From assembly GCA_016223025.1 (NCBI GenBank), contig JACRPU010000012.1, forward strand, positions 1 through 64,000: a stretch of DNA of 64,000 nt. The letters are read 5' to 3'. This DNA is from Nitrosomonadales bacterium. GTDB taxonomy: Bacteria; Pseudomonadota; Gammaproteobacteria; Burkholderiales; Gallionellaceae. Below the pieces are notes generated by a model. That model was given only the letters and a program-made list of their open reading frames with translations, did not search any database and was not told the origin of the DNA. The translations under genes were made by a program, and so were the position numbers. Below, piece by piece: positions 1-64,000 of this stretch (its first letter is position 1; the number at the start of each line of letters is the position of its first letter).

Positions 1-42
1 CGAGCGACATGATGAGGTATCCGGGATCGAAAACCCCTCATT

Positions 43-95
43 GGTCGCCGCGTTGCCCGCTCTAAAAACAACCCCGAGCGGGCAACGCGGCGACC
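43..95. repeat. Perfect 20-bp inverted repeat with 13-nt loop
   Basis: Positions 43-62 and 76-95 are exact reverse complements (the left arm begins GGTCGCCGCGTT). The right arm is not followed by a T-run, so it is a poor intrinsic terminator; it may be a palindromic repeat element or a strong RNA hairpin. The rest of 96-380 is AT-rich at 120-160 and holds no convincing ORF on either strand. Confidence 0.8.
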
Positions 96-344
96 CCGCA
101 AATCCGATGTCATGTCAAGTGTTTTTTGCATTTTTATTTCACTTTTTTGAAATATTTTTCGTGCGGTTCGGATGCATGCGGTGTCGGGCAAAGGCCGCGA
201 GTGTCTAAACTTCAGTTTGTTTTATACATCAACAGATAAGGGATTTTACCCCCCGGCCAATCTTTAAAGAGCCACTTTAATTTTCGAGAACAAATTTACC
301 CTGGCCGGCAGCACGCACGGCTGTCGGCAGGCGTTGCGAACTGT

Positions 345-350
345 TAGAAT
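345..350 (+). promoter_or_regulatory. Possible -10 element upstream of the MFS gene
   Basis: TAGAAT lies 31 bases upstream of the ATG at 381 and matches the sigma-70 -10 consensus at 5 of 6 positions. No good -35 hexamer is visible 16-18 bases upstream, so this is weak. Confidence 0.3.
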
Positions 351-380
351 GCGCGGGTTTTTCTGCCGGCCAGATCTTTC

Positions 381-1757
381 ATGCAAAACGATCCGAATTC
401 CATGACTCCCATCGAGCGGCGCGCCAGCCTGGGCCTGGCCGGTATTTACGGCCTGCGCATGCTGGGGCTGTTCATCATCCTGCCGGTGTTCGCGCTGTAC
501 GCCGAACACCTGCCCGGCGGCGACAACAAGTTGCTGGTCGGGGTGGCGCTGGGCGCTTACGGGCTGACGCAGGCCATCCTGCAGATCCCGTCCGGGCTGA
601 TGTCCGACCGTTACGGGCGCAAACCGGTGATCTACATCAGCCTGCTGCTGTTTGCCCTGGGCAGCTTTATCGCCGCATTCGCGCACGACATTTACTGGGT
701 CATCATCGGGCGCGTCATCCAGGGCGCCGGCGCGCTGAACGCGGCGGTGATGGCGCTGGCCGCCGACCTGACGCGCGAGGAGCATCGCACCAAGGCGATG
801 GCGATGATCGGCATCACCATCGGCATCACCTTCTCGATCTCGCTGGTGCTGTCGCCGGTGCTGTACCGTGCGATTGACGTACCGGGCATCTTCGCCATGA
901 CCGGCGTATTGGCCCTGCTGGCCATGCTGGTGGTGAAGTTCGTGATCCCCGACCCGGCCATCACGCGCTTCCATTCCGACACCGAGGCGAGCGGCAAACA
1001 TTTGGGCGAAGTGTTGCGCCACAAGGATCTGCTGCGTCTCGATTTCGGCATCTTCACGCTGCATGCAATTCTGATGTCGGTATTCATGCAGGTGCCGTCC
1101 ATTCTGAGAAATAACGGCTTGGAGGCCGCACAGCACTGGCACGTTTATCTGCCCGTACTGTTAATGGCTTTCGCCATGATGGTGCCGCCCATTATTCTTG
1201 CCGAGAAAAAAGCCAAGATGAAACAGGTGTTCGTGGGCGCAATTGCGCTGGCCGTGCTGGGGCAATTGATGCTGATGCAACTGCAACACAGCGTATGGGG
1301 GGTGGCGGCGGCGCTGGCTCTGTTCTTTACCGCTTTTAATATATTGGAAGCGGCCCTCCCTTCTCTGATCAGCAAGGTCGCCCCGCTGGCCTCGAAGGGC
1401 ACGGCAATGGGGGTTTACAGCAGCGTGCAGTTCCTCGGCGCCTTTTTTGGCGCATCGGCGGGCGGGCTGCTGATGCAGTATTTTGGCGGCAATGCGGTGT
1501 TTGTCTTCGCCGTCGCGCTATTGCTGCTCTGGCTGGGGGCGGCAAGCACCATGCAGGTGCCGGCCACGGTGCGCACCAGGCTGTATCATCTGCCGGAACT
1601 CGACGAGGCCGGTTCCAGCACGTTGCAGCGGCAGTTGTCGCAGGTGCGCGGTGTGCGTGAAGTCATGGTGGTAGCGGCAGAATGCATGGCCTGCCTCAAG
1701 GTGGATACGCAGGTTTTCGATGAAGCGGCAGTGGAACAACTACTAAAGGGAGCGTGA
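381..1757 (+). CDS. MFS transporter, YajR-like with C-terminal YAM domain
   Basis: This 458-residue protein is a major facilitator superfamily carrier of the inner membrane with about 12 hydrophobic segments. The MFS signature between helices 2 and 3 ([12 protein letters not shown], about residue 72) is clear. After the last membrane segment there is a soluble tail of about 70 residues ending in [18 protein letters not shown], resembling the ferredoxin-like YAM domain that sets YajR apart from other MFS drug/proton antiporters. The substrate cannot be read from sequence. An alternative ATG at 402 (MTPIERRAS) is possible. The stop is immediately followed by ssb, so the two are probably co-transcribed; an MFS gene beside ssb is a familiar arrangement in betaproteobacteria. 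Confidence 0.88.
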
Positions 1758-1758
1758 A

Positions 1759-2229
1759 ATGTCGGTGAATAAAGTGATATTGGTGGGGCGCTTGGGCAAG
1801 GATCCGGAAACGCGTTACATGACCAGCGGCGAGGCGGTGACCAGCGTCTCGCTGGCCACTTCGGAAACCTGGAAAGACAAGAGCGGCGAAAAACAGGAAA
1901 AAACCGAATGGCACAACCTGGTGTTTTTCAACCGGGGCGGGTACAAACTGGCCGAGATCGCCGGGGAGTACCTGAAAAAAGGCTCGCAGATTTACGTCGA
2001 GGGCAAGCTGCAAACACGCAAGTGGCAGACCAAGGAAGGGCAGGACCGCTATACCACCGAGATCGTCGTGAACGAGATGCAGATGCTGGGCAGCAAGTCC
2101 GAGCGCGGCGGCAGCTTTGAAGTGGTGGACAAGCCCGCCGCCGCACCGTCCGGCGCAACCGATGCCGGCAACCCCGCGCCGGCAAAAGGCGGAAGTTTTG
2201 ACAACTTCGACGATGACATTCCGTTCTGA
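1759..2229 (+). CDS. ssb: Single-stranded DNA-binding protein
   Basis: SSB coats single-stranded DNA in replication, repair and recombination. The 156-residue product opens with the OB fold ([17 protein letters not shown]) and has the typical core ([23 protein letters not shown]). A flexible Gly/Pro/Ala linker leads to the acidic tip DDDIPF, which recruits partner proteins. The length is normal for the family. A strong ribosome binding site (AAAGGGAGCG) lies just ahead of the ATG inside the end of the MFS gene. No key residue is missing. Confidence 0.97.
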
Positions 2230-2234
2230 GCCGG

Positions 2235-2825
2235 ATGAGCAAGGCCTTTACCAAAGAAGCCGCCGAGGACGCTGACGAGGAGGAGATCCCGTCAGCGCAG
2301 CCGCTCCCGCCGGGCCTGAAGAACTACATCACCCCATCCGGCTACCGGCGCCTCATGAACGAACTGGATCAGCTCTGGAAAACGGAGCGCCCGGAACTGG
2401 TAAAAACCATTGCCTGGGCCGCCTCCAACGGCGACCGCTCGGAAAACGGCGATTACATTTACGGCAAAAGACGGCTGCGCGAGATAGACCGGCGCATCCG
2501 CTTTCTTTCCAAACGTCTGGACAACGCTGAAGTGATAGACCCGGTGCAGCGCGGAGCGTGCGACCAGGTGTTCTTTGGCGCGACAGTGACGGTATGCGGG
2601 CAAGATGGCGCGGAACGCATATACAGCATAGTCGGCGTGGATGAAGCCGCTCCGGGTCGCGGTCTGATCAGTTGGGTATCGCCGCTGGCGCGGGCGTTGC
2701 TCAAGGCGCGCAGGGACGATGTGGTGATGCTGCGCATACCCGGCGGGGAAGAAGAATTGGTAGTGATAGACGTTACCTACCGCTCAATCAGTATTATGGG
2801 CGCCTCTAAAAATTCAAAATCCTAA
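2235..2825 (+). CDS. greB: Transcription elongation factor GreB
   Basis: GreB enters the secondary channel of RNA polymerase and stimulates cleavage of backtracked transcripts. The N-terminal coiled coil is visible from about residue 35 (YITPSGYRRLMNELDQLW), with the acidic tip region SNGDRSENGDYIYGKRRL typical of GreB, followed by the C-terminal FKBP-like domain (FFGATVTVCGQDG to EEELVVIDVTYRS). An N-terminal acidic extension of about 30 residues precedes the Gre core. The start lies 5 bases after ssb, suggesting one transcript. The last residues (ASKNSKS) are encoded by the left arm of a large palindromic repeat (2798-2938), so the natural C-terminus has probably been altered by the repeat. 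Confidence 0.93.
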   Translation: MSKAFTKEAAEDADEEEIPSAQPLPPGLKNYITPSGYRRLMNELDQLWKTERPELVKTIAWAASNGDRSENGDYIYGKRRLREIDRRIRFLSKRLDNAEVIDPVQRGACDQVFFGATVTVCGQDGAERIYSIVGVDEAAPGRGLISWVSPLARALLKARRDDVVMLRIPGGEEELVVIDVTYRSISIMGASKNSKS

Positions 2826-2938
2826 GCGAGACAAGGCGCGAGAGAAATTTTAGCGCGCTGCATATGTTTGATATGTAAGCGTTAAAATTTCTTGAGCAAC
2901 GCAGTATCGCGACGGAGTTTGGATTTTTAGAGGTGCCC
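2798..2938. repeat. About 140-bp imperfect palindromic repeat at the greB 3' end
   Basis: The left arm starts GGGCGCCTCTAAAAATTCAA and the right arm, read on the other strand, starts GGGCACCTCTAAAAATCCAA. The match continues with gaps to the centre near 2875 (AAATTTTAGCGC against AAATTTTAACGC). It overlaps the last 28 bases of greB. It lies between the convergent greB and tatD genes, where the RNA hairpin could act as a bidirectional terminator. It looks like a dispersed palindromic element without coding capacity. Confidence 0.75.
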
Positions 2939-2967
2939 TTATCACGTGAGCCAAAACCGGCCAGAGG

Positions 2968-3076
2968 TGTAGGGTGCAATAAGCCTGCCCTGAGCGCAGT
3001 CGAAGGGCGCAGCGCATTGCACCATTTCTCCGTTAAACCATCCGGCGCAATGCCCGCTGGTTATTGCGCCCTACGG
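2968..3076. repeat. Palindromic repeat ending inside the tatD stop codon region
   Basis: GTAGGGTGCAATAAGC near 2969 is matched in inverse orientation by TTATTGCGCCCTACGG near 3061-3076, with internal half-sites containing GCGCATTGCACC. The centre carries a short CCTGAGCGCAGTCGAAGGG motif related to a second repeat type seen at 54371 and 57395. The right end supplies the last codon and stop of tatD. Confidence 0.7.
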
Positions 3077-3847
3077 TTGCTTTGCCTTATCCAGAAATAA
3101 CCGGCAAAAATTCTCTGACGTAACCCGCCCGACTTCTTCCAGCGGAATTTCGCGCAACCCGGCGATCTCTTCCGCCACATATTTTACGTAAGCAGGCTGG
3201 TTGAGCTTGCCGCGATAGGGTGCGGGGGCGAGATACGGCGCATCGGTTTCGATCAGCATGCGCTCCAGCGGGATGCGCCGCGCCACTTCTTTCAGCGAGG
3301 CGGCGCTCTTGAAGGTGACGATGCCGGAAAAAGAAATGTAAAACCCCATTTCCATGGCCGCCTGCGCGACCTCCAGGCTTCCGGTAAAGCAATGCATCAC
3401 CCCGCCAACCTCGCTGGCGCCCTCCTCCGCCATGATGCGCAAGGTATCCTGCGCCGCCTCGCGGCAGTGGACGATCATCGGTTTATGGCTCTCTCGCGCC
3501 GCGCGGATGTGGGTGCGGAAGCGCGCGCGCTGCCATTCCAGATCACCCTTCAAGCGAAAATAATCGAGACCGGTTTCACCGATGGCGACGACCCTGGGGT
3601 GCTGCGCCAGTTGCACCAGCGTTTCCTGCGACGGCTCGGTGTCCAGTTCGTGATCCGGGTGTACGCCCACCGAGGCGTAGAGCTGTTCATGCCGTTCGGC
3701 GAGCTGCCGGATGCGCGGAAAATTCTCCAGCGTCACGCCCACGCACAGCGCATGGGATACGCCGCTCTGGCGCATGTTCGCCAGAACCTCATCGAGAATT
3801 TCCGCGAGTTCCGGAAAATCAAGATGGCAGTGCGAGTCAATCAGCAT
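3071..3847 (-). CDS. tatD: TatD family metal-dependent DNase
   Basis: TatD/YcfH proteins are TIM-barrel amidohydrolase-fold nucleases. The 258-residue product begins MLIDSHCHLDF with the HxH metal ligands, then has GETGLDY (metal-bridging Glu) at about 90, the conserved IVHCREA and GVMHCFTGS histidines, and LIETDAPYLAP, whose Asp is the last ligand. The start at 3847 is preferred because the family begins at this motif; the frame runs upstream only to a TTG. It is downstream of holB, as in many betaproteobacteria. The C-terminus overlaps a palindromic repeat. The role (DNA repair or RNA/DNA 3' processing) is known only in outline. Confidence 0.93.
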   Translation of the reverse strand: MLIDSHCHLDFPELAEILDEVLANMRQSGVSHALCVGVTLENFPRIRQLAERHEQLYASVGVHPDHELDTEPSQETLVQLAQHPRVVAIGETGLDYFRLKGDLEWQRARFRTHIRAARESHKPMIVHCREAAQDTLRIMAEEGASEVGGVMHCFTGSLEVAQAAMEMGFYISFSGIVTFKSAASLKEVARRIPLERMLIETDAPYLAPAPYRGKLNQPAYVKYVAEEIAGLREIPLEEVGRVTSENFCRLFLDKAKQP

Positions 3848-3880
3848 GGGTCGCCGGGCACCGGGAATCTTCAAACAGCA

Positions 3881-4894
3881 TCATGCTGCGCCACCCAGCA
3901 TCATGTTCCGGTAAGACAATAACAGAGACTCGAACAGCAGCCTGGGATTCAGGGGATGCGCCGCCTCGCGCCTGGCAACCAGCAGCTCTTTCTGATAGCG
4001 CAGCAGATCGAACACCATGACTTTGCCCGCGAGATTCCTGATGGTGTCAGCCAGTTCGATGTGGTACAAAACCTTTCCGGCAAGTTTCGCGCTGCCCAGG
4101 TCGCAGCACCACTGCTGCAGCCAGTGGATCACCCTGGCCGGTTCGGTGCGCTGCAATTGCTCGGCCAGCGCAAACACGTCGAACTGTGCCGGTCGCCCGA
4201 TTTCCTGGAGGAAGTGGCGGTATGCCGCAGCATCCTCCTCCGCTTCCTCCGCCAAACGTGCCGCCCGCAACGGGGCAAACCCCGCCTGCGCCAGCAGTGC
4301 TGCCTGATCGTCCACGCCCTGCTGTTTCAGCCATGCGGCGCTTGTTTCGGGCGGCGGCAAGGGGGCGGCAAGCGCGAGACAGCGGCTGAGGATGGTGGGC
4401 GGCAATTGCTGCGGCTTGTGCGTGACCAGGATGAACAGCATCCGCCCGGACGGCTCCTCCAGGGTCTTGAGCAGCGCGTTTGCCGCGTTGGCATTCATGG
4501 TTTCCGCCGGATGGATCAGCACCACGCGGTACCCGCCCTGATGCGCGGACAGGCTGGAAAAATCCGCGAGGGCGCGTATCTGGTCAACGGAAATCTGCCT
4601 CGCCGGTTTTTTGCCGCCCTCGCTTTCTTCTTCCTGCGCGGACAAGGCATCCGGCTGGATCAGGCGGAAATCCGGGTGGGTTTGCTGCTGGAACCAATGG
4701 CAGGAAGAACAGCCATCGCAGGCCAACCCTCCGGCAGGCGGCTGCTCGCACAGGAGCGACCGGGCAATGTTCATGGCAAAATCGAACTTGCCTATCCCCT
4801 GCGCACCCTTCAGCAAAACAGCATGCGGCAGGCGCGCGCGCAACCCGGCCCAGCGCTGCCAAAGCTCATCCTGCCACGGATACAGTTTGTTCAT
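3881..4894 (-). CDS. holB: DNA polymerase III subunit delta'
   Basis: HolB is the delta' subunit of the clamp loader that places the beta clamp on primed DNA. The 337-residue product shows the AAA+ fold ([18 protein letters not shown] at about 27), the zinc module cysteines ([12 protein letters not shown]), the arginine/sensor region ([13 protein letters not shown]) and the SRC motif ([14 protein letters not shown]). The Walker A motif is degenerate at its end (GKF), as expected for this non-ATPase subunit. The start codon overlaps the tmk stop (ATGA), indicating translational coupling. Confidence 0.93.
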
Positions 4895-5505
4895 GTTAAA
4901 GACCGAATGATTTTCTCGATATCAGCCTTGACTGCTTCGGGTGTCTGCGCCGCATCAATCAACGCAAAGCGTTGCGGGTTTTTCCGGTAGCGTTCCAGAT
5001 AAGCCTGCCGCACCTTCTCGAAGAAGCCACCCTGTTCCTGTTCGAAGCGATCCAGCGAGGCGTTGTTTGACAGCCGCTGCCGCGCCACTTCAATCGGAAT
5101 ATCAAACAGCAGGGTCAAGTCGGGCTGCAAATCCTCATGCACCCAGCGCTCCAGTTGCTCCAGCTTCGGAAGCGCAACTCCCCTGCCCCCGCCCTGATAG
5201 GCGAAACTGGCGTCGCTGAAGCGGTCGGACACCACCCAGGTTCCGCGCCGCAAGGCGGGCCGGATCACCTGCTCGATATGTTCGAGGCGGGCGGCGAACA
5301 TCAGCAGCGCCTCGGTTTCGGCATGCATCGGCTGGTTGAGCAGTATTTCGCGCAGGTGTTCGCCCAAGGATGTGCCGCCGGGTTCGCGCGTCACCAGCAC
5401 CTCCAGCCCGCGCTGGCGCAGGACATCGGCAAACCATTGCAAATGGGTGCTCTTGCCCGCGCCGTCCACGCCTTCAAAAGTGATGAATTTTGCCTTGCTC
5501 ATCAT
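4891..5505 (-). CDS. tmk: Thymidylate kinase
   Basis: Tmk phosphorylates dTMP to dTDP with ATP. The 204-residue product has the P-loop [12 protein letters not shown], the DR(Y/F)-type motif [17 protein letters not shown] (dTMP and lid contacts) and the REPGG motif. There are two adjacent Met codons at the start; the frame begins in a region with no other candidate. In related genomes tmk directly follows mltG. Here the gene upstream is the res gene of a foreign island, only 21 bases away, so tmk must now be transcribed from the island operon or from a promoter inside res. Confidence 0.96.
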
Positions 5506-5526
5506 TATATTTTTTCGCCCCCTCTC

Positions 5527-8313
5527 TTAATGTCGAGCCAAAATATCCTGAATCTGCGCGGGCTGATAAGCGACATCCCAACACCACCCGCCAAAGCCAC
5601 CCTTGCTATTCACGCCTTTTACCCATGCATCCAGCGCAGCGCGCTTGGCGCGGTTCTGTTCTGAATCTTCGCCCTTGATTTCCAGTATCAGGATTTTGCC
5701 ATTGGCCAGGCGTATCAGGAAATCAGGCACAAACCGGCGGCGCACGCCATTCCAGAGATAGTGAATCTGAAAACCCAGATGATCGTTTTTGGCATACGCC
5801 AGCACCAGCCCGTTTTTCTTTTCCTCCAGCAAATTGGCGGTGTACATCTCCCAACTGCTATCCACCACAACATGGCTGATTTGCGATTTGCGTGTCGGCT
5901 GACAGGGCTTGGTGGTGTACCAGGTGTGCATGTAACGGGTTGAACCAATCGGCGATTCCTCGTCGAATACTGGCTCAATTTTTTCGGTGTTCTGCTCGTG
6001 GATAAACCGAAGCAGATGCTGGACGATTTCATCAATGTTCAATGCCAGCAATATCCGCTTGCGCAATGGCTCCTGATGAAACAGCGAAGGAATATCCAGC
6101 TTGCCCGAATCAAAAAACTGCTCGACCAGCTTGATCAGTTGAAACACCAGAAAGTCTTTATTCCCGGTAAATCGCCCTGAGATTTCTTCATACGCTTTGC
6201 GTGCCGCCTGGAATGTCAGGCGTTGCAGCCTGAAACCTTCCGGCAACTTCTCCAGATCAATCTCATGCACCTTGCTCATGTCGGTCGCGCCACCCACGGC
6301 GGGCGCAATTTCCACGCTAATGGGTGTCCGTGCCGGGTCTAGCGTCAGCGTGCTTACCTTCTCCCAGTCCACCACGAGCAAGGTGCGAACCACCGTATCA
6401 ACGCGCAACACATTCGGCCAGCGTATCTCCAGATCATTGCGCTCAACCAGCGATTCAATCTGCACGCTCGGCTTGGGCGGAGGAGGAGGTTCGCCCCCTT
6501 CGCCCACATCCTGAAATATCGAAAGCGGCACACCAAACACATTCACATATTCCGGTTTGAACAAACCGTTCTCATCAACATCGTAGCCAACCCGGCGCAA
6601 TCCGCGACCGATCACCTGCTCGCACAGCAGCTGGCTGGTGAAGGCGCGCAGCCCCATGATGTGCGTGACATTCTTCGCATCCCATCCTTCCGAGAGCATC
6701 GCCACCGAAATCACGTTCTGCAAGTCCTGCCCTGCGCCGCCGCGCTTGCCGACGTTATCCACGATCTCGCGCAGCAGCTCCTCTTTCTTCATCTCGCGCC
6801 ACTTCTGCTTTTTCGTTTCCGGCAGATTGACGCTATCAATGATGGCATGCAGTCGCGCTTCATAGTCCTTGTCCGAGGTAGCTGTCTCGCCCAGCTCAGC
6901 TTTTTCCAGCACCCTGGAATCCACACGCAAGGTTTTTTCAGGCGCTTTCATTTCCGGCCAGTGTGCATCACCCTGCCGCAAGAAATGCTCAATACGCGCG
7001 GCTGTCTCGGTGCGATTGCACACGGTAAGCATTACCGGCGGCGAAGCATGCCCCGCCGCCTGCCATTGCTTGAGCGTCTCGCGCCAGTCCGCACCCAGCA
7101 AAGCATAAGCATCCTTCACCAGCTTGGGCAATGCCTCGTGCGGCTCGGCTTTGCGATTCAAATCCTCTGCCACTTCATCGTCGCGATAAATGTGATACAG
7201 CTTCGAGCGGTAAGTCTGCGTATCCGGCAAAGCGTCGTCACGAATCACCACACGAGGTGTTTTAACCAGCCCAGCCTCGATCGCATCGTTCAAGCCAAAA
7301 TCAGACACGATCCAATCAAACAACCCGGCCTCAGTGCTGGCCTTACCTGTCGGTGCAAACGGTGTAGCAGACAAATCAAAGCAGCGCTGAATCCGGCGCG
7401 TCTTGTGGATACGATCCAACCCCTCCACCCAGCGCGTCGCCTCATCAAGGTCTAGCCCCTGCTCTGCTGCCTGCTTCTTGCTAATCTTCAACTCAGCCGG
7501 TATGCGGTAAGCGTGGTGCGCCTCGTCGTTGATGATGACCAGATCGCGATAACTGGCCAGCTTGCCCAACACCCGCTTGGTAAAAGCCTCATCGCTTTCC
7601 GCACCCTTCTTCACCACCGAGCGGTCTGGCTCCTTAAGCGGCATCAGGGTGTGCCAGTTTTCCACCAGCAACCCCATCTGATTCAACTTCTGGCGCAATG
7701 ATTCGGAAGGACACAAGCCGAAGGCATCGTAATAATTATCCGGCTCGCCGGGATACAGAACCCGCAGCCGCTCCTTCACGGTCAGCCCCGGTGCCACGAT
7801 GAAAATGGCGCGTGAATAATCCTTGTTGCGCTTCGGATAGGTCAGCGCGTTCAACACCTGCCAGGTGATGATCATCGCCATCACCGCCGTTTTGCCGCTG
7901 CCCGTTGCCATCTTGCTGCACAGCCGTTCCCACGCGCCGCCATCGCCCGGAACCACTATCCCCTGCTTGAATTCAGCCGCAGCCTCTGTCCACCAAATCA
8001 GTGTTTCAATCGCCTCCAGTTGGCAGAAATAGAAAGGATATTGCCGCGCGCTCTGGTCAAACCAGTGCTGTAGCAGAGAACGAGTAATTGAAGTAACGCC
8101 GGGGTAACCCTGCTCACGCCACGCATCTACCCGCTGGCGAATTTCATTGACCCGATCCAACCGTTCGATGCGGCGCGTATTGTTGCGCACATCGAAAATC
8201 TCATACCCGGCAGGCCGCCGCTCCGCTACCAGCTTGAGCGTGCCATCGCGCGCCTGCTCCCAATGCTGTTGCGGGCTGATGTATGGCGAGTTGATGATGA
8301 GGGATTGAGCCAC
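5527..8313 (-). CDS. res: Type III restriction endonuclease, Res subunit
   Basis: Res is the ATP-dependent DNA-translocating nuclease subunit of a type III restriction enzyme, working with Mod. The protein (about 930 residues) has the SF2 motor: Walker A MATGSGKTAV (about residue 140), DEAH box INDEAHHAYR (about 265), LSATPFAPTG (motif III) and the motif VI-like QVIGRGLRRVGYD. The C-terminus has the nuclease domain of PD-(D/E)XK type, PDFLIRL followed by LILEIKGE. All key residues are present, so it appears active. The start is ambiguous: GTG at 8313 lies just after the upstream stop with a GGAAAG site, while the frame is open to a TTG at 8352. It ends 21 bases before tmk. Confidence 0.92.
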   Translation of the reverse strand: MAQSLIINSPYISPQQHWEQARDGTLKLVAERRPAGYEIFDVRNNTRRIERLDRVNEIRQRVDAWREQGYPGVTSITRSLLQHWFDQSARQYPFYFCQLEAIETLIWWTEAAAEFKQGIVVPGDGGAWERLCSKMATGSGKTAVMAMIITWQVLNALTYPKRNKDYSRAIFIVAPGLTVKERLRVLYPGEPDNYYDAFGLCPSESLRQKLNQMGLLVENWHTLMPLKEPDRSVVKKGAESDEAFTKRVLGKLASYRDLVIINDEAHHAYRIPAELKISKKQAAEQGLDLDEATRWVEGLDRIHKTRRIQRCFDLSATPFAPTGKASTEAGLFDWIVSDFGLNDAIEAGLVKTPRVVIRDDALPDTQTYRSKLYHIYRDDEVAEDLNRKAEPHEALPKLVKDAYALLGADWRETLKQWQAAGHASPPVMLTVCNRTETAARIEHFLRQGDAHWPEMKAPEKTLRVDSRVLEKAELGETATSDKDYEARLHAIIDSVNLPETKKQKWREMKKEELLREIVDNVGKRGGAGQDLQNVISVAMLSEGWDAKNVTHIMGLRAFTSQLLCEQVIGRGLRRVGYDVDENGLFKPEYVNVFGVPLSIFQDVGEGGEPPPPPKPSVQIESLVERNDLEIRWPNVLRVDTVVRTLLVVDWEKVSTLTLDPARTPISVEIAPAVGGATDMSKVHEIDLEKLPEGFRLQRLTFQAARKAYEEISGRFTGNKDFLVFQLIKLVEQFFDSGKLDIPSLFHQEPLRKRILLALNIDEIVQHLLRFIHEQNTEKIEPVFDEESPIGSTRYMHTWYTTKPCQPTRKSQISHVVVDSSWEMYTANLLEEKKNGLVLAYAKNDHLGFQIHYLWNGVRRRFVPDFLIRLANGKILILEIKGEDSEQNRAKRAALDAWVKGVNSKGGFGGWCWDVAYQPAQIQDILARH

Positions 8314-8314
8314 T

Positions 8315-8872
8315 TCAGGGCTTTCCGGCCAGACTGTGCATTGCTTCAGCAAACGCCTTGAAGCTGGGCGAACAATTCCGCTGAAGATTAAGATGAGTGC
8401 CTATGCGGCGCGCACCGTCCCGTTTTTGGTATGCGGGTATTGCCTTGCGCAGTTCGGCAACAGGGCTACCCAAGCGATCTGGCTCACGATAAATAGCCTT
8501 ACTATTCCAGTCTGCCACACGTGGCAAGGAAAACCCCTCCGCTACCGCAGCCCAGTCCCCAACAAACCAAGCCTTCAGTTCGCGGCAGGCAATGCGCACG
8601 ACGGCATCAGGCCGACCAGCTTCACGACATTTTTCCATCAATCCTTGCTTGATGAGCCGACAATCCCCGTTATCCTGATCACGCAACACCACAAATGAAG
8701 TATCCGGCCTAAGCCAAGCACGCATACGGCGACCTATGCGTTTTTCCAAATCCTGCTTTCCCTCGAAAACCATGTACTCAACATGAATCCCATCAGGAAG
8801 AATGGAAGGTAAAAAGCCTTGCAAAGCATCCTGCGCCGAAGGTTCTTCCAGCATAAAAACCAAAGTTCTCAC
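8315..8872 (-). CDS. DUF4276 family protein, TOPRIM-like partner of the ATPase
   Basis: This 185-residue protein fits the DUF4276 family, which resembles TOPRIM nucleases: an acidic residue after the first strand (VFEGKQDLE), the acidic LRDQDNGDC and the characteristic RIACRELKAWFVGDW. Family members are commonly coupled to an AAA ATPase in phage-defence loci, with the ATPase as sensor and the DUF4276 protein as effector. Here the start codon overlaps the stop of the ATPase gene (ATGA), so the two are translationally coupled. The pair interrupts mod and res of a type III system. That it is a nuclease or toxin is inference. Confidence 0.75.
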   Translation of the reverse strand: MRTLVFMLEEPSAQDALQGFLPSILPDGIHVEYMVFEGKQDLEKRIGRRMRAWLRPDTSFVVLRDQDNGDCRLIKQGLMEKCREAGRPDAVVRIACRELKAWFVGDWAAVAEGFSLPRVADWNSKAIYREPDRLGSPVAELRKAIPAYQKRDGARRIGTHLNLQRNCSPSFKAFAEAMHSLAGKP

Positions 8873-10065
8873 AGTGGGTTTGCCCCCTGAAACAACCCCT
8901 CTTTCCAGAGGTAGCCCATTTGATCTCCCTCGGCAATATAGGCAGAAATTTGTTTATCTTCCCCGGCACGTTTGACAAGGGTGTAACCATTTTCCTTTAC
9001 CAACCAGAAAACCTCATTCAACTGCACCGCGTTAAGAAAATCGGGCGAATGGGTCGAAACAAAAACCTGCCCGCCCCGCATGGCATAAGCGCGAAATTCT
9101 TCCGCCAAGTCCCACAACAGGGATGGATATAACTGATTCTCCGGTTCTTCGACACATAACAGAGGGTGAGGCGAAGGGTCATACAGCAACACAAGATAAG
9201 CCAGCATTTTGATCGTGCCATCCGACACATAACGCGCAAGGAAAGGATCCTCGAAAGCCCCATCCTGAAATTTCAGCAACACCCTTCCTTCTTCGGTCGT
9301 TTTGGCTTCGACATGTGAAATCCCTGGCACACGGTTTTTTATTTTTTCCAGAATATTGGCGAACACATCCGGGTGATGCTTGTGCAGATATTCCACCACC
9401 AGAGAAAGATTTTCCCCTTCGCGTGAAAGATGCTCGGCATACCCCGCCTCTTGCTCAGGCCGTGCGCGGCTGATATGAAAATCTGACAGATGCCAGTTTT
9501 CGATCAGATTGCCCAGCGCCACCACAGCGGGGAAACGCTCGAATTGTGCCAATCCTTTGATTGCCAGAATGTCCGGGCTTTTGAGCGTTTGCGCTTCCCG
9601 TTTGAGGTCTTTCTCGTTAGTTACGGACTCCATCTCATTGGTGACAGCCTCGCCGGTGCCATGGCTGAAGTCCAGGAAATGCCAAGGCTGCCCCTTGCTG
9701 CCGCGCCGATAGCGAAGAATCTCGCGGGCAACGACAGGCTTACCGCGTTCCTCGTCTATGGTCAGGCTGTAGGTAATCAGCGTGGAGGAACCGCGCCCCA
9801 AATCGGCACGCAATTTCAACTCAATTTCGATAGGGCCGATACTTTCCCTGCTGCGCACCTCCTGAAATCCCCGGCTCCCCCCCAGCTTGCCCAATGCCGC
9901 CGTCAAATTGGTTGTCATCGCATCGCGCAAAAAACCAAAAACGGAAAACAGTGTGCTTTTTCCCGACCCGTTTGCGCCAACGAGAACGCAAAAATGCGGA
10001 ATGTCGCGCAAATTAACATCCTGAAAGGCACGAAAATTCTTAAGCCTGATTGCTTCGATTCTCAT
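8869..10065 (-). CDS. AAA family ATPase (ABC/SMC-like, OLD/RecF type head)
   Basis: The 398-residue protein has the split ABC ATPase head of the AAA_15/AAA_21 families: IRLKNFRAFQDV, Walker A VGANGSGKST at about 30-39, signature-like ARYVSDGTIKMLAYL, Walker B LLCVEEPENQLYP and switch histidine FVSTHSPDFL. It lacks a long SMC coiled coil and a C-terminal TOPRIM domain, which is instead supplied by the overlapping DUF4276 gene. It starts 4 bases after the mod stop, so mod, ATPase, DUF4276 and res form one operon. I infer a sensor role in an accessory defence module. Confidence 0.85.
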   Translation of the reverse strand: MRIEAIRLKNFRAFQDVNLRDIPHFCVLVGANGSGKSTLFSVFGFLRDAMTTNLTAALGKLGGSRGFQEVRSRESIGPIEIELKLRADLGRGSSTLITYSLTIDEERGKPVVAREILRYRRGSKGQPWHFLDFSHGTGEAVTNEMESVTNEKDLKREAQTLKSPDILAIKGLAQFERFPAVVALGNLIENWHLSDFHISRARPEQEAGYAEHLSREGENLSLVVEYLHKHHPDVFANILEKIKNRVPGISHVEAKTTEEGRVLLKFQDGAFEDPFLARYVSDGTIKMLAYLVLLYDPSPHPLLCVEEPENQLYPSLLWDLAEEFRAYAMRGGQVFVSTHSPDFLNAVQLNEVFWLVKENGYTLVKRAGEDKQISAYIAEGDQMGYLWKEGLFQGANPL

Positions 10066-10069
10066 AATT

Positions 10070-12535
10070 TCACCCCAGTTCCATAATCTTCAACGACTCA
10101 ATCCCTCTATCATCCACGATCTTCACCGCCACCTTGCGATTTTCCCCTGACTCGAATGGTAGCGAAACAGTTCCCTGATAGGCTTTCATCCTTTCCTCGT
10201 CCAACTCGGCGCGAATGTTCTTCTTGAGTTTGAACCAGCCATCGTCTTTTCCCGCCAACGGAAAGAACACCTGCCGCGGAAACAGCGAACGGTCATCGTA
10301 ATCGGTATCCAGCATCCACACGGCGATCTTATTCTTGCCGCCCGATACCAGTTCACCCTTCGACGTATCAAAGTAATCGAAGCCATACACCTCGACTTCG
10401 TAGTTCCCGTCCTTGCGTTGGCGCACTTCCACATCCGGCTGCCCCATCAGCCAGAACGACTGATTGCTGGAACGGCCTTTCTTCAGGTCTTCGGTGAGCA
10501 GGTCGGTATTCATCTGCGCCTTGAGCGCAGTAATACCCTTGAGATGGTCAATATCTTTGGCCGCCTCCGGATCAAAGGTGAAAGCGCAGAACACGATCAC
10601 CTTAGGACGTGGAAATAATTGCGCAGCTTCATCCAGCGCCAATGCCACCTGCCGCTGCTCCAAGGCTGCATGTTCAGGGCCGAAGCTCACTACCGCACGC
10701 TCACCGGTATCTGCCAGCGAACCGCTCGCGTGCAAATAGCGTGTACCCGGCAGCGTTTCCAGTTCGGCAAATTTCAGCATCTGCCCACCCTTGCCGCGTA
10801 TGCCGGTCTTCAGCAACTCGTCGCGCCACTGGTGCTGGCGTGAGGATTCACCGGAACGCGCTATCGCCACATCCGCCTGCCATTCAGCCGATTGGGGCTG
10901 CTCGGCTTCTTCCAGCGCATACACCGTCGGGAACGGCACCGCCTCCACCGTGAACGGGCCGGTAATGCGCAGCTTGTTCTTCGTCACATGCGGCTGGTCG
11001 TAGAGCGTTTCCTGATCAGCGTGCGCGGCGATGGAAGCATCCATCTGTTGTTGCATGGACAGGCGCGCAACGTGGAAAGCATCGAAGGGTTTGCGTGCGG
11101 CTTCCGGCCAGTCGGCAGGGAAATCGAATGGCACTTCCCATTCCTGTAGGGGCGAATTTATTCGCCCTCGGGCGGATGAATCCGCCCCTACAAAAGCCGC
11201 ATTCAACGCCCCCAACGCCGCCTCCACCGCCGGATGCATCCGCTCCCATATCTCGTCGATCTCCGGGTTGTTGGCGATGGATTTCAGAGTAACGTGCGGC
11301 ACGGTCTTGTAGATAAAACCGCTCTTCAAACCCTCGTGCGGATACTTGAGTTCGTAGTAATCGTAGCTCGCCGTCATCAGCCGTTGCTTGGCCAGCGTCA
11401 CCGCCACGCGCGAAGTATCGCAGGTGATCCAGCGCCGCCCCCATTTCTCGGCGACAAAGGCGGTGGTGCCGGAACCGCAAGTCGGATCGAGCACCAGATC
11501 GCCGGGGTCGGTGGTCATCAAGAGGCAACGCTGAATAGCGGCTTCACTTGTTTGAACAGCATAGATTTTGTCAGACGCACCAGTCATGTCTGACCATAAG
11601 TTAGTCAACCGCATGACGGGATAGTCACCGAACTTAAGCAAGTAGCGCACCGTGGCACCTGTCGCTATTAGCCGGTTACACTTAATCAATGTTTCAATCC
11701 CATTCTTAGTTGTCTTCCAGCTTTTTCCACTGGTTGGCGAGAACTTTCTCCCCTGAAATTCAAAATCAAAAATGCACGTAGCCGTGTATCCACTGGATAC
11801 CAAATTTTCTGTAGTGAACGAGCTTTCTGGCGTCGAAGGGGCATCGGAAGTTACACGCCTCCAGTAACCTCCCGGAAGGGCTTCGAATTGATAGGTTTCT
11901 AACTCACGCTCAACAAAAAGTTGGTTGATTTTTATCTTTGAGAAATCCTTGGCATACCAGACAATCATGTCGAAAATCCCGCTCACAACGTCTGAGCCAA
12001 GGCTTCCGCTTGTTCTGTATGCGATAAGCGTGACAAAATTCTCAGAACCGAATATCTCATCACATATCTCCCGCACGTGATGAACATTTTCATCCGATAT
12101 CTGCACAAATACGCTGCCCGATTCGTGCAACAACTCCTTCGCCAACAGCAACCGATCGCGCAAATAGGTCAGGTAGGAATGGATGCCTAACTCCCACGTG
12201 TCGCGGAACGCCTTGATCATCTCCGGCTCTTGCGTGAGGTCTTCGTCCTTGCGGTCTTTTACGTCGCGTTTGTTGGTGAAGGGCTGGAAGTTGGAGCCGT
12301 ACTTGATGCCGTAGGGCGGGTCGAGGTAGATCATCTGCACCTGCCCGGCCATGCTCTCTTTTTGCAGCAGCGAGTTCATCACCAGCAGGCTGTCGCCCGC
12401 GATCATCCGGTTTGCCCAGCCGCGCTCGTGGCGGTAGAAATCAATGGCGTCGCGCAGCGGCACGTTTTCAAACGGCGCATCGAACAGGCCGGGCTGTTGC
12501 CATGCAGAAATCCCCCCTCCGCCCCCCTTTTTCAA
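10070..12535 (-). CDS. mod: Type III DNA methyltransferase Mod, main part (frame-shifted from its N-terminus)
   Basis: This frame encodes most of an N6-adenine methyltransferase that gives a type III enzyme its specificity. It has motif IV DPPYGIKYGSNFQP, the run EDLTQEPEMIKAFRDTWELG usual in this family, and motif I LDPTCGSGTTAFVAEKWG in beta-class order. The natural N-terminus lies in another frame upstream (12468-13013). The two frames overlap inside a repeat at 12509-12605 that is rich in C/G tracts, and the TTG at 12535 is only a nominal start. Removing one base from the 8-base tract at 12593-12600 would join them. A 48-bp palindrome (11145-11192) lies in frame. Mod is therefore broken or phase-variable as sequenced. 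Confidence 0.88.
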   Translation of the reverse strand: MKKGGGGGISAWQQPGLFDAPFENVPLRDAIDFYRHERGWANRMIAGDSLLVMNSLLQKESMAGQVQMIYLDPPYGIKYGSNFQPFTNKRDVKDRKDEDLTQEPEMIKAFRDTWELGIHSYLTYLRDRLLLAKELLHESGSVFVQISDENVHHVREICDEIFGSENFVTLIAYRTSGSLGSDVVSGIFDMIVWYAKDFSKIKINQLFVERELETYQFEALPGGYWRRVTSDAPSTPESSFTTENLVSSGYTATCIFDFEFQGRKFSPTSGKSWKTTKNGIETLIKCNRLIATGATVRYLLKFGDYPVMRLTNLWSDMTGASDKIYAVQTSEAAIQRCLLMTTDPGDLVLDPTCGSGTTAFVAEKWGRRWITCDTSRVAVTLAKQRLMTASYDYYELKYPHEGLKSGFIYKTVPHVTLKSIANNPEIDEIWERMHPAVEAALGALNAAFVGADSSARGRINSPLQEWEVPFDFPADWPEAARKPFDAFHVARLSMQQQMDASIAAHADQETLYDQPHVTKNKLRITGPFTVEAVPFPTVYALEEAEQPQSAEWQADVAIARSGESSRQHQWRDELLKTGIRGKGGQMLKFAELETLPGTRYLHASGSLADTGERAVVSFGPEHAALEQRQVALALDEAAQLFPRPKVIVFCAFTFDPEAAKDIDHLKGITALKAQMNTDLLTEDLKKGRSSNQSFWLMGQPDVEVRQRKDGNYEVEVYGFDYFDTSKGELVSGGKNKIAVWMLDTDYDDRSLFPRQVFFPLAGKDDGWFKLKKNIRAELDEERMKAYQGTVSLPFESGENRKVAVKIVDDRGIESLKIMELG
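11145..11192. repeat. In-frame 48-bp REPIN-like palindrome inside mod
   Basis: Two 23-nt arms (TGTAGGGGCGAATT at the left) form a near-perfect hairpin with a 2-nt loop. The length is exactly 16 codons and the mod frame stays open, adding a short stretch containing GADSSARGRINSPL. A related palindrome with a GTGCGAATTCATTCGCAC core is at 18064-18125. Confidence 0.85.
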
Positions 12536-13013
12536 AGGGGGGGACTTGGAATTGGCAACGCCACCGGCTCCCCCCTTTGCAAAAGGGGGGCTGGGGGGGG
12601 ATTTGCCCCTTGCGCACTGCCGACAAGATACTGGCGGGATCGATGCGTTCGTGGACGTGCAGGGAAACGGTGTCGATGTCGAAGCTGGTGCGCTCGGCCT
12701 TGCCAGCCCAGTTGAGGTAAGGGGATTGCAGCCGCTTCAGTTCGGCCAGCGCATCGCGCATGGTGTCTTGGTCGCCGCTCGCCAGCGCATCGTCAATCAA
12801 CTTTTCGATCTGCGCGCGCTGCCCGTCAAATTGCAGGGCGGGGTCAAGGTGCGGGTCATAAGCCCAAACGGTTTTCGGTTGCGCTGGATCGGTCTCGGGA
12901 TTGACCAGCCCGACATCGGGATTGTTCACCCGCTTATTCGGGTGACGGTAGCTGAGAATTTGCGAGGCATCGCTCCCTGATGCCGCTTTGGATGTTGACT
13001 TCTTGATTGCCAT
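12468..13013 (-). CDS. mod: Mod N-terminal fragment, out of frame with the rest
   Basis: From the ATG at 13013 the frame encodes features expected at the N-terminus of this Mod family: HPNKRVNNPDVGLVNPETD, YDPHLDPALQFDGQ and AERTSFDIDTVSLHVHERID. It then enters the repeat, where the sequence becomes low complexity (PPQPPFCKGG), and stops at 12468. The downstream Mod body continues one base out of register. Whether this is a real frameshift, a reversible tract-length change or a homopolymer sequencing error cannot be settled from one sequence. Upstream, 13014-13122 holds only repeat-like sequence (TTTGGAGTGCAGCGGCTTGC). Confidence 0.75.
   Translation of the reverse strand: MAIKKSTSKAASGSDASQILSYRHPNKRVNNPDVGLVNPETDPAQPKTVWAYDPHLDPALQFDGQRAQIEKLIDDALASGDQDTMRDALAELKRLQSPYLNWAGKAERTSFDIDTVSLHVHERIDPASILSAVRKGQIPPQPPFCKGGSRWRCQFQVPPFEKGGRRGDFCMATARPVRCAV
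12509..12605. repeat. C/G-tract palindromic repeat splitting mod
   Basis: Two hairpins (CCCCCCTTTTTCAAAGGGG and CCCCCCTTTGCAAAAGGGGG) are joined by about 27 bases and flanked by AAATCCCCCC-type ends in inverse orientation. Tracts of 7 G (12537-12543), 6 C, 6 G and 8 G (12593-12600) are present. Both mod frames are open across the element, which locates the frameshift within it. Confidence 0.85.
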
Positions 13014-13122
13014 GCCGCCCCCGCATTTAATTGCAGCGGGCATTATACCCGGCAGCAGCATCGCGTTTAAACGGAGCCGCTTTGGAGTGCAGCGGCTTGC
13101 CGTCTGCGCGACAAGACGTTAG

Positions 13123-13473
13123 CTACGAGAGACCCATGAGTTTGGTCAGCGCCGCGCGAACCACCGCCGCATCGGCTTCCGCGAGCTTGCCCAATTCTCC
13201 CCGGATCAGGCGGTGATCCAGCGTGAACAGTTTGAAGCGTACCTTGGAAGGCGCCGGGAGCCCGGCTGCCGCAAGATCGGTAACGGGGCAATCGAGCGGC
13301 CAGGGGGCATTGGCCTCGGACGTTATCATGGCCATGACAGAATGGCCGGACGGAGTATTGAATGCCGTGGCGTCGGAAAGCACCAGCGCCGGGCGGATCT
13401 TGGCGGCATTGCGGTCGGTGAACGGAAACGGTACGCGCACGACGGAGAACCGGTCAAAGCCCACGGTAGGCAT
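13123..13473 (-). CDS. MazF/PemK-like endoribonuclease toxin
   Basis: The 116-residue product resembles the MazF/PemK (CcdB fold) toxins that cut RNA. It has an N-terminal strand FDRFSVVRVPFPFTD, the KIRPALVLSD motif corresponding to the conserved K-x-RPa/vV segment, VMAMITSEAN and the late helix IRGELGKLAEADAAVV. The ATG at 13473 is preferred over an upstream GTG at 13488 and overlaps the end of the antitoxin gene, the usual coupled order of antitoxin then toxin. It lies between mod and the island edge, probably stabilising the island. Confidence 0.82.
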   Translation of the reverse strand: MPTVGFDRFSVVRVPFPFTDRNAAKIRPALVLSDATAFNTPSGHSVMAMITSEANAPWPLDCPVTDLAAAGLPAPSKVRFKLFTLDHRLIRGELGKLAEADAAVVRAALTKLMGLS

Positions 13474-13684
13474 TCTCGTCGGCTGCACTGTTCCATTCGC
13501 TCAAGGTGCCTTCGACTGCACGCAGATATTCAACATCCAGCGGCTGCACCCGGCGCACGGTCGCCGTGCCGTCGCTGCCAACTTCCCAGGCGATCATATC
13601 CCCTGCCGAAACATGCAGCGCAGCGCGCACATCCTGCGGGATGGTGGTTTGACCTTTTGTGGTAATTTTGGCGATAGCAAGCAT
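13454..13684 (-). CDS. AbrB/MazE-family antitoxin
   Basis: This 76-residue protein has a SpoVT/AbrB swapped-hairpin DNA-binding domain at its N-terminus (IAKITTKGQTTIPQDVRAAL followed by GDMIAWEVGSDG), typical of MazE-type antitoxins, and a C-terminal tail that should wrap the toxin. A strong ribosome binding site (GGAGGAAAG) lies directly before the ATG. Such antitoxins usually repress their own operon; no operator is obvious in 13685-13749. Confidence 0.85.
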   Translation of the reverse strand: MLAIAKITTKGQTTIPQDVRAALHVSAGDMIAWEVGSDGTATVRRVQPLDVEYLRAVEGTLSEWNSAADENAYRGL

Positions 13685-13749
13685 CTTTCCTCCAGTAAGG
13701 AACGCATTACTTCATTACTTTACGCTGGTAATAACAGCCGGTCAATGCA

Positions 13750-13830
13750 TTATTTCTGGTATTTGTTCACCGCCCGGTTATGATGCGTCAGCGTGGAAGG
13801 AAACTCCGAGCTACCGTTGCCGCGTGCCAC
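13750..13830 (-). pseudogene. Second, diverged copy of the mltG 3' end
   Basis: Read on -, this segment encodes VARGNGSSEFPSTLTHHNRA followed by VNKYQK and a TAA stop. It matches the last 26 codons of the intact mltG (VARGDGSSEFSVTLTQHNRA, then VNRYQK) at 21 of 26 residues and about 75% of bases. It has the same orientation, is separated from mltG by a palindromic repeat, and has no upstream mltG sequence. It is a remnant of an mltG allele from another lineage. Confidence 0.9.
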
Positions 13831-13831
13831 A

Positions 13832-13893
13832 ATTTTGGAGTGCGGCGGCTTGCCGCCGCTTTGATAGCTGGAGCTTGCTCCAGCACTCCAGAA
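13832..13893. repeat. REPIN-like palindrome between mltG and its remnant
   Basis: TTTTGGAGTGCGGCGGCTTGCC is followed by a second hairpin (GCTGGAGCTTGCTCCAGC) and the inverse end CACTCCAGAATT. Related TTTGGAGTGC sequences occur at about 13068-13120 and 46861-46976. Confidence 0.75.
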
Positions 13894-13906
13894 TTATTTG
13901 TTCCAT

Positions 13907-14893
13907 TCATTTCTGATAGCGATTAACCGCCCGGTTGTGCTGCGTCAGTGTAACGGAAAACTCCGAACTGCCGTCGCCGCGCGCCACAAAATAGAGGGCG
14001 TCGGTCTTTGCGGGATGCAAGGTTGCCTGAATCGAAGCCAGCCCCGGCAGTGCGATCGGCGTGGGCGGCAGGCCAGTGCGGGTATAGGTGTTGTAGGGGG
14101 CGTCCTCCTGCAAGTCGCGCTTGCGCAGGTTGCCGTCAAATTTGTCGCCCATGCCGTAAATCACCGTTGGGTCGGTTTGCAGCAGCATGCCCTTGCGCAG
14201 GCGGTTGGTGAACACGCCCGCGATCATGCCCCGGTCGCGCGCGGCGCCGGTTTCTTTTTCCACGATGGAGGCCAGGATCAGCGCCTGGTAAGGCGACTCC
14301 AGTGGGAGACCCTGTTCCCGCATTTGCCAGTTTTCCTGCAAATGTTTCTGCATGGTCTCATAGGCGCGCTTGAGCAGGATCAGGTCGCTGGAGCCGCCGG
14401 CAAAATAGTAGGTATCGGGAAAGAATAATCCTTCCAATTGTTTTTCGGGTATGCCGAGACGCTGCAATATTTCCGCTTCGGAGAGTTGCGCCGTATCGTG
14501 GCGGATGTCCGGATTGGCATTCAATGCTGCGCGGAACTGGCCAAAGGTCCAGCCTTCTATGGCGCTGAGCTCGCTTTGTATCCCCTTGCCCTTGGCCAGC
14601 ATGTCCAGCAGTTCGAGCGGGGTGACAGCGGTTTCCAGCACGTATTTGCCGGCCTTGATCTGCGCCGACTTGCCGAGCAGGCGTGCCAGAATGACAAACA
14701 TCCGACCGCTGGACAGCACGCCTTCCTGTTGCAGTTGCTGCGCCGCACCTTTCAGGCTGGTTCCCTGCTTGAGCGAGAACTCGTAAGGCTGCGCGGGCAA
14801 GGTCAGCGGGCGGGTGGCGTAATAGTAAAAATCACCCGCCAGCAGCGCGGCGAGAAAGAACGTGAGAAGCAACAGCCATTTAACCGGACGCAT
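13907..14893 (-). CDS. mltG: Endolytic murein transglycosylase MltG
   Basis: MltG is a membrane-anchored lytic transglycosylase thought to terminate nascent glycan strands. The 328-residue product has an N-terminal membrane anchor (KWLLLLTFFLAALLAGDFYY), a LysM-like region and the YceG domain with the catalytic Glu in ILASIVEKETG, the FFPDTYYF motif and the ending LPPTPIALPGL. It overlaps the end of pabC by 14 bases. Normally tmk follows directly; here a defence island intervenes, and a second copy of the mltG 3' end lies 77 bases beyond the stop. Confidence 0.95.
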   Translation of the reverse strand: MRPVKWLLLLTFFLAALLAGDFYYYATRPLTLPAQPYEFSLKQGTSLKGAAQQLQQEGVLSSGRMFVILARLLGKSAQIKAGKYVLETAVTPLELLDMLAKGKGIQSELSAIEGWTFGQFRAALNANPDIRHDTAQLSEAEILQRLGIPEKQLEGLFFPDTYYFAGGSSDLILLKRAYETMQKHLQENWQMREQGLPLESPYQALILASIVEKETGAARDRGMIAGVFTNRLRKGMLLQTDPTVIYGMGDKFDGNLRKRDLQEDAPYNTYTRTGLPPTPIALPGLASIQATLHPAKTDALYFVARGDGSSEFSVTLTQHNRAVNRYQK

Positions 14894-15689
14894 GGGTCAG
14901 CCATTTCTGCACTTGCAGGGCAACCGGGAAACGGCTCCATGCCCGATCCTGCAACTCTCGCACCGGCCATAAGCCGATGATGCTGTTCACCAGGAATAGC
15001 TCGTCGGCGGCCAGCAATTCCTTCAGCCCGAATTGCGCGATCCGGCATGGCACGCCATGCGCGGCGGCCCACTCCAGCACGCGCTCGCGCTGTATCCCGG
15101 CGACGCCGCAGCGCGACAGTTCGGGCGTCAGCAACGCCCCGCCGCGCACCAGAAACAGGTTGCTGCGCGTGCCTTCGATCACGTTGCCGCCCATGTCCAG
15201 CAGCAATCCTTCGGCGATGCCGACATCATTCCATTCCGCCGCCGCCAACACATTTTCCAGCCGGTTGAGGTGCTTGATGCCGGCCAATTGTGGCTGGTGC
15301 GCGAGGCGCAGGTTGCAAACGCGCAGCTTGATGCCTTGCGTGTAAAACTCGTCAGGGTAAGGCGCAAAGGGAGTAAGGCTCAGGATGCGCGTCGGAGTTG
15401 ATTGTCTGGCTGGCGCGTAGCCGCGCGCGCCCGCCCCGCGCGTAATGATGATTTTGGCCACGCCATCGGTCTGGCCGCCAATCAGGCGTTGCAATTCTTC
15501 CAGCAGGAGGGGTGCATCGGGGCAGGGCAGATTGAGCGAGGCGCAATCCTGTTGCAGCTTGCGGTAATGCCGCTGCCAGAGCAGCGGTTGCCCGCCCATC
15601 ACGCGCAGGGTGCGGAACACGCCGTCGCCGTATAGCAACCCCCGGTCGGCGGCGCTGATCGAATCGCCCAATACGCCGTTGACCAGCAT
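14880..15689 (-). CDS. pabC: Aminodeoxychorismate lyase
   Basis: PabC is a PLP-dependent fold-type IV lyase that turns aminodeoxychorismate into 4-aminobenzoate for folate. The 269-residue product shows RGLLYGDGVFRTLRV at the start, the PLP lysine in IKHLNRLENVLA, and the EGTRSNLFLV and LVNSIIGLWPV motifs. The ATG at 15689 (MLVNGVLGDSIS) is preferred; the open frame extends into fabF but only as a shadow. It starts 11 bases after fabF and overlaps mltG. Confidence 0.93.
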   Translation of the reverse strand: MLVNGVLGDSISAADRGLLYGDGVFRTLRVMGGQPLLWQRHYRKLQQDCASLNLPCPDAPLLLEELQRLIGGQTDGVAKIIITRGAGARGYAPARQSTPTRILSLTPFAPYPDEFYTQGIKLRVCNLRLAHQPQLAGIKHLNRLENVLAAAEWNDVGIAEGLLLDMGGNVIEGTRSNLFLVRGGALLTPELSRCGVAGIQRERVLEWAAAHGVPCRIAQFGLKELLAADELFLVNSIIGLWPVRELQDRAWSRFPVALQVQKWLTHASG

Positions 15690-15700
15690 CGGGATGGGGA

Positions 15701-16933
15701 TCAGATCTTGCGGAACACCAGCGAACCGTTGGTTCCGCCAAAGCCGAAATTGTTGTTCAACGCCGCATCTATCTTCATGTCGCGCGCGGCGTTGGCGCAG
15801 TAATCCAGATCGCACTCGGGATCCTGCTCGAAGATGTTGATAGTGGGCGGAGATACCTGATGATGCACCGCCAGCGCGCAGAACAGCGATTCGATGCCGC
15901 CCGCGCCGCCCAGCAGATGGCCGGTCATGGATTTGGTGGAGTTCACCACCAGTTTTTTGGCATGATCCCCAAAGGCCAGCTTGATCGCGTCGGTTTCGTT
16001 CTTGTCGCCCAGCGGAGTGGAGGTGCCGTGCGCATTGATGTACTGCACCTGGTCAGGGTTCAGCCCGGCGTTGCGCAGCGCGTTCAGCATGCTGCGCTTC
16101 GGGCCGTCGGTGCTCGGTGCGGTCATGTGGTAGGCGTCGGCGCTGGTGCCGTATCCGGACAGCTCGGCATAAATTCTCGCTCCGCGCGCCTTGGCGTGCT
16201 CGTACTCTTCCAGCACCAGCACGCCCGCGCCCTCGCCCATCACGAAACCATCCCGATCCTTGTCCCACGGGCGGCTGGCGGTTGCGGGGTCATCGTTGCG
16301 GGTGGAAAGCGCGCGCGCGGCGGAGAAGCCGCCGATGGCCAGCGGCGATACGGCCGCTTCCGAGCCGCCGCAAACCATCACGTCGGCATCGCCGTATTCG
16401 ATGGTGCGGGCGGATTCGCCGATGCTGTGGGTGCCGGTGGTGCATGCCGTGACGATGGCCAGGTTCGGCCCTTTCAACCCGTACATGATGGACAGGTTGC
16501 CGGAGATCATGTTGATGATGGTGCCGGGAATGAAGAACGGCGAAATCTTGCGCGGGCCGGCAGCCAGGTAATCGTTGTGCGTGTCCTCGATCATCGGCAG
16601 GCCGCCGATGCCGGAGCCGATGCACACGCCGATGCGTTCGGCGTTCTGCCCGGTGACTTCCAGCCCGCAATCCTGGAACGCCTCTTTACCCGCCACCAGG
16701 CCGAAATGGATGAAGCGATCCATGCGGCGCGCATCCTTGGCCGGGATATATTGCGTCACGTCGAACTCCCGCACTTCGCCCGCAACCTGGCAGGCGAAAG
16801 CCGAGGGGTCGAAACGGCTGATGCGGGTGATGCCGGATTTGCCTTCGACAAGGTTCCGCCATGCCTGCCGCACCCCGATGCCTACAGGGGAAACGATACC
16901 CAGGCCGGTAACAACAATCCTGCGTCTAGCCAA
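15701..16933 (-). CDS. fabF: 3-oxoacyl-ACP synthase II
   Basis: FabF condenses malonyl-ACP with growing acyl-ACP in type II fatty acid synthesis. The 410-residue thiolase-fold protein carries the catalytic cysteine in ACTTGTHSIGES and the two histidines in INAHGTSTPLGD and KSMTGHLLGGAGG, plus the C-terminal NNNFGFGGTNGSLVF. All active-site residues are present and the length is normal. It follows acpP by 38 bases in a fabH-fabD-fabG-acpP-fabF cluster. Confidence 0.97.
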   Translation of the reverse strand: MARRRIVVTGLGIVSPVGIGVRQAWRNLVEGKSGITRISRFDPSAFACQVAGEVREFDVTQYIPAKDARRMDRFIHFGLVAGKEAFQDCGLEVTGQNAERIGVCIGSGIGGLPMIEDTHNDYLAAGPRKISPFFIPGTIINMISGNLSIMYGLKGPNLAIVTACTTGTHSIGESARTIEYGDADVMVCGGSEAAVSPLAIGGFSAARALSTRNDDPATASRPWDKDRDGFVMGEGAGVLVLEEYEHAKARGARIYAELSGYGTSADAYHMTAPSTDGPKRSMLNALRNAGLNPDQVQYINAHGTSTPLGDKNETDAIKLAFGDHAKKLVVNSTKSMTGHLLGGAGGIESLFCALAVHHQVSPPTINIFEQDPECDLDYCANAARDMKIDAALNNNFGFGGTNGSLVFRKI

Positions 16934-16971
16934 GCTGACTCCGCTGAAAAACGAGCGATATGAATGAAGGG

Positions 16972-17208
16972 CTACTTCTGGTGGGCGTTGACGTAATCTA
17001 TGGCCTGCTGCACCGTGGTGATTTTTTCTGCTTCTTCATCCGGAATTTCGCACTCGAACTCTTCTTCCAGCGCCATGACCAGTTCGACTGTATCCAGGGA
17101 ATCCGCGCCCAGATCATTGACAAACGAGGACTCATTCTTGACTTCGGACTCGTTCACGCCGAGCTGTTCCGCAACTATTTTCTTGACGCGCTGTTCGATG
17201 TTGGACAT
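16972..17208 (-). CDS. acpP: Acyl carrier protein
   Basis: This 78-residue acidic helical protein carries acyl chains on a phosphopantetheine arm attached to the serine of [17 protein letters not shown]. The sequence [18 protein letters not shown] is typical. A GGGGAGAG ribosome binding site precedes the ATG. It has its own predicted promoter upstream, consistent with its need for high expression. Confidence 0.98.
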
Positions 17209-17253
17209 GTAACTCTCCCCACTAAATGGTTATAAATCAAAAAAGCGGCTCGC

Positions 17254-17281
17254 ATTCTACCAAACTTGCCCGGATTTCCAA
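17254..17281 (-). promoter_or_regulatory. Predicted sigma-70 promoter of acpP
   Basis: On the - strand, TTGGAA (17276-17281) and TAGAAT (17254-17259) are separated by 16 bases and lie about 45 bases before the acpP start. A small GCCCGG/CCGGGC hairpin overlaps the spacer and upstream region. The match is 4 of 6 and 5 of 6 to consensus. Confidence 0.5.
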
Positions 17282-17300
17282 ACCGGGCCAAGAATTTGCA

Positions 17301-18044
17301 TTACTCCATATACATCCCACCATTGACGTGCAGCGTGACGCCGGTGATGTAGGCCGCGCCCGGCCCGGCCAGAAAAGCGACGGCGGCGGCCACGTCCGCC
17401 GCTTGCCCCAGGCGCTTCAGCGGCACCTGCTCGATCAGTTTGGCGCGCTGCTCTTCGCCCAGGCCCTGGGTCATGTCGGTGTCAATGAAGCCGGGAGCGA
17501 CGCAGTTCACCGTGATGTTGCGGCTGCCGATCTCCCGCGCAAGGGATCGGGTAAAGCCCGCCATGCCCGCCTTGGAAGCGGCGTAGTTGGCCTGCCCGGC
17601 GTTGCCCATGCTGCCGACCACCGAGGAAATATTGATGATGCGTCCGCTTCTGGCTTTCATCATGCCGCGCATCACCGCGCGGCTGAGGCGGAATACCGAT
17701 TTCAGGTTGGTCGCCAGCACGTCGTCCCACTCCTCGTCGCTCATGCGCGCCAGCAGGTTGTCGCGGGTGATGCCGGCGTTGTTCACCAGTACCAGGATTT
17801 CACCATATTGCTTGCGGATTTCGCCCAACACCTGCTCCACTTGCGCGCCGTCATTGACGTTCAGCGCCATGCCGCAGCCCCGGATGCCCGCCGCAACCAG
17901 ATATTCGCCGATGGCCTGCGCCCCCTTTTCGGTGGTCGCAGTACCGGCCACGGTGGCGCCCTGCCTGCCCAGCTCCATTGCAATCCCCTGCCCGATGCCG
18001 CGCGTGGCGCCAGTCACCAGTGCGATTTGTCCTTGCAAGCTCAT
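17301..18044 (-). CDS. fabG: 3-oxoacyl-ACP reductase
   Basis: FabG is the NADPH-dependent ketoreductase of fatty acid elongation. The 247-residue short-chain dehydrogenase has the nucleotide motif VTGATRGIGQGIA, the NNAG motif (LVNNAGITRD), the catalytic Ser (INISSVVGSMGN) and YxxxK (ANYAASKAGM), and the ending YITGVTLHVNGGMYM. The start at 18044 is set by GGAGAAAGC directly upstream; the longer frame runs into a palindromic repeat. Confidence 0.96.
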   Translation of the reverse strand: MSLQGQIALVTGATRGIGQGIAMELGRQGATVAGTATTEKGAQAIGEYLVAAGIRGCGMALNVNDGAQVEQVLGEIRKQYGEILVLVNNAGITRDNLLARMSDEEWDDVLATNLKSVFRLSRAVMRGMMKARSGRIINISSVVGSMGNAGQANYAASKAGMAGFTRSLAREIGSRNITVNCVAPGFIDTDMTQGLGEEQRAKLIEQVPLKRLGQAADVAAAVAFLAGPGAAYITGVTLHVNGGMYME

Positions 18045-18063
18045 GCTTTCTCCTGTTGTCACG

Positions 18064-18125
18064 GGTAGGTGCGAATTCATTCGCACATGGAATCAAATTG
18101 TGTGCGGATGAATTCGCACCCACAT
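18064..18125. repeat. REPIN-like palindrome between fabD and fabG
   Basis: GTAGGTGCGAATTCATTCGC and its inverse (GTGCGGATGAATTCGCACCC) are separated by about 15 bases. It resembles the palindrome inserted in frame in mod at 11145-11192. It fills nearly the whole intergenic gap. Confidence 0.8.
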
Positions 18126-18129
18126 CCAT

Positions 18130-19062
18130 TTACGCCAGTACGGCCAGCGCGGATTTCAGCGCCGCGCCGTCATACAGCGCCAATGCCTGCTGGCCGGTGT
18201 CAATACGCTTGTTCAGCCCGGCCAGCACCTTGCCCGGCGCGCATTCCACATTGTGCGCGATACCCTGCTTCCCGAAATACTGCACGGTTTCCACCCAGCG
18301 CACCGGCGAATGGAGCTGGCGCACCAGCGCGTCCTTGATGGCGGCGGCATCGGTATAACTCATCACGTCGGCGTTGTGCAGCACCGGAATGGCCGGAGCC
18401 TGCACGGTGACACCGGCGAGATAGGCGCGCAGTTTTTCCGCCGCACCGCGAAGCAGGGCGCAATGGGACGGCACGCTCATCGGCAGCATGATAGCGCGCT
18501 TCGCGCCTTTGGCCCTGGCCAGTTCCATGCCGCGTTCCACCGCAGCCCGGTTTCCGGCGATCACCACCTGGCCGGGCGAGTTGTAATTGACCGCTTCCAG
18601 CACTTCGCCTTGCGCGCCTTCGGCACACACGGCGCGCACCGCGTCGTCGTCCAGCCCGAGAATCGCGGCGATGCCGCCCGTCCCTTCCGGCACGGCCTGC
18701 TGCATGCACTCGGCGCGGTAGCGCACCAGCGGCAGGGCGTCGGCAAACCGGAGCGCTCCGCCCGCCACCAGCGCGGTATATTCGCCCAGGCTGTGCCCTG
18801 CCAGCATCGCCGGGGCCGCCCCGCCCAGGCTCTGCCAGGCGCGAAAGAGCGCCATGCCCGCAGCGAGCATGAGGGGCTGGGTGTTGACGGTGGCGTTGAG
18901 TTCGGCATCGCTGCCTTCGGCAACCAGTTGCCACAGGTCTTGCTTCAGCACGTCGGAAGCTTCGGCAAAGGTATCGCGCACGGCGGAAAATTCCGCATAG
19001 CCATTCATCATGCCGCGCGACTGCGAGCCTTGTCCGGGGAATACGAAAGCGAATCTGGTCAT
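18130..19062 (-). CDS. fabD: Malonyl-CoA:ACP transacylase
   Basis: FabD loads malonyl groups onto acyl carrier protein. The 310-residue product starts FAFVFPGQGSQSRGM, has the catalytic serine in AGHSLGEYTALV, a conserved Arg in VRYRAECMQQAV, and the histidine motif SVPSHCALL. The length is normal and no residue is missing. The gap to fabH (19063-19154) contains short GTAGC-type inverted repeats (TAGCTGGTAGCCCGTAGC and GGGCTACAGGCTACCC) and no gene. Confidence 0.96.
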   Translation of the reverse strand: MTRFAFVFPGQGSQSRGMMNGYAEFSAVRDTFAEASDVLKQDLWQLVAEGSDAELNATVNTQPLMLAAGMALFRAWQSLGGAAPAMLAGHSLGEYTALVAGGALRFADALPLVRYRAECMQQAVPEGTGGIAAILGLDDDAVRAVCAEGAQGEVLEAVNYNSPGQVVIAGNRAAVERGMELARAKGAKRAIMLPMSVPSHCALLRGAAEKLRAYLAGVTVQAPAIPVLHNADVMSYTDAAAIKDALVRQLHSPVRWVETVQYFGKQGIAHNVECAPGKVLAGLNKRIDTGQQALALYDGAALKSALAVLA

Positions 19063-19154
19063 GATTAGAACCTATAAGCATGTAGCTGGTAGCCCGTAGC
19101 TGATAGCAAAACTCGTTTGGGCTACAGGCTACCCGCAACAAGCTATCCGCTGAT

Positions 19155-20114
19155 TTACCATTCCATCAGCACCGCCCCCCAGGTGAAACCGCCCCCCACA
19201 GCTTCCAGCAATATGTTTTGCCCCGCCTTGATGCGCCCGTCGCGCACCGCAGTATCCAGCGCAAGCGGGATGGATGCCGCCGAGGTGTTGCCGTGATGGG
19301 CGACGGTGACCACCACGTTATCCATGCTCAAACCCAGCTTTTTGGCGGTCGCTTCCATGATGCGGATGTTGGCTTGATGCGGCACCAGCCAACTGATGTC
19401 GGAGCCTTGCAGGTTGTTTTCTTCCAGCACCTCCTCGACCACTTCGCTCAACACCTTGACGGCGAATTTGAACACGCCCTTCCCGTCCATCTTGATGAAC
19501 GGGTCGCCCTGCACCTCGCCGTTGCGGATATTGCCGTCGGCCTGCAACAGCCCGCGATGACTGCCATCGGCGTGCAGCTTGCCGGCGACGATGCCGGGCC
19601 GGCCAGACGCCCGCAACACCACCGCGCCCGCACCGTCGCCGAACAGCACGCAGGTGGAACGGTCGCTCCAGTCCAGCATGCGCGACAGCACTTCCGCACC
19701 GACCACCAGCGCGGTTTTTGCCCGTCCGGCGCGGATGAACAGATCGGCGGTGGTCAGCGCGTACACGAAACCGCCGCACACCGCCTGCAAGTCGAATGCC
19801 GCGCCGCAATTCCTGATGCCGAGCTTGTCTTGCAGGATGCAGGCCGTGCTGGGAAAAACCTGGTCCGGCGAAGTGGTCGCAACTATCACCAAATCAATCT
19901 CGTCCGCACCGATACCGGCTGCGGCAATGGCGCGGAGGCTGGCTTGCAAGGCGAGATCGCTGGTCAGCTCGCTGTCTGCGGCAATATGCCGCTCGACGAT
20001 GCCGCTGCGGCTGAAGATCCAGTCATGCGTGGTATCCACCAGCTTTTCCAGATCGAAGTTGGTCAGAACCTTTTCGGGCAAATAGCTGCCGGTGCCGATG
20101 ATTCTGGAATACAT
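19155..20114 (-). CDS. fabH: 3-oxoacyl-ACP synthase III
   Basis: FabH starts fatty acid synthesis by condensing acetyl-CoA with malonyl-ACP. The 319-residue product begins [17 protein letters not shown] and has the nucleophile in the [13 protein letters not shown] region, and the His and Asn motifs [11 protein letters not shown] and [16 protein letters not shown]. The start overlaps the plsX stop (ATGA), so the longer upstream frame is rejected. Confidence 0.96.
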
Positions 20115-21154
20115 CAGGAAGCCTCCGCCACTTTCTGCTGCTGGCGCGCATGGTGCCACTTTTCGACATGCTCGCCGATGTGGTGCAGCATGCCGCCGCG
20201 CGCCTCCTCGGCAGCGCGCTCGATGGCGCACCGGAAGGCAAAAACGTCCGCCGAACCGTGGCTTTTCACCACGATGCCTTTCAGCCCGAGCAGGCTGGCG
20301 CCGTTATAGCGGCGATGGTCAACCCGGTGTTTGAATGCCTTGAGCACCGGCATGGCTATCAGGCCGGCCATCCTGGTGAATACGTTGCGGTTGAATTCCT
20401 CGCGCAGAAACCCCCCCAGCATCTGCGCCAGCCCTTCGGTGGTCTTGATCGAAACATTGCCGACGAACCCGTCGCAGACCACCACGTCGGTCACGCCCTT
20501 GAAAATGTCGTTGCCTTCGACGTTGCCGTAAAAATTCAGGTCGCTTTGCTGCAACAGTTCTGCCGCATGTTTGACGACTTCGTTGCCCTTGATGTCTTCG
20601 CTGCCGATATTGAGCAGCCCCACCGAAGGGCGTTCCTTGTGCTCGACGGCGCTGACCAGCGTGGCGCCCATCAGGGCGAATTGCAGCAGATGGCCGGCAT
20701 TGCAATCCACGTTCGCGCCCAGGTCCAGCATGCAAATCTGTCCCCTGGCGGTCGGCAGGAAGGAAGCGATCGCCGGGCGGTCTATGCCGGGCAGCATTTT
20801 CAGCACGTAGCGCGCCGTCGCCATCAGCGCGCCGGTGTTGCCGGCGCTGACGCAGGCGGACGCCTCGCCGTTTTTGACCAGATTGATGGCGATGCGCATG
20901 GAAGAATCTTTCTTGTTGCGCAAGGCCAACTGGGGAGACTCGTCCATGCCCACCACTTCGCTGGCCGCATGGATGCGCAACTGCGGTCCGGCGGAAACCC
21001 CGAGCGCGCGCAATTCGGCCTCGATGGCGTCGGGCAGTCCGGCCAGCACGATGGTGTCATGGGGGTTTTTCCGCAGGTATTCTGCCGCTGCGGGAACAGT
21101 GACGTGCGCCCCGTGGTCGCCGCCCATGGCGTCAATGGCTATCGTGACATCCAC
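20114..21154 (-). CDS. plsX: Phosphate acyltransferase PlsX
   Basis: PlsX makes acyl-phosphate from acyl-ACP for phospholipid synthesis. The 346-residue product begins [13 protein letters not shown] and contains [31 protein letters not shown] and [16 protein letters not shown], all typical. It precedes fabH in the usual rpmF-plsX-fabH order. Confidence 0.96.
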
Positions 21155-21253
21155 CGGAAACTATCCTCACACGTTGGCTGCCGGCAACTGCGACGGCACC
21201 TCGCCAGCCGGGCGAACGGGCTTGTTACCACAAGTGCTGATGCAAGGCGATGT

Positions 21254-21430
21254 TCAGACCCTGGCCTTGGCGACCTTTTTGCCGCGATAGTAACCGTTCG
21301 GGCTGATGTGGTGGCGCAGATGCGGCTCGCCGGTGGAAGGCTCGACGGCCAGCGCCGGGCTGGTCAGAAAATCGTGCGCGCGGTGCATGCCGCGCTTGGA
21401 TGGGGACTTCTTGTTCTGCTGGACTGCCAT
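21254..21430 (-). CDS. rpmF: 50S ribosomal protein L32
   Basis: This 58-residue basic protein reads [20 protein letters not shown] and ends in [14 protein letters not shown], matching L32. The gene is in a different frame from a longer non-coding ORF over the same bases. It lies between yceD and plsX, its usual place. It has the [12 protein letters not shown] motif and lacks the zinc-binding cysteines found in some L32 variants. Confidence 0.96.
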
Positions 21431-21453
21431 GCTGACTCCTCACAAAAACCAAA

Positions 21454-21945
21454 CTATTTATCTTTCAATCCCGCCAGAACTGCAAACGCGCCGTTTTCCG
21501 GCTGGCTCAAATCTCTTGCCGCAAGCTGGCACACGCCTGGCGGGTGCATCGGCGCGAACGGCAAACTCAACAGCAGCTCTTCCTCCAGCATCGCAAACAC
21601 ATCCAGATGCTTGTCGGCAGGGATGCTGTCCGGGCCATCCTCTTCGGCAGAAAGCTCGTCCGGTTCGCCTTCATGCACCAGCAGCAAACGCGAGACCAGT
21701 TGAACCGGATAAGCAAAACCGCCCAGGCAGCGCTGGCAGACCAGTTGGCACGAACCGTCCATCGCCACCTCCAGCATCGGTTCGCCGCTCTTGTCCTGAT
21801 AGCCGCGAATACAGAAGCCGATTTTTCCATCCGGGCCGAACAGCTTATCCTGCAGCCGGGGCATTTCCGCTACCGCCAGTTCACCGCGCAACTCCCTGCC
21901 GTTGCGGGCAAACTCCAGGCTATCCATGAAATGCCGTGCAAACAT
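21454..21945 (-). CDS. yceD: YceD family (DUF177) 23S rRNA accumulation protein
   Basis: This 163-residue protein is of the DUF177 family, linked in E. coli and plants to 23S rRNA accumulation. The CxxC-like core SCQLVCQRCLGGF followed by a basic/hydrophobic strand is visible, as is the conserved acidic segment EEDGPDSIP and the ending PFAPMHPPGVC. It lies just upstream of rpmF as in most proteobacteria and is divergent from maf. The 58-base gap must contain both promoters. Confidence 0.9.
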   Translation of the reverse strand: MFARHFMDSLEFARNGRELRGELAVAEMPRLQDKLFGPDGKIGFCIRGYQDKSGEPMLEVAMDGSCQLVCQRCLGGFAYPVQLVSRLLLVHEGEPDELSAEEDGPDSIPADKHLDVFAMLEEELLLSLPFAPMHPPGVCQLAARDLSQPENGAFAVLAGLKDK

Positions 21946-22003
21946 GAGGCGCGCATGATATATATTTCGCTCTCCCCTGTCAAAGAAGGTAAAGGAATAA
22001 CTC

Positions 22004-22588
22004 TTGAATTCTCAGCCGCTTGTGCTCGCTTCCACTTCGGTTTTCCGCCGCGATTTGCTGGAGCGCCTGCAAATCCCGTTTCAGACTGCCGCCCCCGATG
22101 TGGATGAAACCCCCCTTCCCGGCGAAAGCGCCCCGCAAACTTCGCGGCGGCTATCCAGGGAAAAAGCGGGCGCCGTGGCCGCAAACTATCCGGACGCGCT
22201 GATCATAGGATCGGACCAGGTCGCGCTGCTGGGGGAGCAGCAACTGGGCAAGCCGCTAACCCGCGAAAACGCGGCGCGCCAGTTGCGCGCCCTGCGCGGC
22301 AAGAGCGTAATTTTTTATACTGCGGTAACTCTGCTGGATGCGCGCACCGGGGAAATGCAGACCGGAGCGGCGGAAAACCGCGTCGTGTTCCGCGAATACA
22401 GCGACAGCGAGATCGAATCCTATCTGCGCAAGGAGCAGCCTTACGGCTGCGCCGGCAGCGCGAAAGCCGAAGGGCTGGGCATCGCATTGATCAGCCGCAT
22501 GGAGGGAGATGACCCCAACGCCCTGATCGGGCTGCCCCTCATCCTGCTGGTGGACATGCTGAAAAAACGCGGGGTTCCGGTTTTGTGA
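22004..22588 (+). CDS. yceF: Maf family nucleotide pyrophosphatase (YceF type)
   Basis: Maf proteins hydrolyse non-canonical nucleoside triphosphates; the YceF branch prefers 7-methyl-GTP. The 194-residue product opens [17 protein letters not shown] with the conserved S-x-R, and has the catalytic [12 protein letters not shown] and the [17 protein letters not shown] and [11 protein letters not shown] motifs. There is no ATG; the TTG at 22004 follows AAAGGAATAACT, a good ribosome binding site. It is divergent from yceD. Confidence 0.93.
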
Positions 22589-22633
22589 TTTCCGGTGCAA
22601 CCGGGCCGCAGGGTAAACCCGGTCGGGAATTTC

Positions 22634-22676
22634 ACTTCCCCCTCCCCTTGCGGGAGGGGGCGGGGGGTGGGGGAGC
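22634..22676. repeat. CCCCTCCC/GGGAGGGG palindromic repeat
   Basis: CCCCCTCCCCTTGCGGGAGG forms a hairpin and is followed by a GGGGGGTGGGGG run. The same type is at 30798-30848, 33405-33440 and inside the DUF1156 gene at about 61768. The rest of 22589-22763 holds no gene. Confidence 0.8.
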
Positions 22677-22763
22677 CTGGAGGAAGGGGAAACTTGCCAT
22701 GAATCCGGATAACCCATCGTTTCCCCAAGACGGACTCTGGTGGAAGAGTTCAGCCTGCAATGC

Positions 22764-25700
22764 TCACTTGCCTTCCCGGTACCAGTAGGTTCTGGTACGC
22801 GTAGTCGGGACATTGATGGTGGGTTTCTGCCCTTCCAGAGCAGATCCGCCACAGGCCGCACCGACGCATCCCTGATCGCCGCCGCCGATCAGGAAGGGAA
22901 CCTGCGTGATTGTCCCATCGGCGTTCTGGACATTGACCACGCCCGATACCGGTGAGGGCGGCAATCCGCCGCCGGCAAACTCGACAGAAGCGGGCTCCTT
23001 GCAACCGAACGGTTCGAGCTTGTATCCCTTTGCGGTCCCCAGCGTGGAAGTGCAGGAATTGATCGCCGGGTTGACCGGCTTGTTGGTGCCGAAGTAAACG
23101 GAGCCAGCCGTCACCAGAGGCGCGTTGACGACTTTCTCGCCCTTTGCCAGCTTATACTTGAAACCGTAGTCATTGGCGCAATCCTCGATGTCGGCCAATT
23201 GATCGAGAGTGATCGGTTTCATCCCCGAAGCGTCTTTGCCGGTAAACTTGTCCTTCAGCAAAACCGCATAGTTTCTCATGATGTCTTTGGAATCCTCATA
23301 GAGCGGGTGTTCGCGGTCGCCGGTGCCGGCGATGACGGCATCGTAACCCTGATTGGTCGTGATCACCTCGGGCGGATAAAAGAACTTGCGCTGGGTTTCC
23401 TCCGGCGGAATAGCGCAAGGGCCGCTATTGCATCCCAGCGCCGCCAGCTTGTGTACGCGCCACTTGTCGGGCGTTTTTCCCGCGACAGGTTCGAAATCCA
23501 CGCGCCAGATGTTTCCGCCGGTATCGGCGGCGTACATCCGGTCAATATAGCCATGCATGTCCAGGTCACGGTCCATCAGGGTAATGTCTGCGGGGATGCT
23601 GTAATCCATCCCCTTGACCGTGCAGGATGCCTGTTTTTCATCGCCCGTGCAGGAATCGTCGGCGCCATAAGCGGCCTTCCACACCAGCTCGCCGGTATTG
23701 TACTTGAGGGCGAAAATGCCGCGCCCCATGGTGTCCGCCGCAGTCGGCGGATTCTCGTCTTCGCCTGCGTCGTAGCCGGCGCCGAAGATCAGCACCCATT
23801 CGCCGGGCGCGCCCGCCACCCGCGCGACCTTGGGGTGCGACCAGGTCTGGCCGAGTTCATCCAGCCCCGAAGAGGTAACCGAGATGCTGCCGTCCGTATT
23901 CACTTTCCACAGATTCTGGTTGTCGGCTTTCCACAGTAGCCTGGGTGTAGCCGGATCGCTCACGTCCAGCGCGTAGATGACCCTGCCACCCCGCCGCATG
24001 GTCAGGTAGATAATGGCCTTTATTGTTGCGCCCACCTGACCAATTTCCTGATAAACGCCGACCGGGCCATCCACGAAATACTCTTTGGGTTGCGGAGTTG
24101 GCAATATCCCCCCCGGCGTGGCGGACAACTCCAGTTGCGGGCTGTTGGTGCGCAGGCGGTTGAGCTTCTCGAACATTTCATCCGGGATGAACCCCCACCA
24201 TTCTCTGCCCGGCGCGGGCCAGTCGTTGGGGGTGCCGGGCGGGTTGATCTGGTTGCCGTTGACAGCATGGAAAACTCCGCCGTTGTCGCCGTAAAAGACC
24301 ACCGCGTTGGAAAAGGTGGTGGCTACGGTCTGGTTTATGGCAGTGCCGCAATTGCTGCTGGAATACTCAATCTTGGCTGTTGAAACGCGCTTGACCAGGC
24401 AGATCTCGCCGTTGGCAAACATAATTTCCGCCGTCGCGTCCACGGGGCCGATTTTGTCGGCGTCAGTTTCCGATGTGGCTGCGGTGCGCGTGCCGTCGGA
24501 ATCTGAAATATTGCTAATAATCAGCGACATGCCGCCGTAATTGATCACCGTGGGGCGGGAATGCAGCACGTCGCCGTGAATTGATGGGCGGACATTGATA
24601 CCGCCGCTGGCCGGCGTGCAGGGATCGGATGATGGACAGGCAGGGCCGGCCTCGTCACCATTGTTGTCCTCGCCGCGAACCCAGTTGATCAGTTTGGTGT
24701 TGTCCGGCGGCACTCCCACCCCCTGGCTGGCGGTCATGGTCGCGCCGGCCTTGGCTGCTGCGGGCGTGGCGGGCGCGGTGGTCAGGGTGTACTCGAACTG
24801 GAGGCCGCTCGCGTTCAGGGCGGTGTAGAGGCCGAGATACGCGCTTTCGTTTGACCCGGGCGTTCCGCTGATTACGATCTTGTCATTGCTGGCAAAATTG
24901 TGCTGTGTTGACGTGATAGCCTTTGCCGTAGTGCCGGTTCGCGTGAGTAATGAAATATTATGCGAAGTGCCGGGTTGCAGCTTGCTGGCCGTGATGCCGG
25001 CATTGTTGACGGCACCCGGGCCAACCACATCCCCGACAATCGAGAAATTAAAAGTGAAGGTGTTGGTGCCCGTGATAGTAACGTTCCGTTTCTTGTTGTA
25101 GGCGGTAGCATTCCCGCTGGCGTCCTCGATACCTGCAAGGGTGGTTTGATTACCAGCGGGGAAGCCGTGGTTGGCTTGAGTAGTCACGGTTACTGTCGTG
25201 CTTCCCATCGGTCGTGCCACAGAGGCGATTGACGCGGTACTTCCCGCTCTTGTAGCCGTGCCGGTATTCGCTTTTGTCGCATTGGGCGGAGTTTCCTGGA
25301 TATTGGGGACGGAATAGGTGAAGGTGTTGGCGCCTGTGACGGTAATCGGGAACGCGCCGTTGTATTGGGGTTCGCCAGAACCGCTGATGAACACCGTATT
25401 GCCATTGGAAAACCCGTGGCCGGACACCGTGGCGGTAATGGTGGTAACCTGGGACAGAGACCCTGTTGTGGGGCGCGCAAGCGAGGTAACCGTCTTCGGC
25501 GTCACGGGGAAAACCTGATAGGTTCCCGCCGCCATGACAGGCGGATTCTCGGTGATGGGATAAGTAAACTGCGTGTTGGATATTTTCGTGATGGGTTTAT
25601 TGCCGTTATAGTCGCCCGGCGTGGCGTTGGCGATGGTGATGTCGCTGCCCGACGCGAACCCGTGGTTGCTGGCGGTGGTGACGGTCACCGTATCGCCCGA

Positions 25701-27437
25701 GCGCTCGATTGTCGAAATATTCACGCTGCTGGCACCGCCGAATGGCAGATTCGGCGGCATAAGGGCGGCATTGGTGGTGGCAAAAGCGTTGGTCGCATGC
25801 GTCAGGTCCGGTTTGCAGGTGTCAGCATCCCCGCTCGGGCAGAAGGTAACCAGCTTGCGCGGGTTGGTTGCCGAACCGGGCGCCGCCGCGTAGTCATTGG
25901 TCAGGTTGGCGAGGCGCATCTGCTGGGCGGCGCCGCCTTTCTCCACCAGCTCGCCGTCCGCCAGATCAAACCCTTTGCCCGGAGAACTCGTCATCTCCTC
26001 CGCGTTGGCCCAGAAACCGTTAACTGGATCGCTGGTGCAGATCTGCCCCTGCTTGCCCAGATCGGCCAATTGTGCTTCGGTCACGTTCGGCACGCTGTCG
26101 GTAGTGCCGACAAGATAGGGATTTGTCGCGCGCGAACAGGTCCAGTAGCTGATCGCGTTGGGCGCGACAAAGCCGGTGACGATGTTCAGCGCCGGTTTCT
26201 TGATGCTGTCGCCCAGTTGCAGGTTGCCGTCGGGGTCCAGGTAGAACGAATACTGCTTGAGGTTGCCCATCCATCTCGGCTTCGCGCCGGCATCGGGGCG
26301 GAACATACCCATGTAGATCTGGTTCAGGTAGGTGCCCTGCGCGTTCACGCTGACCGGCAGGCTGGATGAGGCGAAAACGCTGTTGACGGCCTGAATTTGG
26401 TTGAAAATCTCCATGACGGAACTGACCATGCTGGTGTAATCCGTCGTGGGAAAATACTTCCCGCCGCCGTAATCCGCCATATTTTCCAGCAGCGCGGGGT
26501 ATTGTGCCTTGCAGCCCGCCCCCAGCACCCCGACGGTGTAGGTGATGATGCTTTGCGCTTTCTTGGGATCCTTATCGCCGCTGTACAGGTCAAACTGGTT
26601 CATGAAGCGCGCCCATTCGTCGGCATAGAATCCGCCGTTCTCATGATTGGCATCCGGGATGGTGTAAGGGCCGCAGTAAGTGGTGAGGGTGTTGGTAATA
26701 AGCGGGGGTTCGGCGCCGAGAGCGGCCTTCAGGGCGGCGGCAGGGCTGGCGCTGCCGGTATCACCGGGCGTGCTGGAAGTCTCGTACGCGTTCCCGATGA
26801 AAATCACGAAATTCTTCTGGCAGCCGCTGGCGGGCTGGATGCCTTTATAGTCGCGCCCCGAAAGCCCTTCCTTGCCGGCGTAATAGGCCCAGGCTTCCTG
26901 CATGGTCGCTGCAGTGGCCTGACCTGCGGCCTTGATCCAGTAACTTCCGCCCCCGCCTCCGCTGGTTTGCCAGGTGGTGATCCAGTTCAGCATGGCGGTT
27001 CGGGCGGCGCCGGACATCGGAGTCAACGGGTAAACCAGGCATCCGCCATTGCTTCCCTTGCAAACATCAGCGCTATTCTTATAGTCTGCTATGTTGTTGG
27101 CGTTATATACCATGAAGCCGATGTTGACCCTGGCCGTGCCATCCGCATTCGTGGGCAGACTCTCTATCACTTTGTACAGGGCGCATTGTTCGACACCGCC
27201 CGATGTGCCGGTCAAGCTGTTGGCCGCAGGAACGCCGCTGGCATTGGGAAGCTGGCAGTCGCCACCCGATGCGCTGGCGGAAAAGCTGGCGGCGTTATCC
27301 ATCACCATCAGCACGTTCGGCGTGAAGCCCGCATCGCTCAGCCCGCTGTAAATATCTATATCTTCCGCGTTGCCGCGAACGGGCTGCCCCAGCGTGACGG
27401 CCAGCAGGCAGATCAGGATATGTCGTATCGGGTTCAT
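22764..27437 (-). CDS. pilY1: PilY1-like type IV pilus tip adhesin with inserted repeat modules
   Basis: PilY1 sits at the pilus tip and promotes assembly, adhesion and surface sensing. The 1557-residue protein has a signal peptide (HILICLLAVTLGQPVRGNA), an N-terminal von Willebrand A-like part (NVLMVMDNAASFS) and the C-terminal beta-propeller (RVIYALDVSDPATPRLLW, GGNIWRVDFEP) with a calcium loop DRDLDMHGYIDRMYAAD. Between them, about residues 570-897, are four tandem modules of about 80 residues sharing HGFxxGxxxxIxG, YNG and TFTY, which standard PilY1 lacks. AGGAGGAACCGCC precedes the ATG. It is the last gene of the pilE-fimT-pilV-pilW-pilX-pilY1 operon. Confidence 0.9.
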   Translation of the reverse strand: MNPIRHILICLLAVTLGQPVRGNAEDIDIYSGLSDAGFTPNVLMVMDNAASFSASASGGDCQLPNASGVPAANSLTGTSGGVEQCALYKVIESLPTNADGTARVNIGFMVYNANNIADYKNSADVCKGSNGGCLVYPLTPMSGAARTAMLNWITTWQTSGGGGGSYWIKAAGQATAATMQEAWAYYAGKEGLSGRDYKGIQPASGCQKNFVIFIGNAYETSSTPGDTGSASPAAALKAALGAEPPLITNTLTTYCGPYTIPDANHENGGFYADEWARFMNQFDLYSGDKDPKKAQSIITYTVGVLGAGCKAQYPALLENMADYGGGKYFPTTDYTSMVSSVMEIFNQIQAVNSVFASSSLPVSVNAQGTYLNQIYMGMFRPDAGAKPRWMGNLKQYSFYLDPDGNLQLGDSIKKPALNIVTGFVAPNAISYWTCSRATNPYLVGTTDSVPNVTEAQLADLGKQGQICTSDPVNGFWANAEEMTSSPGKGFDLADGELVEKGGAAQQMRLANLTNDYAAAPGSATNPRKLVTFCPSGDADTCKPDLTHATNAFATTNAALMPPNLPFGGASSVNISTIERSGDTVTVTTASNHGFASGSDITIANATPGDYNGNKPITKISNTQFTYPITENPPVMAAGTYQVFPVTPKTVTSLARPTTGSLSQVTTITATVSGHGFSNGNTVFISGSGEPQYNGAFPITVTGANTFTYSVPNIQETPPNATKANTGTATRAGSTASIASVARPMGSTTVTVTTQANHGFPAGNQTTLAGIEDASGNATAYNKKRNVTITGTNTFTFNFSIVGDVVGPGAVNNAGITASKLQPGTSHNISLLTRTGTTAKAITSTQHNFASNDKIVISGTPGSNESAYLGLYTALNASGLQFEYTLTTAPATPAAAKAGATMTASQGVGVPPDNTKLINWVRGEDNNGDEAGPACPSSDPCTPASGGINVRPSIHGDVLHSRPTVINYGGMSLIISNISDSDGTRTAATSETDADKIGPVDATAEIMFANGEICLVKRVSTAKIEYSSSNCGTAINQTVATTFSNAVVFYGDNGGVFHAVNGNQINPPGTPNDWPAPGREWWGFIPDEMFEKLNRLRTNSPQLELSATPGGILPTPQPKEYFVDGPVGVYQEIGQVGATIKAIIYLTMRRGGRVIYALDVSDPATPRLLWKADNQNLWKVNTDGSISVTSSGLDELGQTWSHPKVARVAGAPGEWVLIFGAGYDAGEDENPPTAADTMGRGIFALKYNTGELVWKAAYGADDSCTGDEKQASCTVKGMDYSIPADITLMDRDLDMHGYIDRMYAADTGGNIWRVDFEPVAGKTPDKWRVHKLAALGCNSGPCAIPPEETQRKFFYPPEVITTNQGYDAVIAGTGDREHPLYEDSKDIMRNYAVLLKDKFTGKDASGMKPITLDQLADIEDCANDYGFKYKLAKGEKVVNAPLVTAGSVYFGTNKPVNPAINSCTSTLGTAKGYKLEPFGCKEPASVEFAGGGLPPSPVSGVVNVQNADGTITQVPFLIGGGDQGCVGAACGGSALEGQKPTINVPTTRTRTYWYREGK

Positions 27438-27507
27438 GGCGGTTCCTCCTGGCTAACGATGACCTAAGGGCAAACGGTCAATGGGTTACTGGCAAACAAT
27501 CAATGAG

Positions 27508-28050
27508 CTACGGGCAAACGGTTCCTGCGGGTACGCGCAGGGATACACCCTGGCGGCTGGCTGCGGTCGCCCCGGTGCGGTCGTCGGTCACTTGCGCCCG
27601 GACTTCCCATTCCTGCTGATAGCACCAGGATTGCCCGGTGACCACCGCAGCCTTGCGCATGTCGCGCAATCCGGTGTCCCTGGCTGCGGCGCTGCTGATG
27701 CAGGAAGCGTCGGCGGGATTGGCCGGGTCCAGGTTGGCGTTCGTGACCGCCAGGTTGGCCTTGCAGACCGGCGTCGTTATGTTGGCGTCGTAATCCGCTT
27801 CCCCGTCGTTGTTGATGTCCACCGCGATGACTGCGGAAACGGCGGACGGGTCGGCGGTGAAGTTGGTGCTGATGACCTCCTCGATCGCCTGCACGGAAGC
27901 GTTCGCCGTTTCTTCCTGCGCCTGCATGTTGCCGACGATGCGCATGTTGACATTGCCGGAACGGATGGCGGACAGCACCAGCAGGGTCAGCACCACCAGC
28001 ATGACCAGCCCCACCACCAGGGTTGCGCCGCGCTGTCTGTAACTGTCCAC
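27508..28050 (-). CDS. pilX: Minor pilin PilX
   Basis: This 180-residue protein has a very short leader (MDSYRQRG) and an N-terminal hydrophobic helix ATLVVGLVMLVVLTLLVLSA, typical of PilX/GspK-type minor pilins, followed by NMRIVGNMQAQEETANASVQ. PilX is part of the complex that primes pilus assembly with PilV, PilW, FimT and PilY1. It lies 2 bases after pilW. The 70 bases to pilY1 contain short repeats of GGGCAAACGGTCAATG type. Confidence 0.88.
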   Translation of the reverse strand: MDSYRQRGATLVVGLVMLVVLTLLVLSAIRSGNVNMRIVGNMQAQEETANASVQAIEEVISTNFTADPSAVSAVIAVDINNDGEADYDANITTPVCKANLAVTNANLDPANPADASCISSAAARDTGLRDMRKAAVVTGQSWCYQQEWEVRAQVTDDRTGATAASRQGVSLRVPAGTVCP

Positions 28051-28052
28051 GG

Positions 28053-29075
28053 CTATTCCCTCCGCCCGCTCGGGTTGACGGCGCGCACCAGTTGGCTGTA
28101 CATGTGGCGCTTGAAGGCTCCGCCCGGAGCAACCGCTGACGCTGCCCCATCCAGGGTGAAGTTGTAGGTCTTGCTATCCGTATAGCCTGCCGTCGGTTCG
28201 TTGTTGCGCGCCAGCAGGCTGACGCGCACCGCCATGACGTTGACCCATTCGTTCGCGGCGGGCGCCGCTTTGTAAGAATCGGGCGCGCCGTCGTTGGTGG
28301 TGTCAATACCGTAATCGAATTGCAGGTTTTCTATGCCTTCCACCAGCGGGATGGTAGTCAGGCCGCCGTTCATGAACTCCACCACTTTCAGCGTGGGGAT
28401 GGTGTCCTCGCATGCTCCTGCTGTCTCGACGCTACAGGCGCTGATGTAGTAGATGCGCACGATATAGGTGTACAGGGGGGCACGCGTCACGCAATCTTTC
28501 AACTGCAGCGGGAAGTCGCTCAACATCTCAAGCTTATTCAGCACAAACGGAGCGGTATCCGTATTGCAGCGGGCTGTCTGAAAATAGGTGGTTCCGACAA
28601 CGCCTGATGCTGTCGCATCCACCGTGGCGCTGCCGGTGCGGCGCACGACCAGCATCGCCGTCCCGGCCAGGCGGTTCGCCACGCAGAGAGGCGCCGCATC
28701 GGCTGCCGCATAACCCTGGATAGCCACCGGCACGGCAACCGGAGAGGAGGCGGCATCCCAGCCCAGATTGGCCTCGTCAATTATGCACGGGTCGGGCGCC
28801 GAATAGGTGGCGTTACCCAGAGGGGCATATTCGCCAAAAAATCCGGCAAGCTCGATATCGTTGCGCAGGATCTCCATGGCGTAGCGGCCGTTCTCGATCT
28901 GGCGGCTGGATTTTTCCATTTCCCGGCGCGTGCCGCTCTGCTGCACGATGAGCGTGGTGATGCCGGCCAGCAGCACCAGGCCGATGGTCAGCGAGATCAT
29001 CAGTTCCGCCAGCGACAGGCCTGCCTGGCGGCGGGGAAAGAAGGAATGTTCTGGTTTGCGGGCGGTGCTCATCAT
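28053..29075 (-). CDS. pilW: Minor pilin PilW
   Basis: The 340-residue product has a prepilin leader ending RRQAG, then LSLAELMISLTIGLVLLAGI with the conserved Glu at +5, followed by QSGTRREMEKSSRQIENGRY and AMEILRNDIELAGFFGEY, a PilW hallmark. The start overlaps the end of pilV by 4 bases. Several cysteines in the C-terminal half probably form disulfides. Confidence 0.9.
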   Translation of the reverse strand: MMSTARKPEHSFFPRRQAGLSLAELMISLTIGLVLLAGITTLIVQQSGTRREMEKSSRQIENGRYAMEILRNDIELAGFFGEYAPLGNATYSAPDPCIIDEANLGWDAASSPVAVPVAIQGYAAADAAPLCVANRLAGTAMLVVRRTGSATVDATASGVVGTTYFQTARCNTDTAPFVLNKLEMLSDFPLQLKDCVTRAPLYTYIVRIYYISACSVETAGACEDTIPTLKVVEFMNGGLTTIPLVEGIENLQFDYGIDTTNDGAPDSYKAAPAANEWVNVMAVRVSLLARNNEPTAGYTDSKTYNFTLDGAASAVAPGGAFKRHMYSQLVRAVNPSGRRE

Positions 29076-29734
29076 TGCACGGTCAGTGTGGCAAATCGCA
29101 CCGTCTCGCTCACGATGCGCCGACGGGTTTCGGGGCCGTACTCTCCCTCCCCGCAGTCCGGGCCGCCGGCGGAGGGGGCAAACGTATCCCCCAGCCCCTG
29201 CCAGGCTACCGAGACGGTATAGGTGCCGCTGTTGGGGATGGGAGCGTTAACGGCGGTGATAAATGTGGTATCCGTCACGTCATCTACACTATGGAGAGTG
29301 GTGGTGACCGTTTGCCCGGAGCTGTTGGTTCTTTCGGTAGCGGCATCATAGCTGACGCAGCCGCGCCCCCCGATCATGGCCCCGGCATTGGCGCCGCCAG
29401 CCACTTCTGCGGCGCCGGTGATGGCGTCGTGCCAGTCGCAAATATCCCGCGTGGCAATGGTGGCGCCGGGGCAGGGGTCCGCCTCACCGGTGCCCACAAC
29501 AACATTCTGGTAGCCATTTACCCCCCACGCCTTGCGGTTGGTGTTGATGCGCCCGACCATGTCCTGCAGCAGCACCAGCGCCTGGGCGCGCTGGTAGGAT
29601 TCCATCTCCGAGCGCTGCGCCTGCGTCATCAACCCGGCCAGTCCCAGCAGGCCCACCAGCAGGATGACCAGCGTCACCAGCACCTCGATCATGCCCATGC
29701 CGGACTGGCTGTTTTTCGTGCCCGCCGCCCGCAT
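29072..29734 (-). CDS. pilV: Minor pilin PilV
   Basis: This 220-residue type IV pilin-like protein has the leader MRAAGTKNSQSG, then MGMIEVLVTLVILLVGLLGL and AGLMTQAQRSEMESYQRAQA, which is the PilV pattern. The ATG at 29734 starts right after the fimT stop; an upstream frame extension to 29758 overlaps fimT and is less likely. It works with PilW, PilX and FimT in pilus initiation. Confidence 0.88.
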   Translation of the reverse strand: MRAAGTKNSQSGMGMIEVLVTLVILLVGLLGLAGLMTQAQRSEMESYQRAQALVLLQDMVGRINTNRKAWGVNGYQNVVVGTGEADPCPGATIATRDICDWHDAITGAAEVAGGANAGAMIGGRGCVSYDAATERTNSSGQTVTTTLHSVDDVTDTTFITAVNAPIPNSGTYTVSVAWQGLGDTFAPSAGGPDCGEGEYGPETRRRIVSETVRFATLTVQ

Positions 29735-29735
29735 G

Positions 29736-30236
29736 TCAGCAACCCTCCGTCTTGACATTGGGCCTGCCGCCCAGGTCTATGCTGATGCAGCGTACCTGTG
29801 TGCTCGCGGCGGCGCTGATCTGGAAGGATGGAGCAACCGCTGCGGAGAGGCGCCCGTTGTTCGCGTAGGCGACGTTACCCGGGCAACCGCCGGCGCAGGT
29901 GATGGTCACGCCGGTCAGCGCGCCTTGCTGGCTCAACAGGGTGCCGCCGACCGTCACCAGCCAGCCGTCCGCCCACCCGCCGCCGACCGCGCCGATGTCC
30001 ACGGTGGCGTTCCGCTTGATCGCCTCGCTGCGCGCCAGCGTCAGCACCGCCACGAGATCGAAGGATGCGGTCCGGATGCGCTGCCCGGCCACGAATTCCC
30101 GGTACGATGGAACGGCGACCGCCGCGAGTATGGCGACGATCACGATGGTGATGAGCAGCTCGGTCAGAGTGAAGCCGGATAGCTTCGCCCGCCGCGTCGT
30201 CCCGGGATAGAAATTGGGCATGGCGCCGCTCTTCAT
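29736..30236 (-). CDS. fimT: GspH/FimT minor pseudopilin
   Basis: The product (166 residues from ATG 30236, or longer from GTG 30254 overlapping pilE) has the prepilin site AKLSG then FTLTELLITIVIVAILAAVA with Glu at +5, followed by SYREFVAGQRIRTASFDLV and LARSEAIKRNATVDI, the GspH/FimT signature. A C-terminal cysteine pair (CAGGC) and terminal Cys are present. Confidence 0.88.
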   Translation of the reverse strand: MKSGAMPNFYPGTTRRAKLSGFTLTELLITIVIVAILAAVAVPSYREFVAGQRIRTASFDLVAVLTLARSEAIKRNATVDIGAVGGGWADGWLVTVGGTLLSQQGALTGVTITCAGGCPGNVAYANNGRLSAAVAPSFQISAAASTQVRCISIDLGGRPNVKTEGC

Positions 30237-30244
30237 AATGTTTG

Positions 30245-30688
30245 TTACCAGCACTCCGCCACCGTGCCGGTGCCGGTTTCGCCTTTTGTCCCGGCCTGGT
30301 CAATGCTGACGCTCCCGCACCGGGTGTCGTCGGCAAGCTGGCCTCCGGTCGGCGCGGCGGTTATGGTATAGGTAGTGGCAGTGACGTTGCCGAAGGTGAC
30401 GGTATAGTTTTTGGAAACATCCGCCGGATCAGTCGCTATGCCAAGCTGTGCCTTGGTTGCGTAGGTGCGGGCGTCGAGAACGTACTGCTCCTGCCTGTTG
30501 GTCAAGCTCATGATGTAGCTTTCCGCCGCCGCGCGGTTAGCCTTGACCACATACTGCCGGTAAGACGGCACCGCTATCATCGCCAGTATTCCCACGATGG
30601 CCACGACGATCATCAGTTCGACTAGGGTAAAGCCGCGTTGCGGGCGGGCGACCGCGCAAGGATTGATGCGAACATTTCCTGTTTTCAT
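30245..30688 (-). CDS. pilE: Type IV pilin PilE-like minor pilin
   Basis: This 147-residue pilin has leader MKTGNVRINPCAVARPQRG and mature start FTLVELMIVVAIVGILAMIA with Glu5, then VPSYRQYVVKANRAAAESYI. Compact size and position at the head of the minor pilin operon fit PilE of P. aeruginosa-type clusters rather than the major pilin. GGAAAGGGACAAAC precedes the ATG. A C-terminal cysteine pair (DDTRCGSV, AECW) could form the D-loop. Confidence 0.88.
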   Translation of the reverse strand: MKTGNVRINPCAVARPQRGFTLVELMIVVAIVGILAMIAVPSYRQYVVKANRAAAESYIMSLTNRQEQYVLDARTYATKAQLGIATDPADVSKNYTVTFGNVTATTYTITAAPTGGQLADDTRCGSVSIDQAGTKGETGTGTVAECW

Positions 30689-31071
30689 GTTTGTCCCTTT
30701 CCTGATGGCCCGGATGTTAGTGGCCTTTTACCGGCAGGGAAAGCGCAAGCCGATAAGAGGCCAGATTGCCGGAACAGGTGGCGTAATGCCGGAAGGGGTT
30801 CCCCCGGCCCCCTCCCTTCGCGGGAGGGGGCCGGGGGGTGGGGGAACAGGGGGTGGGGAAGCCTGCTGTGAAACTATTGTGTCGGCAGCGGAACAGCCCT
30901 CAAGCTGCAAGCTGCCGTTCAATCCTGAAAATCCGCCCCCTGTCTGAAGGCCGGGCAACCCCATTAAAGCAAACCTGCCGGTTGCCGATAAAAACCTGAC
31001 CAGTTGTCGGTAGAGAATTGACCTGCCAATGCACGCGTGCAAGGATTTCTGCCAACTCAACGGAGGGTGCA
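30689..31071. other. Divergent intergenic region between the two pilin operons
   Basis: This 383-base region separates two head-to-head minor pilin operons. It contains a G-rich palindromic repeat (30798-30848, CCCCCTCCCTTCGCGGGAGG followed by a GGGGGGTGGGG run) and no ORF that looks coding. I saw no sigma-54 type TGGCAC-N5-TTGCA element on either strand. The promoters must be here but cannot be fixed. Confidence 0.7.
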
Positions 31072-31491
31072 ATGCGGTGCGCAAAAGGATTTACCCTGAT
31101 CGAACTGATGGTTGTGGTCGCGGTGATTGGAATTATTGCGGCAATAGCAATACCTGCTTATGGCAACTTCGTCGTGCGCGGCAAAATCTCGGAGGCGGGC
31201 GCGGCCCTGTCAGAAGCGCGCCTGAGACAAGAACAGTTCTACGCGGATAACCGCAGCTATGGTGTGGCGGGCGGGTCATGCGGGTCGGTTTCCGCAAACA
31301 GCCAATACTTCACCCTTACCTGCCTGGTTGGCGCAACCAATCAAACCTACGCCCTCACCGCAACCAGCATGGCCAATCAAGGACTGGGCGCGGCGGGCGA
31401 TTATGTTTATACGATAAATCAGGCCGGAACCAAAGCAACCACGATGTTTGCCGGTGCCGCTGCGGCTGTCGCAGACTGGCAAACCAAGTAG
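31072..31491 (+). CDS. PilE-like pilin of the second cluster
   Basis: This 139-residue pilin reads MRCAKG then [20 protein letters not shown] with Glu5 and [20 protein letters not shown]. The leader is only 6 residues, and the ATG at 31072 follows GGAGGGTGCA, fixing the start. Two cysteines (GSCGSV, LTCLVG) may form a disulfide. It heads a second minor pilin operon on + that mirrors the one on -. Sequence similarity to the first PilE is limited to the N-terminal helix, so this is probably not a recent duplication. Confidence 0.85.
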
Positions 31492-31584
31492 CAGCGGGAA
31501 ACCGTCTTTACATCGGCACAGCGCGATTGCTGATCCGGATCGGGTTAAATTAAGGAGCGGGACTTAGGATTGGAGGGTAACGAA

Positions 31585-32028
31585 ATGAAGGCCACAACAC
31601 AAACCGGCTTCACGTTGATCGAATTGATGGTGACCGTCTCGGTGGTCGCTGTTTTGACAATAATTGCAATTCCCGCCTTTCGCGGCATGCTGGCAAACAG
31701 CAGCCTGAATGCCGCGCAGGAGGATTTTATACAAATCCTGAATAAGGGGCGCGGGATGGCGATGGCGCGTTCCACCATTTCAACCGTGAGCATTTCCGGG
31801 AACGTTGCGACGCTGACCCTGGCGGACGGCTCGGCATCGGCGGTAACCGCCACTGCCGGCAATCGCGTGGCGATCAACGAAGCTGCAACGTACATTTTCG
31901 ACCCGGTCGGCACAGCAACCGTAAACAGCGCATCGGGCGCCACCATTTTAAGAGCGCCGGGTTTTTCCGAAATCCCGCCGCGCACCATTACCGTTTCTGC
32001 GATGGGGGTAGTCAATGTCAGCCGCTAA
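31585..32028 (+). CDS. FimT/GspH-like minor pilin of the second cluster
   Basis: The 147-residue product starts MKATTQTG then [20 protein letters not shown], with IPAFRGMLANSSLNAAQEDF and NKGRGMAMARSTISTVSISG, matching GspH/FimT. The ATG at 31585 follows GGAGGGTAACGAA. It overlaps the next gene by 14 bases. No cysteine is present in the C-terminal part, unlike the first-cluster FimT. Confidence 0.83.
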   Translation: MKATTQTGFTLIELMVTVSVVAVLTIIAIPAFRGMLANSSLNAAQEDFIQILNKGRGMAMARSTISTVSISGNVATLTLADGSASAVTATAGNRVAINEAATYIFDPVGTATVNSASGATILRAPGFSEIPPRTITVSAMGVVNVSR

Positions 32029-32512
32029 CCACAATACCGCGATGATGCGCGGCTTCACGATGGTGGAAGTGCTGGTGGCGCTGCTGATATTCTGGCTTGG
32101 CTTGATGGGCATCGCGATGTACACAGCCGCCGGCTTGAAGGTGTCGGCCATCAATCAGGTGCGCGCCACGGTCATCAAGGCGGGTTCCGTCGCGTCCGAG
32201 CCGATGAGCTATCACACCCGTGCAGATTGCCTCGCGGCCATGCTGGCAACCTATCCGAAAACGGTGACGGTAGATGATGGTAAAGACAGTTATCCGGTGA
32301 GCCTGGTGAGCGCCATAGATGGCAGCGGCACATCCGTAGCAACAGGGACTACGGCGGCAACAACCGTCCCGGATCCGACCGGCGCAAGCTGGGTGTCGCC
32401 GGTAACCATCACATTGCGCGTCCCTTATACCGGCGTAAATGGTGCGACCGTGACAGCCACGCCAACCTATACCCTGGTGCTGCAAAGCTACACGGTGGCC
32501 TGCAATGCGTGA
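32015..32512 (+). CDS. PilV-like minor pilin of the second cluster
   Basis: This 165-residue protein has the prepilin site MMRG then FTMVEVLVALLIFWLGLMGI and AMYTAAGLKVSAINQVRATV, the PilV pattern with Glu5. It overlaps both neighbours (14 bases with the fimT-like gene, 8 with the pilW-like gene), indicating tight coupling. The C-terminal half is short of charged residues and rich in Thr/Val. Confidence 0.82.
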   Translation: MSAANHNTAMMRGFTMVEVLVALLIFWLGLMGIAMYTAAGLKVSAINQVRATVIKAGSVASEPMSYHTRADCLAAMLATYPKTVTVDDGKDSYPVSLVSAIDGSGTSVATGTTAATTVPDPTGASWVSPVTITLRVPYTGVNGATVTATPTYTLVLQSYTVACNA

Positions 32513-33227
32513 TAGCACACTGGGATTCTCCCTGGTTGAGATGATGGTCGCGGTGACTGTTGCGATGATCATGTCCATCGGCGTTCTATATCTGTACTCC
32601 GGGCAAGTGCGCACCTTTTCGCAAACCGCGCGCAAGGCGCAAACCACACAGGAAGCGCAATCCGCTTTTGAAGCCATTGCCCGTCTGGTGCGCCAGGCCG
32701 AGATGTGTTTGACCTGCATCACGCAACAAACCATGGGAATCGCTTATCCGGGAGGCGCCTCCAACCCGAACGCGGCAGGCACGCTGCAACTCGCCGGCGA
32801 CAGCGTGCAAATTGATTTTACCGTGCCTTCCGGTTACGACATCTGGCCAAATACCGCCAGCCCACACACCGACAATGCCATCCGGATCGAGTGGAGCGCG
32901 GCAACTAACATGGTGCAGGTTTCAGCCGGCGCATCGGTGGCCGATGCGGCCGGGGCGCGCACCCCGATTACGATTGCCGGCACCAGCGGCAACATGAATA
33001 CCAAGATCATCAATCTCGACGTATGGCCGATGGTGGTAGATGCGGCAGGGGCGGTGGCTGCGGGGGCGTCGGCAACGTCCAAACCGACAGCGGGTTATCG
33101 CCTCACCATGACCGCACGGGTCGGCACGGCAGATGGCACCTATACCAATCCTCTTGATCCGACCGGGCCGCTGAAAAATTATCGGACGGTGACTTATGAG
33201 CGCATTATTTTGCCGCGCAACTGGTGA
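32505..33227 (+). CDS. PilW-like minor pilin of the second cluster
   Basis: The 240-residue product begins MRDSTLG then FSLVEMMVAVTVAMIMSIGV with Glu5, LYLYSGQVRTFSQTARKAQT and AFEAIARLVRQAEMCLTC, similar to PilW. It is shorter than the first-cluster PilW (340 residues). The stop overlaps the GTG at 33224 of the next frame. Confidence 0.8.
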   Translation: MRDSTLGFSLVEMMVAVTVAMIMSIGVLYLYSGQVRTFSQTARKAQTTQEAQSAFEAIARLVRQAEMCLTCITQQTMGIAYPGGASNPNAAGTLQLAGDSVQIDFTVPSGYDIWPNTASPHTDNAIRIEWSAATNMVQVSAGASVADAAGARTPITIAGTSGNMNTKIINLDVWPMVVDAAGAVAAGASATSKPTAGYRLTMTARVGTADGTYTNPLDPTGPLKNYRTVTYERIILPRNW

Positions 33228-34333
33228 GCAACATGAACCTAACGCACATGGCGCATGCCACCCCGAATGATGAATCGTCTGCGCCATGTGCGTTTCCCTC
33301 ACATCCCGCGACACGTTACTGGCGGAGCCAGCCGCTTGCGGGAGCGGGTGTGAGGCGGTCATTCCCGCCCCGGAGGCTTCGCCACGCCGTGTCATGCCCG
33401 CCACCCCCGTTCCCCCTCTCCCGGAAGGAGAGGGGTACGGTATGCCCTCGCTGCGCGAGATTCACGTTAAATCCAGCCCAATCAAAAAACCGGACGCCGG
33501 ATCGAGCCCGGCATGACAAATTCTTGCGGGCATCCTCAAGTGCCGCCCGCCAACAAGTCGGCTACATCCTGCCTTTCGTGCTGGTGTTGCTGGTGGCGCT
33601 GATGGTTGGCTCGATGAGTTTTTTCAATCGCGCCAATGACAGCACCCAGCTTTCCGGCGCATCGAAAGATTATGACCAGGCCATGCTGCTGGCGGAGAGT
33701 GGCGGAGATTGGGTGATGGGGCGTTTCTTCAACCTTACCTCTCCCGCCAATGCAGACACGAACCGTTGTGCCGCGCAGACCTCGCCATCGTTAGCCGCCG
33801 CCCAGCCCGGCGACCTGAATTGCAATGGCGCGCTGGATGATACCGAAGGCAAGGTATCAGGCGTTACGCCAACCTTGCCGCTGCCGTTGGGCTATGAGTA
33901 TTACCTGGTAGACGCGGGCACGACCCTGCGTGTTGCCACTGCCCCCGGAATATTGCAGATGATTGCCGATGGCGAGGCGCGCAACACCGGCACTGCGCTA
34001 GCCGATCAGACGGTGCTGTCATCCACGACCCGGCTGCTGGTCAATAACCTGTTCGTCAGCAGCACCATCCGCCCGATCCTGTTAACGCAGGGCGCGACCG
34101 GTCTGGCAAAAAGTGCAAATACCTGGGATGCGGAAACCTCAGCGGAGAAAGCCGCCGTCTGGCTGGAAGTCACTCGCGAAAAAGCCGGCGGCACAGGATA
34201 CGATTTGTACCTATGCTCCATAGCCAAGGTAGGCAACGCCAAGGCATATTTGCAACGCTACATCGGCACATATGGCAGCACGCTGGCCGGCATCCAGATC
34301 GCGCCGCTGTCCGAATCGGCCAACCACGGTTAA
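33224..34333 (+). CDS. PilX-like minor pilin of the second cluster with a repeat-invaded 5' end
   Basis: The C-terminal 269 residues form a PilX-like pilin: RASSSAARQQVG then YILPFVLVLLVALMVGSMSF and ASKDYDQAMLLAESGGDWVM. The frame is open from the GTG at 33224 coupled to pilW, but the first 100 codons are palindromic-repeat sequence (33233-33520), which would bury the leader about 113 residues in. Alternatively translation starts at the TTG at 33524, giving a normal 13-residue leader with a weak ribosome binding site. If only the long form is made, it could not be processed as a pilin. Confidence 0.78.
   Translation: MSNMNLTHMAHATPNDESSAPCAFPSHPATRYWRSQPLAGAGVRRSFPPRRLRHAVSCPPPPFPLSRKERGTVCPRCARFTLNPAQSKNRTPDRARHDKFLRASSSAARQQVGYILPFVLVLLVALMVGSMSFFNRANDSTQLSGASKDYDQAMLLAESGGDWVMGRFFNLTSPANADTNRCAAQTSPSLAAAQPGDLNCNGALDDTEGKVSGVTPTLPLPLGYEYYLVDAGTTLRVATAPGILQMIADGEARNTGTALADQTVLSSTTRLLVNNLFVSSTIRPILLTQGATGLAKSANTWDAETSAEKAAVWLEVTREKAGGTGYDLYLCSIAKVGNAKAYLQRYIGTYGSTLAGIQIAPLSESANHG
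33233..33520. repeat. Composite palindromic repeats at the 5' end of the second pilX
   Basis: The left part (CGCACATGGCGCATGCCACC to GCGCCATGTGCGTTTCCCTC) is a hairpin unit shared with 53771-53850, where GGCATGGCGCAGGCC-like and CGTTTCCCTCACC sequences recur. A CCCCTCTCCCGG/AGGAGAGGGG hairpin (33412-33436) follows, then GCGAGATTCACGTTAA, also found near 53932. The frame stays open through all of it. Confidence 0.75.
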
Positions 34334-34348
34334 TTGAAGGAGATCATC

Positions 34349-37300
34349 ATGTTAAAAAAACTGATTTTGTTGATAGCTGCTGCGTTGGTCTGGTTATGCG
34401 CCGGGCAGGCGGTAGCGGGAACCTGTAGCGCCACCTATTCGATGAGCTATACACCCAACCCCATCACCGTCAATATCGGTTCGACGGTAGCGATTACCGT
34501 TACGGCTTCCCCCATATCGGTAAGCGGCACCAATCAGACTTACGAAATCGAGCTGAAGCATACGGGCGCCTTTTACGGCGACTTCAGCCCCGGTACCAGC
34601 GAAGCCGGTAAAAGCGCCAAAGTAACCACTGCAGCGGGTACGCCGAGCGCCACCTTTACCTATACGCCGCCCGCTTCATTCGCTTCTTATCCGGGGAATT
34701 CCGGCAATTTTGAAATAAAAGTCAAGAATAAAATTGGTGCTGATTGCGACATCAAACCGTCCGGCGCCTGGCCGGTGACCCATGTCACGGTTAATAACAC
34801 CTGCTCTGCCCCACTCGTCATGTCCACCGTGCGGGCCCAATCCGTTGTTGGCTGGGTGTCTCCGTCCGCGCCGACCACCATGACCTACACGCCGAGCGGC
34901 GCGCTTACCACCGGCGGAAGCGGTGCGATCACCTATTCCGCCACGATCCTGACGACCGGCGCGAGTGTGGGCAACCTGACGCTGGATAGCGCCACGGGCG
35001 GTTTCACCTTTGATCCGGCCAGCGGCTACACCGGCAATTATCAATTCACATTGAAAGCGGATAGCGGCACCTGCCATGCGGAGCAAACCGTTACGGTTGC
35101 CGTGCAGGATCCGGCAGTCTGTGTCGCGCCTACCCTGCCGTCATCTTCCATTTCGGTTGTGCAGGACACGGCTTATAGCGGCACGTCCGCAGCCACCGGC
35201 GGCACGACTCCTTACAACTACACATTGATCACCCCGCCAACGCACGGCACGATAACGGGCTTGAATGCCACTACCGGCAGCTATACCTATACCCCCACGT
35301 CAGGATACACGGGCGCGGACAGCTTTGCCTTGAATGCGGCATCCAACTGTACCGGCACCCCCAATGCTACCGCGATCACCACGGTGGATGTAGGCGCTGC
35401 TGCTCCGGCGGCATGCAACGCGCCAACGATCAGCAATTTTTCATTTACCGTGCCTTACGCGGCTGCTACGGGTGTGGTCACGCCGGTAGTCAGCGGCGGC
35501 ACAACACCTTACCTGTTCAGCTTGCCTTCCACCACTACAGCACACGGCACGGTCGCTTTGACCAATTCGACTACCGGCGAAGTGACTTACACCAGAACTG
35601 CGGGATATGTGGGGGGAGACAGCTTCACTTTGAACGTGGCATCCAGTTGCGGCGCGCATCCGGGCGCCTCGGCTTCGGCCACGGCAACCATGAGCAGCAA
35701 TTCGGTGGCGGGGGTGTATGGCGCTTCCGGCACCATCGCCGCCAACGGCGCCATCATCATAGACAACACGCCCAACCCCGGCTCACCGGGGATTGTCACC
35801 AACATGGCGACCAATGTGGGCGGAAAGGATTTTGGCGTGAGCAACTCTTTCAACATTGACGGCATCCAGGTGATGCAGCGGGATGTCACGTTCAGCCCGC
35901 ACCATCTGGTGGATGAAGCCGGGGTCACCAATGCCGCCTCGACCAGTTATGAAAACTATGGAACGTCCAAGCAAACCACCTATTTTGCCAATGGCCAACA
36001 CTTGTTCGATCTGGATCGCCTGCGCCGTGCCGCCAACTGGATGCGTGTGCCGGGCGGGATAACGCTGCCCGATGCGGCGCTAACCACATCTTCGCCACCC
36101 GGTTTGATGACAGCGGCGATACCAACCAATCAAATCGCGGCATCTGCGTCTGCCTGCGCTGCGGCGAACCGGAATTTGCGCACGGCGGGTATGGGTACGC
36201 CAATTGAAAAGTCGGTGGGTTCCTGCCATCCGGCGGGCACATATGGTGTCATTACCTGGCGCGAGTTTCTGGAGAACATCAGGGATGGGCGCACCATGTA
36301 TGGCGTGGTGCGTATCCTGGTGCCGCTGCAAATCAAAACAACCAGCGGCAGTTCGAATAACGCGCTGAACGTCACTATCCCCAACACGCAAATTTACGGG
36401 TTTTGCACAGGCGCTTCGGAATGGTGCGCCAATGCGCCGACTTCCAGCACGGACATCAAGGGCGGGACAGTGGTCGGCGGCAATAATGCCGCCCCCGCGA
36501 TTACCATGCCCGCCGTCTCCACCACAGGCGCGCAGTTAAGGGTGCGCGGCACGCTGATGTTCGACTTCGTGAACGGTACGACCGATGCAATACTGGGCGC
36601 GCCGGGACATCCTATCCCGTTGGCGAACCTCCCATTCGATCCGCGCGCCATTTACTTCAAGGTGTCCGTGCCGATCAATGTGAATGCGGCGAATGACATA
36701 ACCGGCGATGGCATATTGGACAACATCGCCTACATTAACAGTCTGACCAGTGTCAATACCTGCGCCAGCTTTCCCTGCACCACTACCATTCCGCCCGGGA
36801 CGGTGATTGATAACACCAAAGTGCCGCAGGAAGCGATTGATGCCTACAACTTCCAATATGGCACAAACTTCACGAACAACGCCGATACGGCTTTTGTCAC
36901 CCTGTGGAATAGCCTGAACCTGCCGAACAAGTATCACATGCTGATGGCATCGGGTTATGTGGATGGCTGGTACGACGCCTTCCAGGAACTGAATATCACC
37001 GCGCAAATGTGGCAGAACATAGGTTTTACCGTGCCGCCTGGCGCAACCATGGCCAGCCCGCTGACGCTGGCAAATATCCGCTCCGCTTCCTTCGAAGACT
37101 TGCCGACCTATCTTTACACCGGGGGTCTGGTGGACATGCACCATCATATGAATGTATCGGGTTTGATCTATGTGCCGCAGTCCGCCGAAGTCGAGCAAAA
37201 ATTCTCCGGCATAACCATGTACATGAACGGTGGATTAATTGTGCGCGACGGTTTCTTCCTGGAGGGCAGGGCAGGCGGCATCACCTTGATTTCCAGCGAT

Positions 37301-37549
37301 CCGCAAAGCTTTTCCAGTATCAAGGTCAATGCGGCATCTATCGCAAACGCGGTGTTGACCGCCGCGTATAGCACCTTGCACAGCGATACCAGTGCAGCGC
37401 CAACGCTGACCGGCCTCGGCCTGGGCGGCGGCTCCACTACAACTACTCCTGCCGTCGTCCCGGCTGATCCCACCGAACTCTGCCTCGGGTGTGGCGGCAC
37501 CGAGGCGTCCAGCAGGCGCAGGGAGTGGGTCGAAATACGCCCGCGTTAA
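34349..37549 (+). CDS. Large secreted protein with Ig-like repeats, candidate pilus tip protein
   Basis: I do not recognise this 1066-residue protein. It has a clear signal peptide (KKLILLIAAALVWLCAGQAVA) after the ATG at 34349, which follows GAAGGAGATC. Residues about 25-460 form four Ig/cadherin-like modules with recurring FTFDPASGYTGNYQFTLKA-type and YTYTPTSGYTGADSF-type strands, each with one Cys pair. A distinct domain of about 600 residues follows, with NIDGIQVMQRDVTFSPHHL, many Cys and VDMHHHMNVSGLIYVP. Its position as last gene of the second minor pilin operon is exactly where pilY1 sits in the first, so I infer a tip adhesin. No PilY1 propeller or calcium loop is visible. Confidence 0.8.
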   Translation: MLKKLILLIAAALVWLCAGQAVAGTCSATYSMSYTPNPITVNIGSTVAITVTASPISVSGTNQTYEIELKHTGAFYGDFSPGTSEAGKSAKVTTAAGTPSATFTYTPPASFASYPGNSGNFEIKVKNKIGADCDIKPSGAWPVTHVTVNNTCSAPLVMSTVRAQSVVGWVSPSAPTTMTYTPSGALTTGGSGAITYSATILTTGASVGNLTLDSATGGFTFDPASGYTGNYQFTLKADSGTCHAEQTVTVAVQDPAVCVAPTLPSSSISVVQDTAYSGTSAATGGTTPYNYTLITPPTHGTITGLNATTGSYTYTPTSGYTGADSFALNAASNCTGTPNATAITTVDVGAAAPAACNAPTISNFSFTVPYAAATGVVTPVVSGGTTPYLFSLPSTTTAHGTVALTNSTTGEVTYTRTAGYVGGDSFTLNVASSCGAHPGASASATATMSSNSVAGVYGASGTIAANGAIIIDNTPNPGSPGIVTNMATNVGGKDFGVSNSFNIDGIQVMQRDVTFSPHHLVDEAGVTNAASTSYENYGTSKQTTYFANGQHLFDLDRLRRAANWMRVPGGITLPDAALTTSSPPGLMTAAIPTNQIAASASACAAANRNLRTAGMGTPIEKSVGSCHPAGTYGVITWREFLENIRDGRTMYGVVRILVPLQIKTTSGSSNNALNVTIPNTQIYGFCTGASEWCANAPTSSTDIKGGTVVGGNNAAPAITMPAVSTTGAQLRVRGTLMFDFVNGTTDAILGAPGHPIPLANLPFDPRAIYFKVSVPINVNAANDITGDGILDNIAYINSLTSVNTCASFPCTTTIPPGTVIDNTKVPQEAIDAYNFQYGTNFTNNADTAFVTLWNSLNLPNKYHMLMASGYVDGWYDAFQELNITAQMWQNIGFTVPPGATMASPLTLANIRSASFEDLPTYLYTGGLVDMHHHMNVSGLIYVPQSAEVEQKFSGITMYMNGGLIVRDGFFLEGRAGGITLISSDPQSFSSIKVNAASIANAVLTAAYSTLHSDTSAAPTLTGLGLGGGSTTTTPAVVPADPTELCLGCGGTEASSRRREWVEIRPR

Positions 37550-37747
37550 TCTCTTCGGGTCAATTCCCCGCACCTTGGTGCGAAGGCTGGCGATAGCCAG
37601 CAGCTTGAAGAGCGGTGTTAATACCTCGCGGCTTGCCGCGGGGTGCTTTATTTCCCGCATGACGGCGGAATCCTGGGCTTCGGCACCATTCCCGGATTAC
37701 ATCATCCCCGGATTACACTTCGTTTCATCCGGGCTACTCGCTACGAT
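37550..37747. terminator. Repeat-rich intergenic region with terminator-like hairpin
   Basis: CCTCGCGGCTTGCCGCGGGG (37624-37644) forms a strong hairpin followed by TGCTTTATTT, a plausible terminator for the pilin operon. Further on, CCCGGATTAC and ATCCGGGCTAC half-sites (37691-37735) form another palindromic repeat. No gene was seen. Confidence 0.6.
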
Positions 37748-38539
37748 CTATCCCGGGATTTTTTTCCGGCGCGCCCACACCATCATCCCGGCTCCGGCCA
37801 GCACCATCGGCGCGCTTAACCATTGGCCCATGCTGATGCCGAAGGTCATCAGGCCGAAGACGCCGTCATCCGGATTGCGGGTGTATTCGGCGAGAAAGCG
37901 GAAGCCGCCATAACCGATGAGGAACAATCCGGATACCGCCCCCGCCGGCCTGGGCTTGCCGGAATAGAGCCACAGCAGCGCGAACAGAACAGCGCCCTCC
38001 AGCGCGAACTCGTACAACTGGGAAGGGTGGCGCGGAATATCGTCCACATTGGGGAACACCATGGCCCACGGCACGCTCGCGGGCCGCCCCCACAACTCGG
38101 CATTGATGAAATTGCCGATGCGCCCCGCCCCCAGGCCCAGCGGCACCAGCGGGGCAACGAAGTCCATCAGCGGCAGCCATTTGATTTTTCGCTTGCGCGC
38201 GAACAGCGCCATCGCCGCCAGCACGCCGAGGAAACCGCCGTGGAACGACATGCCGCCCCGCCACACCGCGAAAACTTCCAGCGGGTGAGCGGCGTAATAT
38301 CCGGGGTGGTAGAACAGCACCTCGCCCAGCCGCCCGCCCGCCACCACGCCCAGCACACCGTAAAACAGCAGATCGTCGAGGAATTTGTTGTCCCAGCCGG
38401 GGCGAGGCAATGCGCGCAGGCGCTCTCTGCCCAACCGGAGAAACAGCAGGAAGCCGAGCAGGTACATCAGCCCGTACCAATGCACGGCAAGCGGGCCGAG
38501 ATGGATGGCGACGGGATCGAATTGCGGGTGAATCAACAT
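37748..38539 (-). CDS. lgt: Prolipoprotein diacylglyceryl transferase
   Basis: Lgt transfers diacylglycerol from phosphatidylglycerol to the lipobox cysteine of prolipoproteins in the inner membrane. The 263-residue product has seven hydrophobic segments, with [11 protein letters not shown] (the conserved HGL-like region), [14 protein letters not shown], and the Lgt signature [15 protein letters not shown]. The ATG at 38539 ([15 protein letters not shown]) is preferred over an upstream extension. It is divergent from ilvD. Confidence 0.95.
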
Positions 38540-38593
38540 GGGGCGATGGGTTAGAATTAGGCCTTCCAATTATACGTTGCCCGGAAGAACATC

Positions 38594-40447
38594 ATGCCAG
38601 CATACCGTTCCCGCACCTCCACCCACGGCCGCAACATGGCCGGCGCCCGCTCGCTGTGGCGCGCCACCGGCATGTCTGACGGCGACTTCGGCAAGCCCAT
38701 CATCGCCATCGCCAATTCGTTCACCCAGTTCGTGCCGGGCCACGTCCACCTCAAGGACATGGGGCAACTGGTGGCGCGCGAGATCGAAAAGGCCGGCGGA
38801 ATCGCCAGGGAGTTCCACACCATTGCGATTGACGACGGCATCGCCATGGGGCACGACGGCATGCTGTATTCGCTGCCCTCGCGCGACCTGATCGCCGACA
38901 GCGTGGAATACATGGTCAACGCGCACTGCGCCGATGCGCTGGTGTGCATCTCCAACTGCGACAAGATCACGCCGGGGATGCTGATGGCGGCTATGCGCCT
39001 GAACATCCCGGCGGTGTTCGTTTCCGGCGGGCCGATGGAAGCGGGCAAGATCGTCTGGCAGGGCAAGGCGAGAGGGCTGGATCTGGTGGATGCGATGGTC
39101 GCCGCGGCAGACAGCCATTGCAGCGACGAGGAAGTGGAGGCCATCGAACGCTCCGCCTGCCCGACCTGCGGCTCCTGCTCCGGCATGTTCACCGCCAACT
39201 CGATGAACTGCCTGACCGAGGCGCTGGGGCTGTCGCTGCCGGGCAACGGCACGCTGGTGGCGACCCACGCCGAACGCAAGCAGTTATTCCTGCGCGCCGG
39301 ACGGCTGATCGTAGAATTGTGCCAACGTTATTACGAGCGGGACGATGCCTCGGTGCTGCCGCGCAGCATCGCAACCTTCGCCGCGTTCGAGAATGCGATG
39401 AGCCTCGACATCGCGATGGGCGGCTCGACCAATACCGTGCTGCACCTGCTCGCCATCGCGCGCGAAGCGGGCGTGGATTTCACCATGAAAGACATGGACC
39501 GGCTGTCGCGCCATGTGCCGACGCTGTGCAAGGTTGCGCCATCCAGCGAATACCACCTGGAAGATGTGCATCGCGCGGGCGGCATCGCGGCGATTCTGGG
39601 GGAGCTGGATCGCGCCGGCCTGTTGCACAATGATGCCGTCACGGTGCATAGCCGGACGTTGCGCGACGCGCTGAAGCAGTGGGACATCACCCAAAGCGAT
39701 GACGGGGAAGTAAAGACGTTCTTCCGCGCCGCGCCCGGCGGCGTTGCCACCACGCTCGCGTTCTCGCAATCCATGCACTATCCTGCGCTGGATGACGACC
39801 GCGCCGGCGGCTGCATCCGCGACAAGGCGCACGCCTTCAGCCCGGATGGCGGTCTGGCGGTGCTGTACGGCAACATCGCCGAAAACGGCTGCATCGTGAA
39901 GACTGCCGGAGTGGACGAAAGCATCCTGAAATTCAATGGGCGCGCGCGGATATTCGAGAGCCAGGATGCGGCGGTGGAAGCCATCCTCGCCGACCGGATC
40001 GCGGCGGGCGACGTGGTGGTGATCCGCTATGAAGGCCCGAAGGGCGGGCCGGGCATGCAGGAGATGCTGTACCCCACGAGCTACCTGAAATCGAAAGGGC
40101 TGGGAAAAGTCTGCGCGCTGCTTACCGATGGCCGCTTTTCCGGCGGCACGTCGGGCTTGAGCATCGGCCACGTTTCGCCGGAAGCGGCGCAAGGCGGAGC
40201 GATTGGCCTGGCGCAGGAGAGTGACCGGATCGAAATTGACATCCCCGGCCGCAGCATTCGCCTCGCCGTTTCCGATACCGAACTGGCGCGCCGCCGCGCG
40301 GCGATGGAAGCAAACGGCGAGCGGGCATGGAAACCTGCGGCGGAGCGGCAACGCAAGGTGTCGGCCTCGCTTCGGGCCTACGCCTTGATGGCTACTTCAG
40401 CGGACAAAGGCGCGGTGCGCGACCTATCGCAACTGGAAAACCGATGA
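38594..40447 (+). CDS. ilvD: Dihydroxy-acid dehydratase
   Basis: IlvD dehydrates dihydroxy acids in valine, leucine and isoleucine synthesis using an Fe-S cluster. The 617-residue product shows [16 protein letters not shown], the cluster cysteine motif [34 protein letters not shown] and [17 protein letters not shown]. The length is standard. The stop overlaps the start of the next gene (ATGA), so it is co-transcribed with a membrane/methyltransferase-like protein. Confidence 0.97.
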
Positions 40448-42066
40448 GCGACAATATGAGCAACGCGACGACACGACGCTTCCCGCAACTCTTCCAGCCC
40501 TTCCTGCTCCTTTCCGCCGGACTGACCGGCGCGCTGGTAATGGCGGTCGAGGTGCTGGGCGCGCGCGTGATCGCCCCTTTTTTCGGCGTCAGCCTGTTTG
40601 TCTGGACCGCGCTGATCGCGGTTACCTTGCTGGCGCTCGCTGCAGGGTATGTGGCCGGAGGACGATGGGCCGACCGGTCGGGCTCGCCGTCGCTCCTGTT
40701 CGGCCTGATCGCCGCTTCCGGCGCCTTGCTGCTGCTGGTTCCGTTCGCCAAGGCGGCGGTGTTGCAGGCCGCTCTGCCGCTCGGCCTGCGCTGGGGCGCA
40801 TTTGTCGGCGCGCTGGCCTTGTTCGGCCCGCCGCTGTTCCTGCTGGGCTGCGTGTCGCCGTTCCTGGTTCGTCTCGCGGCCAGCGAGTGGAACCGGCTCG
40901 GTCGCACGGTCGGCCTGATGTACGCCATATCCACCACTGGCAGTTTTCTGGGGACGGTGCTCACCGGTTATTACCTCGTCGCCGAGCTGGGGGTAAGCCG
41001 CGCTTTCCATGTGAGCGGAGCGATATTGCTGGCGCTTGCGGCGGTGTATTTCGCGCTGTTTCGCGGGCAACTGGCGGCGCTGCTGCTGCCCATGGTGGCG
41101 CTGCTGGCCGGCTCGATACCGTTGCAGCAAGGCAGCGTGGTTCTCGCCGACGGCACCGAGGCAAAAGTGGTGGACAGCCGGGACGGCTTCTACGGGCGCG
41201 TGCAGGTTGTGGATTACCGGGGCGAAAAGGGGCACGTCCGGGAAATGCTGATTGACGGCCAGATCCAGGGAGGCATAGATGTCGCCACCGGCCAGTCCGT
41301 ATACGAGTACCCCTATTTGCTGGAGCACGTGACGCTGGCATCCAACCCCGGAGGGAAAAAAGCTCTCGTGATCGGGCTCGGAACCGGCACCATACCCCGC
41401 CGCTACGCGGCTCGCGGCATCGCAACCGAAGTGGTGGATATTGACCCGGCGGTCGTGGCTGCGGCGCGCACCCATTTCGGCTTTCCTGCCGGACAGCCCG
41501 CCCATCTGGTTGATGCGCGGTATTTTCTCGCCACCGCTCCGGCGCGGTACGACTACATCATTCTGGACGTGTTCAGCGGCGACTCGACGCCCGGCTACCT
41601 GCTGTCGCGCGAGGCGCTGGAACTGGCGCGGGCGCGGCTCGAACCGGGCGGCGTGCTGGGGATCAACCTGATCGGCAGCCTGGCCGGGGAGCGGCGCATG
41701 ACGGCATCCGTCATGCGCACGCTGGAGGAGGTATTTCCCTGGGTGCGGATTTATCCGCTGTTTGTTCCCGCTGCCGGCGAAAGCATGGGAAACATCTCCA
41801 TCGTCGCGGGGATGGGCAAGCCGGCGGATGAGTTGCCCGCGCTCGATGAAACCGGCATCCACCCTCTGGTACGCGAAAACTTGCGCAGGGCGCTGGCGCA
41901 ACGCTATGTCTGGAACGGCTCCGGCGAAGGCATCGTGCTGACCGACGATTACAACCCCATTGACGTGCTTGATCTGACTTTGAAAGAAGCCATACGCCGT
42001 GGCATCCTGAACGCGACCCCTCACGAGATCCTGCTTTCCGGCTCGGCCTGCATTGCTGGCGCATGA
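40444..42066 (+). CDS. Fused membrane / spermidine synthase-like protein
   Basis: The 540-residue product has an N-terminal membrane part of about eight segments ([20 protein letters not shown] to [13 protein letters not shown]), as in fused MFS/spermidine synthase proteins. The C-terminal Rossmann fold resembles Spe[53 protein letters not shown] and LTDDYNPID. The start at 40444 overlaps the ilvD stop; an earlier frame opening is a shadow within ilvD. The substrate is unknown; polyamine synthesis is not certain because such fusions often lack the exact polyamine-binding residues. Confidence 0.85.
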
Positions 42067-42088
42067 GTTTAAACAAAACCTCCAGACA

Positions 42089-42481
42089 ATGAAACGCTCC
42101 CCCGCCCTGCGCAACCTGTCGAACGAGCATCATCACGGCCTGGTGCTGGCCAAGCGCGCGAAAAACGCAGCCGTCACGGAAGCGGCGCAACGTGCGTGGC
42201 AGGGAATCCGGGATCGCTTTGCCGCCGATCTGGAGCCGCATTTTCGGGCCGAAGAGATCGGGCTGTTGCCCGTGCTCGAACGGGCGGGCGAGACCGAACT
42301 GGTGCGGCGCACGCTCGATGAACACGACAGGTTGCGGCGCCTGATAAACGAAAATGGCGCGCAAGCCATGACCGGATTCGCCGAATTGCTGGAACAGCAT
42401 ATCCGGTTTGAAGAGCGCGAGCTGTTCGAGGCGGCGCAGCAGAAACTTTCGCCCGAAGAGATAGGCAGACTCGCGCATTGA
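42089..42481 (+). CDS. Hemerythrin-like domain protein
   Basis: The 130-residue helical protein has the hemerythrin HHE pattern: LSNEHHHGLVLAKRA, HFRAEEIGLLPVLE, LDEHDRLRRLI and HIRFEERELFEA, giving the histidine/acid ligands for a di-iron site. Such proteins bind O2 or NO or act as iron sensors. The ATG at 42089 is preferred; the frame opens upstream within the preceding gene. A second hemerythrin is encoded at 51813. Confidence 0.85.
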   Translation: MKRSPALRNLSNEHHHGLVLAKRAKNAAVTEAAQRAWQGIRDRFAADLEPHFRAEEIGLLPVLERAGETELVRRTLDEHDRLRRLINENGAQAMTGFAELLEQHIRFEERELFEAAQQKLSPEEIGRLAH

Positions 42482-42532
42482 GCGGGCGCGCCGGACACCG
42501 CACATTTTGCTTTGCCGGAAAGGACGGGTTCC

Positions 42533-43147
42533 ATGAAAGCCATTCTGATCGCCAACCCCAAGGGGGGAAGCGGAAAAACCACTCTCTCGACCAATGTTGC
42601 CGGCTATCTGGCATCCTGCGGGCACGGCGTCGACCTGCTCGATCTGGACCGGCAAAAGTCGGCCAGCCAGTGGCTGGTCAGCCGCACTTCCAACCTGCCA
42701 AAAATCGGCCTGCTCCATGCCGGGGCGCAGAAACCCGTTGCTGCCGACTGGCTGGTGATTGACTCTCCCGCCGGGCTGCACGGCAAAAACCTGGATCACG
42801 CGCTGAAGCTGGCGCACAAGGTCATCGTGCCGGTCGCGCCGTCACTGTTCGACATCCAAGCCACGCGGGAATTTCTCGAAATTCTGCGCAACGAAAAAGC
42901 GGTGCGCAAGGGCAGGACATTTGTCGGCGTGGTGGGGATGCGCATGGCGCCGCACACGCGGGCGGCGACCACGCTGGAGCAGTTCATCGCCGGGCTGGAC
43001 TTGCCGGTGCTGGCCTATCTGCGCGAAACCCAGGCTTATGTGAATGCTGCCTTTGAAGGCAAATCCCTGTTCGATCTTCCGCATTACCTGGCGGAGCGGG
43101 AACTGGAACAATGGGCTTATATGCTGAACTGGCTGGAAGAGGTATGA
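42533..43147 (+). CDS. ParA family ATPase, orphan
   Basis: This 204-residue P-loop ATPase has the deviant Walker A of ParA/MinD proteins (IANPKGGSGKTTLSTNVAG), the DLDRQKSASQW motif and DWLVIDSPAGL, and MRMAPHTRAATTLEQF. No parB or parS lies nearby, so it is an orphan, perhaps positioning a protein complex. The ATG at 42533 is preceded by GGACGGGTTCC. Confidence 0.85.
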   Translation: MKAILIANPKGGSGKTTLSTNVAGYLASCGHGVDLLDLDRQKSASQWLVSRTSNLPKIGLLHAGAQKPVAADWLVIDSPAGLHGKNLDHALKLAHKVIVPVAPSLFDIQATREFLEILRNEKAVRKGRTFVGVVGMRMAPHTRAATTLEQFIAGLDLPVLAYLRETQAYVNAAFEGKSLFDLPHYLAERELEQWAYMLNWLEEV

Positions 43148-43173
43148 GGAAACACTGAACAAGGAGAAGTGCG

Positions 43174-43539
43174 ATGCACAAGACAAAACTGGCGCTGGCG
43201 CTGACAGCGGCGCTATGCGCCTCATGCGGGCCGGGAAATTCCGGCGACAAAGACCCTGCGATACCCGGAACGGAGGGCTATGACCCGGCAAAAATCGAGC
43301 TGGCCAGGAAGAGCAACTGCTTTTCCTGTCACGCGATGGGCAAGAAGATGATCGGGCCGTCGCTCAAGGACATCGCAGCCAGGTATCGCGGCGATGCCGG
43401 CGCCGAGGAAAGGCTGATCCACAAGGTGGCCAGGGGCAGTTCCGGCGCGTGGGGCAGCATCCCGATGCCCGCCAATTCGCCACCCGTGCCGGAAGCCGAC
43501 ATTCGGGCGCTGGTGAAATTCACGCTGGAGCTGAAATAG
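43174..43539 (+). CDS. Small c-type cytochrome
   Basis: This 121-residue periplasmic monohaem cytochrome has a signal segment (LALALTAALCASCG, possibly a lipobox) and one haem site NCFSCH with distal Met in WGSIPMPANS, the class I pattern of cytochrome c551/552. It starts 26 bases after the ParA-like gene behind AAGGAGAAGTGCG. The electron partner is unknown. Confidence 0.88.
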   Translation: MHKTKLALALTAALCASCGPGNSGDKDPAIPGTEGYDPAKIELARKSNCFSCHAMGKKMIGPSLKDIAARYRGDAGAEERLIHKVARGSSGAWGSIPMPANSPPVPEADIRALVKFTLELK

Positions 43540-43572
43540 GAACCAGCAGAGCCGTAGGGCGTGGAGAGCCTG

Positions 43573-43603
43573 CGAACCGCATCAATCGCGAACGATGCGG
43601 TTC
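43573..43603. terminator. Hairpin downstream of the cytochrome gene
   Basis: GAACCGCATC and GATGCGGTTC flank an 11-base loop, making a stable hairpin between convergent genes. No long T-run follows. The remaining 43604-43723 contains a GCATCGAGCTTGCCCGATAG sequence related to a repeat at 46885-46935. Confidence 0.5.
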
Positions 43604-43723
43604 CTTCGTGTGTCAATTCTGCATCGAGCTTGCCCGATAGCAGATTGCCTGACTTTGTTGCACCACATCCTACCCTTCCTGGCTTGAGGTTCATGGGTAG
43701 GGGAAACGGGGGTGAGGGAAACG

Positions 43724-44173
43724 CTAATGGCCGTGGTGGCTCTCGTCCAGCGGTTTCACGATGGCCGCAGCCTTCACCGTCGCTTTGCGCTTGTCGGCGA
43801 ATTGCACAACAAGGCTGAACGGGACGCTGTCGCCCGCCTTGAGCGGCTGTTTAAGGTCGAGCAGCATCACGTGGTTGCCTTCCGACCCGAGTTCGACCGT
43901 CTTGCCTGCCGGTAGCGCCAGCGATTCGATGGGGCGCATTTTCATGACACCTTTATCGTGCGTCATGCTGTGCATCTCGACGGCGCCCGCTGCCGCGCTG
44001 GAAACCTTCAGCAGTTGCGCATCCTTCCGGCTGGTGACGAAAAACCGCAGCACGGCGCCGGACTGGCCCGGCACGGTGGCGCGCGTCCATGCATCGCTTA
44101 CCGCCACATCCCCAGCCCACGCTTGCGCCGCGCACAACAGCGCGGCAACCCCTGCCCAGATAACCTTGCCCAT
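43724..44173 (-). CDS. Periplasmic copper chaperone PCu(A)C
   Basis: PCuAC proteins bind Cu(I) in the periplasm and help build the CuA site of cytochrome oxidase. The 149-residue product has a signal peptide (AGVAALLCAAQAWAG), DAWTRATVPGQSGAV and the ligands in VEMHSMTHDKGVMKMRP and GNHVMLLDLKQPL. A His-rich tail (ESHHGH) may add copper affinity. It lies downstream of an OprC-like copper receptor, suggesting a copper uptake and delivery unit. Confidence 0.92.
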   Translation of the reverse strand: MGKVIWAGVAALLCAAQAWAGDVAVSDAWTRATVPGQSGAVLRFFVTSRKDAQLLKVSSAAAGAVEMHSMTHDKGVMKMRPIESLALPAGKTVELGSEGNHVMLLDLKQPLKAGDSVPFSLVVQFADKRKATVKAAAIVKPLDESHHGH

Positions 44174-44254
44174 ATTTCCCCCTCTTCAATAAGCAAACGC
44201 GCCACACTTTCCGGTGTGGCGCGCCATTCCTTTTCCGCCCCAACAATCAGGTCA

Positions 44255-46546
44255 TCAAAACTTAACGGTTGCACCGGCGTATATCGAACGGCCCATGCCG
44301 GGAACCGGTATTCCATAAGGTGCATTGGTGCCATTTGACGACATGGTTGACCCTTGGCCAATATACGCACCACCCAGCGGCGGATTATAGAACCTGTCGA
44401 AAACATTCTCTATGCCGACATCAAACCGGACCTGTTTCCATTCGTAGCTGCTGCGAAGGTTGAGCAAACCGTAACCTGCGGTCTTCATCTCGTTGCGAAC
44501 CTGCGACACGTCTTTCTTGGCATCAACCAGCAGCCCTTCAACCGTATTGGTCCAGTTGCCCAGGCGTTGCTCGACCGTCAATTTGGCATTCAGCGGCATG
44601 ATGTTGTAAAGATGGTCGCCCGTCGTCTCGTTTTTGCCGTTGACATAGCCCACCACGCCCTTTGCCGTGAAGTTACCGAAATCGCCGGTTTTTGCCAGCG
44701 GGAAATGGCCGGAAACATCCATACCGTAGAGGCGGGCGGACTGATTGACAAACCTGAGAGAAACAAACTGTGTCGTAGTGGTACTGTTCGGCGCTGCCTT
44801 GACACAAGCCGTGTTTGCAGCGCTGCACCGCTCGGTATCGACGTAATCCTGAACGTGAGTGTAGTAAGGCGTGATTTTCAAACCCCATTGTTCCTGGGCG
44901 GCATCATGCCAATCAGCGGTTACGCTGAGGGTATGCGCCACTTCTGGTTTCAGGTTGAGATTTCCGACATACGCGTTGCCATCGTTGACAAGAGCATTCA
45001 TTGCCATCGCCATCCCGCCCGTTGACCAAGTGTAACGCTCGTAAAGATTGGGGGAACGGGTTTTTTGGGCGAAGCCAAACTCGAAGGCCTTGCGGTCATC
45101 TGGCGTATAACGCCCCAGCGCGGTCAAGTCCCAGTTGTGATCGGTACGGCTGCGGTTAGCCGCATTAAAAGCAGCCGCATCGGCAGCATAAGTAGCTCCG
45201 GTGTTATAACCCTGCACCGTGCCGGTATTCGCCTTGACCGTATCGCTGCGCACCCCCAACTGGCTGACCCATTGCGGGTTCCAGCGCGCTTCCCACTCGC
45301 CAAAAAAGTCGAGGCGGTCACGCTCGCCGTTATTGATGTTCCAGAATGTATTCGGCCCCATTCCCCCACCCGAAGGAGCCCACCAGTCATTCAGCCGGTA
45401 ACGCTGATATTCGCCCCCCACCCTGAGAATGTCGCGTTCCGTAAGCAGGATGTCTGCCTTGGCCAGCGCGCCCGTGGTCTTGCCTTCCGTATCCATCGGC
45501 ATTCCGGCGGCGCAGGTGCCTGCGGGGTCGCCGCTGAACCGGATGGGCGAGCAGGGCATGCCGATGACTCCACCAACCGTGGACAAGCTGCCATACCAGT
45601 ACTGCTTGTCGTTGAAGAAGTCCATCTTGTGCCGCGTGTTTTCGTCATAGACGCGCGCTTCCAGAATCCCCCACCGGTATTGCCCCGCATAACGAAGATT
45701 GACCTGCCTGCTGTCGTTGCCGGTCATGTCCATGTTTTGGTTCGGAAAGCCCTGGTACGGAATGTCCTGCCACCCCAGTTTCAATTCGGCCAGATGGTTC
45801 TCGTGGCGCAACGCAAAACCGAGCGCATGATTCGTGGTTTTATAGGCGGAGGAGCCAACCTCGTCGAGCGGCAGGGTATGCGTTCCGTGGCTGGTTGCCG
45901 CAGATGCCTTGAAATTACTCGCTGCATCGTAATTGTCAGACTTGGCGGTTGATCCGCTATAGGTCATGCTTAATTGTTCGCCCGCGATTGTGGCCGAAAG
46001 ATTGCCACCCCGCGCATTGCCGTTGCTGCGGTAGAAAAAACCGGTCCGCCCCTTGAGCAAAGTCTTGCCGTCGGCGGAAAACTCCGGCGCGGCAGAATCC
46101 ACCTGGATCGTCCCGCCGATGCTGTCGCCGCCCACACTCACCGGCGTGATACCGGCAAACACTTTGATGCTTCCAATGTTGGTCGGATCAATATAGGAAA
46201 GCGGCGGGTTCATGTGGTTCGCACAGGAGGAGACCAAGTCCATGCCGTCCACCTTTACGCGCACGCGATCATCCGCCAGCCCATGCACCACGGGCAGGCT
46301 GGAAACACCCCCGGCACCGGAAATGCTGACACCGGGCTGACCGTCCAGCAGTTTTGCCGAATCGCTGGTGGAAGCGCGCTGGCGGGCAATGCCGGTTTCG
46401 CCCAAGGCCGAATCGCTCAAGGTGGGTAACGGTTGAACTTTTTTCCCGACTACCTCGACTTCTGGCAAAGTCGCTTCAGTAGTTTCGGCGGCATGGGCCT
46501 GAAAAGACAAGGCCAATACCGCCAGCAGCACTTTGTTTAACTGCAT
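44255..46546 (-). CDS. TonB-dependent copper receptor, OprC/NosA type
   Basis: This 763-residue outer membrane receptor has a signal peptide (NKVLLAVLALSFQAHA), a TonB-box-like N-terminus (TLPEVEVVG), a plug domain (LLDGQPGVSISGAGGVSSLP) and a beta-barrel ending in a C-terminal aromatic (YAGATVKF). The plug carries DLVSSCANHMNPPLSYIDPT, whose CxxxM pair matches the copper-binding site of OprC. The ATG at 46546 follows CAGGAGAGTGCC. With the PCuAC gene it suggests copper acquisition for oxidases or nitrous oxide reductase. Confidence 0.9.
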   Translation of the reverse strand: MQLNKVLLAVLALSFQAHAAETTEATLPEVEVVGKKVQPLPTLSDSALGETGIARQRASTSDSAKLLDGQPGVSISGAGGVSSLPVVHGLADDRVRVKVDGMDLVSSCANHMNPPLSYIDPTNIGSIKVFAGITPVSVGGDSIGGTIQVDSAAPEFSADGKTLLKGRTGFFYRSNGNARGGNLSATIAGEQLSMTYSGSTAKSDNYDAASNFKASAATSHGTHTLPLDEVGSSAYKTTNHALGFALRHENHLAELKLGWQDIPYQGFPNQNMDMTGNDSRQVNLRYAGQYRWGILEARVYDENTRHKMDFFNDKQYWYGSLSTVGGVIGMPCSPIRFSGDPAGTCAAGMPMDTEGKTTGALAKADILLTERDILRVGGEYQRYRLNDWWAPSGGGMGPNTFWNINNGERDRLDFFGEWEARWNPQWVSQLGVRSDTVKANTGTVQGYNTGATYAADAAAFNAANRSRTDHNWDLTALGRYTPDDRKAFEFGFAQKTRSPNLYERYTWSTGGMAMAMNALVNDGNAYVGNLNLKPEVAHTLSVTADWHDAAQEQWGLKITPYYTHVQDYVDTERCSAANTACVKAAPNSTTTTQFVSLRFVNQSARLYGMDVSGHFPLAKTGDFGNFTAKGVVGYVNGKNETTGDHLYNIMPLNAKLTVEQRLGNWTNTVEGLLVDAKKDVSQVRNEMKTAGYGLLNLRSSYEWKQVRFDVGIENVFDRFYNPPLGGAYIGQGSTMSSNGTNAPYGIPVPGMGRSIYAGATVKF

Positions 46547-47034
46547 GGCACTCTCCTGATAGTTTTGTTTTTCCGGTAATAAGCGCCAAGCCGGAGAACG
46601 GGCAACCAGCGCCCAGGGGAGGAAAGCTTTTTTGGGAAAACCGCGCTGCCTGCCTGGCGGGGCGTAATGTAAATCTTTCCAGCCAGACTGAGAATGCGGC
46701 ATATTGCCGCGCGACAAAATGCCGCACCAAGGTGTGGCCTTTTGCGGTGAAGGCTAATATCCGCGCAGCGGATGTTATGCCGGAGCCACAAAATGCCGCA
46801 GGGCGATGCCAGGCGACATAATCGCGGTGAAGGTTGCCGGAGCCATATGCCATTGCTAAACTTTTGGAGTGCGGCGGGTGTCAACTCCGCATCCGGCATG
46901 CCGGATAGCGGATTGCCTACCTTTGGTGCTAGCCGCCGCTTCAGAAAGCGGGGGCAAACTCCCGCACTCCAAAGCAAATTCACAATTCACCAAATTCACT
47001 TGATACCGCGAGACAAGTGTTTTAAGGTTGCAGG
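46547..47034. repeat. Repeat-containing region between the copper receptor and FapA-like gene
   Basis: At 46861-46976 TTTGGAGTGCGGCGGG and CCCGCACTCCAAAG form the ends of a large palindrome. It contains GCATCCGGCATGCCGGATAG, related to 43617-43660. The stretch 46700-46860 has two imperfect direct repeats containing GCGGTGAAGG and GCCGGAGCCA. No coding sequence or riboswitch was recognised. Confidence 0.65.
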
Positions 47035-49002
47035 ATGGTTTCCACATTTCCCATAGGCGGCGTCGCCGACATCAAGGAGGGCGAAATCCTTCTTCCGGTT
47101 TATGTCACCCTGCGATCGGAAGGAGTTTTCATCAACATTTCCGGCCTTCCGCCAGAAGACGGGCTCAAGCTGTTTGTCGAGCGCCTGTTCGCCAACGGAA
47201 GCCGCTTCGAGGGGCTGGATTACTCCTGCCTCATGCGCCTGCTTTACGGTACCGGCGCTATGGCACCTGCCAGCATGGGCGTCGCCGAAGCCAGGGTCGC
47301 AGACGGCATCGTGCGGTTTCCGCCGCAACGCCGGGCGCTGTACAAAGGCGTAAAAATCATCGGCGGCGGGGCGCGGGCGGAGTACCTGTTCGAGCCGGTT
47401 GCCATCGAGGTCGCCGCCGACGAACCGGTGTACGGCGAGCCGGGTGAGAATGGCGCGAGGCCCATCACCGGCTACACGCGCAAGACCAGCTTGCAGCCAG
47501 GCAGACTGAACTTCGACGAGTTTGTCGCCGACATGTGGCTCAAGGGGGTGCGCTTCGGCATTGATGCCGAACCCGTGCGCCAGGCCATCGCGAGCGGCGA
47601 AACCACCCGCATGGATATCGCGTTCCAGCGCGAACCGACAAGCGGCGCAGATGCCGAAATCCAGGAAGAATCGGACGCCCTGCGCCGGGATAACTCTCCC
47701 AGAATCATGCTGGACGGCAAGGCCGACCTGCGCCGCTTCAAGAACCGCTTTCCGCAGATCGCGAAAGACCTGCCCCTGCTGCGGAAAATTCCGCGCGCGC
47801 TGGGCGAGCCGGGCTTCCGGGTGACCGGGCAAATCATCGAACCGCCGCTGCCGGCAGACCTGGATCTGCAAGCGCTTGCCGGCCCCGGCACCCGCATCGA
47901 GCGCAGGGGATCCGGTGAGGTCATCGTGGCAAACATGGACGGCTTTCTCGCCTTCGACACCCGCTCCAACCATATTGCGGTGACCGAGAAGGTCGAAGAC
48001 CGGGGAGGGATCAGCATCCGGACCACCGGCGATCTTTCGCTTGCCGTGGATGACTTCGTGGAACACGGCGAGGTGCAGGAGTGGCGCGTGGTCGAGGGCA
48101 AGCACATGACTTTCCTGGCCGGCGTGTTCGGCACCGTCATATCCGACAACGGCGACATCCTGCTCAAGAGCACCCTGTCCGGCGGGCGGGCGCAAAGCAA
48201 CGGAGGCAATATCACCGTCCGTGGCCGCGCGTACAATGCTGGCCTGGAAGCGCGGGACGGCAACATCACCGTGCCGCTCGCCGAAAGCTGCACGATCATC
48301 GGCAAAACCGTCTCCATCGAGCGCGCGGTGAACTGCGAAATCGTTGCGGAAGAATTGCGGATCGGGGAGGCGGAGGGTTGCGCCATCGCGGGGAAAACCG
48401 TGCGGATCGCATCCTCGTGCGCGCGCAAAGGCAAAGAGACGGTCATCACCCTGCTGGCGCCGGACTTTTCCGATTATGACCGGCAAATCGCCCTGATAAA
48501 AAAGAGCCTGACTGAAACCGGGAAAGCCATTCAGGCCAAATCGGAGGAAATCCGCATCGCCTCATCCGAACCCGAGTTCGCCAAATGCCTTGCCGCCACC
48601 GCCGCCATCCAGTCGGGCGCGATCAAGCTGACGGCGGCGCAACAGTCGGGCTGGCAACAGATGGCCGCGCGCTTCGCGCGCGCGTCCCAGGCGCTGGCGG
48701 CGCTGCATGCGGAAAAAACTGAGCTGGAGGAAAACCGTCTGGCGTCGGAACAGGAGATCGAGCGCATTTCCCGGCAACGCGAAAGCAGCGCGACCGAAGT
48801 GCTGTGCGAAATCGGAAAGATCTGCGGAGATACGATCGTGCGGAAACTGCATTCCAGTCCGGGAGTGTCCGCTTTCCACGGCTTGCCCGGCCACGAACTC
48901 AGGGTCAGGCTGCGCAATCTCGGCGCGCCGCACGAGCGCATCTTTTCGGAAGACGAAGGCAGCGTGAACTGGCATTGCCGCGCTCCGCAGCAATCGGCCT
49001 GA
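47035..49002 (+). CDS. FapA (DUF342) family protein
   Basis: The 655-residue protein belongs to the FapA/DUF342 family: a beta-helix core with repeated GxI/V motifs (DGFLAFDTRSNHIAVTEKV, RTTGDLSLAVDDFVEHGEV, GNITVRGRAYNAGLEARDGN) followed by a coiled-coil part (EKTELEENRLASEQEIERIS). FapA proteins have been linked to flagellar assembly and polymer tethering, but the role is uncertain. No flagellar gene is nearby. It ends 2 bases before regB, so the pair may share a transcript. Confidence 0.78.
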   Translation: MVSTFPIGGVADIKEGEILLPVYVTLRSEGVFINISGLPPEDGLKLFVERLFANGSRFEGLDYSCLMRLLYGTGAMAPASMGVAEARVADGIVRFPPQRRALYKGVKIIGGGARAEYLFEPVAIEVAADEPVYGEPGENGARPITGYTRKTSLQPGRLNFDEFVADMWLKGVRFGIDAEPVRQAIASGETTRMDIAFQREPTSGADAEIQEESDALRRDNSPRIMLDGKADLRRFKNRFPQIAKDLPLLRKIPRALGEPGFRVTGQIIEPPLPADLDLQALAGPGTRIERRGSGEVIVANMDGFLAFDTRSNHIAVTEKVEDRGGISIRTTGDLSLAVDDFVEHGEVQEWRVVEGKHMTFLAGVFGTVISDNGDILLKSTLSGGRAQSNGGNITVRGRAYNAGLEARDGNITVPLAESCTIIGKTVSIERAVNCEIVAEELRIGEAEGCAIAGKTVRIASSCARKGKETVITLLAPDFSDYDRQIALIKKSLTETGKAIQAKSEEIRIASSEPEFAKCLAATAAIQSGAIKLTAAQQSGWQQMAARFARASQALAALHAEKTELEENRLASEQEIERISRQRESSATEVLCEIGKICGDTIVRKLHSSPGVSAFHGLPGHELRVRLRNLGAPHERIFSEDEGSVNWHCRAPQQSA

Positions 49003-49004
49003 TT

Positions 49005-50285
49005 ATGCCCTCCCCCGCCCTCACCGCCCAAACCGGACACAGCCATCTGCGCCGCCTGGTGCTGCTGCGCGTCATCGCCGTGGCGGGCCAATGCGCCGTG
49101 CTGGCTCTGGCGTACCGCTTCCTCGACATGCATTTGGCCTGGCTGCCGATGCTCGCCGCCATCGCCGCGCTGGCGGGGCTGAACCTGCTCACGTGGTGGC
49201 GGCTGCGCGCCGACCGCCCGGTTTCCAACCTCGAACTGTTCGCGCAGTTGTGCGCCGACGTGCTGGCGCTTTCGGTGCTGCTCTACTACGGCGGCGGCTC
49301 GACCAACCCGTTTATCTCGCTGTTCCTGCTGCCGCTGGTGATCGCCGCCGCCACGCTGCCGCACGGTTACACCTGGGCCATGACGGGCATCACCACCGGC
49401 TGCTACACCCTGCTGATGAAATTCTACGTGCCGCTGCCAACCGGCAACGAGCACGAGGGAGCGCACCACGCCATGCCGCCGGACGACGCCTTCAACATGC
49501 ATGTTATCGGCATGTGGCTGGGCTTCGTTATCAGCGCGGTGGTGGTGGCGTATTTCGTGGTCAAGATGGCGCATGCGGTGCGCAACCGCGATGAAACCCT
49601 GGCCAGGATACGCGAGGAAACCCTGCGCAACGAGCGCATCGTGGCGCTCGGCACCCAGGCGGCGGGCGCCGCGCACGAGATGGGCACGCCGCTTTCCACC
49701 CTCTCGGTCATCATCGGCGAACTGAAGCGCGACAACGCTGTGCTGCCGGAATGGCGCGACAGCCTGACCACCCTCGATGAGCAGGTGCGCGCGTGCAAGC
49801 GCATCCTCGACAAACTGCTGGCCAACGCGCAGGACGCTGACACGCAAGCCACGCAGCCGCTGGACCAGTTCCTGGCCGCCACCCTGGATGAATGGCAGTT
49901 GCTGCGCCCCGCCGTGCATTGCCGCTACCGCTCGTCGGGCGCGCACCCGGCGCCGCAGTTGCGCGTGGATCCGGCGCTGCGCGCCGCCCTGCTGAACCTG
50001 CTCAACAACGCCGCCGATGCTTCCCCGGACGAGATTGATGTCCACGCGCACTGGGACACCCGGCACTTCACGCTGGAAATCCACGACCACGGGCAGGGGC
50101 TGACGCCCGAGGCCGCCGCCCGCGCCGGCTCGGCGTTTTTCACCACCAAGCAGGAAGGGCGCGGGCTCGGGCTGTTCCTCGCCAATGCCACGGTGGAACG
50201 GATGGGCGGCAAGGTGCGCCTGTTCAACCGCGAAGGCGGCGGCGCCACCACCGAAATCGTTTTGCCGCTGGAGCAACGACCATGA
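49005..50285 (+). CDS. regB: Redox-sensing histidine kinase RegB/PrrB type
   Basis: RegB controls energy genes in response to the quinone pool and oxygen. The 426-residue product has six membrane segments, the ubiquinone-binding motif GGGSTNPFISLFLLP, the phosphoacceptor His224 in GAAHEMGTPLSTLSVII, and Cys264, exactly 40 residues later, as in the redox-active Cys265 relative to His225 of Rhodobacter RegB. The kinase domain shows NLLNNAADASP, DHGQGL and GRGLGLFLANA. The start at 49005 follows the FapA-like gene; regA overlaps by 4 bases. Confidence 0.95.
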   Translation: MPSPALTAQTGHSHLRRLVLLRVIAVAGQCAVLALAYRFLDMHLAWLPMLAAIAALAGLNLLTWWRLRADRPVSNLELFAQLCADVLALSVLLYYGGGSTNPFISLFLLPLVIAAATLPHGYTWAMTGITTGCYTLLMKFYVPLPTGNEHEGAHHAMPPDDAFNMHVIGMWLGFVISAVVVAYFVVKMAHAVRNRDETLARIREETLRNERIVALGTQAAGAAHEMGTPLSTLSVIIGELKRDNAVLPEWRDSLTTLDEQVRACKRILDKLLANAQDADTQATQPLDQFLAATLDEWQLLRPAVHCRYRSSGAHPAPQLRVDPALRAALLNLLNNAADASPDEIDVHAHWDTRHFTLEIHDHGQGLTPEAAARAGSAFFTTKQEGRGLGLFLANATVERMGGKVRLFNREGGGATTEIVLPLEQRP

Positions 50286-50827
50286 GCGCGATATACAACG
50301 AACAACCCTCGCTGTTGCTGGTGGACGACGACGCCACTTTCTGCGGCGTGCTGGGCCGGGCGCTGGAAAAGCGCGGCTACGCGGTGACCGTGGCGCATGG
50401 CGTGGAAGCTGCCACGCCGCTGGCGCAGGCCAGCCCGCCGGAATACGCGGTGGTGGACTTGAAGATGGATGGCGCCTCCGGGCTGGTGCTGGTCAAACTT
50501 CTGCACGAGCTCGATCCGGCCACGCGCATCGTGGTGCTGACCGGCTATGCCAGCATCGCCACCGCGGTGGAAGCCATCAAGCTGGGCGCGACGCAATACC
50601 TTTCCAAACCGGCCAACGCCGACGAGATCGTGGCGGCGTTCGGGCACCTTCCCAGCGTTGATACCCCGCTCAAAGAGCAAATCGCGACGGTGGAACGGCT
50701 GGAGTGGGAGCACATCAACCGCGTGTTACAGGAGAACCAGGGCAACATTTCCGCCACCGCGCGCGCGCTCAACATGCACCGCCGCACCCTGCAACGCAAA
50801 CTGGCCAAACGCCCGGCTGGCGGGTGA
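50282..50827 (+). CDS. regA: Response regulator RegA/PrrA/ActR type
   Basis: The 181-residue regulator has a receiver domain (LLLVDDDATFCGVLGRALEK, phosphoacceptor Asp59 in YAVVDLKMDGASGL, LTGYASIATAVEAIKLGA, YLSKPAN) and a Fis-type helix-turn-helix (ISATARALNMHRRTLQRKLA) nearly identical to RegA family output domains. It starts inside regB (ATGA). Likely targets include the adjacent redox operon and respiratory genes; no site was defined. Confidence 0.95.
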   Translation: MSAIYNEQPSLLLVDDDATFCGVLGRALEKRGYAVTVAHGVEAATPLAQASPPEYAVVDLKMDGASGLVLVKLLHELDPATRIVVLTGYASIATAVEAIKLGATQYLSKPANADEIVAAFGHLPSVDTPLKEQIATVERLEWEHINRVLQENQGNISATARALNMHRRTLQRKLAKRPAGG

Positions 50828-50910
50828 ATCCGGATAACTTGCACTTCAGATGCATTTTTACTAAAATTCCGCCCTCGCAACTTAACTATCAACCTCAACA
50901 GGAGTACCAC

Positions 50911-51168
50911 ATGTCCCAGCCCCATCTGCACCTGCAGGCCGATTCCCTCTACCATTTCGACGCGCGCGGCATCGCCAAACGTTTCCGCCACGCGGCCATT
51001 TTCGGGGCGCTGGATGCGCTGAACAGCGGCGAAACCATGCGCTTCGTCAACGACCACGATCCGCTGCCCCTGCTGGCGCAATTGCAGCAGCGCTACGGCG
51101 AGAAAGTCGCCATCCAGTACGTGGTGCGCGAGCCCGGCCAGATCGTGATTGATTTCGCGCGCCAGTAA
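50911..51168 (+). CDS. DUF2249 domain protein
   Basis: This 85-residue protein matches the DUF2249 family (LYHFDARGIAKRFRHAAIFG, GETMRFVNDHDPLPLLAQLQ), often found beside NO-related and hemerythrin genes; the fold resembles TusA-like proteins. A clear AACAGGAGTACCAC precedes the ATG. It is the first gene of the operon downstream of regA, and 83 bases separate them. Confidence 0.85.
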   Translation: MSQPHLHLQADSLYHFDARGIAKRFRHAAIFGALDALNSGETMRFVNDHDPLPLLAQLQQRYGEKVAIQYVVREPGQIVIDFARQ

Positions 51169-51179
51169 ACCGGGTTCTC

Positions 51180-51788
51180 ATGTCGCACCCCGTCTTCTTT
51201 GATTCGGTACGCACGATCACGCTGCACGACCCGCTGGCCGAACTGCTGGGTGCCAGCCCGGACGGCATGCTGGAATACCGCTTCACCGATGCCGTCAAAC
51301 TGGCGGGGCATTCGTGCCCCACGGTGGCCGGCGCCTATCTGATGACGCTCAAGGCGCTGGCGGCGCTGTACGGTCAGGATACCCCGGTTCGCGGCGGCCT
51401 CCGCGTGTCGTTTCGCGACAAACAGGACAGCGGGGTGACCGGCGTGATCGCCAACGTGGTCAGCCAGATCACCGGCGCTGCCGGGGATGGCGGCTTCAAG
51501 GGACTGGCGGGTAAATTCAAGCGCAACGGGCTGCTGTCCTTCAATGCCGGGATCGAGGGTGTGATCCGCTTTGAACGGGCTGACCGGGCTGCGGCAGTGG
51601 AAACCGACTTCCATCCGGAACAGGTACCGCCCGACCGGGGCATGTCCGCGCTGCTGCAAGGGCTGCTCGGCCAGACCGCCCGCGCAGGGGATCAGGCCGC
51701 TTTTGCGGCGCTGTGGCAGGACAGGGTGCGGCGCATCCTGATTGACCACTTTGACGACCCCGCGCTGGTGACCGTCACGCGGCGATAA
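51180..51788 (+). CDS. FmdE-like protein
   Basis: The 202-residue protein has the GHSCPTVAGAYLMTLKAL motif similar to the FmdE (formylmethanofuran dehydrogenase subunit E-like) domain, where the His and Cys could bind metal. No zinc ribbon or methanofuran genes are present, so the name gives the fold only. It starts 11 bases after the DUF2249 gene. I infer a metal-binding redox helper. Confidence 0.68.
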   Translation: MSHPVFFDSVRTITLHDPLAELLGASPDGMLEYRFTDAVKLAGHSCPTVAGAYLMTLKALAALYGQDTPVRGGLRVSFRDKQDSGVTGVIANVVSQITGAAGDGGFKGLAGKFKRNGLLSFNAGIEGVIRFERADRAAAVETDFHPEQVPPDRGMSALLQGLLGQTARAGDQAAFAALWQDRVRRILIDHFDDPALVTVTRR

Positions 51789-51812
51789 TCCATCCAATAC
51801 GGAAAATTTACC

Positions 51813-52247
51813 ATGCAAACTATCTCCCAATACCTGTCCGCAGATCACCATCACTGCGACAACCTGTTCGCCGATGCGGAAGCCGCCGCATCGGCGAACG
51901 ACATTGCCGCCGCCCAGGCAAAGTTTGCCTCCTTCCGGCGGGAAATGCTGCAACACCTCGCCAAGGAAGAAAAAATCATGTTTCCCGCCTTCGAGCAGGC
52001 CACCGGCAGCAGCCGGGGTCCCACCAGCGTCATGCGCATGGAACACGAGCAGATGCGCGAACTGTTTGCGGAGATGCAGGCCGCGCTCGACGCAAAAGAT
52101 ACCGGCACCTACGCGGGATTGTCGGAAACCCTGCTGATCCTGATGCAACAGCACAACATGAAGGAAGAGCAGATGCTCTATCCGATGGCGGACCGCGCCC
52201 TGCGCGAACCCGACAGCCTCATCGGGCAAATGTCTGAAGTGAAGTGA
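51813..52247 (+). CDS. Hemerythrin domain protein
   Basis: This 144-residue protein contains the HHE pattern LSADHHHCDNLFADAE, HLAKEEKIMFPAFE, RMEHEQMRELFAEM and QHNMKEEQMLYPMAD, all ligands of a di-iron centre. In similar operons hemerythrins are linked to NO or O2 handling. It lies between the FmdE-like gene and a second DUF2249 gene. Confidence 0.9.
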   Translation: MQTISQYLSADHHHCDNLFADAEAAASANDIAAAQAKFASFRREMLQHLAKEEKIMFPAFEQATGSSRGPTSVMRMEHEQMRELFAEMQAALDAKDTGTYAGLSETLLILMQQHNMKEEQMLYPMADRALREPDSLIGQMSEVK

Positions 52248-52257
52248 TGCGCCGCCG

Positions 52258-52491
52258 ATGACGGAAAACTCTCCAGCCGCCGTGCGCGAACTCGACGCGC
52301 GCTACCTCGAACCGCCGGAGCCGATGATGCGGGCGCTCGCCGCCCTGGGCGCGCTGCGTCCGGGAGAAAAGCTGCGCCTGCTGCTGCACCGCGAACCTTT
52401 CCCGCTCTATCAAACGCTCGGCGAGCGCGGCTATACCCACCGCACCGCGCAACTGCCCGACGGCTGCTACGAAATCCTGATCTGGCGATGA
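52258..52491 (+). CDS. Second DUF2249 domain protein
   Basis: The 77-residue product (LDARYLEPPEPMMRALAALG, GEKLRLLLHREPFPLYQTLG, YEILIW) fits DUF2249 and is clearly different from the copy at 50911. Its stop overlaps the start of the next gene by 4 bases. Pairs of DUF2249 genes around a hemerythrin are a recurring theme in denitrifier genomes. Confidence 0.82.
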   Translation: MTENSPAAVRELDARYLEPPEPMMRALAALGALRPGEKLRLLLHREPFPLYQTLGERGYTHRTAQLPDGCYEILIWR

Positions 52492-53801
52492 GCATCGCCA
52501 GCCTGTCGCTGGAACAGGCTCCGCCCATCTCGGTACCGTTCCGCTTCTTTCTCAGCGCACCGCTGTTCCTGCTGCTCGCCGCCCTCGCCCTGCTGGCGGC
52601 GGGGCCGGATGCGCTGCAATCGCGCTGGACACCCGCCCTGCTCGGCATCACCCACCTGCTCACCCTGGGCTGCATGGGCATGGTGATGAGCGGCGCCATG
52701 ATGCAACTGCTGCCGGTGCTGGCCGGTACGCCCGTACCCAACCCGCGCGGGGTGGCCTGGGCCATCCACCTGCCGCTGCTCGCCGGTTCCGCGCTGCTGG
52801 GCGGCGGCTTGTATTCCGGCGCCACCCTGCCGATTATCCTCGCCGTCCCTCTGCTCGCCTTTGCCTTTGCGGTGTTTCTCGGCCTATCGGTTTACAGCCT
52901 CGCGGTGCGCGCCCAGGCGCACAACGCCACCACGCGCGCCATGCTGATGGCGCTGGTCGCGCTGCTTTTCACGATCGTATTGGGCCTGCTGCTGGCCGCA
53001 GCCATAACCGGCCTGCTGGATTTGCCCATGCCGCAACTCGCCGCGCTGCACGTGGGGTGGGGGTTGCTCGGCTGGACAGCCTTGCTGGTGATCGGGGTGG
53101 CCTACCAGGTGGTGCCGATGTTCCAGCTTACGCCACCCTACCCGAAAGCTGTCGCGCGCTGGCTGGGCGGCACGCTGTTCGCGCTGCTGCTGTTGTGGTC
53201 GTTCCACCCGCTGCTGCCGGAACCCGCCTCCGGCATATTGGCCCTCGTTGCCGCGTGCGGGCTGGCCGCGTGCGTCGCCGCCTTCTCCGTCATCACTTTG
53301 CGCTTGCAGCATAAACGGCGCAGGAAAGTGCCGGACATCACCATGGAATTCTGGCGCACCGGGCTGGCCTGCCTGCTCGCCGCCTCGGTATTGTGGCTCG
53401 CCGGGCAACTCAGCGGCGCGCTGGCGGACAGCACGTTCTATCCTCTGGCGCTGGGTATATTGTTCCTCGTCGGCTTCGCCCTGTCGGTGATACAGGGAAT
53501 GCTGTACAAGATCGTGTCGTTCCTGGTCTGGTTCCACCTGCAAGGCAAGCTGCCCGTCGGAAAAACGCCCAACATGAAAGACATCATTTCCGACCGCGCC
53601 GCGCGCCGACACTGGCGCGCCCACCTCATCAGCCTGCCGTTCTGCCTCGCCGCCGCGCTATGGCCCTGGCCGTGGGTCTACGCGGCGGGCGGCGCGCTGC
53701 TGCTGGGCGCGGCGCTGCTGCTGGCCAACCTGGCCCGCGCGTCGAACCTCTACCGGCACGCCCTGGCTAACGGTCATGGCGCAGGCCACCCCGAAAAATG
53801 A
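52488..53801 (+). CDS. Polytopic membrane protein, haem-copper oxidase subunit I/NnrS-like
   Basis: This 437-residue protein has about 12 membrane segments and conserved histidines in GITHLLTLGCMGMVMSG, ALHVGWGLLGWTALLVIG and FLVWFHLQGKLPVG, reminiscent of NnrS or haem-copper oxidase subunit I relatives that lack a full set of haem ligands. It closes the RegBA-linked operon. The last residues (NGHGAGHPEK) are encoded by a palindromic repeat (53771 onward), so the C-terminus may be altered. Confidence 0.7.
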   Translation: MSIASLSLEQAPPISVPFRFFLSAPLFLLLAALALLAAGPDALQSRWTPALLGITHLLTLGCMGMVMSGAMMQLLPVLAGTPVPNPRGVAWAIHLPLLAGSALLGGGLYSGATLPIILAVPLLAFAFAVFLGLSVYSLAVRAQAHNATTRAMLMALVALLFTIVLGLLLAAAITGLLDLPMPQLAALHVGWGLLGWTALLVIGVAYQVVPMFQLTPPYPKAVARWLGGTLFALLLLWSFHPLLPEPASGILALVAACGLAACVAAFSVITLRLQHKRRRKVPDITMEFWRTGLACLLAASVLWLAGQLSGALADSTFYPLALGILFLVGFALSVIQGMLYKIVSFLVWFHLQGKLPVGKTPNMKDIISDRAARRHWRAHLISLPFCLAAALWPWPWVYAAGGALLLGAALLLANLARASNLYRHALANGHGAGHPEK

Positions 53802-53960
53802 ATCGCCTGCGCCCTGACCGTTTCCCTCACCCCAACCCTCTGAAGAAACCCCTGACCATTCGACTAAGCCCGCAAGCGGGCAAGTCGCTGGTTATCCCGC
53901 AAGCGGGCGAGGGGACGAACGAATTGCTACGCGAGATTCACGCTAACGCTTTGTGAGAAC
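53771..53960. repeat. Palindromic repeat cluster downstream of the redox operon
   Basis: GGTCATGGCGCAGGCCACCC to GCGCCCTGACCGTTTCCCTC is a hairpin unit also present at 33233. CCCGCAAGCGGGC occurs twice (53869-53905) and GCGAGATTCACGCTAACG (53932-53949) recurs near 33456. No gene was seen in 53802-53989. Confidence 0.75.
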
Positions 53961-53989
53961 AGTGGCTGCATCTCACCCGCCTGATTCAC

Positions 53990-54220
53990 CTACGCATCTT
54001 CCGCCTGATACAACACAACGAAAGCATCAAACAATGCCTTGATAGCGGGGAACTCTGCCTCGGCGGCAAGCGTGTTCATATCGAAGCCCAGGCAAACTTC
54101 CACATCCTTCTGCGACAGATAGTTCGCGTGGATCAGCACCTCGCGGATTTGGTCGGTATCGTCGGCATATTCGCGTGTATCAGCATCGTGGATCTGGAGC
54201 AGGACGTCCCTAACGGTCAT
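53990..54220 (-). CDS. Small hypothetical protein
   Basis: An open frame of about 76 residues from the ATG at 54220 (MTVRDVLLQIHDADTREYAD) ends QAEDA. The composition looks protein-like (acidic, helical) but I do not recognise it. The start overlaps the 3' end of an hsdM remnant. It may be a leftover of the same old restriction locus or a real small gene. Confidence 0.4.
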   Translation of the reverse strand: MTVRDVLLQIHDADTREYADDTDQIREVLIHANYLSQKDVEVCLGFDMNTLAAEAEFPAIKALFDAFVVLYQAEDA

Positions 54221-54310
54221 GGCGAGTAGTATTGGCACGTAATATATGTTTCCACGCGGAAATCAAAAATCCCGCCGTGCCGCAGGCGGGGTCGAGGATG
54301 CTTTCGCGCC
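54210..54310 (-). pseudogene. Remnant of a type I methyltransferase (hsdM)
   Basis: Read on -, the sequence encodes RESILDPACGTAGFLISAWK followed by HILRAN and a stop. DPACGTAGFL is motif I of N6-adenine type I HsdM proteins. Only about 33 codons remain, with no more of the gene on either side. It adjoins a MITE-like palindrome. Confidence 0.8.
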
Positions 54311-54329
54311 AAGACCGTGTACCCATAAT

Positions 54330-54465
54330 CTAGTAGAGCGTTCCGTTAAAACGGTTACAAATAAACCGTTCGGCCTGAGCTTGTCGAAGGCCAGTATTGG
54401 CGCGAGACTAGCGGTTCGACAAGCTCACCGCGAACGGTAATGGTTTTGCCGGAACGCTCTACTAG
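54330..54465. mobile_element. MITE-like palindrome with CTAG ends
   Basis: CTAGTAGAGCGTTCCG at 54330 is repeated inversely at 54450-54465, with arms of about 29 bases. Inside lie nested inverted repeats (ACCGTTCG and CGAACGGT, and CCTGAGCTTGTCGAAGG with GGTTCGACAAGCTCA). The right end is followed by GCCTTTTTTTC, so transcription may also end here. There is no coding capacity. Confidence 0.8.
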
Positions 54466-54583
54466 GCCTTTTTTTCATTGCTCTTATGTTGGGAAAAAAG
54501 TACATTTCGGATGAGGGAGCTTCAAGTAAATTTTACAACAAACAAGAACAAATCATGATGACCGAAAAATCATCAAACGCTGA

Positions 54584-57500
54584 ATGCTGAAACTCGAACA
54601 ACTACAGCCCAATGCCGCCATTCGTGGCATCGTGCCCGATGCGCTGGTGACGGTAGTCAACGTCCAGTGGTTTGGGTCTGAGGCACTGGAACTTACCTAT
54701 AAGACACCATCCGGCAAGGTGGCCAACGAGCTGCTTTACCGCCACGACGAGCCGCGTCTGGAGTTGGTCGAGCAAGGCAGGCCGTGGAGCTTCGACGGCG
54801 ATGGGGCGCTCTTCCGTTTGGTGTCCGAAGCGCAACGTATTCGCCTCGCGTATCTGTTTGACCCGGTGCTGGCGGTGCATACCTCCGTCGTTGATCCGCT
54901 TCCACACCAGATCACCGCTGTCTATGAACACATGCTGCCGCGACAGCCGTTACGCTTTCTTCTGGCAGACGACCCCGGTGCAGGCAAGACCATCATGGCG
55001 GGATTACTCATCAAAGAACTCATCGCACGGGGCGATTTGCAACGCTGCCTGATCGTCTGCCCCGGCAGCCTCGCAGAGCAGTGGCAGGATGAGCTGTACC
55101 GCCGTTTCCACTTACCATTCGAGATACTCACAAACGACAAACTGGAGGCTGCGCGCACCGGCAACTGGTTTCTCGAAACCAACCTGGTTATCGCCCGCCT
55201 CGACAAGCTCGCGCGCAACGAAGATGTGCAACTGAAACTCGAAGCGCCGGATTGTCGCTGGGACTTGGTGGTCTGCGACGAAGCACACAAAATGTCGGCC
55301 ACCGTGTTCGGGGGAGAAACCAAATACACCAAGCGTTATCGCCTCGGCCAACTGCTCTCGAACATCACCCGACATTTCCTGCTGATGTCAGCGACCCCGC
55401 ACAACGGCAAAGAAGCTGACTTCCAATTGTTCATGGCGCTATTGGACGGGGATCGGTTTGAAGGGCGCTACCGCGATGGCGTACACACCGCAGATGTCTC
55501 TGACCTGATGCGTCGGATGGTGAAAGAAAACCTGCTTAAGTTCGACGGTACGCCATTGTTCCCCCAGCGAATCGCCTACACTGTGCCCTACAAGCTGTCG
55601 GACGCTGAAGCAGCACTCTACGCGACCGTCACCGATTATGTCCGGGAAGAATTTAACCGTGCCGAGGCACTGGCAAATGACAAGCGCGCTGGCACTGTGG
55701 GCTTTGCGCTAACCATCTTGCAACGGAGACTGGCATCCTCGCCCGAAGCTATCTATCAATCATTGCGGCGCAGGCGCGAGCGCTTGGAAAGCAGGTTACG
55801 CGAACTTGAATTGCTCCAACGTGGTGGGCAGATTGCATCCATCGTGCCAACCACCGTGCCTATACTCGACACCGAAGACATCGAGGATTTGGACGAAGCA
55901 CCCGATAACGAAGTCGAAGCTGCCGAGGAAGAAATTCTCGATCAGGCCACAGCAGCTCGTTCCATTGCCGAGCTGCGCATCGAAATTGAAACACTCACTG
56001 GTCTGGAAGGGCAGGCATTAACTGTCCGTCGCAGCGGCACCGATACCAAGTGGCGCGAACTTGCCAGCCTGCTGAGCGAAATCTTTACCGATACTGACGC
56101 ACCTTATCGCGTTGCTGAACCTGAAGCGCCTTATGGCGCAGGCGCAATTCCACCACCCAAACACTCGTCTCACCAGAAGATCGTCATCTTCACCGAGCAT
56201 CGTGACACGCTGAACTATCTGGAGCAGCGCATCACCACGCTATTAGGCCGCAAGGAGGCCGTGGCCATCATCCACGGCGGCATTGGCCGCGAAGAACGCC
56301 TGAACGTACAGGAATTATTCAAATACGATCCCGAAGTGCAAGTGCTGCTGGCCACCGATGCCGCTGGTGAAGGCATCAACCTTCAGCGCGCGCACCTGAT
56401 GGTCAACTACGATCTGCCTTGGAACCCCAACCGGCTCGAACAGCGGTTTGGTCGCATCCATCGTATCGGACAAACCGAAGTCTGCCACCTGTGGAACCTG
56501 GTTGCCGACGATACCCGCGAAGGTGACGTGTATCGCAAGCTGCTGGAAAAGTTGGAGCAGGCGCGCCAGGCATTGGGCGGACAAGTGTTCGATGTGCTCG
56601 GCAAGCTCCAGTTCGAGGGCAAATCGCTACGAGAGTTGTTGATCGAAGCCATCCGCCACGGTGAAAAGCCCGAGGTCAAAGCGTTCCTCACCACTGTGCT
56701 CGACATAGCTCTTGACCGCGACCATCTGCAAAGTTTGCTCGACGAACGCGTGCTTGCCCACGACGCCATGGACTACAGTCAGGTGCAGCGCATCCGCGTG
56801 GACATGGAGCGCGCTGATGCGCGCCGCCTGCAACCTCACTACATCGAATCTTTTTCCCATGAAGCATTCAAGCGACTCGGCGGCACATCCAAGCAACGCG
56901 AACCGCGCCGCTACGAAGTTACCCACGTTCCCGCACCGGTACGCAATCGTGACCGGCTCATCGGCATCGGCGAACCCGTGCTGCCGCGCTACGAGCGCAT
57001 CGCCTTTGAGAAATCTTTGGTCGCACCTCAAGGTCAGCCGCTAGCCGCCTTCGTCTGCCCCGGTCACCCATTACTTGATTCAGTTATTGATCTCACACTG
57101 GAGCGCAACCGCGACCTGCTTAAGCGTGGCACCGTGCTGGTGGACGAGCGCGACTCAGGCACGACACCGCGCGTGCTGTTCTATCTGGAGCACTCCATTC
57201 AAGATGCCAGCATCACCCGTGCTGGCGAGCGCCGCGTTGTATCAAAGCGGATGCTCTATGTGGAGCAAGATGCCAGCGGAACAACCCGCCACGTTCACTA
57301 CGCACCCTATCTCGACTATCGTCCACTAGCCGATAGCGAACCCGGTATTGAAGCCATCCTCGACCGCCCCGAATGCCAGTGGATCAACCGCGATCCTTCG
57401 ACAAGCTCAGGACAGGGACTGGAGCAAAAGACTCAGGGTTATGCCATCGCCACCGTCGTGCCGGAACACCTGGCCGAAGTGCGCGACCGCAAGCTTGAAC

Positions 57501-58186
57501 TCATCGCCAAGACAGAGGCCGCAGTAAAGGATAGGCTCACCAAAGAAATCACCTACTGGGATCATCGCGCCGAAGAACTCAAGCTTCAGGAGCAGGCTGG
57601 CCGACCCAATGCCAAGCTCAACTCAAATGAGGCACGCAAGCGCGCCGACCTACTGCAAGGCAGGCTGCAAAAACGTCTTGAAGAATTGAAGTTGGAAGCG
57701 CAGATTTCACCCCTTCCACCGGTGGTGTTGGGTGGCATGTTGGTCGTGCCAACAGGTCTGATCAAAGTGATGGCAGGACAAACTGCACCAGCAGATACGC
57801 CCGTGGATACCCAAATCAGTGCAGCCCGTGCTCGCGCCGTCATCATGGACATCGAGCGCAGCTTGGGTTTTGAACCCACAGACCGTGAATTTGAAAAGCT
57901 GGGCTATGACATTGAAAGCCGCATTCCCGGCAGCGGCAAGTTGCGCTTCATCGAAGTGAAAGGCCGAGTTTCCGGTGCGCCCACCATCACTGTCACGCGC
58001 AATGAAATTCTTTACTCACTCAACAAACCGGACGACTTCATCCTCGCCATCGTCGAATTCACCGGCGAAGACACGCATCGCACCCACTACCTGCGCCAGC
58101 CATTCCAGCGTGAGCCGGATTTTGGCGTGACCAGCGTGAATTACGACTTCGCCGAATTATTGCAACGTTCCAGCTTGCCAAATTAA
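54584..58186 (+). CDS. SNF2-family helicase with C-terminal DUF3883-like domain
   Basis: The 1200-residue protein is a large SF2 motor of the HepA/SNF2 type (COG0553) common in defence loci. It has Walker A DDPGAGKTIMAGLLIKEL (about 128), VVCDEAHKMSA (about 230), LLMSATPHNGKEADF (about 267), QVLLATDAAGEGINLQRAHL (about 587) and motif VI EQRFGRIHRIGQTE. The C-terminus (about 1090-1190, IESRIPGSGKLRFIEVKGRV) resembles DUF3883. Near residue 940 DPSTSSGQG comes from an inserted repeat. It starts the second defence operon and may move on DNA marked by the methyltransferase. Confidence 0.88.
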   Translation: MLKLEQLQPNAAIRGIVPDALVTVVNVQWFGSEALELTYKTPSGKVANELLYRHDEPRLELVEQGRPWSFDGDGALFRLVSEAQRIRLAYLFDPVLAVHTSVVDPLPHQITAVYEHMLPRQPLRFLLADDPGAGKTIMAGLLIKELIARGDLQRCLIVCPGSLAEQWQDELYRRFHLPFEILTNDKLEAARTGNWFLETNLVIARLDKLARNEDVQLKLEAPDCRWDLVVCDEAHKMSATVFGGETKYTKRYRLGQLLSNITRHFLLMSATPHNGKEADFQLFMALLDGDRFEGRYRDGVHTADVSDLMRRMVKENLLKFDGTPLFPQRIAYTVPYKLSDAEAALYATVTDYVREEFNRAEALANDKRAGTVGFALTILQRRLASSPEAIYQSLRRRRERLESRLRELELLQRGGQIASIVPTTVPILDTEDIEDLDEAPDNEVEAAEEEILDQATAARSIAELRIEIETLTGLEGQALTVRRSGTDTKWRELASLLSEIFTDTDAPYRVAEPEAPYGAGAIPPPKHSSHQKIVIFTEHRDTLNYLEQRITTLLGRKEAVAIIHGGIGREERLNVQELFKYDPEVQVLLATDAAGEGINLQRAHLMVNYDLPWNPNRLEQRFGRIHRIGQTEVCHLWNLVADDTREGDVYRKLLEKLEQARQALGGQVFDVLGKLQFEGKSLRELLIEAIRHGEKPEVKAFLTTVLDIALDRDHLQSLLDERVLAHDAMDYSQVQRIRVDMERADARRLQPHYIESFSHEAFKRLGGTSKQREPRRYEVTHVPAPVRNRDRLIGIGEPVLPRYERIAFEKSLVAPQGQPLAAFVCPGHPLLDSVIDLTLERNRDLLKRGTVLVDERDSGTTPRVLFYLEHSIQDASITRAGERRVVSKRMLYVEQDASGTTRHVHYAPYLDYRPLADSEPGIEAILDRPECQWINRDPSTSSGQGLEQKTQGYAIATVVPEHLAEVRDRKLELIAKTEAAVKDRLTKEITYWDHRAEELKLQEQAGRPNAKLNSNEARKRADLLQGRLQKRLEELKLEAQISPLPPVVLGGMLVVPTGLIKVMAGQTAPADTPVDTQISAARARAVIMDIERSLGFEPTDREFEKLGYDIESRIPGSGKLRFIEVKGRVSGAPTITVTRNEILYSLNKPDDFILAIVEFTGEDTHRTHYLRQPFQREPDFGVTSVNYDFAELLQRSSLPN
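57395..57417. repeat. In-frame short repeat inside the helicase gene
   Basis: CCTTCGACAAGCTCAGGACA adds DPSTSSGQG to the protein without breaking the frame. The same half-site forms the core of the MITE-like element at 54371-54425, and a variant is at 2984-3009. Confidence 0.75.
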
Positions 58187-58252
58187 ATAAACATTGCTTT
58201 TTTGCGTTTTCAAGTAGAAAATTAACGCGTAAACATTACTTCGCGATCAAAC

Positions 58253-59539
58253 ATGCTTATCCAATTCAGCGTTGAAAACTATCGTTCGATTTTAGATCGG
58301 CAGACATTGAACATGTCGGCATCGAAGTATTTCAAGGAGATGGAGCAACTCAACACCTTCGATGCGGGCGCCATCGAGCAGTTGCCGCGTCTGCTCCGCT
58401 CCAATGTCATTTACGGCCCCAATGCCTCAGGCAAGAGCACCCTGGTTAACGCCTTGGATTTCATGCGTGACCGTGTCATCAACTCCGCCAAGGAGAGTCA
58501 GGCCAACGAGGAAATCGAAGTCACCCCATTCAAACTCACCTCTGCCTCCCGTGCGGGAGACAGCGAATTCGAGGTGGCGTTTATCGAAGAAGGCGTTCGC
58601 TACCAGTATGGCTTTCGCTGCAACCGGCAACGCTTCACCGAGGAATGGCTATTCGCTTATCCCGAAGGGCGCACACAGAAGTGGTTTCAGCGTGCTTTTG
58701 ATCCAAAAACCGGCAAGGATGATTACCGCTTCAGCACGGCATTTCTGGGTGGGCGCAAGCGCCAGGATTGGCGGGAACAAACACGCGGCAATGCCTTGTT
58801 TCTCTCCACGGCGCTCCAGCTCAACAACGAACAACTCAAACCCGTGCTGAATTGGTTTCAGCAACGCTTGCAGATCATCAAGGCGCACCAGATTCTTGCG
58901 CCCAACTTCACCATGACCCGCTGCCGCGATGAGGCGGCCAAAAACCGAGTACTCAAATTCATGAATTCCGCCGATCTCTCCATCGCCGATATTCATATCA
59001 AGGCACAAATTTTCTCGCCGGAAATCCTGCCCAAGGATATGCCCAACGCCTTGCGTGATGAGATTAGCCAGCAGATGGCGGGCAAGGAAATCATGCAAGC
59101 CAAGTTCATGCATGAAGACGTTGATAGCCGCGAACTCATCGAGTTCGACCAGGAAGAAGAGTCGGACGGCACACGAGCCCTCTTTGCGTTCTCAGGGCCT
59201 TGGCTGGATGTCATTGAAGAGGAGCGCGCCCTGGTGGTGGATGAACTCGACACCAGCCTGCATCCGTTGATCGTCCATTATCTGGTAAAGCTACTGCATC
59301 ACCAGGACCGCAAAGCACAACTCATTTTTACCACCCACGACACCACGATTCTTAGCCAGAAAATTCTTCGGCGCGACCAGATTTGGTTCATGGAAAAAAA
59401 CGACAAGAATGCCACCCAGCTCTATCCGCTGTCCGATTACAGCCCGCGCGACAACGAGGCCATCGAACGCGGCTATCTGAATGGCAGGTACGGCGGCATC
59501 CCGTTCCTGAAAGACCTGGATTTCCATGGGATCGGATGA
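58253..59539 (+). CDS. RloA-like AAA ATPase
   Basis: This 428-residue ABC-type ATPase has FSVENYRSILDRQTLNMSAS, Walker A VIYGPNASGKSTLVNALDFM (about 54), signature region EEESDGTRALFAFSG, Walker B ALVVDELDTSLHPLIVHYL and FTTHDTTILSQ, as in AAA_15 RloA proteins. RloA is always paired with RloB. Here rloB overlaps by 14 bases. The helicase ends 66 bases upstream. The pair is nested between the helicase and methyltransferase genes. Confidence 0.88.
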   Translation: MLIQFSVENYRSILDRQTLNMSASKYFKEMEQLNTFDAGAIEQLPRLLRSNVIYGPNASGKSTLVNALDFMRDRVINSAKESQANEEIEVTPFKLTSASRAGDSEFEVAFIEEGVRYQYGFRCNRQRFTEEWLFAYPEGRTQKWFQRAFDPKTGKDDYRFSTAFLGGRKRQDWREQTRGNALFLSTALQLNNEQLKPVLNWFQQRLQIIKAHQILAPNFTMTRCRDEAAKNRVLKFMNSADLSIADIHIKAQIFSPEILPKDMPNALRDEISQQMAGKEIMQAKFMHEDVDSRELIEFDQEEESDGTRALFAFSGPWLDVIEEERALVVDELDTSLHPLIVHYLVKLLHHQDRKAQLIFTTHDTTILSQKILRRDQIWFMEKNDKNATQLYPLSDYSPRDNEAIERGYLNGRYGGIPFLKDLDFHGIG

Positions 59540-60224
59540 CCTCTTCAAAAAGCGCAAGGCGCAGAAGAGCGATGAGCTTGAAAGGCAGCGTCGCGAGCGC
59601 GCCAAAGGCTCGCGCTTTCTCATTGTTTGCGAGGGCATGAAGACCGAGCCTTACTACTTTGATGAATTCTGCCAAGTTCACCAACTGCGTACACCTCGCG
59701 TGCGAATCGCGCCGGGAGAGGAAGGCTCGTCACCCGATTGCGTGGTGGCCTATGCGGAAAATCTATTCGAGGAAGACGCCCAACTGGGGCCGGACCGCTA
59801 CGACCAGGTCTTCTGTGTCATTGACCGTGACAAGCATTCGACATACCAGGCAGCCATCCAGCGTATCGCAGACCTGAATGCCGAAGGCAAACCATTCGTC
59901 GTCATCCCATCCGTTCCCTGCTTCGAGTATTGGCTACTACTGCATTTCACCTACACCCGCCAGTCTTTCCATGCTGCGGGCAAGCGCTCCATCTGCGGAA
60001 CGGTCATCCAGGAGCTGCGCAAACAGCCTGGCTTCGCTGGCTACGAGAAGGCGCAACGGGGCATCTACAGCAGACTGAAGGAGCTGACTGGCACGGCAAT
60101 CAAACATGCTCAACGGGCAGCAAAAGATGCCAAAAAGACCGGGGAGGACAACCCGTCAACCTGCGTCCACCACCTGGTCGAAAAACTACAGGAACTTGCG
60201 GCCACCCATGGCCGCAGGCAATAG
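59526..60224 (+). CDS. RloB-like protein
   Basis: The 232-residue product has the RloB domain: [20 protein letters not shown], acidic [27 protein letters not shown] and the late [16 protein letters not shown]. RloB resembles TOPRIM-type nucleases and, with RloA, is found in R-M loci of Campylobacter and others. The effector role is inference. It ends 14 bases before the DUF1156 gene. Confidence 0.87.
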
Positions 60225-60238
60225 CATTAAGGCATCCC

Positions 60239-63200
60239 ATGACCCACAACAAGAAACTCATCGAAGTCGCCCTGCCTTTGGAGGCGATCAACGTCGCCAG
60301 TGCGCGCGAGAAATCCATTCGCCACGGCCATCCTTCGACGCTGCATTTGTGGTGGGCAAGGCGACCGCTGGCGGCGGCGCGGGCGGTGATTTTTGCGCAG
60401 ATGGTGGACGATCCCTCGGCGCATCCCGACATTTTCAAAACAGAAAAAGCGCAGGAGAAGGAGCGGCAGCGCCTGTTCCGCATCATCGAGGAACTGGTGA
60501 AGTGGGAGAACACCGCCAACGAAGCAGTGCTGCAACAGGCACGCGACGAAATCTGGCAGAGCTGGCGCTATACCTGTGCCGAGAATGCCGACCATCCGCG
60601 AGCGAAGGAACTGTTCGACCGCTTCAAGTTGCCAGCCTTCCATGACCCCTTCGCCGGTGGCGGTGCGCTGCCGCTGGAGGCGCAGCGGCTGGGGCTGGAA
60701 AGTTACGCCTCCGATTTGAACCCGGTAGCGGTGCTGATCAACAAGGCGATGATCGAGATACCGCCGAAGTTCGCGGGAAAACCGCCGGTTTCCTTGGGAG
60801 CGCGGGCTTCCAGCCCGCAACATAACCTGGATATAGGCGGAGGCAAAGGATGGTTCTCCCGTGGCTACCTTCCTCACTTCGATCATCCAGGCCTTCTCCA
60901 ATCCATCACCTTTCGCCTTGCAGATGCAGTCCCGGCTGAGACCGTTAAACAATGGCGGCAGGAGTTGGAGTTGACCCCTGAAACCGATGCCGGCGACTCA
61001 CGCAATATCGAATTGCGTGAGCGGCTGGAGCATTATGAAGACCAAGGGCATGGCGCTTGCCACTTGCGCAACAAGGAAGCCGCAACTGCCGTACAGGACG
61101 CCTTGCAGCATTTCGATGGCAAGCGTTATCGCCTGCTTGCCTGGTGCGTCATGCCCAATCATGTGCATGTGCTTATCGAGACACAACCCGGCCATTCGCT
61201 TTCGGATGTTGTCCATAGCTGGAAATCCTTTACTGCCAATATCATCAACCGCCTGATCGGAAGCGAAGGCCCGTTCTGGATGCCGGAGTATTTTGACCGC
61301 TTCATACGGGACGACCGGCATCTCCAGGCTGTTGTCGAGTACATCGAAAACAATCCGATAAATGCAGGGCTGGCAGATACACCGCAGGCATGGCGGTTTT
61401 CGAGCGCTCATGAGCGGGCTGGAAGCCCGCGCTCCCAGGAATGGAAAGGCGCCCAAGGTCTCGCCGAGGACGTGCGCTATTACGGCCAATGGATGCGCGA
61501 CGAAGCCGAGAAGCGCATCGGCCACCTCTACCCCAAAATCGAGGTCACGGCGGAGATGGTGGCTGGGAGCGCGGGCTTCCAGCCCGCCCGTCCCGACCTG
61601 AAGAAATACGTTGGGCAAAAGCTCGCCGTCATCGCCTGGCTGTGGGCGCGCACCGTGAAAAGCCCCAACCCGGCCTTTGCCAATGTGGACGTGCCGCTCG
61701 CCTCAACCTTCATGCTGAGCACCAAACCGGGCAAGGAAGCCTATGTCGAGCCCATCATCACTCCCTCCCCCCTCGCGGGGGAGGGCGGGGGAGAGGGAGC
61801 TGTCGGCTACCGCTTCACGGTGAAGGTGGGCAAGCCAAAGGATGCGGAAGGGGCGAAGAACGGCACGACGGCCGGCAAACGCGCTGGATTCCTTTGCATG
61901 ATGTCGGGAACGCCATTGCCTTACAGCTACATAAGGGATGAGGGGGCGAGCGGGCGCATGAGCGCGAAGCTGATGGCCATTGTCGCCGAGGGCGAGCGAG
62001 GCCGGGTTTATCTCGCGCCGACGCCGGAGATGGAAGCTATTGCCCTGACTGCACAACCGACGTGGAAGCCCGACACGCCGATGCACGGTAAATGCCGCGT
62101 CAATGTTTCCAACTATGGGCTGGATGTTTACGGCGACCTCTTCACCCCCCGCCAACTCGTCGCGCTGACGACCTTCTCCGATCTGGTGCAGGAAGCGCGC
62201 GAGCGGGTGAAGCGCGATTACCTGGGAGCGCGGGCATCCTGCCCGCAAGAAAGCAAAGAGCGGCCAGGATGGCCGCGCTCCCAGGATGCGCTTCTCGCCG
62301 AAGGCGGCGCGGATGCCACGGCGTATGCGGATGCGGTGGGGGTGTATTTGGCATTTGCAATATCAAAGCTTGCCGACCGAGGCTCATCAATCTGCACGTG
62401 GTTCACCGAAAGAGATTCCACAAGGAATACGTTTGCTCGCCAGAGCATTCCAATGACTTGGGACTACGCAGAGCTGAACACGCTGCTTGGTGGTACAGGC
62501 AGTTTCGTCGGAGCAGTTGGCTGGACAGCGGAGAGTATCGAAGGTGTTGCGGCTGGTTACGGGTCAAGCTTTGGAGCCAGTAATCAGGTTGATGCGACAA
62601 CCCAGACAATCAGCGCAGACAAACTCGTCTCCACTGACCCTCCCTACTACGACAACATTGGTTACGCTGACCTTTCAGACTTCTTCTACGTCTGGTTGCG
62701 CCGCTCGTTAAGGCCAGTTTTCCCTGACCTCTTCTCCACGCTCGCCGTGCCCAAGGCCGAAGAACTGGTGGCCACACCCTACCGCCATGGAAGCAAGCAG
62801 AAGGCCGAAACCTTCTTCCTCGACGGCATGACAGAGGCAATGCACCGCCTCGCCGAGCAGGCGCATCCGGCTTTCCCAGTAACCATCTACTACGCCTTCA
62901 AGCAGGCCGAAAGCGATGGCGGCGACGGTACCACCAATACCGGCTGGGACACCTTCCTCGCCGCCGTCATCGAAGCCGGTTTCGCCATCAGCGGCACCTG
63001 GCCGATGCGCACAGAACTGAGTAATCGCATGATCGGCTCCGGCACCAACGCCCTCGCCTCCAGCATCGTCCTCGTCTGCCGCCCGCGCGCCGCCAACGCC
63101 CCCACCGCCACCCGCCGTGAATTCGTTGCCCAACTCAAGGCCGAACTGCCCGATGCGCTGCGGCATTTGCAAGGCCTGGGAGCGCGGGCTTCCAGCCCGC

Positions 63201-63928
63201 AAGAAAATGCGGCCAGGATGGCCGCGCTCCCAGCAACGCTCCCAGCAGCGCTCCCAGCAACGCTCCCAGGCATCGCGCCGGTGGATTTGGCTCAAGCCGC
63301 CATCGGCCCCGGCATGGCGGTTTATACCCGCTACGCCAAAGTGCTCGATGCCGAAGGCCAGCCGCTCTCGGTGCGCGCCGCGCTGGCACTCATCAACCAG
63401 ACTCTCGACGAAGCGCTGGCCGAGCAGGAAGGCGACTTCGACGCCGATACCCGCTGGGCGCTGACCTGGTTCGATCAAACCGGCTTTGCCGAGGGCGATT
63501 ACGGCGTCGCCGAACAGCTTTCCAAATCCAAAAACACCTCTGTTTCAGGATTAGTCGAAGCGGGCATTCTGGTTTCCAAAGCAGGCAAGGTGCGCCTGCT
63601 GAGGCCCGCCGAACTCCCCGCCGACTGGGACCCGACCACCGACACGCGCCTGACCGTCTGGGAAATGGTGCATCACCTGATCCGCGTGCTCGAAGTCGGC
63701 GGCGAAAGCGCGGCCGCACAGATTGTCGCCAAGCTCGGCAGCCAGGCCGAAACCGCCCGTGAGCTGTGCTACCGTCTCTACACATTGTGCGAACGCAAGA
63801 AACGCGCAAACGAGGCCATGGCTTACAACGGACTGGTGCAGAGCTGGCCCGAGATTGTGCGGCTGGCGCGGGAAACACCGGGCGTGACCAAACCTGGAAC
63901 AGATGACTTATTCAGCGGAACGGCATAA
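60239..63928 (+). CDS. DUF1156 N6-adenine DNA methyltransferase with embedded RAYT and REP insertions
   Basis: The 1229-residue product begins with DUF1156 ([40 protein letters not shown]). It has motif [18 protein letters not shown] (about 135) and motif [22 protein letters not shown] (about 800), as in COG1743 adenine methyltransferases of defence islands. About residues 186-400 are not methyltransferase: they are a RAYT transposase bounded by REP sequences. Further REP-derived stretches occur near 442, 510, 662-682 and 980-1012. The whole frame is open, so a long protein could be made. Without the extra sequence it would be about 930 residues. Confidence 0.88.
60795..61437 (+). mobile_element. 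REP-associated tyrosine transposase (RAYT) element inside the methyltransferase gene
   Basis: The ends are perfect 24-nt inverted repeats (TGGGAGCGCGGGCTTCCAGC at 60795; inverse at 61414-61437). Between them the same reading frame encodes a full Y1 (HUH) transposase: [23 protein letters not shown] motif [47 protein letters not shown] and the Tyr motif [14 protein letters not shown]. The expected start Met before DIGGGKGW is a CTG (Leu), so it may lack its own start. It appears catalytically intact. Confidence 0.9.
61564..61587. repeat. Single REP in the methyltransferase gene
   Basis: An exact copy of the 24-nt REP that ends the RAYT element, in the left-end orientation. It adds [11 protein letters not shown] to the protein in frame. 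Confidence 0.85.
61766..61800. repeat. In-frame G-rich palindromic repeat
   Basis: CTCCCTCCCCCCTCGCGGGG followed by GAGGGCGGGGGAGAGGGAG encodes [16 protein letters not shown]. It is the same family as the repeats at 22634 and 30798, different from the REP of the RAYT. Confidence 0.8.
62223..62283. repeat. REPIN inside the methyltransferase gene
   Basis: Two inverted REPs (TGGGAGCGCGGGCATCCTGC at 62223-62246 and its inverse-type partner at 62260-62283) are joined by 13 bases. The frame stays open. Confidence 0.88.
63177..63272. repeat. REPIN plus 12-bp tandem repeats in the methyltransferase gene
   Basis: REPs at 63177-63200 and 63209-63232 face each other, followed by three more GCAACGCTCCCA-type 12-mers to 63272. 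They encode a run of [13 protein letters not shown]. All copies keep the frame. Confidence 0.88.
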
Positions 63929-63959
63929 AGTTAGCCGTGAAATATTGGAGAATGACACC

Positions 63960-64000
63960 ATGCAAAACGAACATTTTGATTTGAACGACATCCAGCACGA
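63960..64000 (+). CDS. Start of the next gene of the second defence operon, cut by the window
   Basis: ATG at 63960 follows TTGGAGAATGACACC and encodes MQNEHFDLNDIQH before the window ends. It lies 31 bases after the methyltransferase stop. Too short to identify; in other genomes DUF1156 genes are often followed by DUF499 ATPase genes, but this N-terminus does not obviously match. Confidence 0.6.
   Translation, partial: MQNEHFDLNDIQH

Follow-up and report, generated by a model that had tools for sequence, protein, structure and literature searches.

A second mltG 3' end next to mazEF in the mltG-tmk interval of a Gallionellaceae genome: a possible leftover from one-sided recombination involving a close relative

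Layout of the locus

The analysed stretch of DNA (the window) comprises positions 1 to 64,000 of contig JACRPU010000012.1 (assembly GCA_016223025.1), which belongs to a Nitrosomonadales bacterium of the Gallionellaceae. On its minus strand, a complete mltG gene of the YceG/MltG family (14893-13907; Pfam YceG, E=9.6e-87) is followed, after 10 bases, by a 64-bp palindromic repeat (13896-13833) and a second mltG 3' end (13832-13750), hereafter called the remnant. A promoter-like element, mazE, mazF, a half palindrome (13102-13081), mod, two HEC-01-like genes, res and tmk (4891-5505; Pfam Thymidylate_kin) come next in this order. All genes point in the same direction, so that the insert of 8.4 kb splits the mltG-tmk pair without reversal.

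The promoter-like element, TTGACC-N17-TAAAGT, directly follows the stop codon of the remnant in the region upstream of mazE (13685-13749, minus strand). The genes behind it, all on the same strand, encode a MazE-like antitoxin (13454-13684; Pfam MazE_antitoxin, E=1.2e-06) and a MazF/PemK-like toxin (13123-13488; Pfam PemK_toxin, E=6.4e-14). The type III restriction-modification (RM) genes mod (10070-13061; PADLOC MTase_III, E=4.7e-174) and res (5527-8352; Pfam ResIII) enclose genes for a HEC-01B-like AAA ATPase (8869-10065; PADLOC, E=1.1e-204) and a HEC-01A-like DUF4276 protein (8315-8872; Pfam DUF4276; PADLOC, E=4.1e-68); the nesting of this pair (8315-10065) between mod and res is identical in genome G102. 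Within mod, insertion of a CCCCCCTTTG...CAAAAGGGGGG-type inverted repeat at 12500-12612 has put the N-terminal part of the methyltransferase out of frame with the remainder, and the RM system may therefore be broken or restart inside mod. A further palindromic repeat in mod (TAGGGGCGAATTTATTCGCCC...GGGCGGATGAATCCGCCCCTA, 11147-11205) is apparently in frame and adds a short peptide. No RNA was detected within the window by Rfam at gathering thresholds.

The second mltG end

The remnant, on the minus strand between 13750 and 13830, encodes the peptide VARGNGSSEFPSTLTHHNRAVNKYQK* (26 codons plus TAA), and its homology to mltG extends two bases further, to 13832, where it meets the palindrome. Compared with the end of the resident mltG gene (13907-13987), it is identical at 21/26 residues and 60/78 nucleotides (77%), and both ends have the same orientation. 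The gene end described by the sequence-only reading, its orientation and its position next to a toxin-antitoxin pair, here assigned to mazEF by Pfam, were thus all borne out. The two ends lie in tandem, 76 bp apart, with the dispersed palindrome (13833-13896) on one side of the remnant and the mazEF pair on the other. Their local alignment reached a score of 76, whereas none of 100 shuffles scored above 34, and a search of the bacterium's own genome with the remnant gave E=1.8e-12. The genome is a draft assembly of 137 contigs, but an assembly chimera or chance similarity is extremely improbable, given that the similarity is far above chance, the remnant lies inside a contig of 88.5 kb and there is no strong match on another contig. 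The second mltG end is therefore real. It terminates in TAA, whereas the mltG stop codon is TGA in genomes in which mltG and tmk overlap, and it is most likely a relic that has no function.

Resident mltG, tmk and the unoccupied site

The closest reference is a sister from the same genus (G001, locus L037), with a DNA identity of about 88% around the site. In this genome, as well as in G005, G012, G019, G006 and G011, mltG and tmk overlap. The island is absent from the sister, which carries neither mazF nor the res gene; the insertion therefore belongs to the lineage of the window, or else was lost in the sister. Trees grouped the window with the sister for mltG (100/100) and for both halves of tmk (86/88 for the 5' half and 98/97 for the other). 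Judging from these trees, the resident mltG and tmk genes are native. Moreover, no sampled genome was closer to the resident mltG than expected from the neighbouring genes, and no exchange tract was visible in it. Pairwise counts had pointed to foreign sequence within the first (5') half of tmk; this was rejected, as the tree keeps window and sister together. A separate pattern was seen in genus g12 (G026, G012 and G019), where the last 250 bp of tmk are 54-78% identical to the tmk gene of the window and the region further upstream is about 90% identical, as if replaced by recombination.

Relatives of the remnant

The donor search that had been proposed for the remnant was carried out in 158 genomes of the family and 399 genomes of the order. 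It yielded a near-relative signal and no donor: the best match among the family genomes was the intact mltG end of the sister (66/78, 85%), no match in either set exceeded this value, and the best match outside the family, among the 399 order genomes, was at most 76%. The sister and resident ends agree at 69/78 positions. A best match to the resident mltG of a close strain had been named beforehand as evidence against the sequence-only reading; formally, this is what was obtained, yet 85% is a between-species distance and hence not decisive.

The differences between remnant and sister comprise 8 synonymous and 4 nonsynonymous changes, whereas free drift would be expected to give a ratio of about 1:3 (p=0.002), which argues that most of the divergence arose while the gene still worked. 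The nonsynonymous changes S11P, D5N and Q16H hit positions at which other genomes show little or no variation; they suggest later decay of the remnant, which blurs the signal. Comparison with outgroup codons indicated that codons 23-24 changed only in the resident gene, with the remnant retaining the older state, and at most one of the private changes of the resident gene is common to the remnant. A tree of the 81 alignment columns placed the remnant with g1/g5/g12/g6, apart from most Gallionella rows (100/99); at this length, the sister, the resident gene or a third lineage are not separable as its closest relative, and a clade of remnant and resident end had a p-AU of 0.45. From the synonymous bias, the scarcity of shared resident-specific changes and the native state of the resident mltG and tmk genes, we infer with moderate support that the remnant is foreign and came from a near relative of the same or a neighbouring genus.

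The same data bear on a duplication within the lineage, in which the resident 3' end would have been copied in tandem at about the time when window and sister lineages diverged, with subsequent decay of the copy. This scenario would account for the failure to find an external donor in the 158 family and 399 order genomes, for a remnant-sister identity (85%) close to the ordinary between-species value of about 88% and for the compatibility of the 81-bp tree with a pairing of remnant and resident end. It is nevertheless unlikely, as the 8:4 bias is improbable for a sequence without function, and because the near-lack of shared resident-specific changes would date the copy roughly to the split, yet the sister does not have it. 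In addition, the palindrome family at the junction has just one core copy in the sister, and other copies of the palindrome are without flanking duplications.

The palindrome at the junction

The repeat between the two mltG ends (13833-13896) is a REP/REPIN-like dispersed palindrome with 27 matches in its own genome at E<=0.1. As in REPINs, a pair of palindromes is dispersed in many copies. Its core occurs in 12 exact copies in this genome, in one copy in the sister and in none of 8 relatives. Only two matches to the core are found in the 64-kb window (0.02 expected), namely the copy at 13834-13855 and the half REP at 13081-13102, which have the same orientation and bracket mazEF and the remnant. 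The homology to mltG breaks at 13832, to the base at the edge of the palindrome, which argues for a non-homologous join at this point.

Several ways of generating this arrangement were considered and rejected. The palindrome is not generally flanked by gene-end duplications, as only 1 of 20 checked copies, the one at the remnant, showed this feature. Tandem duplication of the gene end together with the palindrome conflicts with the 23% divergence of the two ends and with the near-absence of the repeat family from the sister. Site-specific integration into the mltG 3' end, with the two ends as attL and attR, is at odds with their position, both being on the mltG side and 76 bp apart; no piece of mltG was found before tmk, and no integrase was identified by Pfam or PADLOC among the open reading frames of the island.

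It is very improbable that mazEF and a captured mltG end form a mobile cassette between two direct REP copies, moved by a REP-associated transposase that carried along part of the adjacent donor gene. Three Y1_Tnp matches were detected in the genome, of which the two outside the window are not flanked by repeats of the 13833-13896 class, and none were found in a search of the sister genome. The match inside the window (60799-61440) corresponds to a Y1 transposase domain of the IS200/REP-associated type with GGGAGCGCGGGCTTCCAGCCCGC repeats on either side, which appears to be inserted in frame into a larger reading frame.

Composite origin of the island

The relatives of the insert were found at different sites. 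The RM/HEC-01 cassette has a relative with 89.6% DNA identity (93% at the amino acid level for Res) in G102, a member of another genus, where it adjoins hypA and hypB, and the res end of the cassette lies at a third location in G118. A mazEF pair with its promoter, 78% identical over 13207-13724, is located beside rimO in G124, and this match stops 25 bp short of the remnant (hypA, hypB and rimO were named from sequence, without a family search). In none of the 158 family genomes other than that of the window was mazEF or this RM cassette seen adjoining mltG, and the kin of the remnant and the kin of the island belong to different genera. Judging from these separate relatives of mazEF and the RM cassette, the island is a composite of separate modules.

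The sequence-only reading had taken the remnant to mark the edge of the whole island, and had explained the island by homologous exchange with a relative that likewise carried it downstream of mltG. Contiguity and common direction of remnant, mazEF and RM genes between mltG and tmk would agree with such a transfer. Under plain homologous exchange, one allele takes the place of another and a single gene end is left; the two ends in tandem thus require a non-homologous join. In addition, RM and mazEF relatives reside at other sites, the relatives of the remnant do not come from the genus of the island's relatives, tmk shows no clear foreign tract, and no other family genome was seen with the island downstream of mltG. 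A donor lineage and context shared by the remnant and the entire island was not found, and its transfer as one unit by homologous exchange is improbable. Of the original proposal, the foreign nature of the remnant retains moderate support, whereas its role as an island edge is limited, at most, to the mazEF segment.

Survey of the mltG-tmk gap in the family

The proposed comparison of mltG-tmk intervals was made in 118 genomes in which the two genes are adjacent. The gap measured up to 100 bp in 96 of them, 101-400 bp in 12, 401-2000 bp in 8 and more in the remaining 2. Toxin-antitoxin genes were present in the gaps of three other genomes (RelB/YafQ in G106, RHH/ParE plus YafQ in G094 and a PIN protein in G113), and a CBS-type protein in those of two genomes. 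These three toxin-antitoxin gaps are loci L173, L175 and L180. In G062 (L172; G062:C6:36500-51500), the gap is filled by an island of 12.8 kb with different content, which encodes an IIG-like helicase-type restriction protein, a WYL regulator, a phosphoesterase and a large AAA protein. These data suggest that the gap is a recurrent landing site for insertions; a second mltG end was absent from all other intervals examined.

Origin of the remnant

The reading we prefer, tentatively and at somewhat less than even chances, is that the remnant is a relic of the mltG 3' end of a close relative, which arrived together with mazEF by one-sided recombination, and that the RM/HEC-01 genes came separately. 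A fragment consisting of the mltG end and mazEF would have entered at the mltG-tmk junction. Homology probably served as the anchor at one of its ends, and the other end would have been attached by a non-homologous join at the REP-like palindrome just past the resident mltG stop codon. One homologous and one non-homologous join would leave both mltG ends in tandem. As a separate module, the type III RM/HEC-01 cassette would have entered the same gap. A donor with the gene order mltG-mazEF is plausible, since toxin-antitoxin genes follow soon after mltG in G106, G113 and G094. Against this reading stand the 85% ceiling of the donor matches and the lack of a sampled genome with mltG-mazEF. A search for the homologous anchor, which covered tmk only, gave no clear donor tract (5' half with the sister, 86/88), and this weakens the preferred direction.

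The same anatomy would result from the reverse course of events, in which the remnant, mazEF and the island are older and the complete mltG gene arrived later together with its palindrome, by means of an anchor in mltG and an illegitimate join. In the model put forward for Vibrio T6SS clusters, old 3' ends likewise come to lie downstream of the incoming copy (PMC5361080), and the ancestral codons 23-24 were kept by the remnant and lost by the resident gene. This course is rather doubtful, as the resident mltG is not unusually close to any sampled genome and groups with the sister (100/100). The lack of an exchange tract in it slightly favours an incoming mltG end plus mazEF. One-sided recombination, its direction and the order of events are inferred.

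As a small marker, the remnant may record that near relatives exchanged DNA at a site in a housekeeping operon that repeatedly gains toxin-antitoxin and defence genes. What is useful in the analysis is the family-wide survey of this gap, together with the evidence showing that the island is composite.

Comparison with known systems

The same conserved gene neighbourhood, mltG-tmk-holB, takes up foreign DNA in Pseudomonas putida KT2440, in which a 65-kb genomic island resides in tmk (PMC10653934). There, tmk is disrupted, whereas here it is intact, with the insert positioned between it and mltG, and no integrase was seen. The repeat at the junction resembles REPINs (PMC3116915) in being a short, dispersed element of two palindromes with a lineage-specific copy number; it differs in that no RAYT adjoins a repeat copy at the two Y1_Tnp loci examined outside the window.

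T6SS clusters of Vibrio cholerae contain orphan immunity genes as well as displaced 3' ends of effector genes; for the latter, one-sided recombination was proposed (PMC5361080). Both cases share a stranded 3' end just downstream of a complete gene and next to toxin-type cargo, but effectors and immunity genes are exchanged in Vibrio, whereas here the end belongs to the housekeeping gene mltG and either direction fits. Homology-facilitated illegitimate (one-sided) recombination is itself documented (PMC3240628): it combines a homologous join at one end with a non-homologous join at the other, and its additive junctions can retain duplicated gene ends. In the present case, the end product alone is seen and the homologous anchor was not found. 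The best reading of the remnant is that of an ordinary relic of this already documented process, having involved a close relative.
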